Below, piece after piece: positions 1-64,000 of a stretch of DNA of 64,000 nucleotides. Each line of letters opens with the position of its first letter. Positions within the stretch are counted from its first letter, which is position 1. Under the pieces are notes generated by a model. The model was given only the letters and a program-made list of their open reading frames with translations. It ran no database searches and was not told the origin of the DNA. The stretch comes from Hypericibacter terrae. GTDB taxonomy: Bacteria > Pseudomonadota > Alphaproteobacteria > Dongiales > Dongiaceae. The stretch spans positions 5,795,001 to 5,859,000 of the forward strand of contig NZ_CP042906.1 of assembly GCF_008728855.1 (NCBI RefSeq), in the 5' to 3' direction. The translations under genes and the position numbers were made by a program.

Positions 1-1354
<1,354 letters not shown>

Positions 1355-1678
1355 GGCGGCGGGCAACTCCCTGGGAAAGCCTGCCCTTTTGGGCCCCGGT
1401 TCCGGGTTGCGGAGATCGGATCGTCCCCGCATCCGGCCGGAGGGCGATGCGGTTTCCCGTGCCTCGCCAAGGGCTTGAAGGAAAGGAATATTGACGGAAG
1501 CGGGCGGCGCGAACAAGCGTCTGTCCGGACGGAGAAGATTCCCATCTGCGGGCCGCCGCCGGGCCGCGCCCCGGGCTTCTATACTTCCGCATAGAGAGCT
1601 GGTTAGGCCTCCGTTAACAGCCGCCCCCTAATTTCGCGACATTGCGCCATACATCTTTTGGTCAAGGGGCTGCTTCAA
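1355..1678. other. Divergent intergenic region acs / chemoreceptor
   Basis: These 324 bases separate divergent acs and the chemoreceptor gene and must hold both promoters. I see no additional gene. A TATACT box lies at 1580-1585 but has no convincing -35 partner, so I cannot assign a promoter. An AAGGGG about 9 nt before ATG 1679 is the likely ribosome binding site of the chemoreceptor gene. Confidence 0.4.
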
Positions 1679-3361
1679 ATGGCTATCAGGCTTTCGGTCG
1701 GGACTCGCTTCTATGTCGTGAGCGGCTTGAGCGCGTTCCTGCTTGCCGTCACGGCCGGCGTCGGTCTGTGGGTCTCCGGCGAACAGGAAGCCCAGCTCGC
1801 CGATGTGGTGGTGACCTCGACCGCGCTTCGCAATCACATGGAAGCCGACATGATGCATGACGCCCTGCGCGCCGACGTCATTTCGGCCCTGCGCGACGGC
1901 ATGAGCGGCGAAGCCGGCGCGCGCCAGGAGGTCGAGAACGATCTCGAGGAGCATGTGGCGAACTTCCACGACGCCCTCGATGCCAATTCGAAGCTGGCGT
2001 TGGGCGCCGACGTGAAAGCGGCGCTGGCCGAGGTGGCGCCCAAGCTCGACGCCTATATCGCGGGCGCGCAGAAGATCACCCAGGAAGCTTTCGATAATCC
2101 GGCCGTGGCCGCCACCGACTTCCCGAGCTTCATCGAGGAGTTCAAGGCGCTCGAGACGGCGATGGGCGATGTCAGCGAGAAGATCGAGGCGGCCGTCGGC
2201 GACGCGCAAGGCCATGCGGACTCCATGGGCCGTGTCGCCACGTTCTCGATCCTGATCGCGGCCGTGAGCGGCGTGCTGATCCTGCTGCTCTGCGCCGCGG
2301 CGCTGGTGCGTTCGATCGTGCGCCCGACCGTCGCCATGACCAACGCCATGAGCAAGCTCGCCCAGGGCGACATGGCGGTCGACATCCCCGCGCGTGAACG
2401 CCAGGACGAGATCGGCCGCATGGCCGCCGCCGTTCAGGTCTTCAAGGACAATGCCCTCAAGGCGGCCGAGCTGGCCACCGTGACGCGCCAGGAGCAGCAG
2501 GCGAAAGAAGCGCGCGCCCGGCGCCTGGACCAGCTCTCCGGGCAGTTCGATCAGAGCGTGTCGAGCCTGCTCCAGGAGGTCGAGGCGGCGATGTCGGGCA
2601 TGAAGGAGATGGCCGGCACCATGACGCAGGCTGCGACCGAGACCTCGTCGAAGTCGGGCACCGTGACCCAGGCCGCGCAATCGGCCTCGAGCAATGTCAA
2701 CACCGTCGCCAGCGCGACCGAGGAGCTGGCCGCGTCGGTCGGCGAGATCGGCACGCGGGTGCAGCGCTCGACCGAGATCGCGCAGAAGGCCGTGCAGGAG
2801 GCGAGCCACACCAACAGCACCGTTCAGGGGCTGGCGGCGGCGGCGCAGAAGATCGGCGAGGTCGTGAACCTCATCAACGACATCGCCTCGCAGACCAACC
2901 TGCTGGCGCTCAACGCCACGATCGAGGCGGCGCGCGCGGGCGAGGCCGGCAAAGGGTTCGCGGTGGTGGCCTCGGAAGTGAAGAATCTCGCCAACCAGAC
3001 GGCGAAGGCGACCGAGGATATCGGCGCCCAGATCGCCGACATCCAGAAAGTGTCGGGCGATGCCGTGGCCGCCATTGGCGGCATCGGATCGACCATCGGC
3101 AGGATCTCCGAGATCGCGACCGAGATTTCCGCGGCGGTGGAGCAGCAGACGATCGCCACCAAGGAGATCGCGCGCAATGTCCAGGCCGCGGCCGACGGCA
3201 CGCGGCAGGTGACGGGCAATATCAGCGCCGTCTCGGCCGCGGCCCAGCAGACCGGCACCTCGGCGCAGCAGATGCTGAGTTCGATCGAGCAACTGGCCGG
3301 CCGCGCCCAGGCGCTGGGGCGGGCGGTCAGCAGTTTCCTCGAGGATGTGCGCGCGGCCTGA
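1679..3361 (+). CDS. Methyl-accepting chemotaxis protein
   Basis: This 560-residue transmembrane chemoreceptor has a first membrane segment at about residues 10-32, a mostly helical periplasmic domain, and a second membrane segment at about 189-210. A HAMP linker follows (about 211-263), then a long signalling coiled coil. The hairpin tip around residues 397-430 reads NLINDIASQTNLLALNATIE followed by AARAGEAGKGFAVVASEV, the conserved CheA/CheW-contacting region of the family. No CheR/CheB-tethering pentapeptide is visible at the C terminus (ends SSFLEDVRAA). A TTG at 1658 opens the frame, but ATG 1679 with AAGGGG upstream and a signal-anchor right after it is the better start. The ligand cannot be read from the sequence. 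No chemotaxis or flagellar genes adjoin it. Confidence 0.93.
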   Translation: MAIRLSVGTRFYVVSGLSAFLLAVTAGVGLWVSGEQEAQLADVVVTSTALRNHMEADMMHDALRADVISALRDGMSGEAGARQEVENDLEEHVANFHDALDANSKLALGADVKAALAEVAPKLDAYIAGAQKITQEAFDNPAVAATDFPSFIEEFKALETAMGDVSEKIEAAVGDAQGHADSMGRVATFSILIAAVSGVLILLLCAAALVRSIVRPTVAMTNAMSKLAQGDMAVDIPARERQDEIGRMAAAVQVFKDNALKAAELATVTRQEQQAKEARARRLDQLSGQFDQSVSSLLQEVEAAMSGMKEMAGTMTQAATETSSKSGTVTQAAQSASSNVNTVASATEELAASVGEIGTRVQRSTEIAQKAVQEASHTNSTVQGLAAAAQKIGEVVNLINDIASQTNLLALNATIEAARAGEAGKGFAVVASEVKNLANQTAKATEDIGAQIADIQKVSGDAVAAIGGIGSTIGRISEIATEISAAVEQQTIATKEIARNVQAAADGTRQVTGNISAVSAAAQQTGTSAQQMLSSIEQLAGRAQALGRAVSSFLEDVRAA

Positions 3362-3394
3362 TCGCCAGGCACCATTCCCGACCCGCATCTTCTT

Positions 3395-3576
3395 CCTCCC
3401 CCTCATTGATGAGGGGGAGGGTTGCGCAGGCTTAGGCGAGACGAAGTCGAGCCTTAGCCGAAGCTGGGAGAGGGTGTGCTCGTAAGAAAGCCCACCTCTC
3501 CCAGCTTCGGGTAAGTCTCCGCTGCGCTCCGACTAACCCTTCGCAACCCTCTCCTCCCGCTTCGCGGGCGGAGAGG
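3395..3576. repeat. Nested mosaic palindromic intergenic element
   Basis: Between the chemoreceptor and the convergent Rieske gene lies a set of nested hairpins. 3395-3420 is a perfect 11-bp stem with a TTGA loop. 3458-3473 pairs perfectly over 16 bp with 3495-3510. 3548-3576 is a third hairpin around CCCGC-TTC-GCGGG. The outer segments 3417-3426 and 3542-3551 are also complementary. There is no ORF. It resembles the interspersed palindromic repeats common in alphaproteobacterial genomes and probably also stops transcription from both sides. Confidence 0.75.
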
Positions 3577-3630
3577 AGAGAAACAATGATCATAACCTGC
3601 CGAATGAGCTGCGATTCCGTCGCACACTTC

Positions 3631-3981
3631 TCAGCAGGATTCTGAAACAGGCAACAACAGCCAGCCGGCCTCGCTCATGATCGTAAAGGGCTGCAGCGAC
3701 TTGCCTTTGCAGGGACCTCTGACGCAATAGCCGTCGTCGGTGCGGAACAGCGCCCCATGCGTGCTGCAGAGAAAGCGCTGGCGGTCGCTGGTGAGGAACC
3801 GATCCGGAAACAGCTCCAGCGGCGTGCCCTGATGCGGGCAGGCATTGCGATAGGCGAAGACCTGCTCGCCGCGGCGATAGACGAAGAAATCGAGTCGGGC
3901 CGGGCCTTCGCCGATCAGGAAGCCGCGCGCCGTTCCGTCCGGGATCTCGTCGATCCGGCAGAGGCGCATCGCTTCCGACAT
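3631..3981 (-). CDS. Rieske [2Fe-2S] domain protein (small ferredoxin-like)
   Basis: This 116-residue protein is essentially a single Rieske domain. The cluster ligands are visible as C48-P-H50 in the first box and C72-S-T-H75 in the second, with the flanking ACPHQGTPLE and CSTHGALF sequences. It has no transmembrane segment or catalytic oxygenase domain, so it is most likely a soluble electron carrier or a regulatory Rieske protein. It is the last gene of the minus-strand run yciI-EVE-GNAT-Rieske, starting 40 nt after the acetyltransferase. The redox partner is not evident nearby. A second in-frame ATG lies four codons downstream and could also be the start. Confidence 0.88.
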   Translation of the reverse strand: MSEAMRLCRIDEIPDGTARGFLIGEGPARLDFFVYRRGEQVFAYRNACPHQGTPLELFPDRFLTSDRQRFLCSTHGALFRTDDGYCVRGPCKGKSLQPFTIMSEAGWLLLPVSESC

Positions 3982-4021
3982 TGTCGCGGCTGGATCGGCG
4001 GGGATGAAAGACTCCTTCGCG

Positions 4022-4516
4022 TCAGGCGGAGATGGTGCCGACGATCAGTTCGAGACGCGGCCCCACCTCGGCGAAACCGCAGCTCCGGTAGAAATCGTAG
4101 GTGGCCTGCGAGCGGGGCATGTCGGGAGCGCCCACCTCCAGGAACGGCCAGTCTCTGCGCAGGGCTTCCGACCGGGCGGCTTCGATCAGGGCGCGCCCCA
4201 GGCCCAGCTTGCGAGCCGATGGCTGCACATAGAACTCGTTGATCTCGCCGAAAAATCCGCCGGCATAGACCGCGACGCATTGCGACACGGTCAGCAACCC
4301 GACGGTCTCGCCGGTCGGCGATTGCGCGAGGAACGCCGCATAGATGTCCTCGGCCGGCAGCAGCTTCGCCGCCGCGGCCCGATAGATCGGCCGCCGCGCC
4401 TCGCCGAATTCGGTTCCATAGATCTCGTCGAACAGAGCCGTGACCAGATCGCCGACGAGGTCGGCATCACCTGTCGTCGCCTGGCGGATCGAGCGGGCGG
4501 AAGCGATCGCCATCAT
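4022..4516 (-). CDS. GNAT family N-acetyltransferase
   Basis: This 164-residue protein shows the GNAT fold signature: a beta4 core EINEFYVQPSARKLGLGRAL forming the acetyl-CoA pyrophosphate-binding loop (R/Q-x-x-G-x-G/A type), then a C-terminal ATYDFYRSCGFAEVGPRLEL block typical of the last helices and strand. The acceptor substrate is unknown. The start ATGATG follows the stop of the EVE-domain gene with no gap (stop at 4517-4519, start at 4516), strongly suggesting co-transcription and coupled translation with yciI and the EVE gene. Confidence 0.88.
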   Translation of the reverse strand: MMAIASARSIRQATTGDADLVGDLVTALFDEIYGTEFGEARRPIYRAAAAKLLPAEDIYAAFLAQSPTGETVGLLTVSQCVAVYAGGFFGEINEFYVQPSARKLGLGRALIEAARSEALRRDWPFLEVGAPDMPRSQATYDFYRSCGFAEVGPRLELIVGTISA

Positions 4517-4933
4517 TCACTCGGGCTTCACGCCGCCCATCTTGCAGATGAGCTTCCAGGCGGCGGCATCGACCGGCTGGACCGACAGGCGCGAGTTCTT
4601 GACCAGCGCGATATCCTTGAGCTTGGGCTCCGCCTTGATCGCGGTCAGCGCGACCGGCGTCTTCATCGGCGCCACCGGCTTCAGATCCACCATCACGAAC
4701 TTGCCGGTCTTGTCCGAGGGATCGGGATAGGCCGGCTTGGTGATCTCGGCGATGCCCACCACGGCCAGCCCTTCGTTCGAATGGTAGAAGAAGGCACGAT
4801 CGCCGACCTTCATCGCCTTGAGATTGGCGGCGGCCTGATGGTTGCGCACGCCGTCCCAGCCGGCCTTGCCCTCCTTCACCAGCCGCTCCCAGGAATAGGC
4901 CGAGGGTTCCGACTTCACCAGCCAATAGGCCAT
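4517..4933 (-). CDS. EVE domain-containing protein (thymocyte nuclear protein 1-like)
   Basis: This 138-residue protein begins MAYWLVKSEPSAYSWERLVK and carries WDGVRNHQAAANLKAMKVGD and FFYHSNEG, the diagnostic blocks of the EVE domain. EVE domains share the PUA-like fold and bind modified bases in nucleic acids. The exact role of the bacterial single-domain form is not settled. The frame is open further upstream to 5047, but that extension overlaps yciI, is Arg/Ser-rich and lacks the family start. ATG 4933 has GGGAGAG just upstream and leaves a 22-nt gap after yciI. In many alphaproteobacteria yciI-EVE follows tsaD-gpsA directly; here a histidine kinase gene sits in between. Confidence 0.92.
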   Translation of the reverse strand: MAYWLVKSEPSAYSWERLVKEGKAGWDGVRNHQAAANLKAMKVGDRAFFYHSNEGLAVVGIAEITKPAYPDPSDKTGKFVMVDLKPVAPMKTPVALTAIKAEPKLKDIALVKNSRLSVQPVDAAAWKLICKMGGVKPE

Positions 4934-4955
4934 CGCCACTCTCCCTGCCCTTCGA

Positions 4956-5240
4956 TCAGCCGCGCTCGATGACCTTGCGCCAGGGCCGCACGTCGACCGA
5001 GGCGAACAGGCCGGCCTTGGCGTAAGGGTCGCTCTTGAGGAAACCATCCACCGCGGCCCGATCGTCGAATTCCAGGATGAAGAGGCTGCCTGCCATCTGC
5101 TGCCCGTCGTCGCTGAGAAGGGGGCCGGCGAGGACGATCTGGCCGCTGTGCTTCTTCAGGAATTCGAGATGGGCCGGCCGGTTCTCCGCGCGAACGGCGG
5201 CATGACCGGGCTTGTCCAGGCAGTAGGCGACGTAAAGCAT
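4956..5240 (-). CDS. YciI family protein
   Basis: This 94-residue protein matches YciI-like proteins: MLYVAYCLDKPGHAAVRAEN with the family's H/R-x-x-H pattern (RPAHLEFLKKH), then GPLLSDDGQQMAGSLFI and DPYAKAGLF. The family has a ferredoxin-like alpha/beta fold with a conserved Asp-His pair, and its substrate is generally unknown. The start has AAGGAA six bases upstream. It is the promoter-proximal gene of the minus-strand run yciI-EVE-GNAT-Rieske, and its promoter must lie in the interval shared with the divergent histidine kinase gene. Confidence 0.9.
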   Translation of the reverse strand: MLYVAYCLDKPGHAAVRAENRPAHLEFLKKHSGQIVLAGPLLSDDGQQMAGSLFILEFDDRAAVDGFLKSDPYAKAGLFASVDVRPWRKVIERG

Positions 5241-5518
5241 GGCGATTCCTTGAAAATCACGGAGAACAACGGGTGAATGGCCGGGGAGCCTAACCCGGAT
5301 CGAGGTCTTTTGGCCATGTCCGCAGGGAGAACCGGCAGGGCCCGGAAACCGCGGATGAACCGGCTACCAAAAAGCGACAAATTATTAACGAATTGGCAGG
5401 GAGAATGAATCGGGGCGATCTGTCTTCGCCCCGCCGCCCGCCCCGAGGCCCTCGGGGACGGAGGCGGATTTTCATCGGGCCGCCATCACGGGGGGAGGAG
5501 CGGAGCCCGCAAGCATCC

Positions 5519-7417
<1,899 letters not shown>

Positions 7418-7441
7418 GGGCCGAGGCGCTCCGTTCCTCTG

Positions 7442-7531
7442 CTGTCATCGCCGGACTTGATCCGGCGATCCAGGGCCAAGGGCGTGATCTCGACAAAGTC
7501 TGGATTGCCGGATCAAGTCCGGCAATGACAG
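7442..7531. repeat. Palindromic element with 32-nt arms (GTCAT-GCCGG family)
   Basis: Arms 7442-7473 and 7500-7531 are reverse complements over 32 nt with two mismatches (both G/U-compatible), separated by 26 nt. Each arm contains its own small palindrome GCCGGA-CTTGA-TCCGGC. It fills the gap between the convergent histidine kinase and gpsA and ends about 9 nt from the gpsA stop, so it may act as a bidirectional terminator. Related elements occur at 26669-26699, 40855-40933 and 47544-47627. Confidence 0.85.
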
Positions 7532-7539
7532 AACAACGC

Positions 7540-8541
7540 TCAGCCCTCGGCGCGGAAAGGCCGCGACAGCAGCGCGCCGATCGCGGTCTCGATGGCGGCG
7601 CCGCGATTGAGGATGTCATCCACCGCCGTGGCGATCGGCATGTCGATGCCCGCAGCCTCCGCTTGGGCGCGCAAGACCGAGGCGGTCCAGATTCCCTCCG
7701 CGACGCTGCGCCGTCCCGCCTGATAGTCGGCGAGACTCTTGCCTTCGCCGAGCGCGATGCCGAGCGAGAGATTGCGCGACTGCCGGCCGCTGCAGGTCAG
7801 GACCAGATCACCCAGTCCCGACAGGCCCATGAGCGTCTCCGGTTTGGCGCCGCGCGGCACGGCGAAGCGCATCATCTCGGCCAGCCCGCGCGCGATGAGC
7901 GCGGCGCGCGCATTGTCGCCGAGCCTGCGGCCGATCACGATGCCGCAGGCGATCGCCAGCACGTTCTTGATGGCGCCGCCGAGCTCGACGCCGGTGACAT
8001 CCCCCGACCAGTAGAGACGAAAACGCGGCGCGGCCAGCGCCTCCACGATCGCCTGGCCCAGCGCCGCATCGGTCGCGGCGACGGTGGCGGCCGTCGGGAG
8101 ATCGGCTGCGACCTCGCCGGCAAAGGTGGGTCCGCTCAAGACCGCGACCGGCACGCCCGGCAAGGTCCGGGCCAGCAATGCCGTCATGGTCAGTCCGCTG
8201 CTCTGCTCGATGCCCTTGGCGCAGATCACCACCGGCCGGCCTTGCGGCCAGATCGGCACGAGCCTCTCGCTGACCTCGCGCAGATGCTGGGCGGGAACGG
8301 CCAGCAGCAAGGCGTCGCAGTCGCGCATCGAGGCGAGATCGGCACTCGCACCGATGCGCGAATCGAGAGTGATGCCGGGGAGATAATCCGGATTCTCGTG
8401 GAGCGCCGCGATCAGCGCTGCGATCTCCGGACGATGGGCCCAGAGGCGGGCCTCGCGGCCGGCGCGCAGGGCAGCGACCGCCAGTGCCGTGCCCCAGGCG
8501 CCGGCGCCGAGGACGCCCCATCGCTGCAGCGTCATCGTCAT
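7540..8541 (-). CDS. gpsA: NAD(P)-dependent glycerol-3-phosphate dehydrogenase
   Basis: This 333-residue cytoplasmic enzyme reduces dihydroxyacetone phosphate to sn-glycerol-3-phosphate for phospholipid synthesis. The N-terminal Rossmann loop VLGAGAWGTALA, the LLAVPAQHLRE segment, VICAKGIEQ, LSGPTFAGEVA, the catalytic-lysine block GGAIKNVLAIACG and the MGLSGLGDLVLTC motif are all present, and length matches the family. ATG 8541 overlaps the tsaD stop in an ATGA arrangement, implying translational coupling. The frame is open upstream to 8697, but that extension lies inside tsaD and has no family similarity. Confidence 0.97.
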   Translation of the reverse strand: MTMTLQRWGVLGAGAWGTALAVAALRAGREARLWAHRPEIAALIAALHENPDYLPGITLDSRIGASADLASMRDCDALLLAVPAQHLREVSERLVPIWPQGRPVVICAKGIEQSSGLTMTALLARTLPGVPVAVLSGPTFAGEVAADLPTAATVAATDAALGQAIVEALAAPRFRLYWSGDVTGVELGGAIKNVLAIACGIVIGRRLGDNARAALIARGLAEMMRFAVPRGAKPETLMGLSGLGDLVLTCSGRQSRNLSLGIALGEGKSLADYQAGRRSVAEGIWTASVLRAQAEAAGIDMPIATAVDDILNRGAAIETAIGALLSRPFRAEG

Positions 8542-9626
8542 GCCTTGACGCCGGCCCCGGCCGCGCGCGGCGCGGTCGGGTCGAGCGGCCAGCGCGGCCG
8601 TGCCGCGAAATCGAGACCGTCGCCGTCGGCATGGGCCTGCCCGCTTTGCAGCCGTTCGATTCCGGCCCAGGCGATCATCGCGGCATTGTCGGTGCAAAGT
8701 CCGAGAGGCGGCGCCACCAGCGGAAGGCCCTTCGCCCGCGCGACCTCATCCAGCGCCTGGCGGATGCGTCCATTGGCGGCGACGCCGCCGGCCACCACCA
8801 GGGCGGTCAGCCCGCCGCCGGTCGCCGCGACGAGGTCGAGCGCGTTGGCGGTGCGATCCGCCAGCACCGCCGCAATCGCCTCCTGCAGCGCCAGCGCCAG
8901 CCCGTCGCGCTCGCGCTCGGGCAGGCGGCCTTCGACCGCCAGCTCTTCGGCGCGCTGGCGCAGCGCGGTCTTGAGACCGGAGAAGGAAAAATCGCAGCCG
9001 GGGCGGCCCAGCATCGGGCGCGGCAGGCCATAGCGCTTCGGGTCGAGGCCCGCTTCGGCTGCACGCCGGGCCGCCTGCTCGATCGCGGGCCCGCCCGGAT
9101 AGCCCAGTCCCAGCAGCTTCGCCCCCTTGTCGAAGGCCTCGCCGGCTGCGTCGTCGACCGTGGTGCCGAGGCGCCGGTAGCGCCCGACGCCGTCGACCCG
9201 CAGCAGCTGGCAATGGCCGCCCGAGACCAGCAGCAGCAGGAAGGGAAACCCGACGCCGGGATCGAGTCGCGCCGAGAGGGCATGGCCCTCGAGGTGATTG
9301 ATCGCAAGGAAGGGACGGCCGAGCGCCAGCGCCATGGCCTTGCCCATCGTCACGCCGACCAGCACGCCGCCGATGAGGCCGGGGCCCGCGGTCGCGGCGA
9401 TGGCGTCGATATCGTTGGCCGCGAGGCCCGCTTGTTCCAGCGCCTGGCCGATCAGCCGGTCGAGCTGGGTCAGATGGCTGCGCGCAGCGATCTCCGGCAC
9501 CACCCCGCCGAACGGCCGGTGCTCCTTCAGCTGCGACAGCACGAGCTCGACGATCCGCTCGCGCTTCTCGTTCACGATCGCGACCGCGGTCTCATCGCAA
9601 CTGGATTCGATACCTAGAACACGCAT
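8538..9626 (-). CDS. tsaD: tRNA N6-adenosine threonylcarbamoyltransferase
   Basis: This 362-residue protein is the Kae1/TsaD catalytic subunit that transfers the threonylcarbamoyl group to A37 of ANN-decoding tRNAs. Visible signatures are the MRVLGIESSCDETAVAIV phosphate-binding start, the metal-binding pair H111/H115 in NHLEGHALSAR, LLLLVSGGHCQLL, DDAAGEAFDKGAKLLGLGYPGG and FSFSGLKTA. The partner tsaB lies in this window at about 48.4 kb, and tsaC/tsaE are not present here. The gene is divergent from hemC and coupled to gpsA through an ATGA overlap. Confidence 0.97.
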   Translation of the reverse strand: MRVLGIESSCDETAVAIVNEKRERIVELVLSQLKEHRPFGGVVPEIAARSHLTQLDRLIGQALEQAGLAANDIDAIAATAGPGLIGGVLVGVTMGKAMALALGRPFLAINHLEGHALSARLDPGVGFPFLLLLVSGGHCQLLRVDGVGRYRRLGTTVDDAAGEAFDKGAKLLGLGYPGGPAIEQAARRAAEAGLDPKRYGLPRPMLGRPGCDFSFSGLKTALRQRAEELAVEGRLPERERDGLALALQEAIAAVLADRTANALDLVAATGGGLTALVVAGGVAANGRIRQALDEVARAKGLPLVAPPLGLCTDNAAMIAWAGIERLQSGQAHADGDGLDFAARPRWPLDPTAPRAAGAGVKA

Positions 9627-9918
9627 GACGCGACTCGGGCGAGACGGAAGGGGCGGGCGGATCGGAAGAGCCTGCCATCGCTGGCGGGAAACCCGTGCCA
9701 GGGAAAGGCCATGGCGGGCGCGATCCTAGTCGCGAGGGCGGGTTGCCGCCAGCCATGCGAGTCGCGGCCGATGGACGCCTTGATTCAGCCCGCAAATTGA
9801 CATTGGCGGCCCAAAAACCGCCCCGGCGGGGCCGCTTGCCAGCGGCCGGCCAAAGCCCTAAAGCTGGGCTTCAACAGGCATTTCGCCCAGGACGGCCGAT
9901 GAAATCGAGTCGCAGGCA

Positions 9919-10860
9919 ATGACAGGCGCACGCGTCCGAATCGGCACCCGCGGCAGCCCTCTGGCACTGGCCCAGGCGCATGAGTTGCGCGACCGGCTCA
10001 GGGCCGCGCATGATGCGTTGCGCGTCGCCGATGCGATCGAGATTCGAATCATCAAGACCACCGGCGACAAGATCCAGGACCGGCCCTTGACCGAGATCGG
10101 CGGCAAGGGGCTGTTCACCAAAGAGATCGAGGAGGCGCTGATCGATCGGCAGATCGACATGGCGGTTCATTCGATGAAGGATGTGGAGACGCGTCTGCCG
10201 GAAGGTCTCGAGATCCCAACCCTGCTGGAGCGCGAGGATCCGCGCGACGCGCTGATCGCGCGCGAAGGCAGCAGCCTCGCCACCCTGCCGAAGGGAACGG
10301 TGGTCGGCTCCGCCTCGCTGCGGCGCAAGGCGCAGATCCTACTGCATCGCCCCGACCTCCCCGTGGTCAATCTGCGCGGCAATGTCGGCACGCGGCTGCA
10401 GAAGCTGGCCGAAGGCAAGATCGGCGCCACGCTCCTGGCGCTGGCGGGCCTGCGGCGGCTGGGCATGGAAGACAAGGTGACGGCGCTGCTCTCGACCGAC
10501 GAGATGCTGCCGGCCCCCGGCCAGGGCGCCATCGGCATCGAGATCCGGTCCGACGACGAGGAGGCCCGGCACTGGCTGGCACCGCTCGATCATCGCGCGA
10601 CCCATATCGCCGTCACGGCGGAACGTGCGCTGCTCGCCACGCTCGACGGTTCCTGCCGCACGCCGATCGCCGCCCTGGCCGAGATCAGCCATGACCGTCT
10701 TTCCTTGCGGGCCCTGATTGCGCTGCCCGATGGCAGCCAGCACCACCGCGAGACCGTCGAGGGGCCCGTCGCGCAAGCCGCGCAATTGGGACGCAAGGCC
10801 GGCGAGGCGCTGCGCAGCAAAGCCGGCGCCGCCTTCTTCGCCCGGCTGCAGGAAGCCTGA
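9919..10860 (+). CDS. hemC: Hydroxymethylbilane synthase (porphobilinogen deaminase)
   Basis: This 313-residue protein catalyses head-to-tail condensation of four porphobilinogens into hydroxymethylbilane, the third common step of tetrapyrrole synthesis. The family start IGTRGSPLALAQAHELRDRL, catalytic D88 in VHSMKDVETRLP, RRKAQILLHRPDLPVVNLRG and the dipyrromethane-cofactor cysteine C246 in LDGSCRTPIAAL are visible. The preceding region shares the divergent promoter interval with tsaD. hemC is followed after 23 nt by hemD in the same operon. Confidence 0.97.
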   Translation: MTGARVRIGTRGSPLALAQAHELRDRLRAAHDALRVADAIEIRIIKTTGDKIQDRPLTEIGGKGLFTKEIEEALIDRQIDMAVHSMKDVETRLPEGLEIPTLLEREDPRDALIAREGSSLATLPKGTVVGSASLRRKAQILLHRPDLPVVNLRGNVGTRLQKLAEGKIGATLLALAGLRRLGMEDKVTALLSTDEMLPAPGQGAIGIEIRSDDEEARHWLAPLDHRATHIAVTAERALLATLDGSCRTPIAALAEISHDRLSLRALIALPDGSQHHRETVEGPVAQAAQLGRKAGEALRSKAGAAFFARLQEA

Positions 10861-10883
10861 GAGGCGAACCCAGGAAAACCACC

Positions 10884-13040
10884 ATGGCGCTGACAGCTCT
10901 CATCACCCGACCCGATGACGACGCCGAACCGCTGGCCGCGGCGCTGATCGCGCGCGGCATCACGGTCGTGCGCGAGCCCCTGCTCGCGGTCAAGCCCGTC
11001 GCCGATGCCGTGGTCGATCTCGAGGGCGTGCAGGCGCTGCTCTTCACCAGTGCCAATGGCGTGCGCGCCTTCGCCAATCTTTCCCAGCGCCGCGATCTCC
11101 CGGTCTTCGCGGTGGGCGACAACACCGCGCGCACCGCGCGCGCCACCGGCTTCGACAATGTCGAGAGCGCCGCCGGTGCGGTCGACGATCTGGCGCGGCT
11201 GGTCGCGCGCCGGCTCGATCCCAAGCGCGGCGCCTTGTTCCATGCGGCGGGCTCGGCCGTTGCCGGCGATCTCGCGGGCCTGTTGAGCGAGAAGGGCTTC
11301 GAGCTCAGGCGCGTCATGCTCTATTCGGCCGATCAGGCGGCCGCGCTGACCGATGATGCCAGGACGCGACTCGAGCACGGCGAGATCGGCCTGGTCCTGC
11401 TGTTCTCGCCGCGCACGGCCGAGACCTTCGTGACGCTGGTGCGCGGTGCCGGCGACGCCGCGGTCCAGGGGATCGGGCAGGCGACGGCACTCTGCCTCAG
11501 CCCCGCCGTCGAGAAGGCGGCGCAAGGCCTGCCCTGGCGTTCGCTCCTGACGGCGGAGAAAGCCGATCTGCCCTCGATGTTGCGGCTGGTCGACCAGGCC
11601 GCCGAGGCGGCGCGGCCGGTTGTCAGCAGTGCCGCCACGCGCGACACGGCCAATGCCGGCGACACGCCGGCGCCGGCCGATATCGAGGCCGCCTTGAAGC
11701 GGATGGCGCGCCGTCCGCCGCCGGCGCGACGCTTCGCGCTGGTGGCAGGGCTCCTGATCCTGGTGGTGGCCGTCGTCGCCTCCCGGCCGCTCTGGCAACC
11801 CTTCATCGATCGCCTGACGACGACCTCGGAAACGGTGGTTCCCGCCTCGACCGACAGCGCCGGCACCGGCACGACCTCGACGGCCGCCGGCGCCTCGAAC
11901 GATACCAGCCTCGCCGCCGTCAAGGCGGAGGCGGCCCAGCTCGAAAGCGATCTCGCCCTGATGCAGGCCGCGATGGAACGGGCGGCGACCGAGCGCCAGG
12001 CGCAATGGGAGCGCATCGGCGCGCTCGAGAAGCAGATGGGCGATCTCAGCCCGAAGCTGGACGCGCTGGTCAAGGCGCAGGCCGAGCTGCAGGACAAGAT
12101 GGGACAGCAGACCTCGGGTGCAGCGACCGCTGCACCGGCGCTCCCTGAGGATATCGCGGCCCTGCCGGGCGAAATCGCGGATCTGCGTGCGAAGCTCGAG
12201 AGTCTCGCCGCCGCCGCGGCTCCGGCTCCGGCTCCGGCACCCAGCGAGGGCAGTGCCGACAACGCCGCACTCTCGAATCTGCAAACCTCGCTCGATCGGC
12301 TGTCGAACGAGAACGCGTCGCTCAAGGCGGCGCTCGACCAGGCGACGCAGCGCTTGAGCGCGCTCGACCAGCTGCAGCAGGAAAATGCCGCGCTGAAAGC
12401 CACGCTCGACCAGACCGCGCAGCGCCTGACGGCGCTGGAGGCGCGGCCCGTCGCCGCCACGGGCGAGGCCAAGAATGCGGCGCTGCTGCTGGCGACGGCG
12501 CAGCTCAAGAGCGCCATCGCGGCCGGACGCCCCTTCAATGCCGAGCTGCAGGCGGTCGACGGGCTCGCGGCCGACGATGACGGGCTGGCCGATGTCCTGA
12601 CCAAGGCGCATCTGACCCTGGGGAACTTTGCGCCCCAAGGGCTGCCGACCGCCTCGACCTTGCTGCAGCAGGTGCCGGGCCTGGTGGATGCGGCGCTGGA
12701 AACGTCCGGCGGCGCGCTCGCGGAGACTCCCTCCGGCAAGGGCTGGCTCGACCGGCTGCTGTCCGGCCTGTCGAAGCTGGTCAAGGTCAGGCCCAGCGAT
12801 GGCACCGCGACCGGCGACAACAATTCCGACCGGCTGGCGCGCGCCGAAAACGCCGCGGCGGCGGGCGACCTCGCGGCCACGAAGGCGGCGCTGGACGGCC
12901 TGACCGGGCCTGCGGCCGATGGGGTCAAGAGCTGGCGCGAGAACGCCGCCGCACGCCTCGCGGCCGATTCCACGCTCGATGGGCTCGAGCAGGCGGCCCT
13001 CGCCCGCGTCGCGGCCTCGCCTTCCACCGGCGGCGGCTGA
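10884..13040 (+). CDS. hemD: HemD-mitofilin fusion: uroporphyrinogen-III synthase + membrane-anchored Mic60-like domain
   Basis: A single uninterrupted 718-residue frame joins two proteins. Residues 1 to about 237 form a uroporphyrinogen-III synthase: MALTALITRPDDDAEPLAAA, VQALLFTSANGVRAFANL, VFAVGDNTARTARATGF and LLFSPRTAETF. A Pro/Ala-rich linker leads to one transmembrane helix (about 284-300), a long Ala/Gln/Leu coiled coil (about 342-520) and a C-terminal mitofilin-type domain (about 525-715) with ENAAAAGDLAATKAALDGL. In related bacteria hemD and the mitofilin/Mic60-like gene are usually adjacent but separate. ATG 10884 has AGGA eight bases upstream. The fusion would tether HemD to the inner membrane with Mic60 in the periplasm. 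It is followed 23 nt later by hemY. Confidence 0.9.
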   Translation: MALTALITRPDDDAEPLAAALIARGITVVREPLLAVKPVADAVVDLEGVQALLFTSANGVRAFANLSQRRDLPVFAVGDNTARTARATGFDNVESAAGAVDDLARLVARRLDPKRGALFHAAGSAVAGDLAGLLSEKGFELRRVMLYSADQAAALTDDARTRLEHGEIGLVLLFSPRTAETFVTLVRGAGDAAVQGIGQATALCLSPAVEKAAQGLPWRSLLTAEKADLPSMLRLVDQAAEAARPVVSSAATRDTANAGDTPAPADIEAALKRMARRPPPARRFALVAGLLILVVAVVASRPLWQPFIDRLTTTSETVVPASTDSAGTGTTSTAAGASNDTSLAAVKAEAAQLESDLALMQAAMERAATERQAQWERIGALEKQMGDLSPKLDALVKAQAELQDKMGQQTSGAATAAPALPEDIAALPGEIADLRAKLESLAAAAAPAPAPAPSEGSADNAALSNLQTSLDRLSNENASLKAALDQATQRLSALDQLQQENAALKATLDQTAQRLTALEARPVAATGEAKNAALLLATAQLKSAIAAGRPFNAELQAVDGLAADDDGLADVLTKAHLTLGNFAPQGLPTASTLLQQVPGLVDAALETSGGALAETPSGKGWLDRLLSGLSKLVKVRPSDGTATGDNNSDRLARAENAAAAGDLAATKAALDGLTGPAADGVKSWRENAAARLAADSTLDGLEQAALARVAASPSTGGG

Positions 13041-13063
13041 GAGCAGGAGGACGCGCAAGGCCC

Positions 13064-14521
13064 ATGCGCAGCACGCTCTGGTTTCTCCTGAAGCTTGCGA
13101 TCCTGATCGCGGCGGCGATCTGGATCGCGGACCGGCCCGGCCATGTCAGCTTCGACTGGCTCGGCTGGCGCGTCGACACCAGCGTCGGCGTGCTGCTGGC
13201 CGCGCTGCTGTTGCTGATGGCGCTCGCGGCCGTGCTCTACCGGCTCTGGCATGTGATCGTGCGGGGACCCCGCCGGCTTTCCGAACGCCGCGGCGAACGC
13301 CAGCGCCTCAAGGGCTATCGCGCCCTGACGCAAGGCATGGTCGCGGTCGCGGCGGGCGACGCCGAAGAGGCCAAGCGTCAGGCGCGCATCGCGCATGGGC
13401 TGCTGAAGGAACCGCCCCTGACCTTGCTGCTGGCGGCTCAGGCGGCGCAGCTCTCCGGCGACGAGACGGCCGCAAGGCGTTATTTCACCGCCATGCTGGA
13501 GCGGCCCGAGACGGCCTTCCTCGGCATGCGCGGCCTGCTCAACCAGGCGCTCGCCAAAGGCGACACCGGCGAAGCCCTGAAGCTGGCCTCCAAGGCGCAT
13601 GAAGAACGCCCGCAGGCCGGCTGGGCCGCGAAGGCGCTGCTCGATCTCGAATTGAAGCAGGGCGAATGGATCTCCGCGCGCCGCACGGCCAAGGCCGCCG
13701 AGAAGCTCAAGGTCATCGATCGCGAGCGCTATCGCCGCATCGAAGGCATTTCCTATCTCGAGCAGGCGCGGCTCGAGGCCGAAGCGGTGCGCGCCACGGC
13801 GCTGGCGCGCGATGCGGCGCGGCTCTTGCCGGATTTCGTGCCGGCCCTGGCGATCGAGGCGCGGGTGCTGGCGCGGGCCGGCCGCGAGCGCGAGGGCGAG
13901 AAGATTCTGGAGAAGGCCTGGAACCGCGGGCTCGGCCATCCGACCATCGCCAGCGCCTATGCCGCGATAAGGCCCAATGAAAGCGCGCTCGACCGGGCGC
14001 GGCGCTTCGAGAAGCTGACCCATGGACGGCCCGACGCGACCGAGAGCCGGCTGACACTGGCGGAAACCGCGATCGCCGCGGGGCTCTGGGGCCCGGCGCG
14101 AAGCAGCCTCGAGGCGGTGGCGGCAACGGAACGGTCGGCGCCCTCCTTGCGCCTCTGCCGGCTGATGGCCCGGCTCGAAGAAGGCGAGCATGGCGATCTG
14201 GCCGCCGCGCGGCGCTGGCTGATGGCGGCGGCCGATGCGCCGCCCGATCCCGCCTGGGTCTGCAATCATTGCGGGGCCACGGCCGGCGATTGGACCGCGC
14301 GCTGCGGCCACTGCGGCGAGTTCGACAGCCTGGCCTGGAAGGAAGGGGCTCGCGTGGTGCTGGCCCTGGGCGGGGTCGCGGGCGAGACGCGCAGCAGCGA
14401 AGCGCGCTTTCTGCCGGCAAGCCCGACGTCAGCCGCGCCGGCGCCGGCTGTGGCTGCCGCCGGCGATCCCAAGGCGGAGACCGGTGCTGCGCCGATCGAC
14501 GCCGCGCGCCTCATCACCTGA
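13064..14521 (+). CDS. hemY: HemY-like protein with TPR domain and C-terminal zinc ribbon
   Basis: This 485-residue inner-membrane protein has two N-terminal membrane segments (about 5-21 and 42-62) bracketing a short periplasmic stretch, the typical HemY N-terminal domain. A TPR-like helical region follows to about residue 390. Near the C terminus a CxxC-x10-CxxC cluster (C400, C403, C414, C417; CNHCGATAGDWTARCGHCG) with FDSLAW predicts a rubredoxin-like zinc ribbon. This protein is unrelated to protoporphyrinogen oxidase HemY; its role in heme synthesis is not defined. It forms an operon with hemC and hemD-mitofilin. GGAGG lies about 13 nt before the ATG. Confidence 0.9.
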   Translation: MRSTLWFLLKLAILIAAAIWIADRPGHVSFDWLGWRVDTSVGVLLAALLLLMALAAVLYRLWHVIVRGPRRLSERRGERQRLKGYRALTQGMVAVAAGDAEEAKRQARIAHGLLKEPPLTLLLAAQAAQLSGDETAARRYFTAMLERPETAFLGMRGLLNQALAKGDTGEALKLASKAHEERPQAGWAAKALLDLELKQGEWISARRTAKAAEKLKVIDRERYRRIEGISYLEQARLEAEAVRATALARDAARLLPDFVPALAIEARVLARAGREREGEKILEKAWNRGLGHPTIASAYAAIRPNESALDRARRFEKLTHGRPDATESRLTLAETAIAAGLWGPARSSLEAVAATERSAPSLRLCRLMARLEEGEHGDLAAARRWLMAAADAPPDPAWVCNHCGATAGDWTARCGHCGEFDSLAWKEGARVVLALGGVAGETRSSEARFLPASPTSAAPAPAVAAAGDPKAETGAAPIDAARLIT

Positions 14522-14535
14522 GACAGAAAAAGAAA

Positions 14536-14563
14536 ACGGCCGGCAGGGAACTCCGCCGGCCGT
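14536..14563 (-). terminator. Intrinsic terminator for the glsB-like gene
   Basis: ACGGCCGGC (14536-14544) pairs perfectly with GCCGGCCGT (14555-14563) around a 10-nt loop. Read on the minus strand the hairpin is followed by TTTTCTTTTTCTG, a good U-tract, and it sits just after the glsB-like stop codon. On the plus strand there is no T-run, so it serves mainly the minus-strand gene, though it also lies 15 nt beyond the hemY stop. Confidence 0.8.
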
Positions 14564-14588
14564 CTCCCGCGATTCGGAAATAGGCGCC

Positions 14589-14840
14589 TCAGGCGCGCCG
14601 GATCAAACGGAAGCCGACCAGCAGGATCACCGCTCCCAGGATGGCGACGAGCAGGCTGTGAAGATTGAAGCCGCTCACATCGCCGAAGCCGAGCTGGGTT
14701 CCGATGAAGCCGCCGATCACGGCGCCCACGATACCGATGACGATGGTGACGATGATGCCGCCCGGATCGTTGCCCGGCATGATGAATTTGGCCAAGGCGC
14801 CGGCCACGAGGCCGAGCAGGATCCACGAAAGAATGCCCAT
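14589..14840 (-). CDS. GlsB/YeaQ/YmgE family stress-response membrane protein
   Basis: This 83-residue, almost entirely hydrophobic protein begins MGILSWILLGLVAGALAKF and contains MPGNDPGG and IVGAVIGGFIGTQLG, the signature of the transglycosylase-associated (GlsB/YmgE) family. Three membrane helices are predictable. Members are small inner-membrane proteins often induced by envelope or osmotic stress; a molecular activity is not known. It is monocistronic, with its own terminator immediately downstream. Confidence 0.92.
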   Translation of the reverse strand: MGILSWILLGLVAGALAKFIMPGNDPGGIIVTIVIGIVGAVIGGFIGTQLGFGDVSGFNLHSLLVAILGAVILLVGFRLIRRA

Positions 14841-14959
14841 TGTCGAAACTCCCTTCTCTCCAGCCGGCCTCCCGAGGGAATGCCGATCGCCAAGCGCCCC
14901 CGTGACGCCGACAAGAACGCCAATCTAGAACGTCGCGGGTGGTCGCAAAAGAGGGGAAG

Positions 14960-14985
14960 CGGGCGGCATCGGCGGATGCCGCCCG
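14960..14985 (-). terminator. Likely terminator of phoD-family gene
   Basis: CGGGCGGCATC (14960-14970) and GATGCCGCCCG (14975-14985) form a perfect 11-bp stem with a GGCG loop, 22 nt after the phoD-family stop. On the minus strand the stem is followed by CTTCCCCTCTTTTG, a weak pyrimidine-rich tail, so it is a plausible but not textbook intrinsic terminator. Confidence 0.6.
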
Positions 14986-15007
14986 TTCCCGATCGAGTCG
15001 CGATTCC

Positions 15008-16630
15008 TCAAACGGCCGGTGTCAGCTCGACTCGGAAGAGATCCTGATTCTTCATGTCCTTGAGCGTGACGGTCATGGCGTTGCTGGTGCCGTCGATATG
15101 GACATGCCCGAAGAACTGATAACCGGCGCTGGGCGCGAGGTTGGATTTTCCGGCATCGGGCGCCTTGATGTATTTGAGTTGCGGTCCGAAGGTCGGATCG
15201 AGCTCGTTCGGCCCGAAGGTGCCGGCGTTGAGCGGCCCCGAGACGAACTCCCAGAAGGGCTCGAAGTCCGGGAACTTCGCCTGGTTCGGGTCGTAGAAAT
15301 GCGCCGCGGTGTAATGCACGTCGGCGGTGAACCAGACCGTGTTGGCGATGCCGCTCTGCTTGATGAAGCGCAGCAGGTCGGCGATCTCGAGCTCGCGGCC
15401 CAGGGGCGGCCCGTCGTTCCTGTTGGCGATGGCTTCGAAATTGTCGCCGTCCGGAACCACCAGGCCGATCGGCATGTCGGCCGCGATCGCTTTCCACACG
15501 GCTTTGCTCGCCTTCAATTCCTGCTTCAGCCAGGCCACCTGCTCGGCGCCGAGGAACGCGGTGTCGGGTCCGGCGACGGGCTGGAGGTTCTTCGAATTGT
15601 CGCCGCGATAGTTGCGCATATCGAGCATGAAGACATCGAGCAGCGGTCCGTAATGGATCACCCGATACACGCGGTCGCGGTTCTGCGGATCGATGCGCAT
15701 CGGCATGTAGTCGTGGAAGGCGCGGCCGGCATAAGCCGAGAGCAGTGCCAGGCTCTTCACCTGATAGCGGTCGTCATTGCCGATGATCTGGCGCGGATAC
15801 CAGTTGTTGCGGGTTTCGTGATCGTCCCATTGCGCGAGGATCGGCACCGCCGCGTTGAACGCGCGCAGGTTTGCATCCATGAGGTTGTATTTGTAGTTGC
15901 CGCGATATTCGGCCAGCGTCTCGGCGACCTTGGACTTCTCCTCGATCACGGTGTTCTTCCAGATGGATCCGTCGGGCAATGCCGCTTCGGCCTTGAGCGG
16001 TCCGTCGGCATAGATCGAATCGCCGGAATGAAGGAAGAAATCCGGGTTCAGCCCTTCCATCGCCTTGAAGATCGTCATGCCGCCGATGTCGGGATTGATG
16101 CCCCAACCCTGTCCCACCACATCGCCGCCCCAGACGAAGGTGACGTCGCGCTTGTCGGCCGGCGCGGTCCGGAACCGGCCGGTGAGGGGCTCGCTGAGGC
16201 TGGTGAGGTCGGTCAGATCCTCGAAGCTTACGCGGTAAAAAACCTCCTGGCCCGCCGGCAACCCGGTGAACTGCAGGCGGGCGGTGAAGTCGCCTTCCTC
16301 GAGCGCCGCCGGGCCGATCGCGCGGCTCGACTCGCTGAAGCTCTCGGTGAGCGAGTAGTCGACGATCATCCGCGCCGGCCGGTCGGTTCGGGCCCAGACG
16401 ATGGCGCCGTCGGCACCCACGTCGCCGCTTTGCAGCCCGTGGGTGATGAGCGGGCGGCTGCCGGTCGCCAGAGCAGGGCGGGCCATCAACAGCGAGGCGC
16501 CGGGGGCCGACAGCAGGGCGGCGCCGAGACTGGCGGAACCCGTCCGCAGCAGCCAGCGGCGCGAGATCGCCGGCCAGAGCCGGGCGTCGGCGGTTGAGTT
16601 CGAAGCAGGCTTGGTCCGTTTGGTGCGCAT
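15008..16630 (-). CDS. phoD: Alkaline phosphatase D (PhoD) family phosphodiesterase, Tat-exported
   Basis: This 540-residue protein has a twin-arginine signal peptide with R24-R25 in SRRWLLRTGSASLG and an AxA-like cleavage region near residue 55. The mature part shows the PhoD domain order: GLQSGDVGADGAIVWARTDR, FVWGGDVVGQGWGINPDIGG, DFFLHSGDSIYADGPL, LAQWDDHETRNNWYP, VFMLDMRNYRG and WFTADVHYTAAHFYDP. The Asp/Asn/His residues in these blocks are the metal ligands of PhoD enzymes, which hydrolyse phosphate mono- and diesters in the periplasm with Ca/Fe cofactors. It probably scavenges phosphate. No Pho box was identified with confidence upstream. Confidence 0.94.
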   Translation of the reverse strand: MRTKRTKPASNSTADARLWPAISRRWLLRTGSASLGAALLSAPGASLLMARPALATGSRPLITHGLQSGDVGADGAIVWARTDRPARMIVDYSLTESFSESSRAIGPAALEEGDFTARLQFTGLPAGQEVFYRVSFEDLTDLTSLSEPLTGRFRTAPADKRDVTFVWGGDVVGQGWGINPDIGGMTIFKAMEGLNPDFFLHSGDSIYADGPLKAEAALPDGSIWKNTVIEEKSKVAETLAEYRGNYKYNLMDANLRAFNAAVPILAQWDDHETRNNWYPRQIIGNDDRYQVKSLALLSAYAGRAFHDYMPMRIDPQNRDRVYRVIHYGPLLDVFMLDMRNYRGDNSKNLQPVAGPDTAFLGAEQVAWLKQELKASKAVWKAIAADMPIGLVVPDGDNFEAIANRNDGPPLGRELEIADLLRFIKQSGIANTVWFTADVHYTAAHFYDPNQAKFPDFEPFWEFVSGPLNAGTFGPNELDPTFGPQLKYIKAPDAGKSNLAPSAGYQFFGHVHIDGTSNAMTVTLKDMKNQDLFRVELTPAV

Positions 16631-16941
16631 CCTTCGCTCTCCCGAATCGGTTGGTATCGTTTGGGCCTGGGGCGGACCCTAGGGGCGGACAAGGGCGGGG
16701 GTGTGACGAGAGCGTTGCATTGGCATCACATTGGGCGGCTGCAGCCGGATGACGCACCGGAGCCGGCCCGGAATGGCGCGGCCCGACCCCGCACTAAGGC
16801 TCTATTGACCATTCTCGGCTAGGTTTGGACCCTGTTCCGCGGCGGCGAGCGCCGGTTTCCCGGTGCCCCGCCCCGATTTACCATGGTTGACGGAACTGGG
16901 GCGCCTGCTCTAGCGTGCGCCGCCTTATGGATACCCCGGTC
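16631..16941. other. Intergenic region between phoD and tRNA-Thr
   Basis: This 311-base gap holds no gene I can support. It contains the upstream region of the minus-strand phoD-family gene and, at its right end, the candidate promoter of tRNA-Thr (16887-16914). The remainder is GC-rich with no repeat or structured RNA recognised. Confidence 0.4.
16887..16914 (+). promoter_or_regulatory. Candidate promoter of tRNA-Thr
   Basis: TTGACG (16887-16892) and TCTAGC (16909-16914) are separated by 16 bp and lie 27 bp before the mature tRNA 5' end, a normal spacing for a tRNA promoter. The -35 box is a strong match to the housekeeping consensus and the -10 box a weaker one. Confidence 0.5.
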
Positions 16942-17016
16942 GCCGCAGTAGCTCAGGGGTAGAGCAACGCATTCGTAATGCGTGGGTCGGGGGTTCAATT
17001 CCCTCCTGCGGCACCA
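16942..17016 (+). tRNA. tRNA-Thr (anticodon CGU)
   Basis: A complete cloverleaf of 75 nt with encoded CCA: acceptor GCCGCAG pairs with CTGCGGC, D stem GCTC/GAGC, anticodon stem ACGCA/TGCGT around loop TTCGTAA giving anticodon CGT, and T arm GGGGG-TTCAATT-CCCTC. It reads ACG threonine codons. A run of six T follows the CCA and may end transcription. The next gene is an acyltransferase whose start lies 387 nt away. I see no duplicated tRNA 3' end downstream, so there is no evidence that an element integrated here. Confidence 0.97.
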
Positions 17017-17403
17017 TTTTTCACCCCGGCAGATCGTCGCCTTTCTTCCGGCATGCGGCTGTGGGCCCATGGCGGCAGGATTCTTTCTAAGGATCCGCCC
17101 GCTCCTCCCGATCTCGATCTTCCCCCTGCGTCGCTGCTCGGGATCTCCCCGGCTTTCGAAAGCCGTGCGATCAAGGTCGTTCCCCTGAATGTGCAGGCAG
17201 AGACCAGGATTCTGTTCAGCGTCACCGTCCAGCCATCGATCGCCGGGGGAATCAGCAGCAACCCAACGTTGCAATCATTGACGGTCCTCTCCCTTTCGGC
17301 GCACTGTGATATTTGCCTGCCCTGTTCGAATCCAATTTCGAACTTCGCCTTCATCTTCCAGGATGCCGCCTGCTTCCCGTCGCGCTCCGGTCAGCCGATT
17401 CCT
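17017..17403. other. Intergenic region tRNA-Thr to acyltransferase
   Basis: This 387-base gap is less GC-rich than most of the window. The reading frame of the acyltransferase is open through much of it (back to 16978, inside the tRNA), but that extension has no family similarity and overlaps the tRNA, so it is treated as non-coding. No promoter, repeat or RNA structure was recognised with confidence. Confidence 0.4.
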
Positions 17404-18441
17404 ATGAATCAATCCCCCGCTCCGTTTCGCTTGCGAGGAATTCAATGCCTGCGTGCCCTCGCGGCGCTGCTGGTGGTGATCCAGCACGCCGTCTTCTTCG
17501 CCAGTCAGGCCGAAGGCCGGGACATCACCTTCTTCCTCCGCTTTCAACTCGGGGCCAGTGGCGTTTTTCTGTTTTTCATGCTCTCCGGCTTTGTTATGGC
17601 CATGCAGGTCGGCCAGACGCCGCGGCGCTTCGCCTTGCACCGGATCGTGCGCATCTATCCTGGTTATCTGCTGGCCTTGGCGGGACGCACGCTGCTGTTC
17701 GCCCTGCTTTCCCCGTTCGCTCCCGGCCTCCCTCGGACATTCGATTTCGACCTCTCGCTGCTCCTGCTGCCGACCGGCAGGCTGGTCGATAGCGTGGCGG
17801 TGCCTTACTGGTCTCTCATCTACGAGATGTGCTTCTATTTTCTTCTCTTGGTCATGATCTCGATGAGGTTCAGGCACGCCGGATACGCGACCGCGATGCT
17901 CGCCTGGGCCGTTGCAATATTGCTGGCGCCCACGCTCGGTATCACGAGCGGCTTCTGGGGCGCTGCCGATGTCACCCAGATCCTGTTCTCGCCATTCAGT
18001 CTCTTTTTCATTGGCGGGTTTCTGCTTTCCAGCGCCCTGTATGCAGGCCAGCGGCTCGCTTTTGCCCTGTGGCTCCTTCTCGTTGTGGCCGCGTCGATCG
18101 GACAAGGCACCGTGGTGACTCCGTTCTTCGCGGGGATTATCGTAGTCGGCAGTCTCCTGATCGCGCTGACGAGCGTCCCTCAGATCGCGTGGCCGTCTCC
18201 GCTCGCCCGATTGGGCGATGGATCCTATGGCCTCTATCTGCTGCATTTGCCGATCATCTATGGACTTTTTCTGTCCCTGGCCGGCGCCGGTTATGGATTC
18301 TGGCCTCTCTTCGCGATCTTGTTTGATGCGGCCCTGATCGGTGCGGGCGCCTTCGGCCTGTTCGAATGCGCGCTCTATAGAGACCGTCTGCGTCCCTTGG
18401 CCGATCGTCTATCGGGCCGCCTTCGACCCGTCGCGGTCTGA
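17404..18441 (+). CDS. Acyltransferase 3 family membrane protein
   Basis: This 345-residue polytopic protein begins MNQSPAPFRLRGIQCLRALAALLVVIQHA, the hallmark opening of acyltransferase-3 proteins (R-G-x-x-x-L-R-A-x-A, then the catalytic His of VVIQHAVFF). About nine to ten membrane helices follow, including FFMLSGFVMAM with the family's S-G-F and an R-x-x-R-I-x-P motif (HRIVRIYPGYLLAL). Such proteins O-acetylate or acylate exported sugars, lipopolysaccharide or membrane molecules at the inner membrane. The substrate is not deducible. ATG 17404 matches the family start. Third-position GC is visibly lower than in neighbours, which may mark horizontal acquisition. Confidence 0.88.
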   Translation: MNQSPAPFRLRGIQCLRALAALLVVIQHAVFFASQAEGRDITFFLRFQLGASGVFLFFMLSGFVMAMQVGQTPRRFALHRIVRIYPGYLLALAGRTLLFALLSPFAPGLPRTFDFDLSLLLLPTGRLVDSVAVPYWSLIYEMCFYFLLLVMISMRFRHAGYATAMLAWAVAILLAPTLGITSGFWGAADVTQILFSPFSLFFIGGFLLSSALYAGQRLAFALWLLLVVAASIGQGTVVTPFFAGIIVVGSLLIALTSVPQIAWPSPLARLGDGSYGLYLLHLPIIYGLFLSLAGAGYGFWPLFAILFDAALIGAGAFGLFECALYRDRLRPLADRLSGRLRPVAV

Positions 18442-18488
18442 ATCTCCGCCGACGGAAAATCGGCCCGGCATCCCTCCGGCGTCGCCGC

Positions 18489-19202
18489 TCAGGGCTGCGC
18501 CTGCCAGCTTTCGGCAGCGGCCTCGGCGGCGTCGATCTCCTCGCTTGTCAGGGTCGGGGCAACGGCCTGGATCGCCTGCAGCGCATCCTCGTCGCCGTCA
18601 TTGGCCGCGAGGCGAAACCACATATAGGCCGCCTTCATATCCACGGGCACGCCTTCGCCCCGCGCATAGATCAACCCCAGATTATACTGCGCCTCGGAGT
18701 ATCCCTTGTTGGCGGCGGCGGTGAACCAGCGGAGGGCTTCGGCCGGGTCGGCCGGCCGGCCCGTGCCGCTCAAGGCCATCGCTCCCAGATTGTTCATGGC
18801 CGCCGCATTGCCATGCTGCGCCGCCTTGAGATACCAGTCGGCGGCGGTGGCGAGATTCTTCACCACCCCCTGGCCCTGCGCATAGAGGTCGCCCAGCTCC
18901 ATCTCGGCATCTGGCTGGCCCTGGGCGGCGGCCTTCTCGAACCAGTAGCGTGCCGTCGAATAGTCCACCGGCGAGCCATCGCCGCGGTGATACATCCAGC
19001 CGAGCTTGTACTGGGCCTCCGCATTGCCGGCCTCGGCCAGCGGCCTCAATTCGCGGAAGGCGATCTGCCAGTCGCCATGGGCAAGGGCCTCGGCGGCTTC
19101 GTCCAATCCGGCGCGAGCGGGCTCCAGCGGCGCACCGACGACCAGCGCCAGGATCGCCAGCAGGGCCGCCATCCCGGTCACACGCTGTCTGATGGCCTGC
19201 AT
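18489..19202 (-). CDS. Secreted Sel1-repeat (TPR-like) protein
   Basis: This 237-residue protein has a cleavable signal peptide (about residues 1-31, ending ARA) and four tandem Sel1-like repeats, recognisable by AEAQYKLGWMYHRGDG, DAEMELGDLYAQGQG, AAMNNLGAMALSGTG and SEAQYNLGLIYARGEG, each followed by an A-x-x-W-F/Y-x-x-A-A helix. Sel1 arrays are protein-interaction scaffolds, here predicted periplasmic. The gene is convergent with the acyltransferase and divergent from the sigma-factor gene. No enzymatic domain is present. Confidence 0.9.
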   Translation of the reverse strand: MQAIRQRVTGMAALLAILALVVGAPLEPARAGLDEAAEALAHGDWQIAFRELRPLAEAGNAEAQYKLGWMYHRGDGSPVDYSTARYWFEKAAAQGQPDAEMELGDLYAQGQGVVKNLATAADWYLKAAQHGNAAAMNNLGAMALSGTGRPADPAEALRWFTAAANKGYSEAQYNLGLIYARGEGVPVDMKAAYMWFRLAANDGDEDALQAIQAVAPTLTSEEIDAAEAAAESWQAQP

Positions 19203-19472
19203 CGAACCTCGGGGTTTTTAGGGTCCGGTGAGCGTCATTCGCGGCTCGGAGCTTAGCCGGTCCCGGCCGCGTTGGGCCAGGGCAACGGCGGGGCCCATCA
19301 GGGTGCTGCGGGGGCTCGCCATGGTAGGATGACGAGACGGCAGCGACGGGACGGCCCGCTTCGGGGCGCTCCCGATCCTGGCAGCAGGCCCGGAATAAAT
19401 CCCGGGGCCGGCCGTTGTCTTGTGGAAGCGGGATCCTCTCGGAGCGGGATCGGGGAAGGCGGATTTGAGGGC

Positions 19473-20000
19473 GTGAACCAGACGATGCGCGAGGAACTGG
19501 TGACGCTGTTGCCGCGGCTGCGGCGGTTCGCCTATGGCCTCGCGGGCACCATGGCGGATGGCGACGATCTGCTGCAGAGCGCCTGCCTGCGAGCGCTCGA
19601 TCGGGCGGATCAATGGCGGCCGGGCACGCGGCTCGACAGCTGGGTCTATCGAATCTTGCAGAATCTCTGGATCGACCAGATCCGGTCGGGATGGCGGCGC
19701 GAGATCGCGGTCGATGAGGATGTGATGACGGCCTTTCCGGGTGGCGACCAGGCGCGCGAGATGGAAGCGAAACTCGGCCTCGCCGAGGCGCGGCGCGAGG
19801 TGGCGAAACTGCCGGCCGAGCAGCGCGCGGTGCTGCTGCTGGTCTCGGTCGAAGGCGCTTCCTACAAGGAGGCGGCCGAGATCCTGGAGATTCCGATCGG
19901 CACGGTGATGAGCCGGCTGTCGCGCGCGCGACTGACATTGGGCCAGGCTCTTTCGGCAGAGGGCCCGGCTTCGAGCGATGCCGCGAGGGCAAGGTCATGA
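19473..20000 (+). CDS. ECF-type RNA polymerase sigma factor
   Basis: The protein of about 175 residues shows sigma region 2 (ADGDDLLQSACLRALDRAD, SWVYRILQNLWIDQIRS) and region 4 (LPAEQRAVLLLVSVEGASYK, AAEILEIPIGTVMSRLSRAR), with no region 3, as in extracytoplasmic-function sigma factors. Its frame extends back to 19272, but that part is low-complexity and lacks homology. The start is GTG 19473 (used here) or ATG 19485. Its TGA overlaps the ATG of the downstream transmembrane anti-sigma gene (ATGA), the usual coupling of ECF/anti-sigma pairs. It likely drives its own operon, including the secreted subtilase that follows. Confidence 0.92.
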   Translation: MNQTMREELVTLLPRLRRFAYGLAGTMADGDDLLQSACLRALDRADQWRPGTRLDSWVYRILQNLWIDQIRSGWRREIAVDEDVMTAFPGGDQAREMEAKLGLAEARREVAKLPAEQRAVLLLVSVEGASYKEAAEILEIPIGTVMSRLSRARLTLGQALSAEGPASSDAARARS

Positions 20001-20743
20001 CGATGGATCGAGGTTCTGGCCGCGACGGCGACGGCACCGGCGCCAGCCGCTTCTGGGACGAGGCCACGCTGGTCGCCTATGTCGATGGCGAGCTCGACGC
20101 CGCGGGGTCGCGTCGTATCGAAGCGCTGCTGGCGCAGGACGCGGAAGCCCGCCACAAGGTGGCGCTGATGCGCCGAAGCGCCGAGGCGATCAAGGCGGCC
20201 TTCGACGCGGCGATCGAGGAACCGCTGCCTGCGGGACTCGAGGCCCTCATTCGCGGCGGCGACGGCGAGGGAGGACATCTCTCGACCCGCGAGAAACTGG
20301 CCAGCCTGCGCCGCCGTCCTTCGCCGCCGCCGGCACGCCGCGGGAGCGGCTGGCGGCTGTTGCCGCTCGCGGCCAGCCTGCTGTTGCTGGGCCTGGGCTT
20401 TCTGGGCGGCATGGCCTGGAAAGAGATGAGCCAGAATTCGGGGCTCAAGCTCGCCGGCGCCGCCAACGATCCGGCGGCGGCGCTCTATGAGACGAGCCTC
20501 ACCAGGCTTCTGGATCAAGGGGCCACGGGCGAAAGCGCGACCTATGCGGACGCCGCCCACGGCATCGCCGGACGCATCACGCTCCTGGGCGATATCGTCG
20601 CCCATGGCGGCTTCGCGTGTCGCGAGTTTCGCCATGATCGTACGACGACCGGCGCCTCGCCGACGGCGGAATCGGGCTTTGCCTGCCGTCGAATCGGCGG
20701 CGGCTGGGAAGTTCTTTCGATGCCGGCCGCCGCCGGCGGCTGA
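19997..20743 (+). CDS. Transmembrane anti-sigma factor
   Basis: This 248-residue protein has a cytoplasmic N-terminal domain opening SRFWDEATLVAYVDGELDA, the characteristic start of ECF anti-sigma proteins, one membrane helix (about residues 121-141, LLPLAASLLLLGLGFLGGMA) and a periplasmic C-terminal part with two cysteines (FACREF, FACRR). The HxxxCxxC zinc motif is absent, so it is a non-ZAS anti-sigma. It presumably holds the preceding sigma factor at the membrane until an envelope signal releases it. It begins within the sigma stop codon (ATGA), and the subtilase gene starts 26 nt after it. Confidence 0.87.
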   Translation: MTMDRGSGRDGDGTGASRFWDEATLVAYVDGELDAAGSRRIEALLAQDAEARHKVALMRRSAEAIKAAFDAAIEEPLPAGLEALIRGGDGEGGHLSTREKLASLRRRPSPPPARRGSGWRLLPLAASLLLLGLGFLGGMAWKEMSQNSGLKLAGAANDPAAALYETSLTRLLDQGATGESATYADAAHGIAGRITLLGDIVAHGGFACREFRHDRTTTGASPTAESGFACRRIGGGWEVLSMPAAAGG

Positions 20744-20769
20744 GGCGCGGGCGCCCTGGATCCCCGTTC

Positions 20770-22257
20770 ATGGCTGCGATGAGACCCGATCGTCATTCCT
20801 GGAATCCGGCGCATCCGCGCCGATTGTCGCGCCGCGCGGCGCTGCGCTACCGCGCGGCCGGCCCGCTGTTCATGGCGTTGGTGCTCAGCGCGGCACCGGC
20901 CTTGCGCGTCGTCTCGCTTCTCGGTCTCGATCTGGGAGCGCAGCCGGCCTTTGCCGATGGCGGCAGCGGCGGTGGGGGCGGCGGTGGCGGGGAAGGGGGC
21001 GGCAGTGGCGGCGGCGGCGAGGGCGGCGGTAGCGGCTCCGGCGGCTCGGGCAGCGATGGCGGCGGCGACGGCGGCGGCGAAGGGGGCGATGGCGGCGACG
21101 GCAGCGACGATGGCGCCGGTGCCGACAAGGGCAGCGATCACGCCGGCCGTGCGGTCGCGCATGAGCTGGTGGCCGTCGGCCCCACCGACGGCCTGAGAAC
21201 GACGTTGGCGCAGCTCGGCATGCGCGTGATCGAGGAGACGCCCTTTGCGGCGCTCGATCTGACGGCGGTGCGTATCGGCCTGCCGCCGCAGATGTCGCTG
21301 GCAACGGGCGAGGCGCTGCTGAAGGCGCGCCTGCCCGCTCTCCAGATCGATGTGAACGCGCTCTATGCGCCGATGGCGAGCCTGACCCTACCGGCACCCG
21401 GCGATTCGGCGCAGGCTATCGGCTGGCCCAGCCCGGCCTCGGGCTGTGGATCGGGATTGCGGTTGGGCATGATCGATACCGGTGTCGATGCGCAGGCGCC
21501 GGGCTTCGGCGGCCATCGGATCCGCCAGCAGAGCTTCATCGATGCAGGCGAGGATCCAGCACCCCGCGATCATGGCACGGCGATCGCCAGCATCCTGGTC
21601 GGCGGCGCGCCGGGTCTCTCGCCCGACGCCGGCACTCTGGGCAGCGCGTCGGCGCCGGCGTCGCAGCCCGAGGGCCTGATGCCGCAGGCCGAGCTCTATG
21701 TGGCCTCGATCTTCGCGCTCGACGGCAAGGGCGAGGCGCGGGCCACGGCGGTGGGATTCGCCCGGGCGCTCGATTGGATGGTGGGAGCGGGCATCCAGGC
21801 GATCAATGTCAGCCTGGCGGGCGACGAAAATCTGCTGATCGATCTCGCGGTCGCGCGCGCGGCGGAGCGCGGCGCGGTGCTGGTCGCCGCTGCCGGCAAT
21901 GGCGGGCCCGGCGCGCCGCCAGCCTTTCCAGCGGCGCTCGAGGGCGTGATCGCGGTGACGGCGGTCGATGTCGATGGCCGCCTCTTCGAGCAGGCCAACC
22001 GCGGCGACTATGTCGACGTGGCCGCTCCCGGCGTGCGCGTGATCGCGCCCGCGGCGGGACCGGAGACGGGAACCTCTTTCGCGGCCCCCTTCGTCACCGC
22101 CTGGGTCGCGGCGAAGATCGCCGAAGGCGGCCCCGCCAATGCCGCCACGATGCATCGCGCGATCGCGGCCACCGCCCGCGATCTGGGGCCGGCCGGACGG
22201 GATCCCGATTTCGGCTGGGGCCTGTTGCAGAGCGACGGTAATTGCGGCCGGCGCTGA
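20770..22257 (+). CDS. Secreted subtilisin-like (S8) serine protease with poly-Gly linker
   Basis: This 495-residue protein begins with an Arg-rich segment and a hydrophobic signal sequence ending near residue 62 (AFADGG). A remarkable Gly/Ser/Asp-rich linker (about 63-120) follows, then a prodomain-like stretch and the subtilase domain. The catalytic triad is complete: D236 in LGMIDTGVDAQ, H268 in RDHGTAIASIL and S436 in GTSFAAPFVTAW, with the oxyanion-hole Asn N377 in AAAGNGGPG. It is expected to act in the periplasm or outside the cell. As third gene of the sigma/anti-sigma cassette it is either the regulated output or part of signal-dependent release of the sigma factor. The start codon within the N-terminal 34 residues is uncertain. 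Confidence 0.9.
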   Translation: MAAMRPDRHSWNPAHPRRLSRRAALRYRAAGPLFMALVLSAAPALRVVSLLGLDLGAQPAFADGGSGGGGGGGGEGGGSGGGGEGGGSGSGGSGSDGGGDGGGEGGDGGDGSDDGAGADKGSDHAGRAVAHELVAVGPTDGLRTTLAQLGMRVIEETPFAALDLTAVRIGLPPQMSLATGEALLKARLPALQIDVNALYAPMASLTLPAPGDSAQAIGWPSPASGCGSGLRLGMIDTGVDAQAPGFGGHRIRQQSFIDAGEDPAPRDHGTAIASILVGGAPGLSPDAGTLGSASAPASQPEGLMPQAELYVASIFALDGKGEARATAVGFARALDWMVGAGIQAINVSLAGDENLLIDLAVARAAERGAVLVAAAGNGGPGAPPAFPAALEGVIAVTAVDVDGRLFEQANRGDYVDVAAPGVRVIAPAAGPETGTSFAAPFVTAWVAAKIAEGGPANAATMHRAIAATARDLGPAGRDPDFGWGLLQSDGNCGRR

Positions 22258-22264
22258 GCCCGAA

Positions 22265-25200
22265 TTATTCCGCCGGCGCCTCGGCGCTTCGCCGCCGCGC
22301 CTCGTCCGCCGCCGCCTCGATCGCGGCATGCTCGCGCGCCGATTCGAGGATCGCGTCGGGCAGCGTCTTCGGCGCCAGCAGCGTATAGGCGACCGGCACG
22401 ACGAACAGCGTCAGCAGCGTGCCGAGCGACATGCCGCCGACGATGACCCAGCCGATCTGCTGGCGGCTTTCGGCGCCCGCCCCGGTGGCGAGCGCCAGCG
22501 GGATGGCGCCCAGCACCATGGCGCCGGTCGTCATCAGGATCGGCCGCAGCCGCAAGGTGGCGGCCTCGATCACGGCCTCGAACTTGGCCCGTCCCTGCGC
22601 GCGCAGCTGGTTCGCGAACTCGACGATCAGGATGCCGTGCTTGGTGATCAGCCCCACCAGCGTGACCAGGCCGATCTGGCTGTAAACGTTGAGCGTGCCG
22701 TGGCTGAAATGCAGCGCCACCAGTGCGCCGGTCATGGCGATCGGGACGGTCAGCATGATGATGAGAGGGTCGCGGAAGCTCTCGAACTGCGCCGCCAGCA
22801 CCAGGAAGATGAAGACCAGGGCCAGCGCAAAGACGACATAGAGGCTGCTCGAGGCCTGCAGGAACTCGCGCGACTGGCCGGCATAGTCGATCGAGACCGG
22901 CGAGGTCGCGACCTGGCGCACGGTCTGGCGCAGGAACTCGAGCGCCTGCCCCAGACTGTAGCCGGGCGCGATCGAGGCGGTGATGCGCGCGGCGCGCAGC
23001 TTGTTGAAATGGTTGAGCTCGCGCGGCGCCACGGTCTCCTCGAGCGAGACCAGGTTGGCGAGCGGGATCATCTCGCCCGATTTTCCGCGCACATAAATGG
23101 CGGCGATGTCGCCCGGCCGGCTGCGCTCGGTCTCCTCCATGCGCAGGATCACGTCATACTGCTCGCCCTCGAGCTTGAAGCGGGTGATTTGCCGGCTGCC
23201 CAGCAGGGTTTCGAGCGTGCGGCCCAGCGCCACGACCGAGACGCCGAGATCGGCCGCCTTGTCGCGGTCGACATCGATCCGCAGCTCGGGCTTGTTGAGC
23301 TTGAGATCGGAATCGAGATTGGCGAGGCCCGGGTTCTTGGCGGCCTCGGCCATGATCTTGTTGACCAGGCCCTGGAGCTCTTCATAGGTGCCGGTGGTCT
23401 GCACCACGAATTGCACCGGGGTCTGGTCGAACTCCTGGCCCAGCGGCGGGAACATGATCGGGAAGGCGAGCAGGCCCGGATTGGCGAACATCGGCCCCGA
23501 CAGGCTCTGCACGATCTCGAAGGCCGAGCGCGCGCGCTTCGACCAGTCGACGAAGCTCATGAAGCCGATGCCCTGATTCACCACCGGGAAGCCGGTCACG
23601 GTGAAGTAGGCCTCCTTCTCGGGCACGCTGTCCCAGAGCTGCTCGATCATCTTGATGTAGCGGTCGGTATAGCCGGCGGTGGCGCCCTCGGGCGCGATCA
23701 TGATGGCGAGGAGCGAGCCGCGATCCTCATAGGGCGCCAGTTCCGAGGGCAGCAGCCTGAAGGTGAAGGCGCCGGCCCCGGCGACGGCCAGGAACAGCAG
23801 CACCACCAGGACGCGCCAGCGCAGCACGGCGCCCAGGAAGCGGCGATAGCCGTCGGTGAGCCCGACCAGCACCTTCTCGATCGCGTTATAGACGAAGCCA
23901 TGGCGCTCGCTGTGCTTCAGCATGCGCCCGCACATCATGGGTGAGAGCGTCAGCGCCACGAATCCTGAGATGAGGACGGCGCCCGCGAGCGTCAGGGCGA
24001 ACTCGACGAACAGCCGCCCCGTCCGCCCCTCGGTGAAAGCGAGCGGCGCGAACACCGCCGCCAGGGTCAGGGTCATGGCGACCACCGCGAAGCCGATCTC
24101 GCGCATGCCCTTGAGGGCCGCGTCGATCGGCTTCAGCCCGGCCTCGATATGCCGGAAGATGTTCTCCAGCACCACGATCGCATCGTCGACCACGAGCCCG
24201 ATCGCCAGCACGAAGGCGAGGAGCGTCAGCGTGTTGATCGAGAAGCCGAACAGAAACATGATCGCGAAGGCGCCGATCAGCGAGACCGGTATCGTGACGA
24301 GCGGCACCAGCGTGGCGCGCAGCGAGCGCAGGAAGAGGAAGATCACCGCCACCACCAGCAGCACCGCCTCGCCGATGGTGTGGTAGACCGCCTGGATCGA
24401 GCGGTCGATGAAGACGGCCGAATCGTAGGCCATGTCGATCTTCATCCCGGGCGGCAGCTGGGCCTCGATTTCGGGAATGGCGGCGCGCACGGCCTTCGAC
24501 ACGTCGAGCGGGTTGGCGACCGACTGCTTCACCACGCCCAGCGCCACTGCGCTCTTGCCCTGGAAGCGGGCGATGATGCGGTCGTCCTCGGCACCGATCT
24601 CGACGCGGGCCACGTCGCGCATCCGCACCAGATAGCCGTCGGCATTCTTGAGGATGATCTTGCCGAATTCCTCGGGTGTCTTGAGGTCGGTCTGCGAGAC
24701 CACGGTGAATTCGCGCCGGTCGCCCTCGATCCGGCCGGCGGGGATCTCGGCGTTCTGCGCGGTCAGCGCCGCCTCGACATCCTGGGTGGTCAGCTCATAG
24801 GCCGCGAGCTTGTCGCGATCGAGCCAGATGCGCATGGAATAGCGCCGCTCGCCATAGATGGGCACGTCGGCGACGCCGGGCAGGGTCTGCAATCGGTCTT
24901 GCACCACCCGGTCGGCGAAGTCGGTGATCTCCAGGTCGGAATGCCGGTCGGAGGAGAAGGCGAGATAGAGGATCGGCTCGGCGTCGGCCTCGACCTTGGA
25001 GACGACCGGCTCCTCGATTCCCTCGGGCAGCTCGCCGCGGACGCGCGCCACGCGGTCGCGCACGTCGTTGGCCGCGGCGTCGACATCGCGGTCGATGCGG
25101 AAGCGCGCGGTGATCTGGCTTTCCTCGGAACGGCTGATCGAGGTCACATACTCGACGCCCTCGATGCCGGAGAGCGAGTTCTCGATGGTCTTGGTGACCT

Positions 25201-25384
25201 GGCTCTCGACAATCTCGGCCGAGGCGCCGCGATAGGTGGTCGAGACCGTCACCACCGGCTCGTCGATGTTCGGATATTCGCGCACGGTGATGCGCGAATA
25301 GGAGACGATCCCGATCAGCGTCAGCACGATCGACAGCACGGTCGCGAAGACCGGACGCTTGATGCAGATATCGGAAATTCGCAA
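22265..25384 (-). CDS. RND (HAE1/AcrB-type) efflux transporter permease
   Basis: This 1039-residue inner-membrane protein opens MRISDICIKRPVFATVLSIV as RND pumps do, with twelve predictable membrane helices and two large periplasmic loops. The proton-relay aspartates of TM4 are visible as D400-D401 in AIGLVVDDAIVVLENIFRH, and YRGASAEIVESQVTKTIE and SMSLGT-like C-terminal blocks also match the family. It exports toxic compounds by proton antiport, together with the periplasmic adaptor encoded just upstream (27-nt gap). No TolC-type outer-membrane channel or regulator is adjacent, so those components must be encoded elsewhere. Confidence 0.95.
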   Translation of the reverse strand: MRISDICIKRPVFATVLSIVLTLIGIVSYSRITVREYPNIDEPVVTVSTTYRGASAEIVESQVTKTIENSLSGIEGVEYVTSISRSEESQITARFRIDRDVDAAANDVRDRVARVRGELPEGIEEPVVSKVEADAEPILYLAFSSDRHSDLEITDFADRVVQDRLQTLPGVADVPIYGERRYSMRIWLDRDKLAAYELTTQDVEAALTAQNAEIPAGRIEGDRREFTVVSQTDLKTPEEFGKIILKNADGYLVRMRDVARVEIGAEDDRIIARFQGKSAVALGVVKQSVANPLDVSKAVRAAIPEIEAQLPPGMKIDMAYDSAVFIDRSIQAVYHTIGEAVLLVVAVIFLFLRSLRATLVPLVTIPVSLIGAFAIMFLFGFSINTLTLLAFVLAIGLVVDDAIVVLENIFRHIEAGLKPIDAALKGMREIGFAVVAMTLTLAAVFAPLAFTEGRTGRLFVEFALTLAGAVLISGFVALTLSPMMCGRMLKHSERHGFVYNAIEKVLVGLTDGYRRFLGAVLRWRVLVVLLFLAVAGAGAFTFRLLPSELAPYEDRGSLLAIMIAPEGATAGYTDRYIKMIEQLWDSVPEKEAYFTVTGFPVVNQGIGFMSFVDWSKRARSAFEIVQSLSGPMFANPGLLAFPIMFPPLGQEFDQTPVQFVVQTTGTYEELQGLVNKIMAEAAKNPGLANLDSDLKLNKPELRIDVDRDKAADLGVSVVALGRTLETLLGSRQITRFKLEGEQYDVILRMEETERSRPGDIAAIYVRGKSGEMIPLANLVSLEETVAPRELNHFNKLRAARITASIAPGYSLGQALEFLRQTVRQVATSPVSIDYAGQSREFLQASSSLYVVFALALVFIFLVLAAQFESFRDPLIIMLTVPIAMTGALVALHFSHGTLNVYSQIGLVTLVGLITKHGILIVEFANQLRAQGRAKFEAVIEAATLRLRPILMTTGAMVLGAIPLALATGAGAESRQQIGWVIVGGMSLGTLLTLFVVPVAYTLLAPKTLPDAILESAREHAAIEAAADEARRRSAEAPAE

Positions 25385-25411
25385 AGCCCGACGCCCCCCG
25401 GTTCCGCTATC

Positions 25412-26560
25412 TCAGCCGCCGCCCGAGGCGGTGCCGGCATCGCCACCCGAGCTCCCGCCCGAATCGCCGCCGGCGGCGGGCTCGGCCGGTGCCGCCGCGT
25501 TCGGGATCGGCGCCACGCCCATGCCGTCGGCGATCTTCAACTGCCCGGCCGTCACCACCAGCTCGCCGGCCTGAAGCCCTTCGAGCACCTCGACCTTGCC
25601 GTTGACATATTCGCCGACCTTGATCTGCGTCTGCGCCGCCTTGCCGTCCACCACGCGGAACACGAACTTCTGGCTGCCGAACGGCACGATCGCCGATTCG
25701 GGTACCAGCAGCGCGTTCGGGTGGGTGTCGTAGACCAGCGAGACGCGGGCGAAGAGGCCGGGGCGCAGCTTGTCCAGGCTGTTGGGGACATGGGCGCGCA
25801 GCACGATCGAGCGGCCGCCGGCATCGATCAGCGGATCCATCGCATAGATGGTGCCCTCGAAAGTCTCGCCGGGCAGCGCGTCGATCTCGAGCTTGATGGT
25901 CTGCCCGAGCTTGACGGTGGTGTAATAGATCTCCGGCACGCGGAAATCGACCTTCAGCGGGTCGACCTGCTCCAGATTGATGATGACGTCGCCGGCATCG
26001 AGATAGTCGCCGAGGCTGACGCGCCGGAGGCCCAGCACCCCGTCGAAGGGCGCCCGGAGCTCGGTCTTGGCCATGTTGGCCTCCGCTAGCGAGATGCGGG
26101 CCAGATTGTCGCTCAAGGCCGCGTTGGCGCGCTGCATGGCCTGCTCGCTCGCCACTTCGCCCGCGCGCATTTTCTTGTAGCGCTCGACATCGGCCTTCGC
26201 GAGCTCGAGGCCGGATTGGGCCTGCTGCAGCTCGGCGCGATAGACCGACTGGTCGAGCCGGGCGATCACGGTGCCTTCCTCGATCTTCTGCCCTTCCTGG
26301 ACCAGGATCTCGGCCAGCCGCCCCGGGATTTCCGGTGCCACCTGGATCGATTCGTTCGAGCGCAGCGTGCCGACCGCCGGGATCACCAGGTCGATGCTGC
26401 CGGTCTCGACCGGGCTGGCCTCGACCGGCACCGAGAATCCCCCTGCCGGGGCGGCGGCCGTCGCGGCCGCCTCTTTCGCCGCCTGACGGGTCTTCCACCA
26501 ATAGCCGCCCGCAGCCGCGACGGCGACAAGGAGGATGACGACCAGAACGATCCTGCGCAT
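25412..26560 (-). CDS. RND efflux periplasmic adaptor (membrane fusion protein)
   Basis: This 382-residue protein starts MRRIVLVVILLVAVAAAGGY, an N-terminal membrane anchor, then shows the adaptor layout: beta-barrel and lipoyl halves (VGTLRSNESIQVAPEIPGRL, VQEGQKIEEGTVIARLD), an alpha-helical hairpin of about residues 115-165, and the second lipoyl half ELRAPFDGVLGLRRVSLGDY. The C-terminal tail is Gly/Ser-rich. It bridges the pump to an outer-membrane channel. The frame is open to 26674, but the first 38 codons are not conserved, so ATG 26560 is used. It lies upstream of and co-directional with the RND permease. Confidence 0.94.
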   Translation of the reverse strand: MRRIVLVVILLVAVAAAGGYWWKTRQAAKEAAATAAAPAGGFSVPVEASPVETGSIDLVIPAVGTLRSNESIQVAPEIPGRLAEILVQEGQKIEEGTVIARLDQSVYRAELQQAQSGLELAKADVERYKKMRAGEVASEQAMQRANAALSDNLARISLAEANMAKTELRAPFDGVLGLRRVSLGDYLDAGDVIINLEQVDPLKVDFRVPEIYYTTVKLGQTIKLEIDALPGETFEGTIYAMDPLIDAGGRSIVLRAHVPNSLDKLRPGLFARVSLVYDTHPNALLVPESAIVPFGSQKFVFRVVDGKAAQTQIKVGEYVNGKVEVLEGLQAGELVVTAGQLKIADGMGVAPIPNAAAPAEPAAGGDSGGSSGGDAGTASGGG

Positions 26561-26668
26561 AGGGGTGAAGTCCTCGGTTGCGAATCTCGCGGGGCGCGCA
26601 CGGGCGCCGCCGGGGGCCCTGGATATAAGCCGAAGCAGGGCCTCAAGCCAACCCTGGATTGCCGTTCC

Positions 26669-26699
26669 TGTCATTGCCGGGCTCGACCCGGCGACGACA
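26669..26699. repeat. Single-arm GTCAT-GCCGGG palindromic element
   Basis: A 31-nt imperfect palindrome with the core GCCGGG-CTCGA-CCCGGC, preceded by TGTCATT and followed by GACGACA. It resembles one arm of the element at 7442-7531. It lies between the RND adaptor gene and the DUF924 gene, 15 nt beyond the DUF924 stop, and may terminate the long minus-strand cluster. Confidence 0.6.
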
Positions 26700-26714
26700 A
26701 GAGACCGACATCGG

Positions 26715-27287
26715 TCAGAAGTCCGACATCGGCTCGGTCAGGAAGGCCAGCTCCTCGGGCGTGCTCTCGCGGCCCAGCGCCAGATTGCGGTGCGGGAAGC
26801 GGCCGAATCGCTCGATGATCTCGCAATGACGCAGCACATAGCGGAAGGTGTCCTCCGCCTCGTTGCGGGCGGCATCGCCTTCATGCGCCTCGACCCAGCG
26901 CCGGAACAGCTCGACCGATCGGTGCTGATGCTCGATCTGCTCGCTATGCTCGATCGGCAGATAGAAGAAGGTCCGCCGGTCGAGGGGCGTCGCCTGGTCG
27001 AAGCCGCGCTCGAGGGCGCGCAAGGCGACGGCCCGCGCCGCCGCGTCATAGAGGAAAGCGCGCGGGCTGTTGCGGAAAATATTGCGCGGAAACTGGTCGA
27101 GCAGCACCACCAGGGCCAGCGCGGTATCGGGCCTTCGTTCCCACTCGGCGAGACGGCCCTGGGCCCCCGGCTCGATCCAGCCGCCGAAGCGATGGCGGAT
27201 CTCCGCATCGAAGGTGGCGTTCCGCTCGAACCAGAGCGGTCTGGCATAGTCGGAGAGCCAGAACTCCAGCAGCGCGCGGGGATCCAT
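26715..27287 (-). CDS. DUF924 family protein
   Basis: This 190-residue soluble protein matches DUF924 throughout: LLEFWLSDYARPLWFERNAT, LALVVLLDQFPRNIFRNSPR, ARAVALRALERGFD, RTFFYLPIEHSEQIEHQ and FGRFPHRNLALGRESTPEE. The family is predicted to be all-helical and TPR-like and has no established biochemical role. It starts 3 nt after the choline-kinase-like gene stop and is the last gene of the minus-strand transporter/catabolic cluster, so it probably shares its transcript. Confidence 0.9.
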   Translation of the reverse strand: MDPRALLEFWLSDYARPLWFERNATFDAEIRHRFGGWIEPGAQGRLAEWERRPDTALALVVLLDQFPRNIFRNSPRAFLYDAAARAVALRALERGFDQATPLDRRTFFYLPIEHSEQIEHQHRSVELFRRWVEAHEGDAARNEAEDTFRYVLRHCEIIERFGRFPHRNLALGRESTPEELAFLTEPMSDF

Positions 27288-27290
27288 CGA

Positions 27291-28223
27291 TCAGGGACCC
27301 CGACGCACGGCATCGAGATGCCGGCCGAACTCCCGGCTGCCCATCAGCGCCTGGCAGCGCTCGAAGCGATTGACCGCATAGGCCCAGAAATCGTCGACCG
27401 GATTCTGGTTCATCAGCTGGATGCAGCCCCAGAGCGTCCAGAGCAGGTCGCACATGGCCTTGTACATGACCATGCGGCCGACATCGTTTGCGGGCGCCTT
27501 GCCCTCGAAATAGGCCTCGAGCTCGGCCGCGTCCTGGTCGGAACCGAAGCCCGCCTCGACCGAGAGGTCGCCCAGATCCCACATCGGGTCGTTGTTGCCG
27601 GCATATTCCCAATCGACGATCACCATGCGCGTGCCGGTGTCGAGGAAATTCTCCGCCAGCGGATCGCAGTGGCAGGGCTTGAGCGGCAAGGGATGGCGCG
27701 TCAGGGCGGCCCGGACGGCCTCGGCCTCCTTCTGCACCGCCTCGTAGCCGTCGGGCACCCTGGCGCCCTTGGCGCGCAGCAGGCCCAGATAATTGTCCAT
27801 CATCTGGAACAGCTCGAAGCGCCCCGCCAGGACCTCGCCCGACTCGTGCATCTGGCGGAAAGCGCGCGCCGCGCGCGCGACCGCGCCCAGATCCTTGAAG
27901 CGCTCGCCATTCATGGTGGCGGCGCCCTCGATGAAGCCCGTCACCTGCAGCCCGTCGCTGTCGTCGAAGAACAGCAGCGGCGCGTTCACGCCGGCCCGGT
28001 CGGCCGCAGCCGCGTTCTGCTTCTCGGCCTTGCGGTCGATATAGTCCGAGGTCCCCGCCCCTGGAATCCGCAGCACGCAGGCCTTTCCATCGGGCGTGAC
28101 GATCTTGTAGTTGCGGTTGGTGAGCCCGCCCAGCCGCTCGATCCGGACCTTGCCCGGCTCGGCCTCGGCCAGGAACGGGATGCGTCGGAAGAGGGACAGG
28201 ACCTCTTCGATCTCCTCGCTCAT
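27291..28223 (-). CDS. Choline-kinase/aminoglycoside-phosphotransferase family kinase
   Basis: This 310-residue protein has a protein-kinase-like fold. The glycine-rich LGGLTNRNYKI segment near residue 31, Brenner's motif H185-x-D187-x4-N192 (CHCDPLAENFL) and the metal-binding DWEYAGNNDPMWDLG (D204) identify a choline/ethanolamine-kinase-type phosphotransferase. It likely phosphorylates a small hydroxylated amine. Its position in a cluster with a Pot-type importer and a dimethylglycine/sarcosine-dehydrogenase-like flavoprotein suggests an amine-alcohol substrate. There is a 47-nt gap from the upstream flavoprotein gene and 3 nt to DUF924. Confidence 0.88.
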   Translation of the reverse strand: MSEEIEEVLSLFRRIPFLAEAEPGKVRIERLGGLTNRNYKIVTPDGKACVLRIPGAGTSDYIDRKAEKQNAAAADRAGVNAPLLFFDDSDGLQVTGFIEGAATMNGERFKDLGAVARAARAFRQMHESGEVLAGRFELFQMMDNYLGLLRAKGARVPDGYEAVQKEAEAVRAALTRHPLPLKPCHCDPLAENFLDTGTRMVIVDWEYAGNNDPMWDLGDLSVEAGFGSDQDAAELEAYFEGKAPANDVGRMVMYKAMCDLLWTLWGCIQLMNQNPVDDFWAYAVNRFERCQALMGSREFGRHLDAVRRGP

Positions 28224-28270
28224 GCACGCCCCCTTGGCGATGGCCCGATCTTGGCGCCGGGCCTTCTCGA

Positions 28271-30709
28271 CTAGCTCTTCAGCCGCTCCATCTTCGGATC
28301 ATAGAGCGGCCCCTCATGGCGTGCCGCCTTGTAGCGATCGCCATAGGCCTCGATCTCGTAGCCGTTCGCGGGCCCTACCAGCCCGATATCCTCGTTCGCC
28401 AGATAGGCATAGAGGATCGCCTTGCCGACCGTGTGGCCGAAATTGGCGCTGGTGGCGACGGCGACCGGGCGGTCGTCCCAGAGGACGCATTCCCCGCCGA
28501 CCACCGCCAGGTCGAAGCCGCGGCGCTGGTCGAGGGTGAAGCAGCAGAGCCGGCGCCTGGTGCCCTCGGCCTTGATGCGCGCCAGCGCCTCGCGGCCGAT
28601 GAAGTCCGGCTTCTTCAGCGAGACGCGGAAACCCAGTCCCGCCTCATAGGGATTGTAATCGGGCGTGATATCCGAGGACCAATAGAGATAGCCCTTCTCC
28701 ATGCGCAGCGTGTCGATGGCGCGGTAGCCCACATCGGCGATGCCGAATTCCTCGCCGGCGGCCCAGAGCGTCTCATAGAGATGCTGGGCATATTCGCTGG
28801 GGACATGGAGCTCCCAACCGAGCTCGCCGACATAGCCGATGCGCGCCGCCAGGACCGGGGCGGCGCCGACCGCGATCTCGCGCGCGGTCGCGAAGGGGAA
28901 GGCCGCGTTCGAGACGTCGGCCTCGGCCACCTTCGCCAGCACCCGGCGTGCCAGCGGCCCGCAGAGATTGATCGTGGCGCGGGCCGAGGTCATGTCGACC
29001 AGGAAGACCGAGCCGTCGCGCGGCATATGGCTGCGGATCCAGTGGAAATCATGGGTGGCGAAGGCGCTGCCCGTGACGAAATAGAAGCGGTTCTCCTCGA
29101 GCCGGATGAAGGTGACATCGGCCTCGATGCCGCCGCGCTCGTTGCAGAGCTGGGTGTAGATGATGCTGCCGACCGGCTTGTCCATGTCGGCGGCGCAGAG
29201 ACGCTGCAGGAAGGCGAGCGTTCCGGGCCCGAGGATCTCCGCCTTCGAGAAGGAGGTCTGGTCGATCAGCGCCACGCGCTCGCGCACGGCCTTGTGCTCG
29301 GCGCCCACCGCGTCGAACCAGTTGGCCCGGCCGAAGGAGGGGCGGTCCTCGGTTTCCATGCCTGCGGGCGCAAACCAGTTGGGCCGTTCCCAGCCGCCGC
29401 GCGAACCGAACACCGCGCGCTTGGCTTTGAGCTTGTCGTAAAGCGGGCTGCGCCGGATGCCGCGCGCCGAGTGATGCTCCCGCTTGGGGTAGCCCAGCGC
29501 GTAATATTTGCCATAGAGGTCGATCGCGCGCGGGAAGCAGAAGGCCTTGGCGGTGTGGTGATAGCCGAAGCGGCGGATATCGAGCGGCCAGAGGTCGAGG
29601 CTGGGTCGCCCTTGCGTGATCCATTCCGCCATCATCGCCCCGGCCCCGCCGCCGCCCGCGATGCCATAGGTGAAACCGGCCGCGACGAACACATTGTCGA
29701 GCTCCGGCGCCTTGCCCATCACATATTCGCCGTCGGCGGAGAAGGGGATGGGGCCGTTGATGAGCTCGCGCACGCCCACGGTCTCGACGATCGGCGTGCG
29801 CTTGAAGGCGGCCTGCGCCAGCCCCTCGAAGCGCTCGAAATTGCCGGGCAGCAATTGCTGGCCGAAATCGGGCGGAATGCCATTCTCGCCGAAGGGCAGC
29901 GTGCCCTCCTCCCAGCCGCCGATGACGATGCCGCGCACCTCGGGCTTGTAATAGATGCGCAAGTCCGGATCGCGCAGCGTCGGCATCGATTTTGGCAGAT
30001 CGGGAATCGGATCGGTGATGAGATATTGATGCTCGACCGCGATCGAGGGCACGCGCACGCCCATGGAGAGGCCCAGCTCGCGCGCCCACATGCCGCCGGC
30101 ATTGACCAGGATATCGCAGGTGATGCGGCTGTCTTGGGTGAGAACGGCATCGACGCGGCCATTCTTGATTTCGAAGCCGGTGACCTTCACGCCCTGGCGG
30201 ATCTTGGCACCCTTCATGCGAGCGCCTTTTGCCAGGGCCTGCGTCAGGCTCGCCGGATCGGCATAGCCGTCGCTCGGCAGATAGGCCGCCGCCAGCACGC
30301 CCTCGGTCGAGAGGATCGGGCAGAGCTCCTGGGCCTCCTGGGCCGAGAGCAGATGCATCTCCAGACCGAAGCTTTTGGCCATGGTGAGCGAGCGCTTGAT
30401 CTCGGTGAGCCGTCCGGGCGATGAGGCGACGCGCAAGCTGCCGACCCGCTTCCAGTCGGTCGCCTGGCCGGTCTCGGCTTCGAGCGTGTCATAGAGCTCC
30501 ACGCTCCGCTGCAGCATGCGGGTCAGGTTGCGCGAGGCGCGAAGCTGTCCCACCAACCCCGCGGCATGCCAGGTGGCACCATGGGTCAGACCGCTCTTCT
30601 CCAGCAGGAGCACGTCGGTCTTGCCCATGCGCGTCAGGTGATAGGCGATGGAGCAGCCGATGATGCCGCCGCCGATGATGACGATTTCCGCATGTTCCGT
30701 GGCGGTCAT
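28271..30709 (-). CDS. FAD-dependent dehydrogenase with GcvT domain (dimethylglycine/sarcosine dehydrogenase type)
   Basis: This 812-residue cytoplasmic flavoprotein has an N-terminal DAO-type FAD domain with GGGIIG at residues 13-18, and H48 in ATWHAAGLVGQL at the position of the covalent FAD histidine of dimethylglycine dehydrogenase. Its C-terminal half (from about residue 440) is a GcvT-like folate-binding domain (ALIDQTSFSKAEILGPG, IGYVGELGWELHVPSEYAQH, DTLRMEKGYLYWSSDITPDY). Such enzymes oxidatively demethylate N-methyl glycines and pass the one-carbon unit to tetrahydrofolate. The exact amine is not readable. It sits between the GST gene and the choline-kinase-like gene in the Pot-transporter cluster. 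Confidence 0.92.
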   Translation of the reverse strand: MTATEHAEIVIIGGGIIGCSIAYHLTRMGKTDVLLLEKSGLTHGATWHAAGLVGQLRASRNLTRMLQRSVELYDTLEAETGQATDWKRVGSLRVASSPGRLTEIKRSLTMAKSFGLEMHLLSAQEAQELCPILSTEGVLAAAYLPSDGYADPASLTQALAKGARMKGAKIRQGVKVTGFEIKNGRVDAVLTQDSRITCDILVNAGGMWARELGLSMGVRVPSIAVEHQYLITDPIPDLPKSMPTLRDPDLRIYYKPEVRGIVIGGWEEGTLPFGENGIPPDFGQQLLPGNFERFEGLAQAAFKRTPIVETVGVRELINGPIPFSADGEYVMGKAPELDNVFVAAGFTYGIAGGGGAGAMMAEWITQGRPSLDLWPLDIRRFGYHHTAKAFCFPRAIDLYGKYYALGYPKREHHSARGIRRSPLYDKLKAKRAVFGSRGGWERPNWFAPAGMETEDRPSFGRANWFDAVGAEHKAVRERVALIDQTSFSKAEILGPGTLAFLQRLCAADMDKPVGSIIYTQLCNERGGIEADVTFIRLEENRFYFVTGSAFATHDFHWIRSHMPRDGSVFLVDMTSARATINLCGPLARRVLAKVAEADVSNAAFPFATAREIAVGAAPVLAARIGYVGELGWELHVPSEYAQHLYETLWAAGEEFGIADVGYRAIDTLRMEKGYLYWSSDITPDYNPYEAGLGFRVSLKKPDFIGREALARIKAEGTRRRLCCFTLDQRRGFDLAVVGGECVLWDDRPVAVATSANFGHTVGKAILYAYLANEDIGLVGPANGYEIEAYGDRYKAARHEGPLYDPKMERLKS

Positions 30710-30735
30710 GGCCCTGTCTCACCCCCTCAAGAAGA

Positions 30736-30763
30736 GCGGCCGCCCCGTTGCTGAGGCGGCCGC
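30736..30763 (-). other. Intercistronic hairpin between GST and flavoprotein genes
   Basis: GCGGCCGCC (30736-30744) pairs perfectly with GGCGGCCGC (30755-30763) around a 10-nt loop, in the 95-nt gap between the GST stop and the flavoprotein start. No T-run follows on either strand, so it is more likely an mRNA-processing or stability element, or a partial terminator setting relative expression within the cluster. Confidence 0.5.
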
Positions 30764-30804
30764 CCTAAGCACGATAGGGACTCAAGCGGATTGGCGGACC
30801 GAGT

Positions 30805-31437
30805 TCAAGCCGCGATCCCGTTGGCCGGCAGGATCCGCTGCACCGCCGGCCTTGCCCCCACTGCGTCGGCGCAGCGCTTCACATGCTTGAAACGGCTGTA
30901 AAGGTCCGGGATGGGCTCCTGCCAGTTCGCGAGCATGAACAGGAAGGCATCGCAGCCGCTGAAGCGGTCGCCCAGGAAATAGGGGCCCTTCTCGCCGAGC
31001 GCCTTGTCGATCCGGCCCCAGATCTCGCCCAGCTCTGTCTTGGCGCGCGACTGCACCGCGTCCGTGCCCTTGGCATCGTCGGTGAAGCGGTCGGGGTAAT
31101 AGTAAGACAGGTAGTTCGGCTGGAGCGTGTTGGTCAGATGCACCAGCCACTGATAATAGAGTCCGCGCGCCGGATCGCCGATCGCCGGCGCGAGCTTCGC
31201 CTCCGGATGACGGTCGGCCAGATACAGGCAGATGGCCGCCGATTCGAAGATCACCTGCTTGCCGTCGATCACCAGGGTGGGGATCTTGGCGTTGGGATTG
31301 AACTTCAGATATTCCGGCGATTTATGCTGGTTGCTGGCGATGTCGATCCGCTTGAGCTCGTGCTTGGCACCGATCTCCTCGAGCAGGATCTGCGGGGCCA
31401 GCGCTGCGCTGTTGGGGCCCCAGTAAAGCGTGTACAT
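30805..31437 (-). CDS. Glutathione S-transferase family protein
   Basis: This protein of about 210 residues has the thioredoxin-like N-terminal GST domain (MYTLYWGPNSAALAPQILLE, FNPNAKIPTLVIDGKQVIFE, SAAICLYLADRHPEAKLAP) and an all-helical C-terminal domain (YFLGDRFSGCDAFLFMLANW). The IPTLVID plus ESAA segments form the glutathione-binding site of the family. It may detoxify or isomerise an intermediate of the surrounding amine-catabolic cluster. ATG 31437 matches the family start; a TTG at 31470 overlapping the upstream stop would add 11 residues and is a possible alternative. It is co-directional with the isochorismatase-like gene 29 nt upstream. Confidence 0.9.
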   Translation of the reverse strand: MYTLYWGPNSAALAPQILLEEIGAKHELKRIDIASNQHKSPEYLKFNPNAKIPTLVIDGKQVIFESAAICLYLADRHPEAKLAPAIGDPARGLYYQWLVHLTNTLQPNYLSYYYPDRFTDDAKGTDAVQSRAKTELGEIWGRIDKALGEKGPYFLGDRFSGCDAFLFMLANWQEPIPDLYSRFKHVKRCADAVGARPAVQRILPANGIAA

Positions 31438-31466
31438 GATCTTAGCGTCTCTCCCGGGTCTTGCGT

Positions 31467-32057
31467 TCAACCGGCCGCGAATTGCTTGAGGAATTCACGG
31501 GTCGACATCACCCGCGCGAACCCGCCCCCGATGAAATCGCCCACGGCGTCGCGAACCTGGTCCTGGTCCATCTTCGCGGTGCCGGGCGTACCGGTCGCGT
31601 CGAGGACGAAGTCCACATAATAGTCGAGATCATGCGCATCGCGCGCCGTGGTATCGCAGCAGAAGTTCGTCATGAAGCCGGTGACGACGACGCGGGTCAC
31701 GCCCAGCTTCTTGAGCTTCTCGTGCAGTCCCGTGCCGGCGAAGGAGGAATAACGGCTCTTGACGATTTCGATCGGCTTGGCGGGAACGGCGAGCTTCTCG
31801 TCATAGGCCACCGCCGCCGATTTCTCCTTGAAGGAGAAATCCGACGCCGGCCCGGCAAAATCGAACATGCGGCCAAGGTCCGAGCCGTCGAGCTTATGGA
31901 CATGGCGGATGAAGATGACCGGCGCCTTCTTCGCGGTGAAGCGCTCGATCAGCTGGTTGATGCGCTTGACGGTCTGGCCGGCATTCTTGCAGTAAAGCTC
32001 GTTGCCCTTGACCGTGTAGATCTGCTGCACGTCGACAACCAAAAGCGCGGTCGTCAT
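31467..32057 (-). CDS. Isochorismatase-like cysteine hydrolase
   Basis: This 196-residue protein has the cysteine-hydrolase triad of the isochorismatase superfamily: D9 in LLVVDVQQIY, K100 in EIVKSRYSSFAGT and C133 in TGFMTNFCCDTTARDA. The superfamily includes nicotinamidase, N-carbamoylsarcosine amidase, ureidoacrylate amidase and true isochorismatases. Nothing in the sequence alone fixes the substrate. Its neighbours, a sarcosine/dimethylglycine-type dehydrogenase and an amine importer, make an amidase or carbamoyl-amine hydrolase attractive (inference). At 196 residues it is shorter than typical N-carbamoylsarcosine amidases as I recall them. Confidence 0.9.
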   Translation of the reverse strand: MTTALLVVDVQQIYTVKGNELYCKNAGQTVKRINQLIERFTAKKAPVIFIRHVHKLDGSDLGRMFDFAGPASDFSFKEKSAAVAYDEKLAVPAKPIEIVKSRYSSFAGTGLHEKLKKLGVTRVVVTGFMTNFCCDTTARDAHDLDYYVDFVLDATGTPGTAKMDQDQVRDAVGDFIGGGFARVMSTREFLKQFAAG

Positions 32058-32136
32058 CTTCGTCTCCGTTCCGGTTTTTGTTGCTGCTGCTGCGTTCGGG
32101 GCCTTCGGCGAAGGCGAGTGAGGGTGCCGCCAACCG

Positions 32137-32177
32137 CGCCCTTCGACAAGCCTCTTGTCGGGGGAGTTCGACGGGCT
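32137..32177. repeat. Short CTTCGACAAG/TTCGAC inverted-repeat remnant
   Basis: The gap between the ABC permease stop and the isochorismatase-like start contains CCTTCGACAAG, then CTTGTCGGGGG and GTTCGACGGGC in tandem, which can fold on each other. The sequence is like the CCTGAGCC-GTCGAAGGG intergenic repeats seen in many bacterial genomes. The repeat abuts the permease stop codon. Function is unknown. Confidence 0.45.
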
Positions 32178-33007
32178 CAGGCGGTTTTCGGCTTCGCCTT
32201 TTCGCCGCGGCGCAGCATGAGCTGGGCGCTGAACAGCAGGATCAGCGAGACCGTCAGCACGACCGTGCCGATCGCATTGATCTCGGGCGTCACGCCGCGC
32301 CGGATCGAGGCGAAGATATAGATCGGCAGGGTGGTCTTGGAGCCGGCGACCCAGAAGGCGACCACGAAATCGTCGAAACTGAAGGTGAAGCTCAACAGGA
32401 AACCGGCGACGACCGCGGGCAGGATCAAGGGCAGGATCACCTGGCGGAACGTCCCCCAGGGCGAGGCGTAGAGATCGGCCGAGGCCTCCATCAGGCTGCG
32501 GTCCATGCCGGCAATGCGCGCCCGCACGATCACGATGACCAGCGCCAGCGAGAACAGGGTGTGGGCGGCGATGATCGAGCCGAAACCCATCCCCAGCTGC
32601 GGGGCGGTCGCCGGATCGCCGGGCCAGATCGCCGTCAGCATCTCGTTGACGAGGCCGAAGGTCGTCACCAGTGCGATCAGGGTCGAGATGCCGATGACGA
32701 TACCGGGCACCATGATCGCGACATAGGTCATCGCATCGAAGAAGAGGCGGGCGGCGCCCCTGACCCGCTGCACGGCCAGCGCCGCCATGGTGCCGAAGAC
32801 CGTGGCGAGGCTGGCCGAGGCGGAGGCGACGATGAGGCTGTGCGTCACCGCCTCGATCACGAAACGGTTGTTGGCGGCCTTGCCGTACCAGAGCGTCGAG
32901 AAGCCCTGGAAGTCGGACGCGTTGTTGCCGCTGTTGAAGCTGAACAGCACGATCAGCACGATCGGCGCATAGAGGAAGAGATAGATGGCGAAGCTATAGG
33001 CGCGCAT
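32177..33007 (-). CDS. potC: ABC transporter permease (PotC-like, spermidine/putrescine family)
   Basis: This 276-residue protein has six predictable membrane helices. The EAA loop EASADLYASPWGTFRQVILP, which contacts the ATPase, is followed by GFLLSFTFSFDDFVVAFWVA, typical of PotC/PotI permeases. With PotA-, PotB- and PotF-like proteins encoded upstream it forms an importer for polyamines or another organic cation. The symbol reflects family only. It is separated from the PotB-like gene by 196 nt that hold a perfect 36-bp inverted repeat, which is unusual inside a transporter operon. Confidence 0.92.
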   Translation of the reverse strand: MRAYSFAIYLFLYAPIVLIVLFSFNSGNNASDFQGFSTLWYGKAANNRFVIEAVTHSLIVASASASLATVFGTMAALAVQRVRGAARLFFDAMTYVAIMVPGIVIGISTLIALVTTFGLVNEMLTAIWPGDPATAPQLGMGFGSIIAAHTLFSLALVIVIVRARIAGMDRSLMEASADLYASPWGTFRQVILPLILPAVVAGFLLSFTFSFDDFVVAFWVAGSKTTLPIYIFASIRRGVTPEINAIGTVVLTVSLILLFSAQLMLRRGEKAKPKTA

Positions 33008-33039
33008 GGCGATCTATCGGGGAGGGCGGAGCGGTTGCC

Positions 33040-33163
33040 CACCCCCCACCCTAACCTCCCCCTCAAGGGGGGAGGAGATAGGAAGAAAGGACGAGACTCG
33101 TCGCTGCAGTCCCCCCCTTGCCTAACCCCTCCCCCCTTGAGGGGGAGGTTAGGGTGGGGGGTG
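33040..33163. repeat. Perfect 36-bp inverted repeat inside the ABC-transporter operon
   Basis: Arm 33040-33075 and arm 33128-33163 are exact reverse complements over all 36 nt, separated by a 52-nt spacer. Each arm contains a CCTCCCC-CTCAAG-GGGG-type core. It lies between the two permease genes. In RNA it would form a very stable stem of 36 bp. It may be a mobile palindromic element, a processing site, or a partial terminator that lowers expression of downstream genes relative to the binding protein. Confidence 0.9.
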
Positions 33164-33203
33164 CCACGGTCTCGATCTCGCCAGCTCCGTTCATGCCCCC
33201 GCC

Positions 33204-34085
33204 CTACAGCAGCGACACATCGCGGCCGGCGCCGTAGCGCCGGGTGACGCGCAGATAGACCGTAACCGTCGCCAGCATGATGATGACGAGACTCATGGCG
33301 ACCGCGGAGCCGAACGGCCAGTTGCGCGATTGCAGGAACAGATCGACCAGCGCGTTGCCGATGAAAAACACCTTACCGCCGCCCAGGAGCTGCGGGATCA
33401 GGTACTCGCCCATCAAGAGGATGAAGACCAGCATGCAGCCGGTGATGACGCCGGGGGCCGAGAGCGGCAGCGTCACCTGAAGGAAGCTGCGCCAGGGATT
33501 GGAGCCCAGATCGGCCGCGGCCTCGATCAGCCGCTTGTCGAGCCGCTCCAGGCTCACGAAGATCGGGAACACCATCAGCGGCAGATAGCCATAGACCATC
33601 CCGATCAGGACCGAGAGCGGCGTGTTGATGAGCCGCACCTCGCCCAGCCCCAGCCATTCGATGACGGAGGGCAGGCCGCGCCCGCCGAGGATGAACATCC
33701 AGGCATAGGTGCGGATGAGGAAGCTGGTCCAGAACGGAACGATGACGAGGATCAGGAGAAAGAGCCGCAGTCGCGGGCTCGCCTTGATGGCGAGGTAATA
33801 GGCCAGCGGATAGGCGGCCAGGAGGCAGACGATGGTGCCGAGCGGCGCCAGGAGCAGGGTGTTGCGGAAGGCGGCACTGCGCGCCGGGAGATTGAGATAG
33901 TTGGCGATGGTGAATCCCGCCTGGTAGCCGCCGGCGGGCGCCCTCTCGCCGAAGCTGAACACGACGACGACCGCCAGCGGCACGACCAGCAGCGCCAGAT
34001 ACCAGAGGAAGCTGGGGCCCAGCAGCAGGGCGGTGACCCAGCGCGCGCGTCGTTCGACCTGGGCGCTGGTGCGGATCGCGGTCAT
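33204..34085 (-). CDS. potB: ABC transporter permease (PotB-like)
   Basis: This 293-residue membrane protein opens with a helix (ALLLGPSFLWYLALLVVPLA) and shows YAWMFILGGRGLPSVIEWLG, a PotB/PotH hallmark, plus the EAA loop EAAADLGSNPWRSFLQVTLP. Six membrane segments are predictable. It pairs with the PotC-like permease as the transmembrane channel of the importer. It starts 67 nt after the binding-protein gene. Confidence 0.92.
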   Translation of the reverse strand: MTAIRTSAQVERRARWVTALLLGPSFLWYLALLVVPLAVVVVFSFGERAPAGGYQAGFTIANYLNLPARSAAFRNTLLLAPLGTIVCLLAAYPLAYYLAIKASPRLRLFLLILVIVPFWTSFLIRTYAWMFILGGRGLPSVIEWLGLGEVRLINTPLSVLIGMVYGYLPLMVFPIFVSLERLDKRLIEAAADLGSNPWRSFLQVTLPLSAPGVITGCMLVFILLMGEYLIPQLLGGGKVFFIGNALVDLFLQSRNWPFGSAVAMSLVIIMLATVTVYLRVTRRYGAGRDVSLL

Positions 34086-34152
34086 GGGCGGAAATCCAAG
34101 AGAAGCAGCCTCTCACCCGCCGCAGCGGGTGAGAGGCCTGGTGTCGTGCCGA

Positions 34153-35289
34153 TCACGCCGACTTGAAGCGCGCCATGATCTCGGCGCGCGCCGGGTTGGT
34201 CAGCGTCGCCGCCGCGCCGAACTCGAGCGGAGCCAGGAGTTCGGCCGCCGGATACATGATCGGATCCTCGAGCAGCTCCTTCGGCAGGAGCTTGTTGGTG
34301 CGGGCGTCGGCCGAGGGATAGCCATGCGCCTGCACTTCCTTGGCATTGACCGCCGGCGTCAGCAGGAAGTCGGCGAGGGCATAACCGGCGGCGCGGTGCG
34401 GCGCCCCCTTCGGCACGGCGTAGAAGTCGGACCAGATCTCGCCGCCTTCCTTGCCGATGACATATTCGATCTCGGGGAGATCGCGATGCATCTGCTTGCC
34501 GTCGCCGGTCCAGCAGACGGTGAGCCAGGCGTCGCCGTTGCGCATCGAGGGCTGATAGTCCGAATTGATGGCGAAGAGATGGGGCTTCGCCGCCAGGAGC
34601 AGCTTCTCGGCGTCGGCCAGTTCCTTGTCGGCGATCGAGTTGAAGGAGTAGCCGTAATATTTGAGCGCATTGCCGATGGTGGTGAGCTGATAGTCATGCA
34701 CCATGGCGCGGCCGCTATATTTGCCCATCGCGAGATCCCAGAAATCCTTCCAGGAGGTCATCTTCTCGCTGATCTTCTTGGTGTTCACCGCATAGCCGGT
34801 GGTGCCCCAATCCTTGGAGACCGCATAGGTCTTGCCGTCGATCATGCCGGCCTCGACGAAGCGCTTCTCCATGCTGGCCGGGTCGTAGTTCGGCAGCATC
34901 GCGAGATCGAGCGGCTCGATCAGATCGAGCTCCTTGTAGGTCGAGATGGTGTAGTTCGTCGGCACGAAGAGGTCCCAGCCGGTGCCGCCGGCCTGCAGCT
35001 TCGCCAGCATCTCCTCGTTCGAGCCGAACACGTTGACCTCGACATTCACGCCGGTCTTGGCGGTGAAGTCCTCGAAGTTCTTCGGGTCGTGATAATTGGG
35101 CCAGGTGCTCAGCGACACGCGGTCGCCGAGATCGCCGGCAAAGGCTTGGCGCGGGGCCAGCAATTCCGGCATGGCCTTGACCAGCACGGCCGTCGCCAGG
35201 CCCAGACCCGTCACGCCCAGAAACTGCCGGCGCGAGATCGAGCCCTTCTGCCAGCGGCGCATGTGATGAATGAATTCTTTGCGGTCCAT
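34153..35289 (-). CDS. potF: ABC transporter substrate-binding protein (PotD/PotF-like), Tat signal
   Basis: This 378-residue periplasmic binding protein has a twin-arginine signal with R20-R21 in ISRRQFLGVTGLGLA. The mature part matches the polyamine-binding family: LSTWPNYHDPKNFEDFTAKT, FGSNEEMLAKLQAGG, WDLFVPTNYTISTYKELDLI and WTGDGKQMHRDLPEIEYVIG. Tat export is notable because most binding proteins use Sec. The ligand is likely an amine such as a polyamine or a related cation, but the pocket cannot be resolved by reading alone. It is the second gene of the cluster, 144 nt after the ATPase. Confidence 0.9.
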   Translation of the reverse strand: MDRKEFIHHMRRWQKGSISRRQFLGVTGLGLATAVLVKAMPELLAPRQAFAGDLGDRVSLSTWPNYHDPKNFEDFTAKTGVNVEVNVFGSNEEMLAKLQAGGTGWDLFVPTNYTISTYKELDLIEPLDLAMLPNYDPASMEKRFVEAGMIDGKTYAVSKDWGTTGYAVNTKKISEKMTSWKDFWDLAMGKYSGRAMVHDYQLTTIGNALKYYGYSFNSIADKELADAEKLLLAAKPHLFAINSDYQPSMRNGDAWLTVCWTGDGKQMHRDLPEIEYVIGKEGGEIWSDFYAVPKGAPHRAAGYALADFLLTPAVNAKEVQAHGYPSADARTNKLLPKELLEDPIMYPAAELLAPLEFGAAATLTNPARAEIMARFKSA

Positions 35290-35433
35290 GGTCGTCTCCT
35301 CTGTTTTGTCTTATCGGTTTGTCCGTCGTCTTCAGCGGCGACGGTTCGTCTTGGGCAACGGTTGTCTTCGCAGTCTCTTTCGCCGGCGGCGCCGTCCCGT
35401 TCCGCGCGCCGGCGGTAAAGCCATATTCTCGAT

Positions 35434-36582
35434 CTAGACGTCGACCAGCGCCAGGGCGCCCTGGCGCCGCCAGCCGAGCCCCACCTCGGAGCCAGGCGCG
35501 AAAGCGCCGGAGCCCGCCCGCGAGGCCTTGGGGGCCCGCACCAGCACGGCCCCCAGCTCCGCCGTCTCGATGCTGAACTCCGTCTGATCGCCCAGATAGA
35601 TCCGGTTGCGGACCCGGCCCTTGAAGCGGTAGTCGAAGCCGCTGCCACCGGCGGCGTCGGCGGCGTCCCACAGCTCGATCATCTCGGGCCGCACCGCGAT
35701 CACAGCCCGATCCTTGCCGGCCAGGGGCTCCCCCTTGCGCGACAGGGGTGCTGCCAGAGTGACCTCCTTGTCGGTCTTGATCGAAGCCCCGGTCCTGTCC
35801 TGCTGCTGGATGCGGCCGGCGAAGAAGTTCGATTCGCCGACGAAATCGGCGACATAGCGGTTGACCGGGGCGTCATAGAGCTCGGTGGGCGAGCCCATCT
35901 GCACGATACGCCCGTCGCGCATGATGCCGATCGTATCGCTCATGGAGAGCGCCTCCTCCTGGTCATGGGTGACCAGGATGAAGGTGATGCCGACCTCGCG
36001 CTGGAGGTTCTGCAACTCGATCTGCATGTCCCGCCGGAGCTTGCGGTCGAGCGCCGCCAGGGGCTCGTCCAGCAACAGCACGGTCGGGTGATTGATGAGG
36101 GCGCGCGCCAGCGCCACGCGCTGCTGCTGGCCGCCGGACAGTTCCCAGATGCGCCGCTTGCCCATGCCGGGCAGGCGGACGAGTTCCAACGATTCGCCGA
36201 CGCGCCGTTCGATCTCGGCCCGATCCGGCTGGGGCCGGCGCTGCCGCAGGCCATAGGCGATGTTGGCGAAGACGTCGAGATGCGGGAACAAGGCGTAATG
36301 CTGGAACACCATGTTCACGGGGCGCTGATAGGCGGGCACTCCCACCACGGAAGCGCCGCCGATCTCGATGACGCCCTCGCTCGGCTGCTCGAAGCCGGCG
36401 ATCAGCCGCAGGGTCGTGGTCTTGCCGCAGCCCGAGGGCCCGAGGAAGGAATGGAACGCGCCCCTGGGGATCTCGAACGACACGCTGTCGACCGCGATCA
36501 CGGGCCCGAAGCGCTTGGAAACGGCGCGAAACCGCACATCCGGCTCGCCACTGGCCGGGCGCGGTTCGGTCACTGTGCTCAT
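35434..36582 (-). CDS. potA: ABC transporter ATP-binding protein (PotA-like)
   Basis: This 382-residue ATPase has Walker A GPSGCGKTT (about 48-56), the Q-loop MVFQHYALFPHLDVFANIAY (Q94), signature LSGGQQQRVALAR (about 148-160), Walker B LLLDEPLAALD (about 168-178), and a C-terminal TOBE domain (VIAVRPEMIELWDAAD). It energises the Pot-type importer encoded downstream. The frame extends to 36711, but ATG 36582 (MSTVTEPRPASG) fits the family. It is the promoter-proximal gene of the minus-strand cluster, divergent from the LuxR-type regulator. Confidence 0.94.
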   Translation of the reverse strand: MSTVTEPRPASGEPDVRFRAVSKRFGPVIAVDSVSFEIPRGAFHSFLGPSGCGKTTTLRLIAGFEQPSEGVIEIGGASVVGVPAYQRPVNMVFQHYALFPHLDVFANIAYGLRQRRPQPDRAEIERRVGESLELVRLPGMGKRRIWELSGGQQQRVALARALINHPTVLLLDEPLAALDRKLRRDMQIELQNLQREVGITFILVTHDQEEALSMSDTIGIMRDGRIVQMGSPTELYDAPVNRYVADFVGESNFFAGRIQQQDRTGASIKTDKEVTLAAPLSRKGEPLAGKDRAVIAVRPEMIELWDAADAAGGSGFDYRFKGRVRNRIYLGDQTEFSIETAELGAVLVRAPKASRAGSGAFAPGSEVGLGWRRQGALALVDV

Positions 36583-36675
36583 GGTGGCAATCGCCAACGG
36601 CGCTTCCCAGTCCCAGACGACGGCTTTTTGGGGCCTATCCCCTTGTTTTGTCGTGAGGTTGCGACATCTCTCCCG

Positions 36676-36696
36676 ACCTGTATATACCTCCATGGT
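36676..36696. promoter_or_regulatory. Possible lux-box-like operator between potA and luxR-type gene
   Basis: ACCTGTA (36676-36682) is a perfect left half of the LuxR-type consensus (ACCTGTA-N6-TACAGGT), followed by a weak right half CCATGGT. It lies in the divergent promoter interval. The match is only half convincing and could be chance. Confidence 0.25.
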
Positions 36697-36734
36697 GATA
36701 GAATTGCCCAACCAGCACTTGTTTAGGGGATAGA

Positions 36735-37550
36735 TTGACGGCGCTCGACCATCGCTGGCATCAGTATTTCGCGGCGGCGCTGGCCGCGCTCGAGACGCCG
36801 GAATTCGCCCCGGCGCTGGTGCGGGCGCTGGCCAGGATCGCGGAATTCGATTTCTCGGTGATCTTCGGCTATTGCGGCGAAGCGCGCCCGATAGACCTCT
36901 TCAACAATTTCCCGGCCGCCCGGCGCGACGTGTTCGTGGCCGATTATCAGGCGGGACCCTACTTGCTCGATCCCTTCTACCATGCGAGCCGCGGCCGGGT
37001 GCCGAGCGGCCTCCACCGCATGCGCGACCTCGCGCCCGACCGCTTCTACCAGAGCCAGTATTATCGCTCCTACTATGCGAGGACGGGGCTCGCCGAGGAG
37101 ATCGGCTTCTTCCTGTCGCCCTCGAGCGACGCCACGGTCGTGATCTCCCTCATGCGCGACGGCCACCGCACGATCTTTCCGGCGCGCGAGATGAACCGGC
37201 TTCAGCAGGTGGCGCCGGTGGTCATCGCGGCGGCCGAGCGCCATTGGCGCGGGCTCGAGGGCGAGACGCCGGCGGCAGCCGGTGGCCGACCCGACGAGAG
37301 CGAGCTGACCTCCCGTCTCGATCTGGCCTCGCTGTTCGATGCCTTCGGCGAGCGGCCTTTGACGCGGCGCGAGCGCGAGGTGGGGGCGCTGGTCCTGCGG
37401 GGCCACTCCTCCGAGGCGATCGCCCGCCAGCTCAAGATCGCGCCCGGCACGGTCAAGATCCACCGCAAGAACATCTATGCGAAGCTCGGCATTGCCAGCC
37501 AGGCCGAGCTGTTCTCGCTGTTCCTGTCCTCGCTGGCCGGCCGACGCTGA
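36735..37550 (+). CDS. LuxR-family transcriptional regulator
   Basis: This 271-residue protein has a LuxR-type HTH at about residues 206-263 (LTRREREVGALVLRGHSSEA, IAPGTVKIHRKNIYAKLGI). Its N-terminal 180 residues lack the acyl-homoserine-lactone pocket residues and any receiver domain, so it senses something else. TTG 36735 is used, with AGGGGA four bases upstream; no better ATG is in frame. It is divergent from the PotA-led transporter/catabolic cluster and is the obvious candidate regulator of that cluster. A lux-box-like half-site lies between them. Confidence 0.88.
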   Translation: MTALDHRWHQYFAAALAALETPEFAPALVRALARIAEFDFSVIFGYCGEARPIDLFNNFPAARRDVFVADYQAGPYLLDPFYHASRGRVPSGLHRMRDLAPDRFYQSQYYRSYYARTGLAEEIGFFLSPSSDATVVISLMRDGHRTIFPAREMNRLQQVAPVVIAAAERHWRGLEGETPAAAGGRPDESELTSRLDLASLFDAFGERPLTRREREVGALVLRGHSSEAIARQLKIAPGTVKIHRKNIYAKLGIASQAELFSLFLSSLAGRR

Positions 37551-37575
37551 CATCATCGGGCCGCACAAACGAAAA

Positions 37576-37601
37576 CGCCCGGAAGCGGGAGCTTCCGGGC
37601 G
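37576..37601 (-). terminator. Intrinsic terminator of the BI-1 family gene
   Basis: CGCCCGGAAGC (37576-37586) and GCTTCCGGGCG (37591-37601) form a perfect 11-bp stem with a GGGA tetraloop. On the minus strand the stem is followed by TTTTCGTTTGTG. It lies between the convergent LuxR-type and BI-1 genes, 30 nt after the BI-1 stop. Confidence 0.8.
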
Positions 37602-37631
37602 CTGGAGCTGGCTGCGATGCAGCCGGCTCGG

Positions 37632-38348
37632 TTAGTTGCGGTTGCCGAACAGGCGCAACAGCATCAGGAACAGGTTGATGAAGTCGAGATAGAGGTTGAG
37701 GGCGCCCATGATCGCCTTCTTGCCGACCATTTCCGCCCCGTCGAGCTCGCTGTAGATCGACTTGATCTTCTGCGTGTCGTAGGCGGTGAGGCCGGTGAAC
37801 ACCAGCACGCCGATCACGGAGATCGCGAAGGACAGCGCCGAGCTCGCCAGGAAGATGTTGACGATCGAGGCGATCACAATGCCGATCAGGCCCATGAACA
37901 GGAACGAGCCGATCGCGGTCAGGTCGCGCTTCGTCGTGTAGCCATAGAGGCTCATCGCCGCGAAGGTGCCGGCCGTGATGAAAAACACGCGCGCGATCGA
38001 GGTCCCAGTATAGACCGCGAAGATATAGCTGAGCGATACGCCCATCAGGGCCGCGAAGGCCCAGAACACGGCCTGTGCGGCGCCGAACGACATCTTGGCG
38101 ATGCGGAAGCTGAAGACCATCACCAGGACCAGCGGGGCGAACATGACGACCCACGCCAGCGGCGTGCCGTAAACCACCTGGTAGAAGGACGGGTTGGTGC
38201 CGATGACATAGGCGATGATGCCCGTCACAGCCAAACCGCCGGTCATGTAATTGTAGACGCGCAGCATGTACTGCCGAAGGCCGACATCGATGTCGGCGGT
38301 GGCGGCCTGCGCGCGCGTCATCAGACGCGGATCGGGTCCCATAGCCAT
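37632..38348 (-). CDS. Bax inhibitor-1 / YbhL family membrane protein
   Basis: This 238-residue protein has seven predictable membrane helices and the BI-1 blocks [60 protein letters not shown] and a C-terminal [20 protein letters not shown]. The YDTQKIK segment carries the conserved Asp associated with pH-dependent Ca leak in BI-1 homologues. Bacterial members are inner-membrane proteins, some involved in membrane protein quality control. ATG 38348 has AGGAGGG about 11 nt upstream; an in-frame upstream start at 38378 is less likely. It is divergent from trpS. Confidence 0.92.
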
Positions 38349-38653
38349 GGCGTTTCGTTCCCTCCTGGGTGTGGCCACTAAACTCGCCTTCCAATATTGG
38401 AGCGGCGGCCTCGGGTTTCAATAGAAATCAAAGGGCTATCCAACCCCTTGGCAGGCGCTCTAAATTCGGCCCGAATCCGGCCTCCGGCTTGACCTTGGGG
38501 GGCCCTGGCCGCCATAACAGCCCCCGCTCGATCCAGGCTCCCAGGGGCGGCTCGCCACTGTCTTCGGCCCTGGAGCGGGCGCAAAAAGCGGGAAACCGAT
38601 CCGCTTTTCGTCCTATCCCCCGATTTTTACCATCAAAGAGCCCTCCCGATCCC
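38349..38653. other. Divergent intergenic region BI-1 / trpS
   Basis: This 305-base gap separates the divergent BI-1 and trpS genes. It contains the 10-bp palindrome CCAATATTGG at 38391-38400, about 43 nt upstream of the BI-1 start codon, which could be an operator. I did not recognise a tryptophan-responsive leader peptide or T-box before trpS. No promoter could be assigned with confidence. Confidence 0.4.
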
Positions 38654-39682
38654 ATGAATCGCATTTTCTCCGGCGTCCAGCCCACCGGCAACCTGCATCT
38701 CGGCAATTATCTGGGCGCGATCCGCAACTGGGTCCGGCTGCAGGACCAGTTCGACTGCATCTTCTGCATCGTCGACCTGCATGCGATCACCGTCTGGCAG
38801 GAACCGGCCGAGCTGCGCAAGAGCACCCGGGAGGTCGCCGCCGCCTACATGGCCGCCGGGATCGATGGGCGGAAGCACATCATCTTCAACCAGAGCCAGG
38901 TGCCGGGCCATTCGCAGCTGGCCTGGATCTTCAACTGCGTGGCGCGGCTGGGCTGGCTCAACCGCATGACCCAGTTCAAGGAGAAGTCCGGCAACGCCCG
39001 CGAGAACGCCTCGGCCGGGCTTTACGTCTATCCGAACCTGATGGCCGCCGACATCCTGCTCTACAAGGCGACCCATGTGCCGGTGGGCGAGGACCAGAAG
39101 CAGCATGTCGAGCTCGCGCGCGACATCGCGCAGAAGTTCAACAACGACTTCGGGGTCCAACTCTTCCCGCTGCCCGAGCCCATGATCCAGGGGCCGGCCA
39201 CGCGCGTCATGTCGCTGCGCGACGGCACCAAGAAGATGAGCAAGTCCGATCCCTCGGACATGAGCCGCATCAACATGACCGACGATGCCGAGCTGGTGGC
39301 GCAGAAGATCCGCAAGGCCAAGACCGATCCCCATCCCCTGCCGGGGCCCGAGGCGCTGGGCGCCAACGGCCAGGTGAAGGACGAGCTGTTCGCGGCCCGG
39401 CCCGAGGCCTTCAACCTGCTGGGCATCTATGCGGCGCTCTCCGACCGGCCGCTGGCTTCCGTGCTGGCGGAGTTCGAGGGCAAGGCCTTTTCCGCCTTCA
39501 AGCAGGCTCTGACCGATCTTGCGGTCGCGACCCTCGGGCGGATCGGGGCCGAGATGAAGCGGCTCCTGGCCGAGCCTTCGGAGATCGACGCGGTTCTGCG
39601 GCAGGGGGCCGAGCGGGCCCGGGCCCTCTCGGCGCCGATCCTGAAGGAAGTCGAGGACGTGGTCGGCTTCCTGCGACCCTGA
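38654..39682 (+). CDS. trpS: Tryptophanyl-tRNA synthetase
   Basis: This 342-residue class I synthetase charges tRNA-Trp. [20 protein letters not shown] contains the HIGH-equivalent GNLHLGN (about 12-18), and KMSKS is exact at residues 194-198. [27 protein letters not shown] and EVEDVVGFL at the end match the bacterial TrpRS family in order and length. The frame is open upstream, but only ATG 38654 gives the family start. Confidence 0.97.
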
Positions 39683-39821
39683 GCCCATTCCACGGCGGTT
39701 GAAGCGCTGCCCGGAGGCCCGGCCTTGCCTGCTTCCGGCGCGCGCCTCATCTGATAGCGTCTGAGCGCAGCGCCTGAACCGGGTTCCAGGATACGGGCCC
39801 CGCAGCCAATCGGAGTGCCGG

Positions 39822-40826
39822 ATGAGCGAGAACGATCCTCTCCTGAACGACCCGCTGCTGGACGAGCCCCAGGCCCGCCGGCGCTGGTGGAAGCCCTCCT
39901 TCGATCGCCGCCGGATCCTGCGCTGGAGCCTCCGCGGCGTCGTGGCGCTCCTGGTCATCGCGGCGCTCTACTACCCGGTCGGCATGCTGCTGGTGCACAA
40001 GATCGACGACGACCCCGACTTCCAGGCACCGGCCACCCCGGAAGGCGCCAGCCGGGCGGTGGCGCTGGCCGCTGCCCTGATCGACCGCGAGGTCGGGGAC
40101 TATGGCTGGCCGTCGAACGACCCCTTCTTCATGCCGGGCTGGGCGCTCGACAACATGCCGAACTATCAGCAGGGGATCATCGCCGCCCTGGCGCGCTTCT
40201 CCACGGAGATGCGCGACCAGATCGGCCGCGTGCGCGGCACCAGCCAGGTCGACCCGGACCTGGAGAAGGCCGCCGGCCAGTTGAGCTATTCGCCCACGGT
40301 CTGGATCTTCGACTTCTCCACCTCCTGGGCCCCGACCGCGTCCTCCGAGCAGCAATATCTCGCCGCCGCCAAGACGCTGCGGAGCTTCAACAACCGGCTC
40401 TCGCAGGGCCAGGCGGTGTTCGAGCGGCGGGCCGACAATCTCCAGGGGACGCTCGACCGCATCGCGGCCGATCTGGGCTCGGCCTCCGCCGTTCTCGACA
40501 AGCAGGTCGAGGAACATTCGGGCGACTGGGTCGATTTCCAGGCCGACGACATCTTCTACGCGACCAAGGGCCGGCTCTATGCCTATGGCCTGCTCTTGCG
40601 CGACCTCGGCACCGATTTCGCGCCGGTGATCGCCGAGCGCGATCTCAAGGCCGCCTGGGCACAGATGGTGGAGACCTTCCGCGTCGCCTCGACGCTCGAT
40701 CCGCTGGTGGTGGTGAACGGCCGCCCCGATGCCTTCATGCGGCCGAGCCACCTGGCCGCGCAGGGCTTCTTCCTGCTGCGCGCCCGCACCCAGCTGCGCG
40801 AGATCTCGAACATCCTGCAGAAGTGA
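39822..40826 (+). CDS. DUF2333 family membrane protein
   Basis: This 334-residue protein has a short cytoplasmic N terminus, one membrane helix (about residues 39-57, VVALLVIAALYYPVGMLLVH), then a periplasmic domain with GDYGWPSNDPFFMPGWALDN, MPNYQQGIIAALARFSTEMR and YYATKG-like SGDWVDFQADDIFYATKGRL, all characteristic of DUF2333. The family has no known function. The gene is probably monocistronic, with a 139-nt gap from trpS and a strong hairpin over its stop codon. Confidence 0.9.
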   Translation: MSENDPLLNDPLLDEPQARRRWWKPSFDRRRILRWSLRGVVALLVIAALYYPVGMLLVHKIDDDPDFQAPATPEGASRAVALAAALIDREVGDYGWPSNDPFFMPGWALDNMPNYQQGIIAALARFSTEMRDQIGRVRGTSQVDPDLEKAAGQLSYSPTVWIFDFSTSWAPTASSEQQYLAAAKTLRSFNNRLSQGQAVFERRADNLQGTLDRIAADLGSASAVLDKQVEEHSGDWVDFQADDIFYATKGRLYAYGLLLRDLGTDFAPVIAERDLKAAWAQMVETFRVASTLDPLVVVNGRPDAFMRPSHLAAQGFFLLRARTQLREISNILQK

Positions 40827-40858
40827 TGAAGGGAGCGGCGCTGCCGCTCCCTTCATCA
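40824..40858. terminator. 16-bp hairpin spanning the DUF2333 stop codon
   Basis: TGATGAAGGGAGCGGC (40824-40839) pairs perfectly with GCCGCTCCCTTCATCA (40843-40858) around a GCT loop, and the stop codon TGA forms the base of the stem. No T-run follows, so it may be a Rho-associated or mRNA-stabilising end rather than a classical intrinsic terminator. Confidence 0.55.
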
Positions 40859-40933
40859 TCCCCGCGACCGCGGGGATCCGTCCCGATCCAGCGCTCCAAG
40901 CTTGACGTTGGGACCCGGCTTCGCGGGGATGAC
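40855..40933. repeat. GTCATCCCCGCG palindromic element
   Basis: ATCATCCCCGCG with its own ACC-looped hairpin, then a spacer with GGGACCCGGC, ending in CGCGGGGATGAC: outer ends are complementary over about 12 nt. Same family as 47544-47627 and probably 7442-7531. It lies in the gap downstream of the DUF2333 gene. Confidence 0.7.
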
Positions 40934-41147
40934 GGTTAGTGGATGGGGGCAGCTTCCCCGCTTCGTCGGGACTCCGTGCGGCATCGCGCGCGAAAAACCC
41001 CGCCGAGGCTTTCCACGCCCCGCGACACCTGTGTAATCTCCAGTGAAATCGAGGGCTTCGCCCGATTCGGCGGGGGTTCGCAGGAACCGGGCGGCAGGGC
41101 TCTGGATTCGCGCCCGATTCCGACTTGGTGAGTTCCGAGCTCCGGCC
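40934..41147. other. Remainder of the DUF2333-tauE intergenic gap
   Basis: The gap from 40827 to 41147 holds the hairpin and palindromic element listed separately; the remaining 214 nt up to the TauE start contain no gene or regulatory motif I recognise. The tauE frame is open back to 41043, but that part shows no homology. Confidence 0.35.
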
Positions 41148-42071
41148 ATGCAGATTTACCTGCCGATCGCCGAGATGTCCCTCGACATCTTCATGTTGCT
41201 GGCGCTCGGCACCGGCGTGGGCTTTCTTTCCGGCATGTTCGGTGTCGGCGGCGGCTTCCTGCTCACGCCGCTCCTGATCCTGATCGGCGTTCCGCCGGCG
41301 GTCGCGGTCGCGACCCAGGCCAACCAGGTGGTTGCATCGTCCGTCTCGGGCGTGCTCGGCCATTGGCGGCGCGACAATGTCGATTTCAAGATGGGCTTCG
41401 TGCTGCTGATCGGCGGCTTCGTCGGCTCGACCGTCGGCGTGCTGCTGTTCGGCCTGTTGAAGCGCCTCGGCCAGATCGACCTGGTGATCGGGCTGTTATA
41501 CGTCATCTTGCTGGGCCTGATCGGGACGCTGATGATGATCGAGAGCCTCGGCAGCATCCTGCGCCGGCGCCATCACATCGTCGCGGCACGCAAGCTGCAC
41601 CAGCATATCTGGCTGCACGGCCTGCCCTTCAAAGTGCGCTTCCGCAAATCGCGCCTCTATATCAGCGCGATCCTGCCGGTGGCGGTCGGCTTCTTCGTCG
41701 GCATCATGTCGGCCCTGATGGGTGTCGGCGGCGCCTTCATCCTGGTGCCGGCGATGATCTATATCCTCGGCATGCCGACCATGGTGGTTGTCGGCACCTC
41801 GCTGTTCCAGATCATCTTCGTCGCCGCCAACGTGACCCTGCTGCAATCAGTGCAGAACCAGACGGTCGATGTGGTGCTGGCGCTGGTGCTGACGGTCGGC
41901 GGCGTGATCGGCGCGCAGATCGGCAGCCGCGTGGTGCAGAAACTGCCGGCCGAGCAGATCCGCGTGCTGCTGGCGGCGCTCGTGCTGATCGTCGGCGTGG
42001 TGCTGGCCTGGGAGCTGGTGGCGACGCCCAAGAACATCTATTCCATCACGCTGGTGGGGTCGTCGTCATGA
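41148..42071 (+). CDS. TauE/SafE family sulfite exporter-like permease
   Basis: This 307-residue membrane protein has the two TauE/SafE half-repeats: GVGFLSGMFGVGGGFLLTPL near the N terminus and FFVGIMSALMGVGGAFILVP in the second half, each followed by an AT/GTS segment (VATQANQVVASS, VVGTSLFQIIF). Eight or so membrane helices are predictable. Family members export sulfite or organosulfonates. It overlaps the downstream TIGR02186 gene by ATGA and is followed by a Usp-like gene, a three-gene unit conserved in many alphaproteobacteria. Confidence 0.92.
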   Translation: MQIYLPIAEMSLDIFMLLALGTGVGFLSGMFGVGGGFLLTPLLILIGVPPAVAVATQANQVVASSVSGVLGHWRRDNVDFKMGFVLLIGGFVGSTVGVLLFGLLKRLGQIDLVIGLLYVILLGLIGTLMMIESLGSILRRRHHIVAARKLHQHIWLHGLPFKVRFRKSRLYISAILPVAVGFFVGIMSALMGVGGAFILVPAMIYILGMPTMVVVGTSLFQIIFVAANVTLLQSVQNQTVDVVLALVLTVGGVIGAQIGSRVVQKLPAEQIRVLLAALVLIVGVVLAWELVATPKNIYSITLVGSSS

Positions 42072-42829
42072 GCGCCGCATTGCGCATCCGGACGGCGGTG
42101 CTCCTGCTGCTGGCGCTCTTCGCGCTCGGCGGCTCGCAGGCCAGGCCCGCGTTGGCGGCTCCCCTGATCGCCGATCTCTCCAATCATCTGATCGCGATCA
42201 CCACCGGCTTTGCCGGCACCGACGTGCTGATGTTCGGCGCCACCGACGGTCCCGGCGACATCATCGTGACGGTGCGGGGTCCCTTGAGCGACGTCTCGGT
42301 GCGGCGCAAGGAGCGCGTCGCCGGCATCTGGGTCAACCGCGACACGCTCACCTTCGGCCTGGTGCCGAGCTTCTATGCGGTCGCGAGCAGCCGGCCGATC
42401 GAGGAGCTGCTGTCGCCGGAGCTGCTGCAGCGCCAGCAGGTCGGCCAGAACAATCTCGCTCTCATCCGCCCGGACTCGAAACCCACCAAGGTCGAGGCCT
42501 TCCGCCAGGCGCTCTTCAAGGTGAAGGAGGAGCAGGGGCTCTATTCGCCGACGCTGGGACGGGTGAGCTTCCTCGGCAACCAGCTGTTCCGCACCGAGCT
42601 GCGCTTTCCTTCGAATGTGCCGATCGGCAATTATCTGGTCGAAGTCATGCTGATCCGCGACGGCAAGCTGGTCAGCGCCCAGACGACGCCGCTGGTCATC
42701 AGCAAGACCGGGGTGGGTGCGGCGCTTTACCAGTTTGCCCACACCCAGTCGCTGGCCTATGGCGTCTGCGCGATCCTTGCCGCCCTGTTGCTCGGCTGGT
42801 TCGCTTATCTCATCTTCCGCAAGATCTGA
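42068..42829 (+). CDS. TIGR02186 family (conserved alphaproteobacterial) membrane protein
   Basis: This 253-residue protein has an N-terminal signal peptide (about 1-30, ending ALA-A), a periplasmic domain with IADLSNHLIAITTGFAGTDV, VSVRRKERVAGIWVNRDTL and FRTELRFPSNVPIGNYLVEV, and a C-terminal membrane helix (about 232-250) with a short cytoplasmic end. The layout matches the TIGR02186 family, which is linked to TauE-type transporters but has no assigned biochemical role. It is translationally coupled to the TauE gene and lies 16 nt before the Usp-like gene. Confidence 0.9.
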   Translation: MSAALRIRTAVLLLLALFALGGSQARPALAAPLIADLSNHLIAITTGFAGTDVLMFGATDGPGDIIVTVRGPLSDVSVRRKERVAGIWVNRDTLTFGLVPSFYAVASSRPIEELLSPELLQRQQVGQNNLALIRPDSKPTKVEAFRQALFKVKEEQGLYSPTLGRVSFLGNQLFRTELRFPSNVPIGNYLVEVMLIRDGKLVSAQTTPLVISKTGVGAALYQFAHTQSLAYGVCAILAALLLGWFAYLIFRKI

Positions 42830-42845
42830 CCCGGAGGAGCATCCC

Positions 42846-43379
42846 ATGTCTGCATCCGCCGAACCGCCTGCCAAGCCGCCCAGTACCGAGGCAGCGCCCG
42901 CCGAAGCCCCCAGGACGCAGGGCCGCGTCTTCCTGGTGGTGGTGGACGAATCGCCCGAGCTCAAGGTGGCCCTGCTCTATGCCTGCCGGCGCGCGCAGAA
43001 GACCGGCGGCCGCGTCGCCCTCCTCCATGTCGCCGAGACCGGCGATTTCCAGCAATTCTTCGGCGTCGGCAAGGTGATGGCGCAGGAGACGCGCCAGGCC
43101 GCCGAAGCCCTGATGCAGAAGATGGCGGCCGAGGTCTATCGCCTGTCCGGCGCCATGCCGGTGCTCTATTTGCGCGAAGGCGACCGGCGCGACGAGCTCA
43201 TCAAGCTGATCAACGAGGAGCCCTCGATCTCGATCCTGGTGCTGGGCGCCTCGACCAGCTCGAAGGGGCCCGGTCCCCTGGTCTCGGCCTTGAGCGGCAA
43301 GTTCATCGGCAAGCTGCGCGTGCCGCTGACGATCGTGCCGGGCAATCTTTCGGACCAGGATATCCAGAGCATCGCCTAG
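42846..43379 (+). CDS. Universal stress protein family protein
   Basis: This 177-residue protein has a Pro/Ala-rich N terminus followed by an alpha/beta UspA-like fold: VFLVVVDESPELKVALLYAC, GGRVALLHVAETGDFQQF, PSISILVLGASTSSKGPGPL and the C-terminal LRVPLTIVPG strand. A G-x2-G-x9-G-S/T ATP-binding motif is not clearly present, so nucleotide binding is uncertain. Its start has the strong ribosome binding site GGAGGAG. It closes the TauE-TIGR02186-Usp unit. Confidence 0.86.
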   Translation: MSASAEPPAKPPSTEAAPAEAPRTQGRVFLVVVDESPELKVALLYACRRAQKTGGRVALLHVAETGDFQQFFGVGKVMAQETRQAAEALMQKMAAEVYRLSGAMPVLYLREGDRRDELIKLINEEPSISILVLGASTSSKGPGPLVSALSGKFIGKLRVPLTIVPGNLSDQDIQSIA

Positions 43380-43390
43380 GGCCTGGTCGC

Positions 43391-43411
43391 CTCAAGTCGA
43401 TTCGACTTGAG
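43391..43411. promoter_or_regulatory. 10-bp perfect inverted repeat upstream of HAD gene
   Basis: CTCAAGTCGA (43391-43400) and TCGACTTGAG (43402-43411) are perfect inverted repeats with a one-base centre. It starts 12 nt after the Usp stop and 52 nt before the HAD start. It could be a dimeric regulator's operator or, as a hairpin, a weak terminator; no T-run follows. Confidence 0.5.
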
Positions 43412-43462
43412 ACGTGAATCAGTCTCTAGATATTTGAATCTTGCTCGAGGAGCGCCAGGGAA

Positions 43463-44140
43463 TTGTCCCGGCCGGGCCGGCCCGAACTCGTCATCTTCGA
43501 TTGCGACGGCGTCCTCGTCGACAGCGAGGTCATCGCCTGCCGGGTGCTGTCCGAGAGCCTGGCGGAGGCCGGCATCCCCGTCGCGGCCGACGACATCGCC
43601 GAAAATTATGTGGGCTTGAGCGCCGCGACGATCTTCGCGGATATCGAGCGGCGGACCGGCCGGCGCGTGCCCGAGGATTTCGCCCCGTCGACACGCCCCC
43701 GGCTCGAGGCGGCCTTCGCGGCGGAGCTGGCGGCGATGCCCGGGGTCGCCACGGCGCTCGCCGCGATCGCGACCCGGGTCTGCGTCGCCTCCAGCAGCGC
43801 GCCGGTGCGGCTGCGCCATTCGCTGACCCTGACCGGACTGATCGACCGCTTCAGCCCGCATATCTTCAGCGCCGAGCAGGTCGCGCGCGGCAAGCCCGCG
43901 CCCGATCTCTTCCTGCTCGCGTCCGCGACGATGGGCGTGCGGCCCGAGGCCTGCTGGGTCATCGAGGACAGCCGGGCCGGGATCGAGGCGGCGGGCGCGG
44001 CCGGCATGATGGCGATCGGATTCAGCGGCGGCTCGCATTGCCGCGCCGATCACGGCGAGCGGCTGCGCCAGGCCGGCGCCACGCGCGTCCTGGCGTCGAT
44101 GGATGAATTGACGAGCTTGCTGGCAGCGACGTCGCGCTGA
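43463..44140 (+). CDS. HAD family hydrolase (phosphoglycolate-phosphatase-like)
   Basis: This 225-residue protein has the HAD core: motif I IFDCDGVLVDSE with nucleophile D13 and acid D15, motif II-like VCVASSSAPVRL, the conserved lysine in GKPAPDLFLLA and motif III VIEDSRAGIEAAGAAGM. The helical cap between motifs I and II places it with beta-phosphoglucomutase/phosphoglycolate-phosphatase-type enzymes; the phosphorylated substrate is unknown. TTG 43463 is used, with GAGGAG ten bases upstream. It is convergent with the cyclase pair. Confidence 0.9.
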   Translation: MSRPGRPELVIFDCDGVLVDSEVIACRVLSESLAEAGIPVAADDIAENYVGLSAATIFADIERRTGRRVPEDFAPSTRPRLEAAFAAELAAMPGVATALAAIATRVCVASSSAPVRLRHSLTLTGLIDRFSPHIFSAEQVARGKPAPDLFLLASATMGVRPEACWVIEDSRAGIEAAGAAGMMAIGFSGGSHCRADHGERLRQAGATRVLASMDELTSLLAATSR

Positions 44141-44153
44141 CGTCCCCCGCGGC

Positions 44154-45311
44154 TCAGGGCAGCCCGAAGATCTCCTGCGGGACCTCGATGCCCTTGAGCG
44201 GATGCTGGCCCAGCGATTTCAGGCGCGAGCCGCAGGGCGAGGCGAAGGGCCGCGAGGTCAGGAGCGTGCGGTCGAGCTCGGGACAGAGCGATTCGATCCG
44301 GGTCACCAGATTGACCGCGGGCCCGATCACAGTGAAATCGAGGCGCGTCGCCGCGCCGATATTGCCATACATCACCGGACCGTGATGCAGCCCGAGGCCG
44401 ACCTTGAGCTCGGGCTTGGCCGCGCGCCCGCGCACCTGGTTGAGCTCGTCGAGATCGAGCAGCGCGCGCTCGGCCGCGGTCAGCGCATCGCGGCAGGCCC
44501 GGTCGCGATCGAGATCGTCGCGCATCGGAAAGATCGCCAGCATGGCGTCGCCGACGAATTTGAGAATCTCGCCGCCCATGGCCTCGACCGGCACCGCCAT
44601 GCAGCCGAAATAATCGTCCAGCAGCTCGACGATCTGGTCGCGCTCGAGCCGGTCGCTCAGTTGCGTGAAGCCGCGCAGGTCGCAATACCAGAGGGCCGCC
44701 GCCAGCGTGGTCGCCTCGCCACGGCGGATCGAGCCGGTAAGCACGCGCCTTCCGGCCTCGCGGCCGAGATAGGTGTCGAGCAGGGTCGCGGTGGTGCGGC
44801 GCTGATGCAGCACCTCGATCGTGACGCTCAGTGCCGGCACCAGATCCTGGATCACCGTCAGATCCTGGTCGCTGAACCCGCCCGGCGACCGGCTCGCCCA
44901 GGAGATGCCGTGAATCTCGCCCTGGCCGAACCTCATCGGCGTGACGAGATAATCGGTGAAGCCCTCGCGCTTCAGATCGTGCAGGATCGGATAGTCGAAC
45001 GCGCTCTCGGGTCCTTCGAGCCGGCGGCGGATCGTGAGCGCGGTGTTGTAGCAGGCCGCGAGCGGGCTGCGCGCGAAGGCATCGGAGATCGCGGTCTCGT
45101 GACCGTAGAGCGTCTCTTCGATCGGATGGTCCGGCGTCCAGAGCACGCGCAAGCCCGCGACCTGCGGGTGAAGCGCGCGCAGATGGATGCCGACGCGCGC
45201 CAGATGCACGCCCGCGGCGACCAGCCGCCGGGCCATGCCGTCCAGCAGTTCGCCGGGATCGGCGCTGTACCGGCCTTCCTCCAGCAGCCAGCGTTCGATG
45301 GCTGCGGTCAT
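44154..45311 (-). CDS. Class III adenylate/guanylate cyclase (second of a tandem pair)
   Basis: This 385-residue protein has an N-terminal sensory region of about 180 residues (GAF-like alpha/beta, FDYPILHDLKREGFTDYLVT) and a C-terminal class III cyclase domain. Metal-binding D211 in WYCDLRGFTQLSD and D255 in GGEILKFVGDAMLAIFP, substrate-specifying K251 and T327 in LDFTVIGPAVNLVTRIE, and transition-state N334 and R338 are all present, so it should be active. No membrane helix is visible. It overlaps the upstream paralogue by ATGA and the two share the same architecture, indicating tandem duplication. Confidence 0.93.
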   Translation of the reverse strand: MTAAIERWLLEEGRYSADPGELLDGMARRLVAAGVHLARVGIHLRALHPQVAGLRVLWTPDHPIEETLYGHETAISDAFARSPLAACYNTALTIRRRLEGPESAFDYPILHDLKREGFTDYLVTPMRFGQGEIHGISWASRSPGGFSDQDLTVIQDLVPALSVTIEVLHQRRTTATLLDTYLGREAGRRVLTGSIRRGEATTLAAALWYCDLRGFTQLSDRLERDQIVELLDDYFGCMAVPVEAMGGEILKFVGDAMLAIFPMRDDLDRDRACRDALTAAERALLDLDELNQVRGRAAKPELKVGLGLHHGPVMYGNIGAATRLDFTVIGPAVNLVTRIESLCPELDRTLLTSRPFASPCGSRLKSLGQHPLKGIEVPQEIFGLP

Positions 45312-46624
45312 GCGGGGTCGTGGCTGAGCCGGCTGACCTCGTCGGGCAGGCCGAACACCGCCTGGGCGACATGCACCCCCGGCAGTTCAAAATGCCCGAG
45401 CGGCACCATCTCGATGCCGCAGGGCGAAGCGAAGCGCTCGGAGGCCACCAGGCGCCGCCCGAGCTGACGGCAAAGCCGCTCCAGGCGCGTCGTCAGGTTG
45501 ACGGCATGGCCGATGACGGTGAAATCGAGCCGGTCGGGGGCACCGATATTGCCATACATGACCGTGCCCGTATGAAGCGCCAGTCCGACCTCGAGCGTGG
45601 CTTCGCCCGCCTCGCGCCGGCCTAAGTTGAGCTCGTCGAGCGCCGTCAGCGCCTGGCGTGCGGCCTTGAGCGCGGTGCGGCAGGCCCGGTCGCGATCGAG
45701 ATCGTCGGCGATCGGGAAGATCGCCAGCATGGCGTCGCCGATGAATTTCAGCACCTCGCCGCCCAGCGCCTGCACGGGGGCCGCCATGCAGCCGAAATAG
45801 TCGTTGAGCAGCTCGATCACCTGGTCGGGCGCCATGCTTTCGCTCAACGCCGTGAAGCCGCGCAGGTCGCAATAGAAGATGGCGGCGGCCATGGTGACGC
45901 CGGCGCCGCGCCGGATCTGGCCCTGCAGCACGCGCTGGCCGGCATCGTGGCCGAGATAGGTGTCGAGCAAAGTCGAGGCGATGCGTTTGGTCTCGCGCAC
46001 CTCGAGGGCGATGGTGAAGATCGGGATCAACCCCTTGAAGTAGGCGATCTCCTGCGCGGTGAAGCCGCCGGCGCGGTCGCTCGCGATCGCCAGCGTGTTG
46101 ATGGTCCCGCTGGTGAAGAGGACCGGGAGCGCCAGATAGTCGGTGACCCCCTCGGCCTTCAGATCCTTGAGGATCGGGAAGTCGATCGGCGTCGCGGGAT
46201 CCTCGATCCGCCGGCGCACCTCGTTGACGCGACGCTCATGGAGCAGGCGGATCGGGCTGTCGAGATAGGCCGGCTCCTCATAGATGCCGTGCTCGCGCGG
46301 CACGATCTTGATCTGCTCGCGGTTGCGCCACCAATGGAAGCCCTGGGCGGCCACCTGCGGATGCAGGGTGCGCACGCTGACGAAGAAGCGGAACAGCGGG
46401 AAGCCGCTCTCGACCAGGCGACGGCAAAATCCTTCGATCAGCCCCTCGCTCGACTTCTGCTCGCGCCCGTCGATCAGAAGCCAATGCGCGACCGGGTCGG
46501 CGCAAGGGGCGGGCGCCGCGACGGAGGTCTGGGGCTCTTCGGTCAAGGGCTGGTCGGTCAAGGTCTGGGGCATGGAAGCTTCGGCATAGACCCGGGAGTT
46601 CGCGTCGGTCAAGAAATCCACCAT
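45308..46624 (-). CDS. Class III adenylate/guanylate cyclase (first of a tandem pair)
   Basis: This 438-residue paralogue of the downstream gene has a longer N terminus (about 45 extra residues), the same sensory region (IDFPILKDLKAEGVTDYLAL, GGFTAQEIAYFKGLIPIF) and a complete cyclase domain: D253 in FYCDLRGFTALSES, K293 and D297 in GGEVLKFIGDAMLAIFP, T369 in LDFTVIGHAVNLTTRLE with N376 and R380. It likely makes cAMP in response to a cytoplasmic signal. An in-frame ATG at residue 18 is an alternative start. The pair separates the Usp unit from nfu, which are close neighbours in several related genomes (from memory). Confidence 0.93.
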   Translation of the reverse strand: MVDFLTDANSRVYAEASMPQTLTDQPLTEEPQTSVAAPAPCADPVAHWLLIDGREQKSSEGLIEGFCRRLVESGFPLFRFFVSVRTLHPQVAAQGFHWWRNREQIKIVPREHGIYEEPAYLDSPIRLLHERRVNEVRRRIEDPATPIDFPILKDLKAEGVTDYLALPVLFTSGTINTLAIASDRAGGFTAQEIAYFKGLIPIFTIALEVRETKRIASTLLDTYLGHDAGQRVLQGQIRRGAGVTMAAAIFYCDLRGFTALSESMAPDQVIELLNDYFGCMAAPVQALGGEVLKFIGDAMLAIFPIADDLDRDRACRTALKAARQALTALDELNLGRREAGEATLEVGLALHTGTVMYGNIGAPDRLDFTVIGHAVNLTTRLERLCRQLGRRLVASERFASPCGIEMVPLGHFELPGVHVAQAVFGLPDEVSRLSHDPA

Positions 46625-46840
46625 GAAAGGGCCGGCTTAGCGGATGTGGGTGGCGACGGCAGGCGCGACAATGGGCGCGGGCGACCTCGCATCGCCCCTA
46701 AATCCGTAATCCATCAGGGGATTTGAGGTTAAGCCGGTGAAACCACGACCAGAATGTGGTTGAACCCGGCGCCGCAATCGACCATTTATCGGAGCAGACA
46801 GCTAGGTTATTCACCTCGCGCCCGAGGAGGCGCCCAGCCC

Positions 46841-47398
46841 ATGTTCATTCAGACCGAGCAGACCCCCAATCCGGCCACCCTCAAATTCCTGCCGGGCCGC
46901 GACGTGATGGGCGATGGCACCGCCAATTTCCCGACCCGCGACACGGCCGACCGCTCGCCCCTGGCACAGCGGCTGTTCCAGATCGAGGGCGTCACCGGCC
47001 TCTTCTTCGGTTCCGATTTTGTCACGGTCACCAAGGCCGAGGACCAGGAATGGAGCCTGATGAAGCCCGCCATCCTCGGCGTCATCATGGAGCATTTCGT
47101 CGCCGGCAAGCCGGTCATGGCGGAAGGGATCGCCGCGCCGGCCGAAGCCGAGGTCGCGGTCGAGGACGAAGAGATCGTGTCCCAGATCAAGGATCTGCTC
47201 GACACGCGCGTGCGCCCCGCCGTGGCCCAGGATGGCGGCGACATCATCTTCCGCGGCTTCGAGGAAGGCGTCGTCTATCTGCATATGCAGGGCTCCTGCG
47301 CCGGCTGCCCGAGCTCGACCGCCACGCTCAAGATGGGCATCGAGAACATGCTGAAGCATTACGTGCCCGAGGTGGTCGCGGTCGAAGCGGTGCCGTAA
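46841..47398 (+). CDS. nfuA: NifU-like iron-sulfur cluster carrier (Nfu)
   Basis: This 185-residue protein has the Nfu N-terminal domain (MFIQTEQTPNPATLKFLPG, QRLFQIEGVTGLFFGSDFVT) and the C-terminal NifU domain whose C153-x2-C156 (GSCAGCPSSTATLKMGIE) carries the labile [4Fe-4S] cluster passed to apoproteins. Such carriers could supply MiaB, encoded later in this window. ATG 46841 has GAGGAGG ten bases upstream; the frame is open further upstream without similarity. It ends at a strong intrinsic terminator. Confidence 0.95.
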   Translation: MFIQTEQTPNPATLKFLPGRDVMGDGTANFPTRDTADRSPLAQRLFQIEGVTGLFFGSDFVTVTKAEDQEWSLMKPAILGVIMEHFVAGKPVMAEGIAAPAEAEVAVEDEEIVSQIKDLLDTRVRPAVAQDGGDIIFRGFEEGVVYLHMQGSCAGCPSSTATLKMGIENMLKHYVPEVVAVEAVP

Positions 47399-47437
47399 AG
47401 GGCGGCTCGCCATTCGACAAGGGCCCATCAGCGATCA

Positions 47438-47472
47438 GCGCGCCGGTTCACCCCGGCGCGCTTTTGTTTTTT
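47438..47472 (+). terminator. Intrinsic terminator of nfu
   Basis: GCGCGCCGG (47438-47446) pairs with CCGGCGCGC (47453-47461) around TTCACC, followed by TTTTGTTTTTT (47462-47472). A textbook Rho-independent terminator 39 nt after the nfu stop. Confidence 0.92.
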
Positions 47473-47543
47473 GGATGGTTGCGGGCATCGGCCGGAGCCT
47501 TCGCTCTCTGGCCGCTCACTCTTTCGTCACCCCCTGCTCTCTC

Positions 47544-47627
47544 TTGTCACCCCCGCGAAAGCGGGGGCCCATGCCGATCCAGCGGTGTCGGTTGAGAGCT
47601 GGGTCCCCGCTTTCACGGGGATGACAA
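47544..47627. repeat. GTCACCCCCGCGAAAGCGGGG palindromic element, paired arms
   Basis: Arms 47544-47571 and 47600-47627 are reverse complements over 28 nt with three mismatches, spaced by 28 nt; each arm has its own hairpin with a CCCCGC stem around GAAA or TTTC. It sits in the nfu-VanX gap, a convergent interval (47399-47705) that otherwise holds only the nfu terminator. Same family as the elements at 40855 and 7442. Confidence 0.85.
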
Positions 47628-47705
47628 TTCAGCAATGGCAACGGCGACGCCAATCCTGAAGGTAGGCAATGACGGCAGCGTGCTTCCTGAAGCGCCGCCG
47701 CCCCC

Positions 47706-48293
47706 TCACTCCACCGGGATCGGGTCCAGCGGCCGGGCCATCAGCTCGCGGCCCGGCGGCAGCGCGGAATCGCTGTAGACCGGATAGTTTCGCGAATTGA
47801 ACAGCTGATAGTGCCACCATTCATTGCGATAGAAGTCCCAGTGGGCGGCCGTCATGATGCCCAGCAGGATCGCGCGGTTGCGCTGCGCCTCGACCGGGAC
47901 GTCGGTGCGCGCATGATGCGCGATCGGGCGGAACTCGTCGAAGCCGGTGCCCATCTCGAGCTCGCGGCCCGCGGCATCGAGCAGGGTCAGGTCGACGGCG
48001 ACGCCGCGCGAATGAGGCGAGCCCCGGCGGGGATCGGCCAGGAACTCCGGATTGGGATCCTTCTTCCACAAGGCCCATTGCGCTTCGCTCGGGCGAAAGG
48101 CGTCGAAGATCTTGAAGCGGTATCCCAGCGCCCGCGCCAGCTCGATCGCGCGCGCCAGCGCGTCGGCCGCATCGCGATGCAGATAGCAGCGCGGATAGGC
48201 ATAGATCGGCTTGCCGGTGATGTTGTTGGGCGTGGCATAGGCCAGCTCGATCTCGACATCCCACTGCGGCGGCTTGATTTCGACCAGATCCAT
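47706..48293 (-). CDS. D-alanyl-D-alanine dipeptidase (VanX/DdpX, M15D)
   Basis: This 195-residue protein matches VanX-type dipeptidases: zinc ligands H94 and D101 in SPHSRGVAVDLTL (SxHxxGxAxD), H161 with catalytic base E158 in NEWWHY (ExWH type), and R67 in DAFRP. No signal peptide is seen, so it acts in the cytoplasm and probably recycles or degrades D-Ala-D-Ala; in intrinsically Gram-negative hosts this need not mean vancomycin resistance. No vanR/S/H/A genes adjoin it. It sits between nfu and tsaB and is divergent from tsaB. Confidence 0.92.
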   Translation of the reverse strand: MDLVEIKPPQWDVEIELAYATPNNITGKPIYAYPRCYLHRDAADALARAIELARALGYRFKIFDAFRPSEAQWALWKKDPNPEFLADPRRGSPHSRGVAVDLTLLDAAGRELEMGTGFDEFRPIAHHARTDVPVEAQRNRAILLGIMTAAHWDFYRNEWWHYQLFNSRNYPVYSDSALPPGRELMARPLDPIPVE

Positions 48294-48379
48294 AGGCTCT
48301 CTCTCGGCTTATCGCGCCAATTGTCGCAAGATGGCGCCGGCGCCATAGCTATCAGGAAATGGAGTCTCCGGGAATCCGC

Positions 48380-49186
48380 ATGAGTGAGCCTGTGACCGCA
48401 GCCATGGCCGGGACCTCCGGCTCCGACGGGCCGGCCGGCATGCCGCATGCGCTGACGCTGGCGCCGATCGCCAATCCGACGCTGCTGGCGCTCGACAGCA
48501 CCGGCAATGCCTGCTCGGCCGCGGTCTGGCGCGACGGCGCGCTGGCCGCCCACCGGCTGGCGGAGATGACGCGCGGCCATGGCGAAAGGCTGTTGCCGAT
48601 GGTGGCCGATGTCATGAAGGCCGCTTCGCTCGACATGGCGGCCCTCGATGCCATCGCGGTGACGATCGGTCCCGGCAGCTTCACGGGCTTGCGCATCGGC
48701 CTCGCCGCGGCTCGCGGGCTGGGCCTGGCCCTGGCGCGACCGGTCGTCGGCATCACCGCCTTTCTTGCCGTTGCTGCCTCGTTGCCGGCGGCCCTGCGCG
48801 AGCGCCGCGAGATCCTGGTGGCGATCGACACCAAGCGCGACGACGTCTTCCTGCAGCGATTCGATCCGGCATTGCGTGCGCTGGCACCGGCAAGGCTGAT
48901 GACGGTTTCGGAGGCGATCGCCGGGCTGCCGCCGGGACCGCTGCTGCTCGCGGGCGATGGCGTGGCGCTGTTGGCGCCGTCGCTGCCGCACGATCGCGAT
49001 ATCGCCACGGCGCCGGGCTCGGGCCTGATCGAGGCGGCCCTGTTTGCCGGGCTGGTGGCGCGGCTTGTGGCCTGCGGCGGCGGCGGCGCGCCCGAAGGCC
49101 CCCTTTTGATGCCCGATCCTTTCTACCTGCGGGCCCCCGACGTCAAACTGCCGGGCGGCCTTCCGGCCGGCCCGCCCCCGTCATGA
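48380..49186 (+). CDS. tsaB: tRNA threonylcarbamoyladenosine biosynthesis protein TsaB
   Basis: This protein of about 268 residues, of the ASKHA fold, carries LLALDSTGNACSAAVW and TIGPGSFTGLRIGLAAARGL, the two diagnostic TsaB blocks. It is the inactive Kae1-like partner that scaffolds TsaD and TsaE in t6A37 synthesis; tsaD lies at 8.5-9.6 kb. The start is uncertain: ATG 48380 (GGGAA upstream) is used, but ATG 48359 or 48440 are in frame, and the N terminus is longer than the usual family start. It overlaps rimI by ATGA. Confidence 0.93.
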   Translation: MSEPVTAAMAGTSGSDGPAGMPHALTLAPIANPTLLALDSTGNACSAAVWRDGALAAHRLAEMTRGHGERLLPMVADVMKAASLDMAALDAIAVTIGPGSFTGLRIGLAAARGLGLALARPVVGITAFLAVAASLPAALRERREILVAIDTKRDDVFLQRFDPALRALAPARLMTVSEAIAGLPPGPLLLAGDGVALLAPSLPHDRDIATAPGSGLIEAALFAGLVARLVACGGGGAPEGPLLMPDPFYLRAPDVKLPGGLPAGPPPS

Positions 49187-49683
49187 CGACCGGCGCGCCC
49201 AATCTTTCGGTCCGGCCGACCGTCGCCTTCGATCTCGATGCGCTGGCCCTGCTCCATGCCGAGGCCTTCGCCCAGGCCTGGGATCAGCCCTGGGACCGCA
49301 ATTCCATCGCCGCGCTGCTGGCGATGCCGGGTGCGTTCGGGCTGGTGGGCTTCGTCGACGATGCGCCGGCGGGACTGGTCATCGCTCGCGAGGCCGCGGG
49401 CGAGGCCGAGATTCTGACCTTGGGCGTCGTTCCCGACGCGCGCCGGCGGGGCCTCGCGCGGCTGCTGCTCGACGAGACCGCCAGCCGGGCCGCCGCGGAA
49501 GGGGCCGAGCGGCTCTTCCTCGAGGTGGCCGAGGACAATCTGGCGGCCCAGGCGCTCTATGCGCATGCCGGCTTCGTCAGGGTCGGGCGCCGCCCCGACT
49601 ATTACGCGCGGGGTGCCGGCCTGCGCGTGGCGGCGCTGATCCTGTCTCTGCCCCTGGCGGCCTTGCCCTTTGCGTCGATCTGA
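49183..49683 (+). CDS. rimI: Ribosomal-protein-alanine N-acetyltransferase (RimI-like)
   Basis: This 166-residue GNAT protein has EILTLGVVPDARRRGLARLL (acetyl-CoA loop), LFLEVAEDNLAAQALYAHAG and FVRVGRRPDYYARG, the RimI-type C-terminal block. RimI acetylates the N terminus of ribosomal protein S18 in E. coli; the same role is inferred here. Its start overlaps the tsaB stop (ATGA), and tsaB-rimI is a common pair in bacteria. Confidence 0.9.
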   Translation: MTTGAPNLSVRPTVAFDLDALALLHAEAFAQAWDQPWDRNSIAALLAMPGAFGLVGFVDDAPAGLVIAREAAGEAEILTLGVVPDARRRGLARLLLDETASRAAAEGAERLFLEVAEDNLAAQALYAHAGFVRVGRRPDYYARGAGLRVAALILSLPLAALPFASI

Positions 49684-49709
49684 CACAAGAACTGGCCGAC
49701 ACAAGAACT
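49682..49709 (+). repeat. Tandem 12-nt direct repeat after rimI
   Basis: GACACAAGAACT occurs at 49682-49693 and again at 49698-49709, 16 nt apart, starting within the rimI stop codon. Two sites spaced about 1.5 helical turns apart could be a regulator-binding pair upstream of mucR, but they might be a chance duplication. Confidence 0.45.
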
Positions 49710-49806
49710 CGACCCCTCCGTCAGTATCGAGGATCTCAGCCCAGTAGAGCCGACAGTAATGCCTGCGGAGACTCCCCGAGACTTGGCGAATATTGGCGTT
49801 TTAATC

Positions 49807-49834
49807 TTGACCGAAGAAGGTCCGGCCCTATGCT
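49807..49834 (+). promoter_or_regulatory. Candidate promoter of mucR
   Basis: TTGACC (49807-49812), 16-bp spacer, TATGCT (49829-49834). It would start transcription about 30 nt before the mucR ATG at 49873. The surrounding gap is AT-richer than the coding sequence, as expected for a promoter region. Confidence 0.55.
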
Positions 49835-49872
49835 TGCGCGGCCTTGAAACAACCCCCCGGACCGATCCAACC

Positions 49873-50283
49873 ATGGCCGACACCGCGAAACCCCAGGATC
49901 TGCTGCCGCTCGTCGCCGATATCGTCTCGGCGCATCTGTCCAATAATTCCGTGCCGGTCGCAGAACTGCCCAACCTCATTCGGGACATCTATCGCGCGCT
50001 CTCCACGGTGGGCGAGGCGGAGATCCCGAGCGAGCGGCCGGAACCCGCGGTGCCGGTGAAGAAATCGGTGTTCCCGGACTACATCGTCTGTCTGGAGGAC
50101 GGGAAGAAGCTGAAGATGCTGAAGCGGCATCTGCGGACCGCCTACAACATGACGCCGCAGGAATATCGAGATCGCTGGGGCCTGCCGCCCGACTATCCGA
50201 TGGTCGCCCCCAACTATGCCAAGCAGCGCAGCAAGCTGGCCAAGCAGATCGGTCTCGGCACCAAGGCGCGGCGCCGGCGCTGA
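49873..50283 (+). CDS. mucR: MucR/Ros family transcriptional regulator
   Basis: This 136-residue protein has the MucR layout: an acidic helical N terminus (DLLPLVADIVSAHLSNNSVP, LPNLIRDIYRALSTVG) and a C-terminal zinc-finger-like DNA-binding region YIVCLEDGKKLKMLKRHLRT, NMTPQEYRDRWGLPPDYPM. The Cys2His2 site is degenerate: C73 and H86 are visible, the second cysteine position is Asp and the second histidine position is Ala90, so structural zinc binding is doubtful. Family members are global repressors of surface polysaccharide and cell-cycle genes. ATG 49873 is chosen; the open frame upstream has no homology. Confidence 0.9.
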   Translation: MADTAKPQDLLPLVADIVSAHLSNNSVPVAELPNLIRDIYRALSTVGEAEIPSERPEPAVPVKKSVFPDYIVCLEDGKKLKMLKRHLRTAYNMTPQEYRDRWGLPPDYPMVAPNYAKQRSKLAKQIGLGTKARRRR

Positions 50284-50418
50284 GGCGCGGGATTTCGTCT
50301 CAAAGCCCTTACATTTTATACACTTACTGGCGGCCGGCGGCGTTTCCCCACGATAGGCGGACGCCGGGCTTGCCACTATACTTTCGCCAGCCGGGCTCCC
50401 GAGGTAGGCTGAGAAACG

Positions 50419-50847
50419 ATGATTTCTCGAATCGAAAAACTGTGCAACGACCGCGGCCTGAAGATGACCGATCAGCGCCGGGTCATCGCGCGCGTCCTCT
50501 CGGATGCCCAGGACCACCCCGATGTGGAACAGGTCTATCGCCGGGCGACCGCGATCGACCCTCGCATTTCGATCTCGACCGTCTATCGAACGGTGAAGCT
50601 GTTCGAAGAGGCCAGCATTCTCGACCGGCATGATTTCCGCGACGGGCGCGCCCGCTACGAGGAAGTGCCGGAGCATCACCACGATCATCTGATCGATGTG
50701 CAGTCCGGCCGCGTCATCGAATTCAACAATGAAGAGATCGAGAAGCTCCAGCATGCGGTCGCGGAAAAGCTGGGCTATCGCCTGATCGGGCACCGGCTCG
50801 AGCTCTATGGCGTGCCGCTGGTCGGCGGAAAAGAGCGCAAGGAATGA
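50419..50847 (+). CDS. fur: Fur family metal-responsive transcriptional regulator
   Basis: This 142-residue protein has a winged-helix N-terminal domain (MISRIEKLCNDRGLKMTDQR, SISTVYRTVKLFEEASIL) and the metal-sensing HHHDHLI at residues 86-92. The CxxC structural-zinc pairs of E. coli Fur are absent (LIDVQSGRVIEF at that site), as in alphaproteobacterial Fur/Mur proteins, so it may sense manganese as well as iron. It overlaps the downstream acyltransferase gene by ATGA. Confidence 0.93.
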   Translation: MISRIEKLCNDRGLKMTDQRRVIARVLSDAQDHPDVEQVYRRATAIDPRISISTVYRTVKLFEEASILDRHDFRDGRARYEEVPEHHHDHLIDVQSGRVIEFNNEEIEKLQHAVAEKLGYRLIGHRLELYGVPLVGGKERKE

Positions 50848-51737
50848 GCGGAAGGCCGGTACCGCCGACGGCCGATCGGGTGCTGCCAAGCCGCGCGAAA
50901 CCTGCGACCTCGGGCTCGACCAAGACCGGCAAGCCGGTCGATATCCGGGCCGGCGATCTCGAGCTCCGGCTGGCCGAGACCGAGTCCGAGATCGAGGCGG
51001 CGCAGCGCCTGCGCTATCGCGTGTTCTATCAGGAGATGTCGGCCGAGCCGACGCCGGAAATGGCGGCGGCGGGCCGCGATTTCGACAGCTTCGATCCCTT
51101 CTGCGATCACCTCCTGGTGATCGACCGGCGCGTCGGGGAAGGGGCGGCCGGCGTGGTCGGCACCTATCGCCTGCTGCGCCGTTCGCGCGCCGCCGAGCGC
51201 GGCCGGTTCTACTCGGTCGACGAGTACGACATCGCGCCCCTGGTCGCGCATCCGGGCGAAGTGCTGGAGCTGGGCCGTTCCTGCATCGACGCCGAGCATC
51301 GCTCGCGCGCCGCGATGCAGCTGCTGTGGCGCGGCATCGCCGACTATGTGATGTATCACGACGTGGCGCTCATGTTCGGCTGCGCCTCGCTGCCCGGCAT
51401 CGACCCGGCGGCCCATGCGCTGCCGCTCTCCTATCTCTATTACAATCACCTGGCGCCGGAGCAGTTGCGGCCGCACGCCCTGCCGTCGCGCTATGTCGAC
51501 ATGCGGCTGATGCCGCGCGAAGCGATCGATCTGAAGGCGGCGCTCCTCGCCCTGCCGCCACTGATCAAGGGTTACCTGCGGCTCGGCGGTTTCGTGGGCG
51601 ACGGCGCCGTGGTCGATACCCAGTTCAACACCACCGATGTCTGCGTCATCGTGAAGACGGACTGGGTCACCGACAAATATTTCAAGCATTACACGCGCGA
51701 GGATGCCGCCTCGCGCCCGCCGGCTGGACCCGCTTGA
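50844..51737 (+). CDS. olsB: GNAT-type N-acyltransferase (OlsB / hemolysin-like)
   Basis: This 297-residue protein carries AETESEIEAAQRLRYRVFYQ, FDPFCDHLLVID, EVLELGRSCIDAEHRSRAAM and YVMYHDVALMFGCASLPGID, the signature of the OlsB-type acyl-ACP-dependent N-acyltransferases. OlsB makes lyso-ornithine lipid from ornithine and 3-hydroxyacyl-ACP. The next gene encodes a PlsC-type O-acyltransferase (OlsA role), consistent with ornithine lipid synthesis. Start overlaps fur (ATGA), and stop overlaps plsC by one base (TGATG). Confidence 0.88.
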   Translation: MSGRPVPPTADRVLPSRAKPATSGSTKTGKPVDIRAGDLELRLAETESEIEAAQRLRYRVFYQEMSAEPTPEMAAAGRDFDSFDPFCDHLLVIDRRVGEGAAGVVGTYRLLRRSRAAERGRFYSVDEYDIAPLVAHPGEVLELGRSCIDAEHRSRAAMQLLWRGIADYVMYHDVALMFGCASLPGIDPAAHALPLSYLYYNHLAPEQLRPHALPSRYVDMRLMPREAIDLKAALLALPPLIKGYLRLGGFVGDGAVVDTQFNTTDVCVIVKTDWVTDKYFKHYTREDAASRPPAGPA

Positions 51738-52672
51738 TGGCTCTGCCGCGTCCGCCGCGCCTGAAGCTGCTGCCGCCCGAAGACCCGCCGCCGGAACTGG
51801 TGCTGGGCTCGACCTATCGCGCGATCTTCCGCGCGATCCCCTACATCCTCTGCACGCTGGTCCTGATACCGGTCCAGGCCTTTGCGATCGCGATCGGCTG
51901 GTCGCTGGCGCAGCGCCTGCCCATCTTCTATCACCGCATCTGCTGCCGCATCATGGGCATGCATGTCACGATCCGCGGCCACCGGTCGCGCGCGCATCCG
52001 ACCTTGTTCATCGCCAACCACAGCTCCTATCTCGACATCATGGTGCTGGGCTCGCTGGTGCCCGCCTCCTTCGTCGCCAAGGCCGAGATCGCCGGCTGGC
52101 CGTTCTTCGGTACGCTGGCCAAGCTGCAGCGCTCCGTCTTCGTCGATCGCCAGCGCCAGAACACCCATCTGCAGCGCGACGAGATGCAAAAGCGGATCGA
52201 CGATGGCGAGAATCTGATCCTGTTCCCCGAAGGCACCTCGGACGACGGCACCACGGTGAAGCCGTTCCGCTCGGCGCTCCTGTCGGTGGCCGAGCGCCGG
52301 GTCGGGCCCGGCCAGACGCCGCTGACGCTGCAGCCGGTCTCGGTCGCCTATACCCGTCTCAACGGCGTGCCGCTCGGGATCGGCCTGCGTCCGCTGGTGG
52401 CCTGGTATGGCGACATGGAGCTGGCGCCGCATCTGGGGCGGTTCCTCGGGCTCGGTGACATCGAAGTGGTGGTCGAATTTCATCCGACCGTCACGATCGA
52501 ATCCTTCGGGTCGCGCAAGGCGCTGACCGACCATTGCTTCCGCGAGGTGGCGAGCGGCGTGGCGGCGGCCCTCTCCGGACGTCCCCAGGCCCTGCCGGCC
52601 AGCGCGCCGGCGCCCCTCGGCGCGATGCCGGCGCCGGTCGCCCGGCAGTTACCATCCGGCGTTCCCTCATGA
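51737..52672 (+). CDS. Lysophospholipid acyltransferase (PlsC/OlsA type)
   Basis: This 311-residue inner-membrane-associated enzyme has an N-terminal hydrophobic helix (about 31-58) and the acyltransferase motifs: HxxxxD as H95-D100 in NHSSYLDIM, VDRQR, FPEGTSDDG (163-171) and a PVSVAYTRL segment. It transfers an acyl chain to a lyso-lipid: 1-acyl-G3P (PlsC), or lyso-ornithine lipid (OlsA). The adjacency to olsB favours OlsA, but a dual role is possible. The long Pro-rich C-terminal tail is unusual. It starts in the olsB stop codon. Confidence 0.9.
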   Translation: MALPRPPRLKLLPPEDPPPELVLGSTYRAIFRAIPYILCTLVLIPVQAFAIAIGWSLAQRLPIFYHRICCRIMGMHVTIRGHRSRAHPTLFIANHSSYLDIMVLGSLVPASFVAKAEIAGWPFFGTLAKLQRSVFVDRQRQNTHLQRDEMQKRIDDGENLILFPEGTSDDGTTVKPFRSALLSVAERRVGPGQTPLTLQPVSVAYTRLNGVPLGIGLRPLVAWYGDMELAPHLGRFLGLGDIEVVVEFHPTVTIESFGSRKALTDHCFREVASGVAAALSGRPQALPASAPAPLGAMPAPVARQLPSGVPS

Positions 52673-52788
52673 TAGAGTGGCGCCAAATGGGAATCAGCGA
52701 GGGTGACGCGAAGCGGATCGAGCGGCGCCGGAGCGGGGCCGGACCGGTCCTGACGCCTGCGGCCTCCTTTCCGCCCGTGACGTGAACA

Positions 52789-54188
<1,400 letters not shown>

Positions 54189-54192
<4 letters not shown>

Positions 54193-55238
54193 AATCCTTG
54201 CCCCAAGCCACGGTCAATCCACCGATCCATCTCGAGTTCGACGACAACCGGCTGCTGCCTTCCCTGTTCGGCGAGCATGACCAGCATCTGGTCCGCGTCG
54301 AGCAGGGTCTGGGCGTGTCGCTGGTCTCGCGCGGCAATCGTCTTGCCATCTCCGGGCCCACCGATGCGGTGGCCCATGCCCGCACCACCCTGATCGCGCT
54401 CTATCAGCGGCTGAAGCGCGGGCTGCCCGTCGACATGGCGGAAGTGGATGCGGCGGTGCGGCTGGTGCGCGCGGAAGAACAGGCGGGCGAGCCCAGCCTG
54501 TTCGAGCGCATGGGACCGGACGGCACGGCGGTGCGCACGCAGCGCCGTCACATCACGCCGCGTTCGCCGATGCAGGCCGAATATCTCAAGGCGCTGCGCG
54601 ATCGCGATCTCGTCTTCGGCCTCGGGCCGGCCGGCACCGGCAAGACCTATCTGGCGGTCGCGGTCGCGGTGGCGATGCTGACCAAGGGCTCGATCGACCG
54701 CATCGTGCTGTCGCGGCCCGCGGTCGAGGCCGGCGAGCGGCTGGGCTTCCTGCCCGGCGATCTGCGCGAGAAGGTCGATCCCTATCTGCGCCCGCTCTAT
54801 GACGCGCTCTACGACATGATGCCGACCGAACAGGTCATGCGCCGGCTTTCCAACGGCGAGATCGAAGTGGCGCCGCTGGCCTTCATGCGCGGACGGACCC
54901 TCTCCAACAGCTTTGTCATCCTCGACGAGGCGCAGAACACCACGCCGGTGCAGATGAAGATGTTCCTCACCCGCCTGGGCGAGGGCAGCCGCATGGCGGT
55001 CACGGGCGATCTATCGCAGATCGATCTGCCGGTGGGACAGCGCTGCGGCCTGGCCGACGCGGTCGAGACGCTCGACGGTGTCGAGGGCGTGAGCATGGTT
55101 CGCTTCACCGAGGCCGACGTGGTCCGCCATCCGCTGGTCGGACGCGTGGTCCGTGCCTATGAGGCACGCGAGCGCGAGCAGCGCGCCCGCGATGGTGGCG
55201 CCTCGGACGGGACCGGCCGCGACACGCCGCGTCGGTAG
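54189..55238 (+). CDS. phoH: PhoH-like ATPase
   Basis: This 349-residue cytoplasmic protein has a small N-terminal domain with [20 protein letters not shown], then Walker [14 protein letters not shown] (about 144-156), [10 protein letters not shown]-like segment and Walker [13 protein letters not shown], with [10 protein letters not shown]. It is an RNA-linked ATPase often paired with YbeY, as here. GTG 54189 overlaps the miaB stop (GTGA), and ybeY starts 5 nt after its stop. Confidence 0.94.
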
Positions 55239-55243
55239 AGCCC

Positions 55244-55849
55244 ATGACGCGAGCGGCCAAACCGGCGGCGCGCAAGACGCGCGCCGGGTCGGCGAAATCC
55301 AAATCCGCATCCGCCAGGGCGAAGCCGCGCCCCTCGCCGCGCCCGACGGCCGCGCGGATCGCGATCGAGACACTGGATCCAGCCTGGCGGAAAGTGGCGC
55401 CCGCTGTCGATGCGCTCGCCCGCCGGGCCGCTCTTGCCGCCCTGGCGGCGGCCCTGCCGCCAGGCCCGCGCGCCGAACTGGCCCTGGCGCTGGGCGACGA
55501 CGCCCTGCTGCAGCGTCTCAACCGGGATTACCGGGGGCGCGACAAGCCCACGAATGTGCTATCTTTTCCCTATGTTGCGTCGCCCGGGACGCCCGCACAG
55601 GGCGGACGCTTTCTCGGTGACGTGGCGGTCGCGCGCGAAACGCTGCTCGCGGAAGCGGTCGCCGAAGGCAAACCGGCAGCGCATCACCTGAGTCATTTGA
55701 TCGTGCATGGGGTCCTCCATCTCTTGGGCTACGACCACGAACATGCCGCCGAGGCGCGGCGGATGGAGGCGCTCGAACGCAGGGTGCTCGCCGGCCTCGG
55801 CATCCCCGATCCCTATCGGGTGCGGCCGGCCGCGGCCCGGCGCCGCTGA
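55244..55849 (+). CDS. ybeY: Endoribonuclease YbeY
   Basis: This 201-residue protein ends with the zinc motif HGVLHLLGYDHE (H155, H159, H165), with NRDYRGRDKPTNVLSFPYV and FLGDVAVARET before it. YbeY processes 16S rRNA 3' ends and takes part in ribosome quality control. About 35 N-terminal residues are Arg/Ala/Ser/Lys-rich and not part of the fold; an internal start is possible, but no good alternative is visible. It is in the miaB-phoH-ybeY-corC-lnt run. Confidence 0.93.
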   Translation: MTRAAKPAARKTRAGSAKSKSASARAKPRPSPRPTAARIAIETLDPAWRKVAPAVDALARRAALAALAAALPPGPRAELALALGDDALLQRLNRDYRGRDKPTNVLSFPYVASPGTPAQGGRFLGDVAVARETLLAEAVAEGKPAAHHLSHLIVHGVLHLLGYDHEHAAEARRMEALERRVLAGLGIPDPYRVRPAAARRR

Positions 55850-55864
55850 GACGGTGGTGCCCGC

Positions 55865-56791
55865 ATGAGCGATCCCGCCACCAGCGCCTCCGGCCGCGAC
55901 GCGACCGAGACCGACGAATCCTCGGGGTTCCGCGTCATCCGCAATTGGCTGCGCTGGCGCCGCCGCCACCGCAAGACCGAGACCGACCTGCGCGACGCGA
56001 TCGAGGAGCTGATCGAGGAGAGCGAGGGCGACACCGAGGCCGAGCCCGCGCATGGCGACGAGAGCAGCCTGCTGCTCAACATCCTCAAGCTGCGCGATCT
56101 CACCTGCGTCGACATCATGGTGCCGCGCGCCGACGTGATCGCGGCGCCGGCCGATATCAGTCTCGAGGATCTGGTCAAGGTGATGGTGCGCGAGGGCCAT
56201 TCGCGCCTGCCGATCTTCCGCGAGACGCTCGACGATGCGGTCGGCATGGTGCATATCCGCGACGTGCTGGCCTGCATCGCCGGCGAGCGCAAATACGACC
56301 TGATGCAGATCAAGCGCGAGGTTCTCTTCACCGCGCCCTCGATGCGGGCGCTCGATCTGCTCCTGGAGATGCGCCTCAAGCGCATCCATATGGCGCTGGT
56401 GGTCGACGAGTTCGGCGGCATCGACGGGCTGGTGACGATCGAAGACGTCGTGGAGGAGATCGTCGGCGAGATCGAGGACGAGCACGATGTCGCCGAAGGG
56501 CCGAAGCTGATCCAGCGGCCCGACGGGACCCTGATCGCCGACGCCCGCGCCACCATCGAGGAATTCGAGGCCATGGTCGGGCCCGTGCTCTCGGCGGAAG
56601 AACGCGAGGAGGATGTGGACACGCTGGCGGGGCTCGTCTTCGCGCTCGCGGGCCGCGTGCCCAGCCGTGGCGAGCTCATCACCCATCCGGCCAGCGGAAT
56701 CGCCTTCGAAGTGCTGGATGCCGATCCGCGCCGCATCAAGCGGCTCAAGATCCACAATCTGCCCAAGCCCTCCACGGATGGCAAAGAATAA
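55865..56791 (+). CDS. corC: Hemolysin/CorC family CBS-domain protein
   Basis: This 308-residue protein has a charged N terminus, LRDLTCVDIMVPRADVIAAP, two CBS domains (about 85-200, HSRLPIFRETLDDAVGMVHI; MALVVDEFGGIDGLVTIEDV) and a CorC_HlyC FAD-like domain (TLAGLVFALAGRVPSRGELI). It lacks the DUF21 membrane domain, so it is a soluble CorC/YbeX-type protein, linked to magnesium/cobalt homeostasis or, in newer work, ribosome metabolism. It lies 15 nt after ybeY and 34 nt before lnt. Confidence 0.93.
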   Translation: MSDPATSASGRDATETDESSGFRVIRNWLRWRRRHRKTETDLRDAIEELIEESEGDTEAEPAHGDESSLLLNILKLRDLTCVDIMVPRADVIAAPADISLEDLVKVMVREGHSRLPIFRETLDDAVGMVHIRDVLACIAGERKYDLMQIKREVLFTAPSMRALDLLLEMRLKRIHMALVVDEFGGIDGLVTIEDVVEEIVGEIEDEHDVAEGPKLIQRPDGTLIADARATIEEFEAMVGPVLSAEEREEDVDTLAGLVFALAGRVPSRGELITHPASGIAFEVLDADPRRIKRLKIHNLPKPSTDGKE

Positions 56792-56825
56792 GGCGGCCGC
56801 TCGGGCGGTCGGACGAATCCCCTCC

Positions 56826-58409
56826 ATGACCGACGACAAGGACGCGCCGCCCTGGCCGATGCTGGGCCGTCTCGACGCGCGACTGGCGGCCCTGACGGGG
56901 TGGCGCCGTTATCTGCTCCTGACCGTCCTGGGCGCCCTGGGGGCGCTTGCCCTGCCGCCGGTGCATATCGTGCCCGCCTTCTGTCTCGGGCTCTGGGCCA
57001 TCGTCTGGGGAATCGAGCGCGCGCCGTCGAGCCGTGCGGCCTTCGCAACCGGATGGTGGGTCGCGTTCGGCTATTTCCTCGCCGGCCTCTATTGGGTCGC
57101 GAGCGCGTTTCTGGTCGATCCGGTGAAGTTCGGCTGGATGATTCCCTTCATCCTCGGCGGCCTGTCCGCCCTGATGGCGTTCTTCGTCGGCGCCTCGGCC
57201 GCCGCGGTGCGCTGGCTGAAGCTGAAGGGCGTGGCCGGCGTCCTGGCGCTGGCCGTCGCCTGGCTCTTCTTCGAATGGGTGCGGAGCTGGCTGTTCTCAG
57301 GGTTTCCATGGAACCTCGCCGGCTATGTCTGGGCCTTCTCCGACGGCATGAACCAGTTCGCCGCGCTGGCCGGAATCTGGGGCCTCTCCCTTGTGACAAT
57401 TGTTGGGCTGGGCCTGCCGGCGCTACTCGCGCGTCCCGCGAAAAACCCCCGGACTGTGGTCCTAGCCGTGGCATCGGGACTTACCTTGTTGGCGGCGATC
57501 TGGATCGGCGGCGCGATCCGGCTGTCGCTGGCGCCGCCGCCGGCGAGCGATGGGCTGCATCTGCGAATCGTCCAGGCGGACATCCCGCAGACGCTAAAAA
57601 ACGACAGCGATGCTGCCTACCGGAATGTACTACGACAAGTTGAGATGACGCGGGGGACACCCGGCGGCGAGGCGGCGCGCCTCGTGCTGTGGCCCGAAGC
57701 GGCGGTGCCGTTCCTGATCGATCGGGAGCCCGAGTTACGCACAGCATTAGCTGGCGTCGTACCACCCGGGGGTTATCTCTTCACCGGCTCGCCGCGCGGC
57801 GAACCTCAAACTGGTCCGCTCGATCAAGTCTGGAACAGCCTCGTGGTGCTCGACGAGCACGCCACGATTCGCGCGACATTCGACAAGTTCCATCTCGTAC
57901 CGCTCGGCGAGTATGTGCCGCTGCGCCGGTTGTTTCCCTTTATTTCCAAGGTGACGCCCGGTGGCATGGACTTCACGGCCGGTGCCGGTCCCACAACGAT
58001 TCATTTGCCTGGGATCCCGGCCGTCGGGCCGGTGATCTGCTATGAGGTGATTTTCCCCCACGCCATTGTGAATGAGGCCGACAGACCTGATTGGATCGTC
58101 AACCTCACCAATGACGGCTGGTTCGGAATCACCAGCGGGCCCTACCAGCATTTCGCGAGCGCGCGCCTGCGCGCCGTCGAGGAAGGACTGCCGCTGGTGC
58201 GCGCGGCCAATACCGGCATCTCCGGCATTGTCGATTCTTACGGCCGCGTCATCAAGGAACTGGGCCTCGGCGAAGCCGGAGTCCTCGACGGCATCCTGCC
58301 ACAGCCATTAACTCCTACAGCTTATGCGCGCGGGGGCGACTGGAATGTCCTCGCTTTGGGGTTGATCGCCGCTCTCCTCGCACTAGTTTGTCATAAGCGT
58401 AAAACCTGA
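56826..58409 (+). CDS. lnt: Apolipoprotein N-acyltransferase
   Basis: This 527-residue inner-membrane protein has about seven N-terminal and one C-terminal membrane helices around a nitrilase domain. The catalytic triad is E291 (LWPEAAVPF), K354 (FDKFHLVPLGEY) and C405 (VICYEVIFPHA). It adds the third acyl chain to lipoproteins. From about 57.58 kb onward codons become visibly richer in A/T third positions (CTA, GTA, TTA, AAA) than in flanking genes, which suggests a recombined or transferred 3' part. The frame extends upstream into corC; ATG 56826 is used. Confidence 0.94.
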   Translation: MTDDKDAPPWPMLGRLDARLAALTGWRRYLLLTVLGALGALALPPVHIVPAFCLGLWAIVWGIERAPSSRAAFATGWWVAFGYFLAGLYWVASAFLVDPVKFGWMIPFILGGLSALMAFFVGASAAAVRWLKLKGVAGVLALAVAWLFFEWVRSWLFSGFPWNLAGYVWAFSDGMNQFAALAGIWGLSLVTIVGLGLPALLARPAKNPRTVVLAVASGLTLLAAIWIGGAIRLSLAPPPASDGLHLRIVQADIPQTLKNDSDAAYRNVLRQVEMTRGTPGGEAARLVLWPEAAVPFLIDREPELRTALAGVVPPGGYLFTGSPRGEPQTGPLDQVWNSLVVLDEHATIRATFDKFHLVPLGEYVPLRRLFPFISKVTPGGMDFTAGAGPTTIHLPGIPAVGPVICYEVIFPHAIVNEADRPDWIVNLTNDGWFGITSGPYQHFASARLRAVEEGLPLVRAANTGISGIVDSYGRVIKELGLGEAGVLDGILPQPLTPTAYARGGDWNVLALGLIAALLALVCHKRKT

Positions 58410-58488
58410 CCGCTCCGTCATTGTGGCAGGTCTTACCTTTATGCGGTTGCCGCTCCCGATCGCAGCGGGGCATTGAGCGCTTCGCGTG

Positions 58489-58518
58489 TTGACTGCATAA
58501 GGGCGTATGACCTACTAG
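58489..58518 (+). promoter_or_regulatory. Candidate promoter of the XRE-family gene
   Basis: TTGACT (58489-58494), 18-bp spacer, TACTAG (58513-58518), about 59 nt before the start codon. The gap between lnt and the regulator is AT-richer than its flanks. AAAGGA lies about 8 nt before ATG 58577. Confidence 0.5.
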
Positions 58519-58576
58519 AGAGTGTGGACCGAGGTCCTAGGTGACGGACGGTCGAACCTTGAAAGGATGAACTCGT

Positions 58577-59044
58577 ATGCCCCGCGGCCGGAAATCCTCC
58601 GGAAGGATGGCTAGTCAAGGCTTCCCCAATCCCATCGACGTTCATGTCGGCGCGCGTATTCGGCAACGCCGTACGCTGCTCGGCATGAGTCAGGAAAAGC
58701 TCGGTGAAGCGATCGGTCTGACCTTCCAGCAGGTCCAGAAATACGAACGCGGCGCGAACCGCGTCGGCTCGAGCCGGTTGTTCGATCTGGCCCGCGTACT
58801 CGACGTGCCGGTCAGCTATTTCTTCGAGGACATGTCGGCCGGCACGGCGTCGAAATCGCCGTCGCGTCTGCGTGGCCTGGCGGAGCCGAAGCCCGAGCCC
58901 TTCGAGCCCGATCCGCTGGCGAAACGCGAAACCCTGGAGCTGGTCCGCGCTTACTACCGCATTGCCGATCCGGCGGTGCGCAAGCGCGTGTTCGAGCTGA
59001 CCAAGGCCCTGGGCCGAACGGTCCGCAAGCGCCGGGCTTCCTGA
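58577..59044 (+). CDS. XRE-family transcriptional regulator
   Basis: This 155-residue protein has a helix-turn-helix at about residues 22-80 (VGARIRQRRTLLGMSQEKLG, LTFQQVQKYERGANRVGSSR, LFDLARVLDVPVSYFFED), followed by a linker and a C-terminal helical segment LELVRAYYRIADPAVRKRVF that probably dimerises. The lnt-XRE-metK order is conserved in alphaproteobacteria, suggesting the regulator controls metK or nearby genes. ATG 58577 has GAAAGGA about 8 nt upstream. An alternative ATG lies ten codons downstream. Confidence 0.93.
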   Translation: MPRGRKSSGRMASQGFPNPIDVHVGARIRQRRTLLGMSQEKLGEAIGLTFQQVQKYERGANRVGSSRLFDLARVLDVPVSYFFEDMSAGTASKSPSRLRGLAEPKPEPFEPDPLAKRETLELVRAYYRIADPAVRKRVFELTKALGRTVRKRRAS

Positions 59045-59440
59045 TCCGCTCTCCCGCCTGACCGCTTCAGTCCGCGACCTCGCCTCGCCCCATGCCGGGG
59101 GCGGGGACAAATGGTCGCGGCTGACTTTCGTGGGCGCGATGGGGTCGCCGCGGCTGGCGGTCGCGCCGAGGCTTCGGCATCCGGGGGCCGTTTTGCGCGG
59201 ATTCGGATGCGCCCGGCGCCTGCCGGGCCGCGTCGCTTCGCGCTGTCGGCCGGCCACCGGGCTTAAGCTCCTCTTATGACGATCGCCGGTCAATTTGGCT
59301 TGACCGGTCCGCGGCGCTTGAAACATCATCCGGCGCCCGAATCCGGGGGTCTGTCCAGAGTCGGCGGCTGGCAGCGACGCGGACCCGACGTCCGCGCCTT
59401 ATCGATCATTCATGCGCCACTGTCCTTATGAGGAGCGCCC
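59045..59440. other. Intergenic region XRE regulator to metK
   Basis: This 396-base gap holds no ORF I accept. It contains a perfect 8-bp hairpin at 59286-59307 and a Shine-Dalgarno GAGGAG just before GTG 59441. I looked for a known SAM riboswitch and did not recognise one, but this leader is long enough for an unrecognised structure. Confidence 0.4.
59286..59307 (+). other. Hairpin in the metK leader
   Basis: CCGGTCAA (59286-59293) and TTGACCGG (59300-59307) are perfect inverted repeats around TTTGGC. It lies 134 nt before the metK start. It could be an operator for the upstream XRE regulator or an RNA element. No T-run follows. Confidence 0.45.
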
Positions 59441-60610
59441 GTGTCCAAGGGGTCCTATCTCTTTACCAGCGAATCCGTGGCCGAAGGCCATCCGGACAAG
59501 GTCTGCGACCGCATCTCCGATGCGATCGTCGATACCTTCCTGACGGCGGAGCCCCAGGCGCGCGTCGCGGTCGAGACGCTGTGCACCACCAATCGCGTGG
59601 TGCTCGCGGGCGAAACCCGCGGTCCCGCCTCGATCACGCCGAAGCTGATGGAAGACGTGGCGCGTCAGGCCATTCGCGATATCGGCTATGAGCAGGAGGG
59701 CTTCCACTGGAAGCATGCGAAGGTCGAGGTGCTGGTTCACGGCCAGTCCGCCGACATCGCCCAGGGCGTCGACGCGCTCGGCAACAAGGACGAGGGGGCC
59801 GGCGACCAGGGCATCATGTTCGGCTTCGCCTGCAACGAGACCGAGCATCTGATGCCGGCGCCGATCTTCTACGCGCACAATATCCTTCGCTCGCTGGCCG
59901 AGGCGCGCCATTCCGGCGCCGAGCCCGGCCTCGGTCCCGATGCCAAGAGCCAGGTCACGCTGCTCTATGAGAACGGCAAGCCGGTGCGCGCCACGTCGGT
60001 GGTGGTGTCGACGCAGCATTCCGAGCGGCTGTCCCAGGACCATGTGCGCGAGATCGTGCGCCCGCATGTCCTCAACGTCCTGCCCAAGGGCTGGATGTGT
60101 CCTGAGGCCGAATTCTATGTGAACCCCACCGGCCGTTTCGTCATCGGCGGCCCGGACGGCGATGCCGGCCTCACCGGCCGCAAGATCATCGTCGACACAT
60201 ACGGCGGGGCGGCCCCGCATGGCGGCGGCGCCTTCTCCGGCAAGGACCCGACCAAGGTCGACCGGTCGGCGGCCTATGCCGCGCGCTACCTGGCGAAGAA
60301 TGTCGTGGCGGCGGGCCTCGCCGAGCGCTGCACCATCCAGATCTCCTACGCGATCGGCGTCTCCAAGCCGCTCTCCTTCTATGTGAATACGCACGGCACC
60401 GGCCGGGTGGAAGAGGACAAGCTGGCGAGGCTGCTGCCGGAGCTGGTGGATCTGCGTCCGCGAGCGATCCGCGAGCATCTGGGGCTCAACCGTCCGATCT
60501 ATGCGCGCACCGCGGCCTATGGCCATTTCGGCCGCGCACCCGATCCCGATGGCGGCTTCTCCTGGGAACGCCTCGATCTGGTGCCGGCCCTCAAGCGCGA
60601 GCTGCACTAG
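59441..60610 (+). CDS. metK: S-adenosylmethionine synthetase
   Basis: This 389-residue enzyme makes SAM from ATP and methionine. [20 protein letters not shown] carries the ATP-binding [26 protein letters not shown] and [20 protein letters not shown] are the other signatures, and length is standard. GTG 59441 is the start, with GAGGAG seven bases upstream. It is followed by trmB 5 nt later. Besides general methylation, SAM feeds the radical-SAM enzyme MiaB and TrmB encoded nearby. Confidence 0.97.
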
Positions 60611-60615
60611 GCGCC

Positions 60616-61362
60616 ATGCCGAGACGCCCGGCCGCAAAGGCCGGCGACGGCCGCGAGGATCGGACTGCCGGACAGGACGGGACCGGCGAGCGGCTCCATT
60701 TCCATGGCCGCCGCAGGGGCCGCAAGCTGCGGCTGGGTCAGCAGCGGCTCATGCAGGAAACCCTGCCGGGCCTGAGGATCGAGCTGCCGCCGGCCGGCGC
60801 CCGTCTCGATCCCGAGGCGTTGTTCGGACCGGGCCGCGAACTCTGGCTCGAGGTCGGCTTCGGCTCCGGCGAGCATCTCGCCTGGCAGGCCGAGAACAAC
60901 CCGGATGTCTCGATCATCGGCTGCGAGGTCTTCGAGAACGGCATCGCCCGGGCGGTGGGTCATGCGGTCGAGCGCGGCCTTCGCAATCTGCGTTTCTTTC
61001 CCGACGATGCCCGGATGCTGATGGACTGCCTGCCCGACGCCTCGCTGAGCCGGGTGTTCATCCTGTTTCCGGATCCCTGGCCCAAGACGCGCCATGCCGA
61101 GCGCCGCTTCGTCGGCCGGCCCAATCTCGACCGGCTGGCGCGGCTGATGCGGCCCGGCGGGGAATTGCGGATGGCCAGCGACGATCCCAGCCAGATCCGC
61201 TGGATGCTGGCAGAGACCATCGATCATCCGGCCTTCCTCTGGCTCGCGGCCGGTCCGGAGGATTGGCGCCGGCGTCCGGCCGACTGGCCGGGCACGCGCT
61301 ACGAGGCCAAGGCCTTGTGCGAAGGACGTAAACCCGCCTATTTCCGCTTCCGGCGGCGCTGA
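60616..61362 (+). CDS. trmB: tRNA (guanine-N7-)-methyltransferase
   Basis: This 248-residue methyltransferase makes m7G46 in tRNA. The SAM-binding LWLEVGFGSGEHLAWQAE (GFGSGEH at 81-87) and FPDPWPKTRHAERRFVGRPN (about 151-170) are diagnostic. About 40 N-terminal residues are basic and not conserved. It sits 5 nt downstream of metK, whose product is its cosubstrate source, so the two are co-transcribed. Confidence 0.96.
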   Translation: MPRRPAAKAGDGREDRTAGQDGTGERLHFHGRRRGRKLRLGQQRLMQETLPGLRIELPPAGARLDPEALFGPGRELWLEVGFGSGEHLAWQAENNPDVSIIGCEVFENGIARAVGHAVERGLRNLRFFPDDARMLMDCLPDASLSRVFILFPDPWPKTRHAERRFVGRPNLDRLARLMRPGGELRMASDDPSQIRWMLAETIDHPAFLWLAAGPEDWRRRPADWPGTRYEAKALCEGRKPAYFRFRRR

Positions 61363-61470
61363 ACCGGGGAATCCGGAAGAAATATTTTTTTGCGCTCGGG
61401 CGTTATGCCGCGTGCCCCCGAGGGCGCTGCGGAAACTCGCCAAACCCGCGAAAAACCGGCAAAAAGTCTC

Positions 61471-61498
61471 TTGCGCGGGGAAAGAAAGCCACTATATT
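61471..61498 (+). promoter_or_regulatory. Candidate promoter of the rimP-nusA operon
   Basis: TTGCGC (61471-61476), 16-bp spacer, TATATT (61493-61498). The predicted transcript start near 61505 leaves a leader of about 120 nt before rimP that contains an intrinsic terminator. Confidence 0.6.
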
Positions 61499-61533
61499 CC
61501 CGGCCATCATTGTTCCGAACATACGGGACCAAG

Positions 61534-61564
61534 AAAAAAGGTGGGCCGAATGCCCGCCTTTTTT
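61534..61564 (+). terminator. Attenuator-like intrinsic terminator in the rimP leader
   Basis: AAAAAA then GGTGGGC (61540-61546) pairs with GCCCGCC (61552-61558) and TTTTTT, loop CGAAT; with the A/T runs the stem is 13 bp. It lies downstream of the candidate promoter and 60 nt before rimP. An upstream hairpin, GTTCCG (61512-61517) with CGGGAC (61524-61529), could be part of a two-state switch. It may equally end trmB transcription. Confidence 0.8.
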
Positions 61565-61624
61565 GTTACCCGCGGTTTGGGCGCGTTTTGACGTGACCCA
61601 AACCCTTTGACAATTGAGCCCTGA

Positions 61625-62119
61625 ATGGTCGAGACGCGCCAGATCGAGCAGATGATCGAGCCTTCGCTTGCCGCGATGGGCTATGAGATCGTCCGCGTCC
61701 ATATCTCGGGCGGGCATCGGCCGATCCTGCAGATCATGATCGAGCGGATCGATGGCCGCGAGATCACGGTCGATGACTGCGCCGACTCCAGCCGCGCCAT
61801 CTCGGCCTTGCTGGATGTCGAAGATCCGCTGCCCTCGGCCTACGAACTCGAGGTCAGCTCGCCCGGAATCGACCGGCCGCTGACCCGGCCCAAGGATTTC
61901 GAACGGTTCGCCGGCCATCTGGCGAAGATCGAAACGCGCCGGCCGATCGAAGGGCGCAAGCGCTTCCAGGGACGCCTCGTCGGCCGCGCCGGCGAGGAGG
62001 TCGTGGTGGCGCTGGAAGAAGGCGGGGAGGCCCACCTGCCGATGACTGAGATAGCCAAAGCCAAACTGGTGCTGACCGACGAACTGATCGCGGCAGCCGC
62101 AAACAACGCGAATCGTTAG
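61625..62119 (+). CDS. rimP: Ribosome maturation factor RimP
   Basis: This 164-residue protein helps assemble the 30S subunit. MVETRQIEQMIEPSLAAMGY, LQIMIERIDGREITVDDCAD and ELEVSSPGIDRPLTRPKDFE identify RimP's N-terminal domain, and LEEGGEAHLPMTEIAKAKLV its C-terminal SH3-like domain. It starts the rimP-nusA-ylxR operon (infB expected next, outside the window). Confidence 0.96.
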   Translation: MVETRQIEQMIEPSLAAMGYEIVRVHISGGHRPILQIMIERIDGREITVDDCADSSRAISALLDVEDPLPSAYELEVSSPGIDRPLTRPKDFERFAGHLAKIETRRPIEGRKRFQGRLVGRAGEEVVVALEEGGEAHLPMTEIAKAKLVLTDELIAAAANNANR

Positions 62120-62133
62120 ATCCCGAGGTCGAC

Positions 62134-63666
62134 ATGGAACCCACAATTGCCATTCCCAGGCTCGAGCTTCTGCAGGTGGCGGAAGCCGTCGCGCGCGAAA
62201 AGGGCATCGAGCGCGATGAAGTGCTGGAAGCGATGGAGCAGGCGATTCAGAAGGCCGGCCGCTCCAAATACGGGCATGAGCACGACATCCGCGCTCTGAT
62301 CGACCGCAAGAGCGGCGAGATCCGCCTGATGCGCTTCCGCGAGATCGCCGATCCGGTGGTCAATGAGGCGACGCAGATCCCGCTCGCCGACGCGCTGCGC
62401 TCCCATCCCGACAAGAAGCTCGGCGATTTCCTGATCGAGGAACTGCCGCCGATCGATTTCGGCCGCATCGCCGCCCAGACCGCGAAGCAGGTGATCGTGC
62501 AGAAGGTGCGCGAAGCCGAGCGCAAGCGCCAGTTCGAGGAGTTCAAGAACCGCAAGGGCGAGATCGTCAACGGTCTGGTCAAGCGCGTCGAGTTCGGCAA
62601 CGTGACGGTCGATCTGTCCCGGGCCGAGGCGCTGCTGCGCCGCGACGAGCTGTTGCCGCGCGAGGCCTTCCGCGTCGGCGATCGCGTCCGCGCGCTGGTG
62701 CTGGATGTGCGCGAGGAGCCGCGCGGGCCCCAGATCTTCCTGTCGCGCACCCATCCGACCTTCATGGCCAAGCTGTTCGCCCAGGAAGTGCCGGAAATCT
62801 ACGACAACATCATCGAGATCAAGGCCGTGGCCCGCGATCCCGGAAGCCGCGCCAAGATCGCCGTCATCTCGAACGACAGCTCGATCGATCCGGTCGGTGC
62901 CTGCGTCGGTATGCGCGGCAGCCGCGTCCAGGCGGTGGTCGGCGAGCTCCAGGGCGAGAAGATCGACATCATTCCCTGGTCGCAGGATCCGGCGACCTTC
63001 GTGGTGAACGCGCTGGCCCCGGCCGAGGTCGCGAAGGTGGTGCTGGACGAGGAGACCCATCGCATCGAGGTGGTGGTTCCCGACGACCAGCTGTCGCTCG
63101 CGATCGGCCGTCGCGGCCAGAACGTGCGTCTCGCCTCGCAGCTCACCGGCTGGGATATCGACATCCTGACCGAGGCCGAGGAATCCGAGCGCCGCAGCGA
63201 AGAGTTCCGCTCGCGCTCGCAGATGTTCATCGATTCGCTCGATGTCGACGACGTGATCGCGCATCTGCTGGTGACCGAAGGCTTCACCACGGTCGAGGAC
63301 GTCGCTTTCATCCCGGTCGAGGATCTGGCCGCGATCGAGGGTTTCGACGAGGAAGTGGCCGAGGAGCTGCGCCAGCGGGCGCAGGCCTGGCTCGAGCAGC
63401 AGAACGAGAAGCTCAGCCTGCGCCGGCGCGAGCTCGGCGTCGCCGAGGATCTGGCCGCGGTCGAGGGCCTGACCCCCGGCATGCTGGTCACGCTCGGCGA
63501 GGCCGGCGTCAAGACGCTCGACGATCTGGCCGATCTCGCGACCGACGAGCTGGTCGACAAGAAGGACGGCATTCTGCGCGGCCATGATCTGAGCCGGGCC
63601 GATGCCGAGGCCATGATCATGGCGGCGCGCGCCCATTGGTTCGAAGGCGACCAGGCCAAGGCCTGA
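62134..63666 (+). CDS. nusA: Transcription termination/antitermination factor NusA
   Basis: This 510-residue RNA-polymerase-binding protein has the NusA N-terminal domain ([20 protein letters not shown]), an S1 domain (about 137-200), KH domains ([40 protein letters not shown] and [20 protein letters not shown]) and two C-terminal acidic helix-hairpin-helix repeats ([39 protein letters not shown]). It lies 14 nt after rimP. It may act on the terminator in its own leader. Confidence 0.97.
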
Positions 63667-63722
63667 GCCGAGAGCGGAACGCAAGGAACGGCGACGAGAA
63701 CGAGGACGGCGGAATCGAACGA

Positions 63723-64000
63723 ATGCAGGGTAGGATGGGTATGACGGCCAAGGTTGCAGCCGATGATCCGAACCGGGGGGCGATGAGCCCGACCGGCGAG
63801 GGCGCGGCCGTGGACGAGGCCGATCTGGTGGCGGCGGACGAGCCGGCCGCCGATGGCCCGCTGCGCCGCTGCATCGCCACGCGCGAGATCAGGCCCAAGG
63901 AAGAGCTGCTGCGTTTCGTGGCCGGTCCCGACAAGGATGTGGTGCCCGACCTCGCCGGCAAGTTGCCGGGCCGGGGACTTTGGGTTTCGGCCGATCGGGC
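63723..64000 (+). CDS. ylxR: YlxR (DUF448) family RNA-binding protein, partial
   Basis: The plus-strand frame runs off the right edge. After a variable acidic N terminus (about 46 residues) it shows [20 protein letters not shown] and [17 protein letters not shown], the YlxR core with its R-x-C-x-x-T-R motif. YlxR proteins sit between nusA and infB and bind RNA or influence RNase P and transcription. Starts at 63723, 63735 and 63741 are all possible; AGGG and TAGGA precede the later two. In alphaproteobacteria this gene is often fused to an L7Ae-like domain, which would lie beyond the edge. Confidence 0.9.

Follow-up and report, generated by a model that had tools for sequence, protein, structure and literature searches.

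Mic60 organises the crista junctions of mitochondria, and an alphaproteobacterial origin is ascribed to it (PMC12631773, PMC12136173). The bacterial gene is located among heme genes (PMC7641849). The accessible text of PMC7641849 describes an operon of hemC, hemD, the mitofilin gene IMMP and hemY, placed head-to-head with tsaD-gpsA-YciI-EVE, and treats the membrane gene of this operon as a divergent homologue of HemX with homology to mitofilin; it is silent on a HemD–mitofilin fusion and on internal starts. The words heme and operon are absent from the accessible sections of PMC12136173 and PMC12631773 on bacterial Mic60, and a HemD–Mic60 fusion is not described in the portions seen of PMC9764997, PMC7641849, PMC12631773, PMC3004389 and PMC12136173. 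A literature search found no HemD–Mic60 or HemD–mitofilin fusion, the main Mic60 papers, which possibly mention one, lying outside its reach. Gene order and the kinship of HemX and mitofilin are already published; the new point here is the junction between the two genes, with its internal starts.

A fused HemD/HemX family (NF005411, PRK06975) also combines, judging by its name, HemD with a membrane protein. The HemD half of the protein studied here matched the start of NF005411 (positions 6–91 of 660, E = 1.5e-8), but the whole protein scored 27 bits and did not reach the cut-off of 414; its membrane half is mitofilin, and the HemX domain PF04375 had no match in its own genome at E ≤ 0.001. 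Several HemX frames of 598–768 aa had a length sufficient for a HemD/HemX protein. Local alignment of the Mic60 and HemX profiles with hhalign gave a probability of 2% (P 0.024), from a shared 18-column motif alone; the kinship of the two proteins is taken here from PMC7641849. The alphaproteobacterial Mic60 (PF09731) shares with the present protein the membrane helix, the coiled coil, the C-terminal mitofilin domain and the position after hemD; the separate form begins past a hemD stop, whereas here the cytoplasmic end carries HemD.

The 64,000-nucleotide stretch of Hypericibacter terrae DNA analysed as a whole (the window) contains these genes as follows.

8538..9626, minus strand: tsaD, divergent neighbour (TIGR03723, 395.2 bits)
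9919..10860, plus strand: hemC, hydroxymethylbilane synthase (TIGR00212, 354.9 bits, cut-off 164)
10884..13040, plus strand: fused HemD–Mic60 ORF, 718 aa, calculated mass 73 kDa
10884..11594, plus strand: HemD domain, residues 1–237 (PF02602 match at 16–233)
11595..11732, plus strand: cytoplasmic linker, residues 238–283, with a basic stretch at its end
11703..11705, plus strand: Met274, weak candidate internal start, the sole in-frame ATG between the end of HemD and the helix
11733..11789, plus strand: predicted single membrane helix, about residues 284–302 (hydropathy and model)
11898..12443, plus strand: predicted periplasmic coiled coil, about residues 339–520 (model helices and sub-threshold coiled-coil families)
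12444..13007, plus strand: mitofilin (Mic60 C-terminal) domain, about residues 521–708 (PF09731; family profile against 7pv1)
13064..14521, plus strand: hemY, TPR-type, heme-biosynthesis-associated (PF07219, E = 1.7e-27)

The fused ORF lay 23 bases from hemC and 23 bases from hemY, and hemC, the fused gene, hemY and the divergent tsaD followed the order described in the accessible text of PMC7641849. Two differences from that text were found: a histidine-kinase-like ORF (window 5393–7417) separated gpsA from the YciI and EVE genes, and HemY, a coproporphyrinogen oxidase there, was of the TPR type in the window. The kinase-like ORF, gpsA, YciI and EVE were named by reading their translations and tsaD by family profile. 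HemY scored 111.5 bits against TIGR00540, below the cut-off of 142, and its C-terminal end resembled a LapB-type rubredoxin-like zinc ribbon (residues 398–423; PF18073 25.0 bits, cut-off 25.7).

Translation of 10884–13040 gave 718 codons in a single frame with no internal stop, containing in order HemD, a linker of 46 residues, the predicted membrane helix, the coiled coil and the mitofilin domain. An initial annotation made from the letters alone had proposed this in-frame fusion and this order of parts; both held, with Pfam matches for the two halves, the helix and the coiled coil being predictions. The HemD half, which had been placed at about residues 1–237, matched PF02602 over nearly the whole profile (positions 2–230 of 231) with 128.6 bits (cut-off 27.5) and E = 2.7e-37, and in the AlphaFold model it consisted of blocks at pLDDT 83–97. 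It missed the cut-off of 223 bits of the HemD equivalog NF006621 (PRK09189), with 103.2 bits for the whole protein and 107.7 for the HemD part alone. Since this was the one PF02602 match found in the genome, uroporphyrinogen-III synthase activity is expected of it and, being the single HemD found, the enzyme would presumably be made tethered at the inner membrane.

Identification of the second half was narrower in the window's protein than in its relatives. PF09731 was not among the matches listed for the whole protein at E ≤ 1 (25 of 34 families), and a search of the window's own genome did not detect it at E ≤ 0.001. Residues 500–718 searched separately, as the initial annotation had suggested, passed marginally (28.4 bits against a cut-off of 27.4, E = 1.1e-6), while PF09731 matched at E ≤ 0.001 in all 15 other genomes of the family with a fused frame and at E ≤ 0.01 in 66 of 71 aligned Mic60 C-terminal domains (alignment A2: 69 of the 70 rows listed of 100 non-redundant ones, the window stretch and L003). 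The profile of these domains matched the solved MIC60 mitofilin construct 7pv1 with E = 5.6e-11. In the AlphaFold model, long helices lay between residues 339 and 520, and the C-terminal domain was helical, with a mean pLDDT of 87.6. A Foldseek search with this domain returned nothing at E ≤ 0.001, the MIC60 helical-bundle dimer 9qwr standing at rank 33 (E = 2.0), and a second fold search listed helical bundles of many kinds with MIC60 not among them.

A single membrane helix near residues 284–300 had been claimed as well, and the predictions agree with it. The best 19-residue hydropathy (2.34) was found directly past the linker, and the full-length model had a helix at 285–299, where confidence was low. 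Six basic residues stand within the 12 residues before the helix and two closely after it; the residues ahead of the helix would fit an N-in topology.

The arrangement was conserved in the window's family. In a set of 61 genomes, 17 were from this family. Of these, 16 gave a match, and each of the 16 had HemD and Mic60 in a single frame: the window's genome, a second genome of its genus and 14 more, isolates and metagenome bins included. The seventeenth, 68% complete, had no match. Removal of a stop or a frameshift by faulty sequencing or assembly, raised at the outset as a way in which the fusion could be spurious, is refuted by these independent genomes; no support for it was found and its probability is negligible. 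The HemD–Mic60 join in the window is real.

Beyond the family, HemD was found in 232 of 288 Alphaproteobacteria genomes, and the loci examined were the listed HemD frames of at least 450 aa (48, two extra copies in genome G044 left out) and 52 shorter ones. The 103 genomes examined from this sample, a set enriched for long HemD frames, comprised 44 with the fused form, 54 with separate genes and 5 in which Mic60 was not found. The fused form thus occurs in at least 44 of the 232 HemD-bearing genomes, a lower bound because weaker HemD matches lay outside the listing. With both sets combined, likewise enriched for long frames, 56 of 119 genomes were fused, 56 separate and 7 without a detected Mic60; 25 of 62 families had a fusion and 7 had both states. 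The earlier statement that the two genes are adjacent but separate in relatives was therefore correct for 54 of the 103 genomes and not for the 44 fused ones or for the window's family, which was fused throughout; the proposed check for fused forms in related genomes was positive at both levels. A Pfam check of five proteins, four of them fused, placed those of Dongia mobilis and Ferruginivarius above both cut-offs; fused L063 fell slightly short for Mitofilin (26.5 bits, cut-off 27.4), and fused L105 had no Mitofilin match at E ≤ 0.001, its Mic60 part being assigned by a profile built in this analysis.

Two other features of these loci were recorded. The fused locus occurred three times in the single-contig genome G044 (contig 1; L023, L079, L080, L117), two copies, oppositely oriented, lying in the last 6 kb at one end and the third some 24 kb from the opposite end; an error of assembly may have produced this pattern. 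The position of HemD in several long frames, about 320 codons from their start, suggested a triple HemC–HemD–Mic60 fusion, which was rejected for the loci examined, as none of 202 HemC matches fell inside a HemD frame.

In a tree built from HemD and Mic60 together (112 rows), the fused and separate states required at least 19 changes, 8 of them forced by starred branches, and the window's family formed an all-fused clade (SH-aLRT 98). The tree was a quick LG+G4 reconstruction, in which two rows were long and 15 had an odd composition and from which matches with fewer than 180 HemD residues and the 7 genomes without Mic60 were left out. Such repeated switching, at least eight times on this tree, means that the fused state is not strictly required, and the join may be merely tolerated. 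It fits a neutral fusion, in which the hemD stop was lost in a tight operon and the halves act independently, the join having no role. This reading implies the same structure as a functional tether and disputes its meaning alone; the retention of the join in 16 of 16 family genomes speaks against it.

The junction itself bears on both readings. Frames were made distinct by HemD sequence and duplicates dropped, giving 82 fused frames, which are related by descent and not independent, and 85 separate pairs (89 less about four duplicates). Among the separate pairs, 24 shared a frame, and 22 of these had one in-frame stop between the genes, which is what a neutral loss of the stop would start from. 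Loss of one stop codon would suffice for fusion, and fusion would arise easily because the genes abut and often share frame; it would be tolerated because the N terminus of Mic60 is predicted to face the cytoplasm.

An in-frame ATG stood 2–40 codons past the end of HemD in 65 of the 82 fused frames and was absent from this range in the other 17. Energies of ribosome binding were calculated with an assumed anti-Shine-Dalgarno sequence, because the 3' end of the 16S rRNA was not found in the window's own genome with one exact pattern. Values of −5 or better were obtained for 58 of 81 post-HemD ATGs; the figures for comparison were 12 of 90 for ATGs within the HemD part of these fused frames and 42 of 85 for ATGs in the 85 separate pairs. 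Per fused frame, the best ATG reached this level in 53 of 65 and the first ATG in 47 of 65, although the comparison of a best ATG per frame with single control ATGs is biased. An alternative count of ATG, GTG and TTG codons up to the helix gave 32 of 82 frames at −7.5 or better versus 1.4% of 1534 control codons, and is biased by the several candidates per linker. The residue behind the better ATGs was A, S or T in 41 of 53, and in some fused frames, e.g., L030, a GTG with a strong site took the place of the ATG. The excess over ATGs inside HemD (58 of 81 versus 12 of 90) indicates that many of these "fusions" probably give both HemD–Mic60 and free Mic60. That 53 of the 82 fused frames have an internal start preceded by a binding site would also suit a neutral join.

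In the window's family, 10 of 16 genomes had an in-frame ATG 9–10 codons past the end of HemD with a binding-site energy of −5.6 to −9.4. The ribosome-binding motif was kept despite differing codons and in different codon phases (CAA AGG AGA in G013, ACA GGG GGA GAG in G009). The six genomes lacking this ATG were the two of the window's genus (G000, the window's own, and G001), G002 of the next genus, G003, G005 and G014. The window's frame belonged to the 27 of 82 fused frames with no ATG in range or with one weaker than −4. An internal start giving two separate proteins had also been named as a possible objection to the fusion; it is weak in the window's genus, where Met274 and TTG271 are the candidates, and well supported in those 10 genomes of the family, as well as in many fused frames elsewhere.

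Two products might nonetheless be made in the window's species too, with free Mic60 arising from a start at Met274 or TTG271 or by proteolysis and the full-length protein being minor, as the internal starts of the 10 relatives would suggest. Met274 is present in G000, G001 and G002, directly ahead of the basic stretch and the helix. With a 20-base upstream stretch its energy was −5.9 in G000, equal to that of TTG271 in this genome, and its counterpart in G002, 37 codons past the end of HemD, had −5.3. However, a 17-base stretch gave −2.0 in G000 and −1.7 in G001, the longer one gave only −2.0 in G001, and TTG271 had no counterpart listed in G001. Moreover, an internal start would leave HemD joined, because without a stop ribosomes run on into Mic60. 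We consider this alternative unlikely. With no conserved start and other candidates weak, the fusion looks obligate, or close to it, in the window's genus, which also counts against a neutral join there.

Between the two genomes of this genus, dN/dS of the linker was 0.235, compared with 0.178 for HemD and 0.253 for the mitofilin domain. Against G002, the linker as a whole gave 1.01 and its second half 0.57, with HemD at 0.40 and the mitofilin domain at 0.82, so that the comparisons support constraint on the linker within the window's genus only. Such constraint is a further point against neutral fusion, to which we assign somewhat less than an even chance.

Of 167 distinct Mic60 frames, 42 (24 of the 82 fused and 18 of the 85 separate ones) had a Cro/YdaS-like helix-turn-helix in the cytoplasmic part preceding the helix, e.g., L053 4832–5005, L103 4890–5063, L105 4844–5017 and L154 1787–1960. 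Nine aligned examples matched Cro (3bd1, E = 7.2e-5) and Pfam P22_Cro and YdaS_toxin (E ≤ 0.01), and the Denitrobaculum motif exceeded the NCBIfam carph-isopro cut-off (60.7 versus 38 bits). The motif is a putative membrane-anchored DNA-binding-like module; the window protein was without it.

The proposal drawn from these observations is that one cistron of the hemC-hemD/mic60-hemY operon would encode a fused protein, with HemD in the cytoplasm, an N-in membrane helix, and the coiled coil and mitofilin domain in the periplasm. Uroporphyrinogen-III synthase would then be made joined to Mic60 and tethered to the inner membrane, as each ribosome completing HemD, meeting no stop, would continue into Mic60; HemD could be cleaved off the fused protein. 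Such tethering, and the link between the heme pathway and the membrane that the initial annotation drew from it, would be compatible with the arrangement of the parts. In many relatives, an in-frame start and ribosome-binding site past HemD would yield fused and free Mic60 from one gene. As a whole, i.e., a tethered HemD–Mic60, two products in many relatives and a nearly obligate fusion in the window's genus, we regard this proposal as likely. We are least sure that the tether couples tetrapyrrole supply to the membrane, as opposed to being merely tolerated.

A wider reading, offered tentatively and with more doubt than belief, is that Alphaproteobacteria repeatedly carry hemD-mic60 as a gene with two products, which places HemD at the membrane sites of Mic60 in a set proportion. 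If true, HemD and Mic60 would act at one site in general, the setting of bacterial Mic60 would include an inner-membrane station of tetrapyrrole synthesis, and the link would have been made obligate in lineages such as the window's genus. For annotation, two products are possible for many such frames. The natural and recurring covalent join of HemD to Mic60, separable by an internal start, makes the gene order a physical hypothesis, open to testing in, e.g., the isolates Dongia mobilis and Ferruginivarius sediminum.
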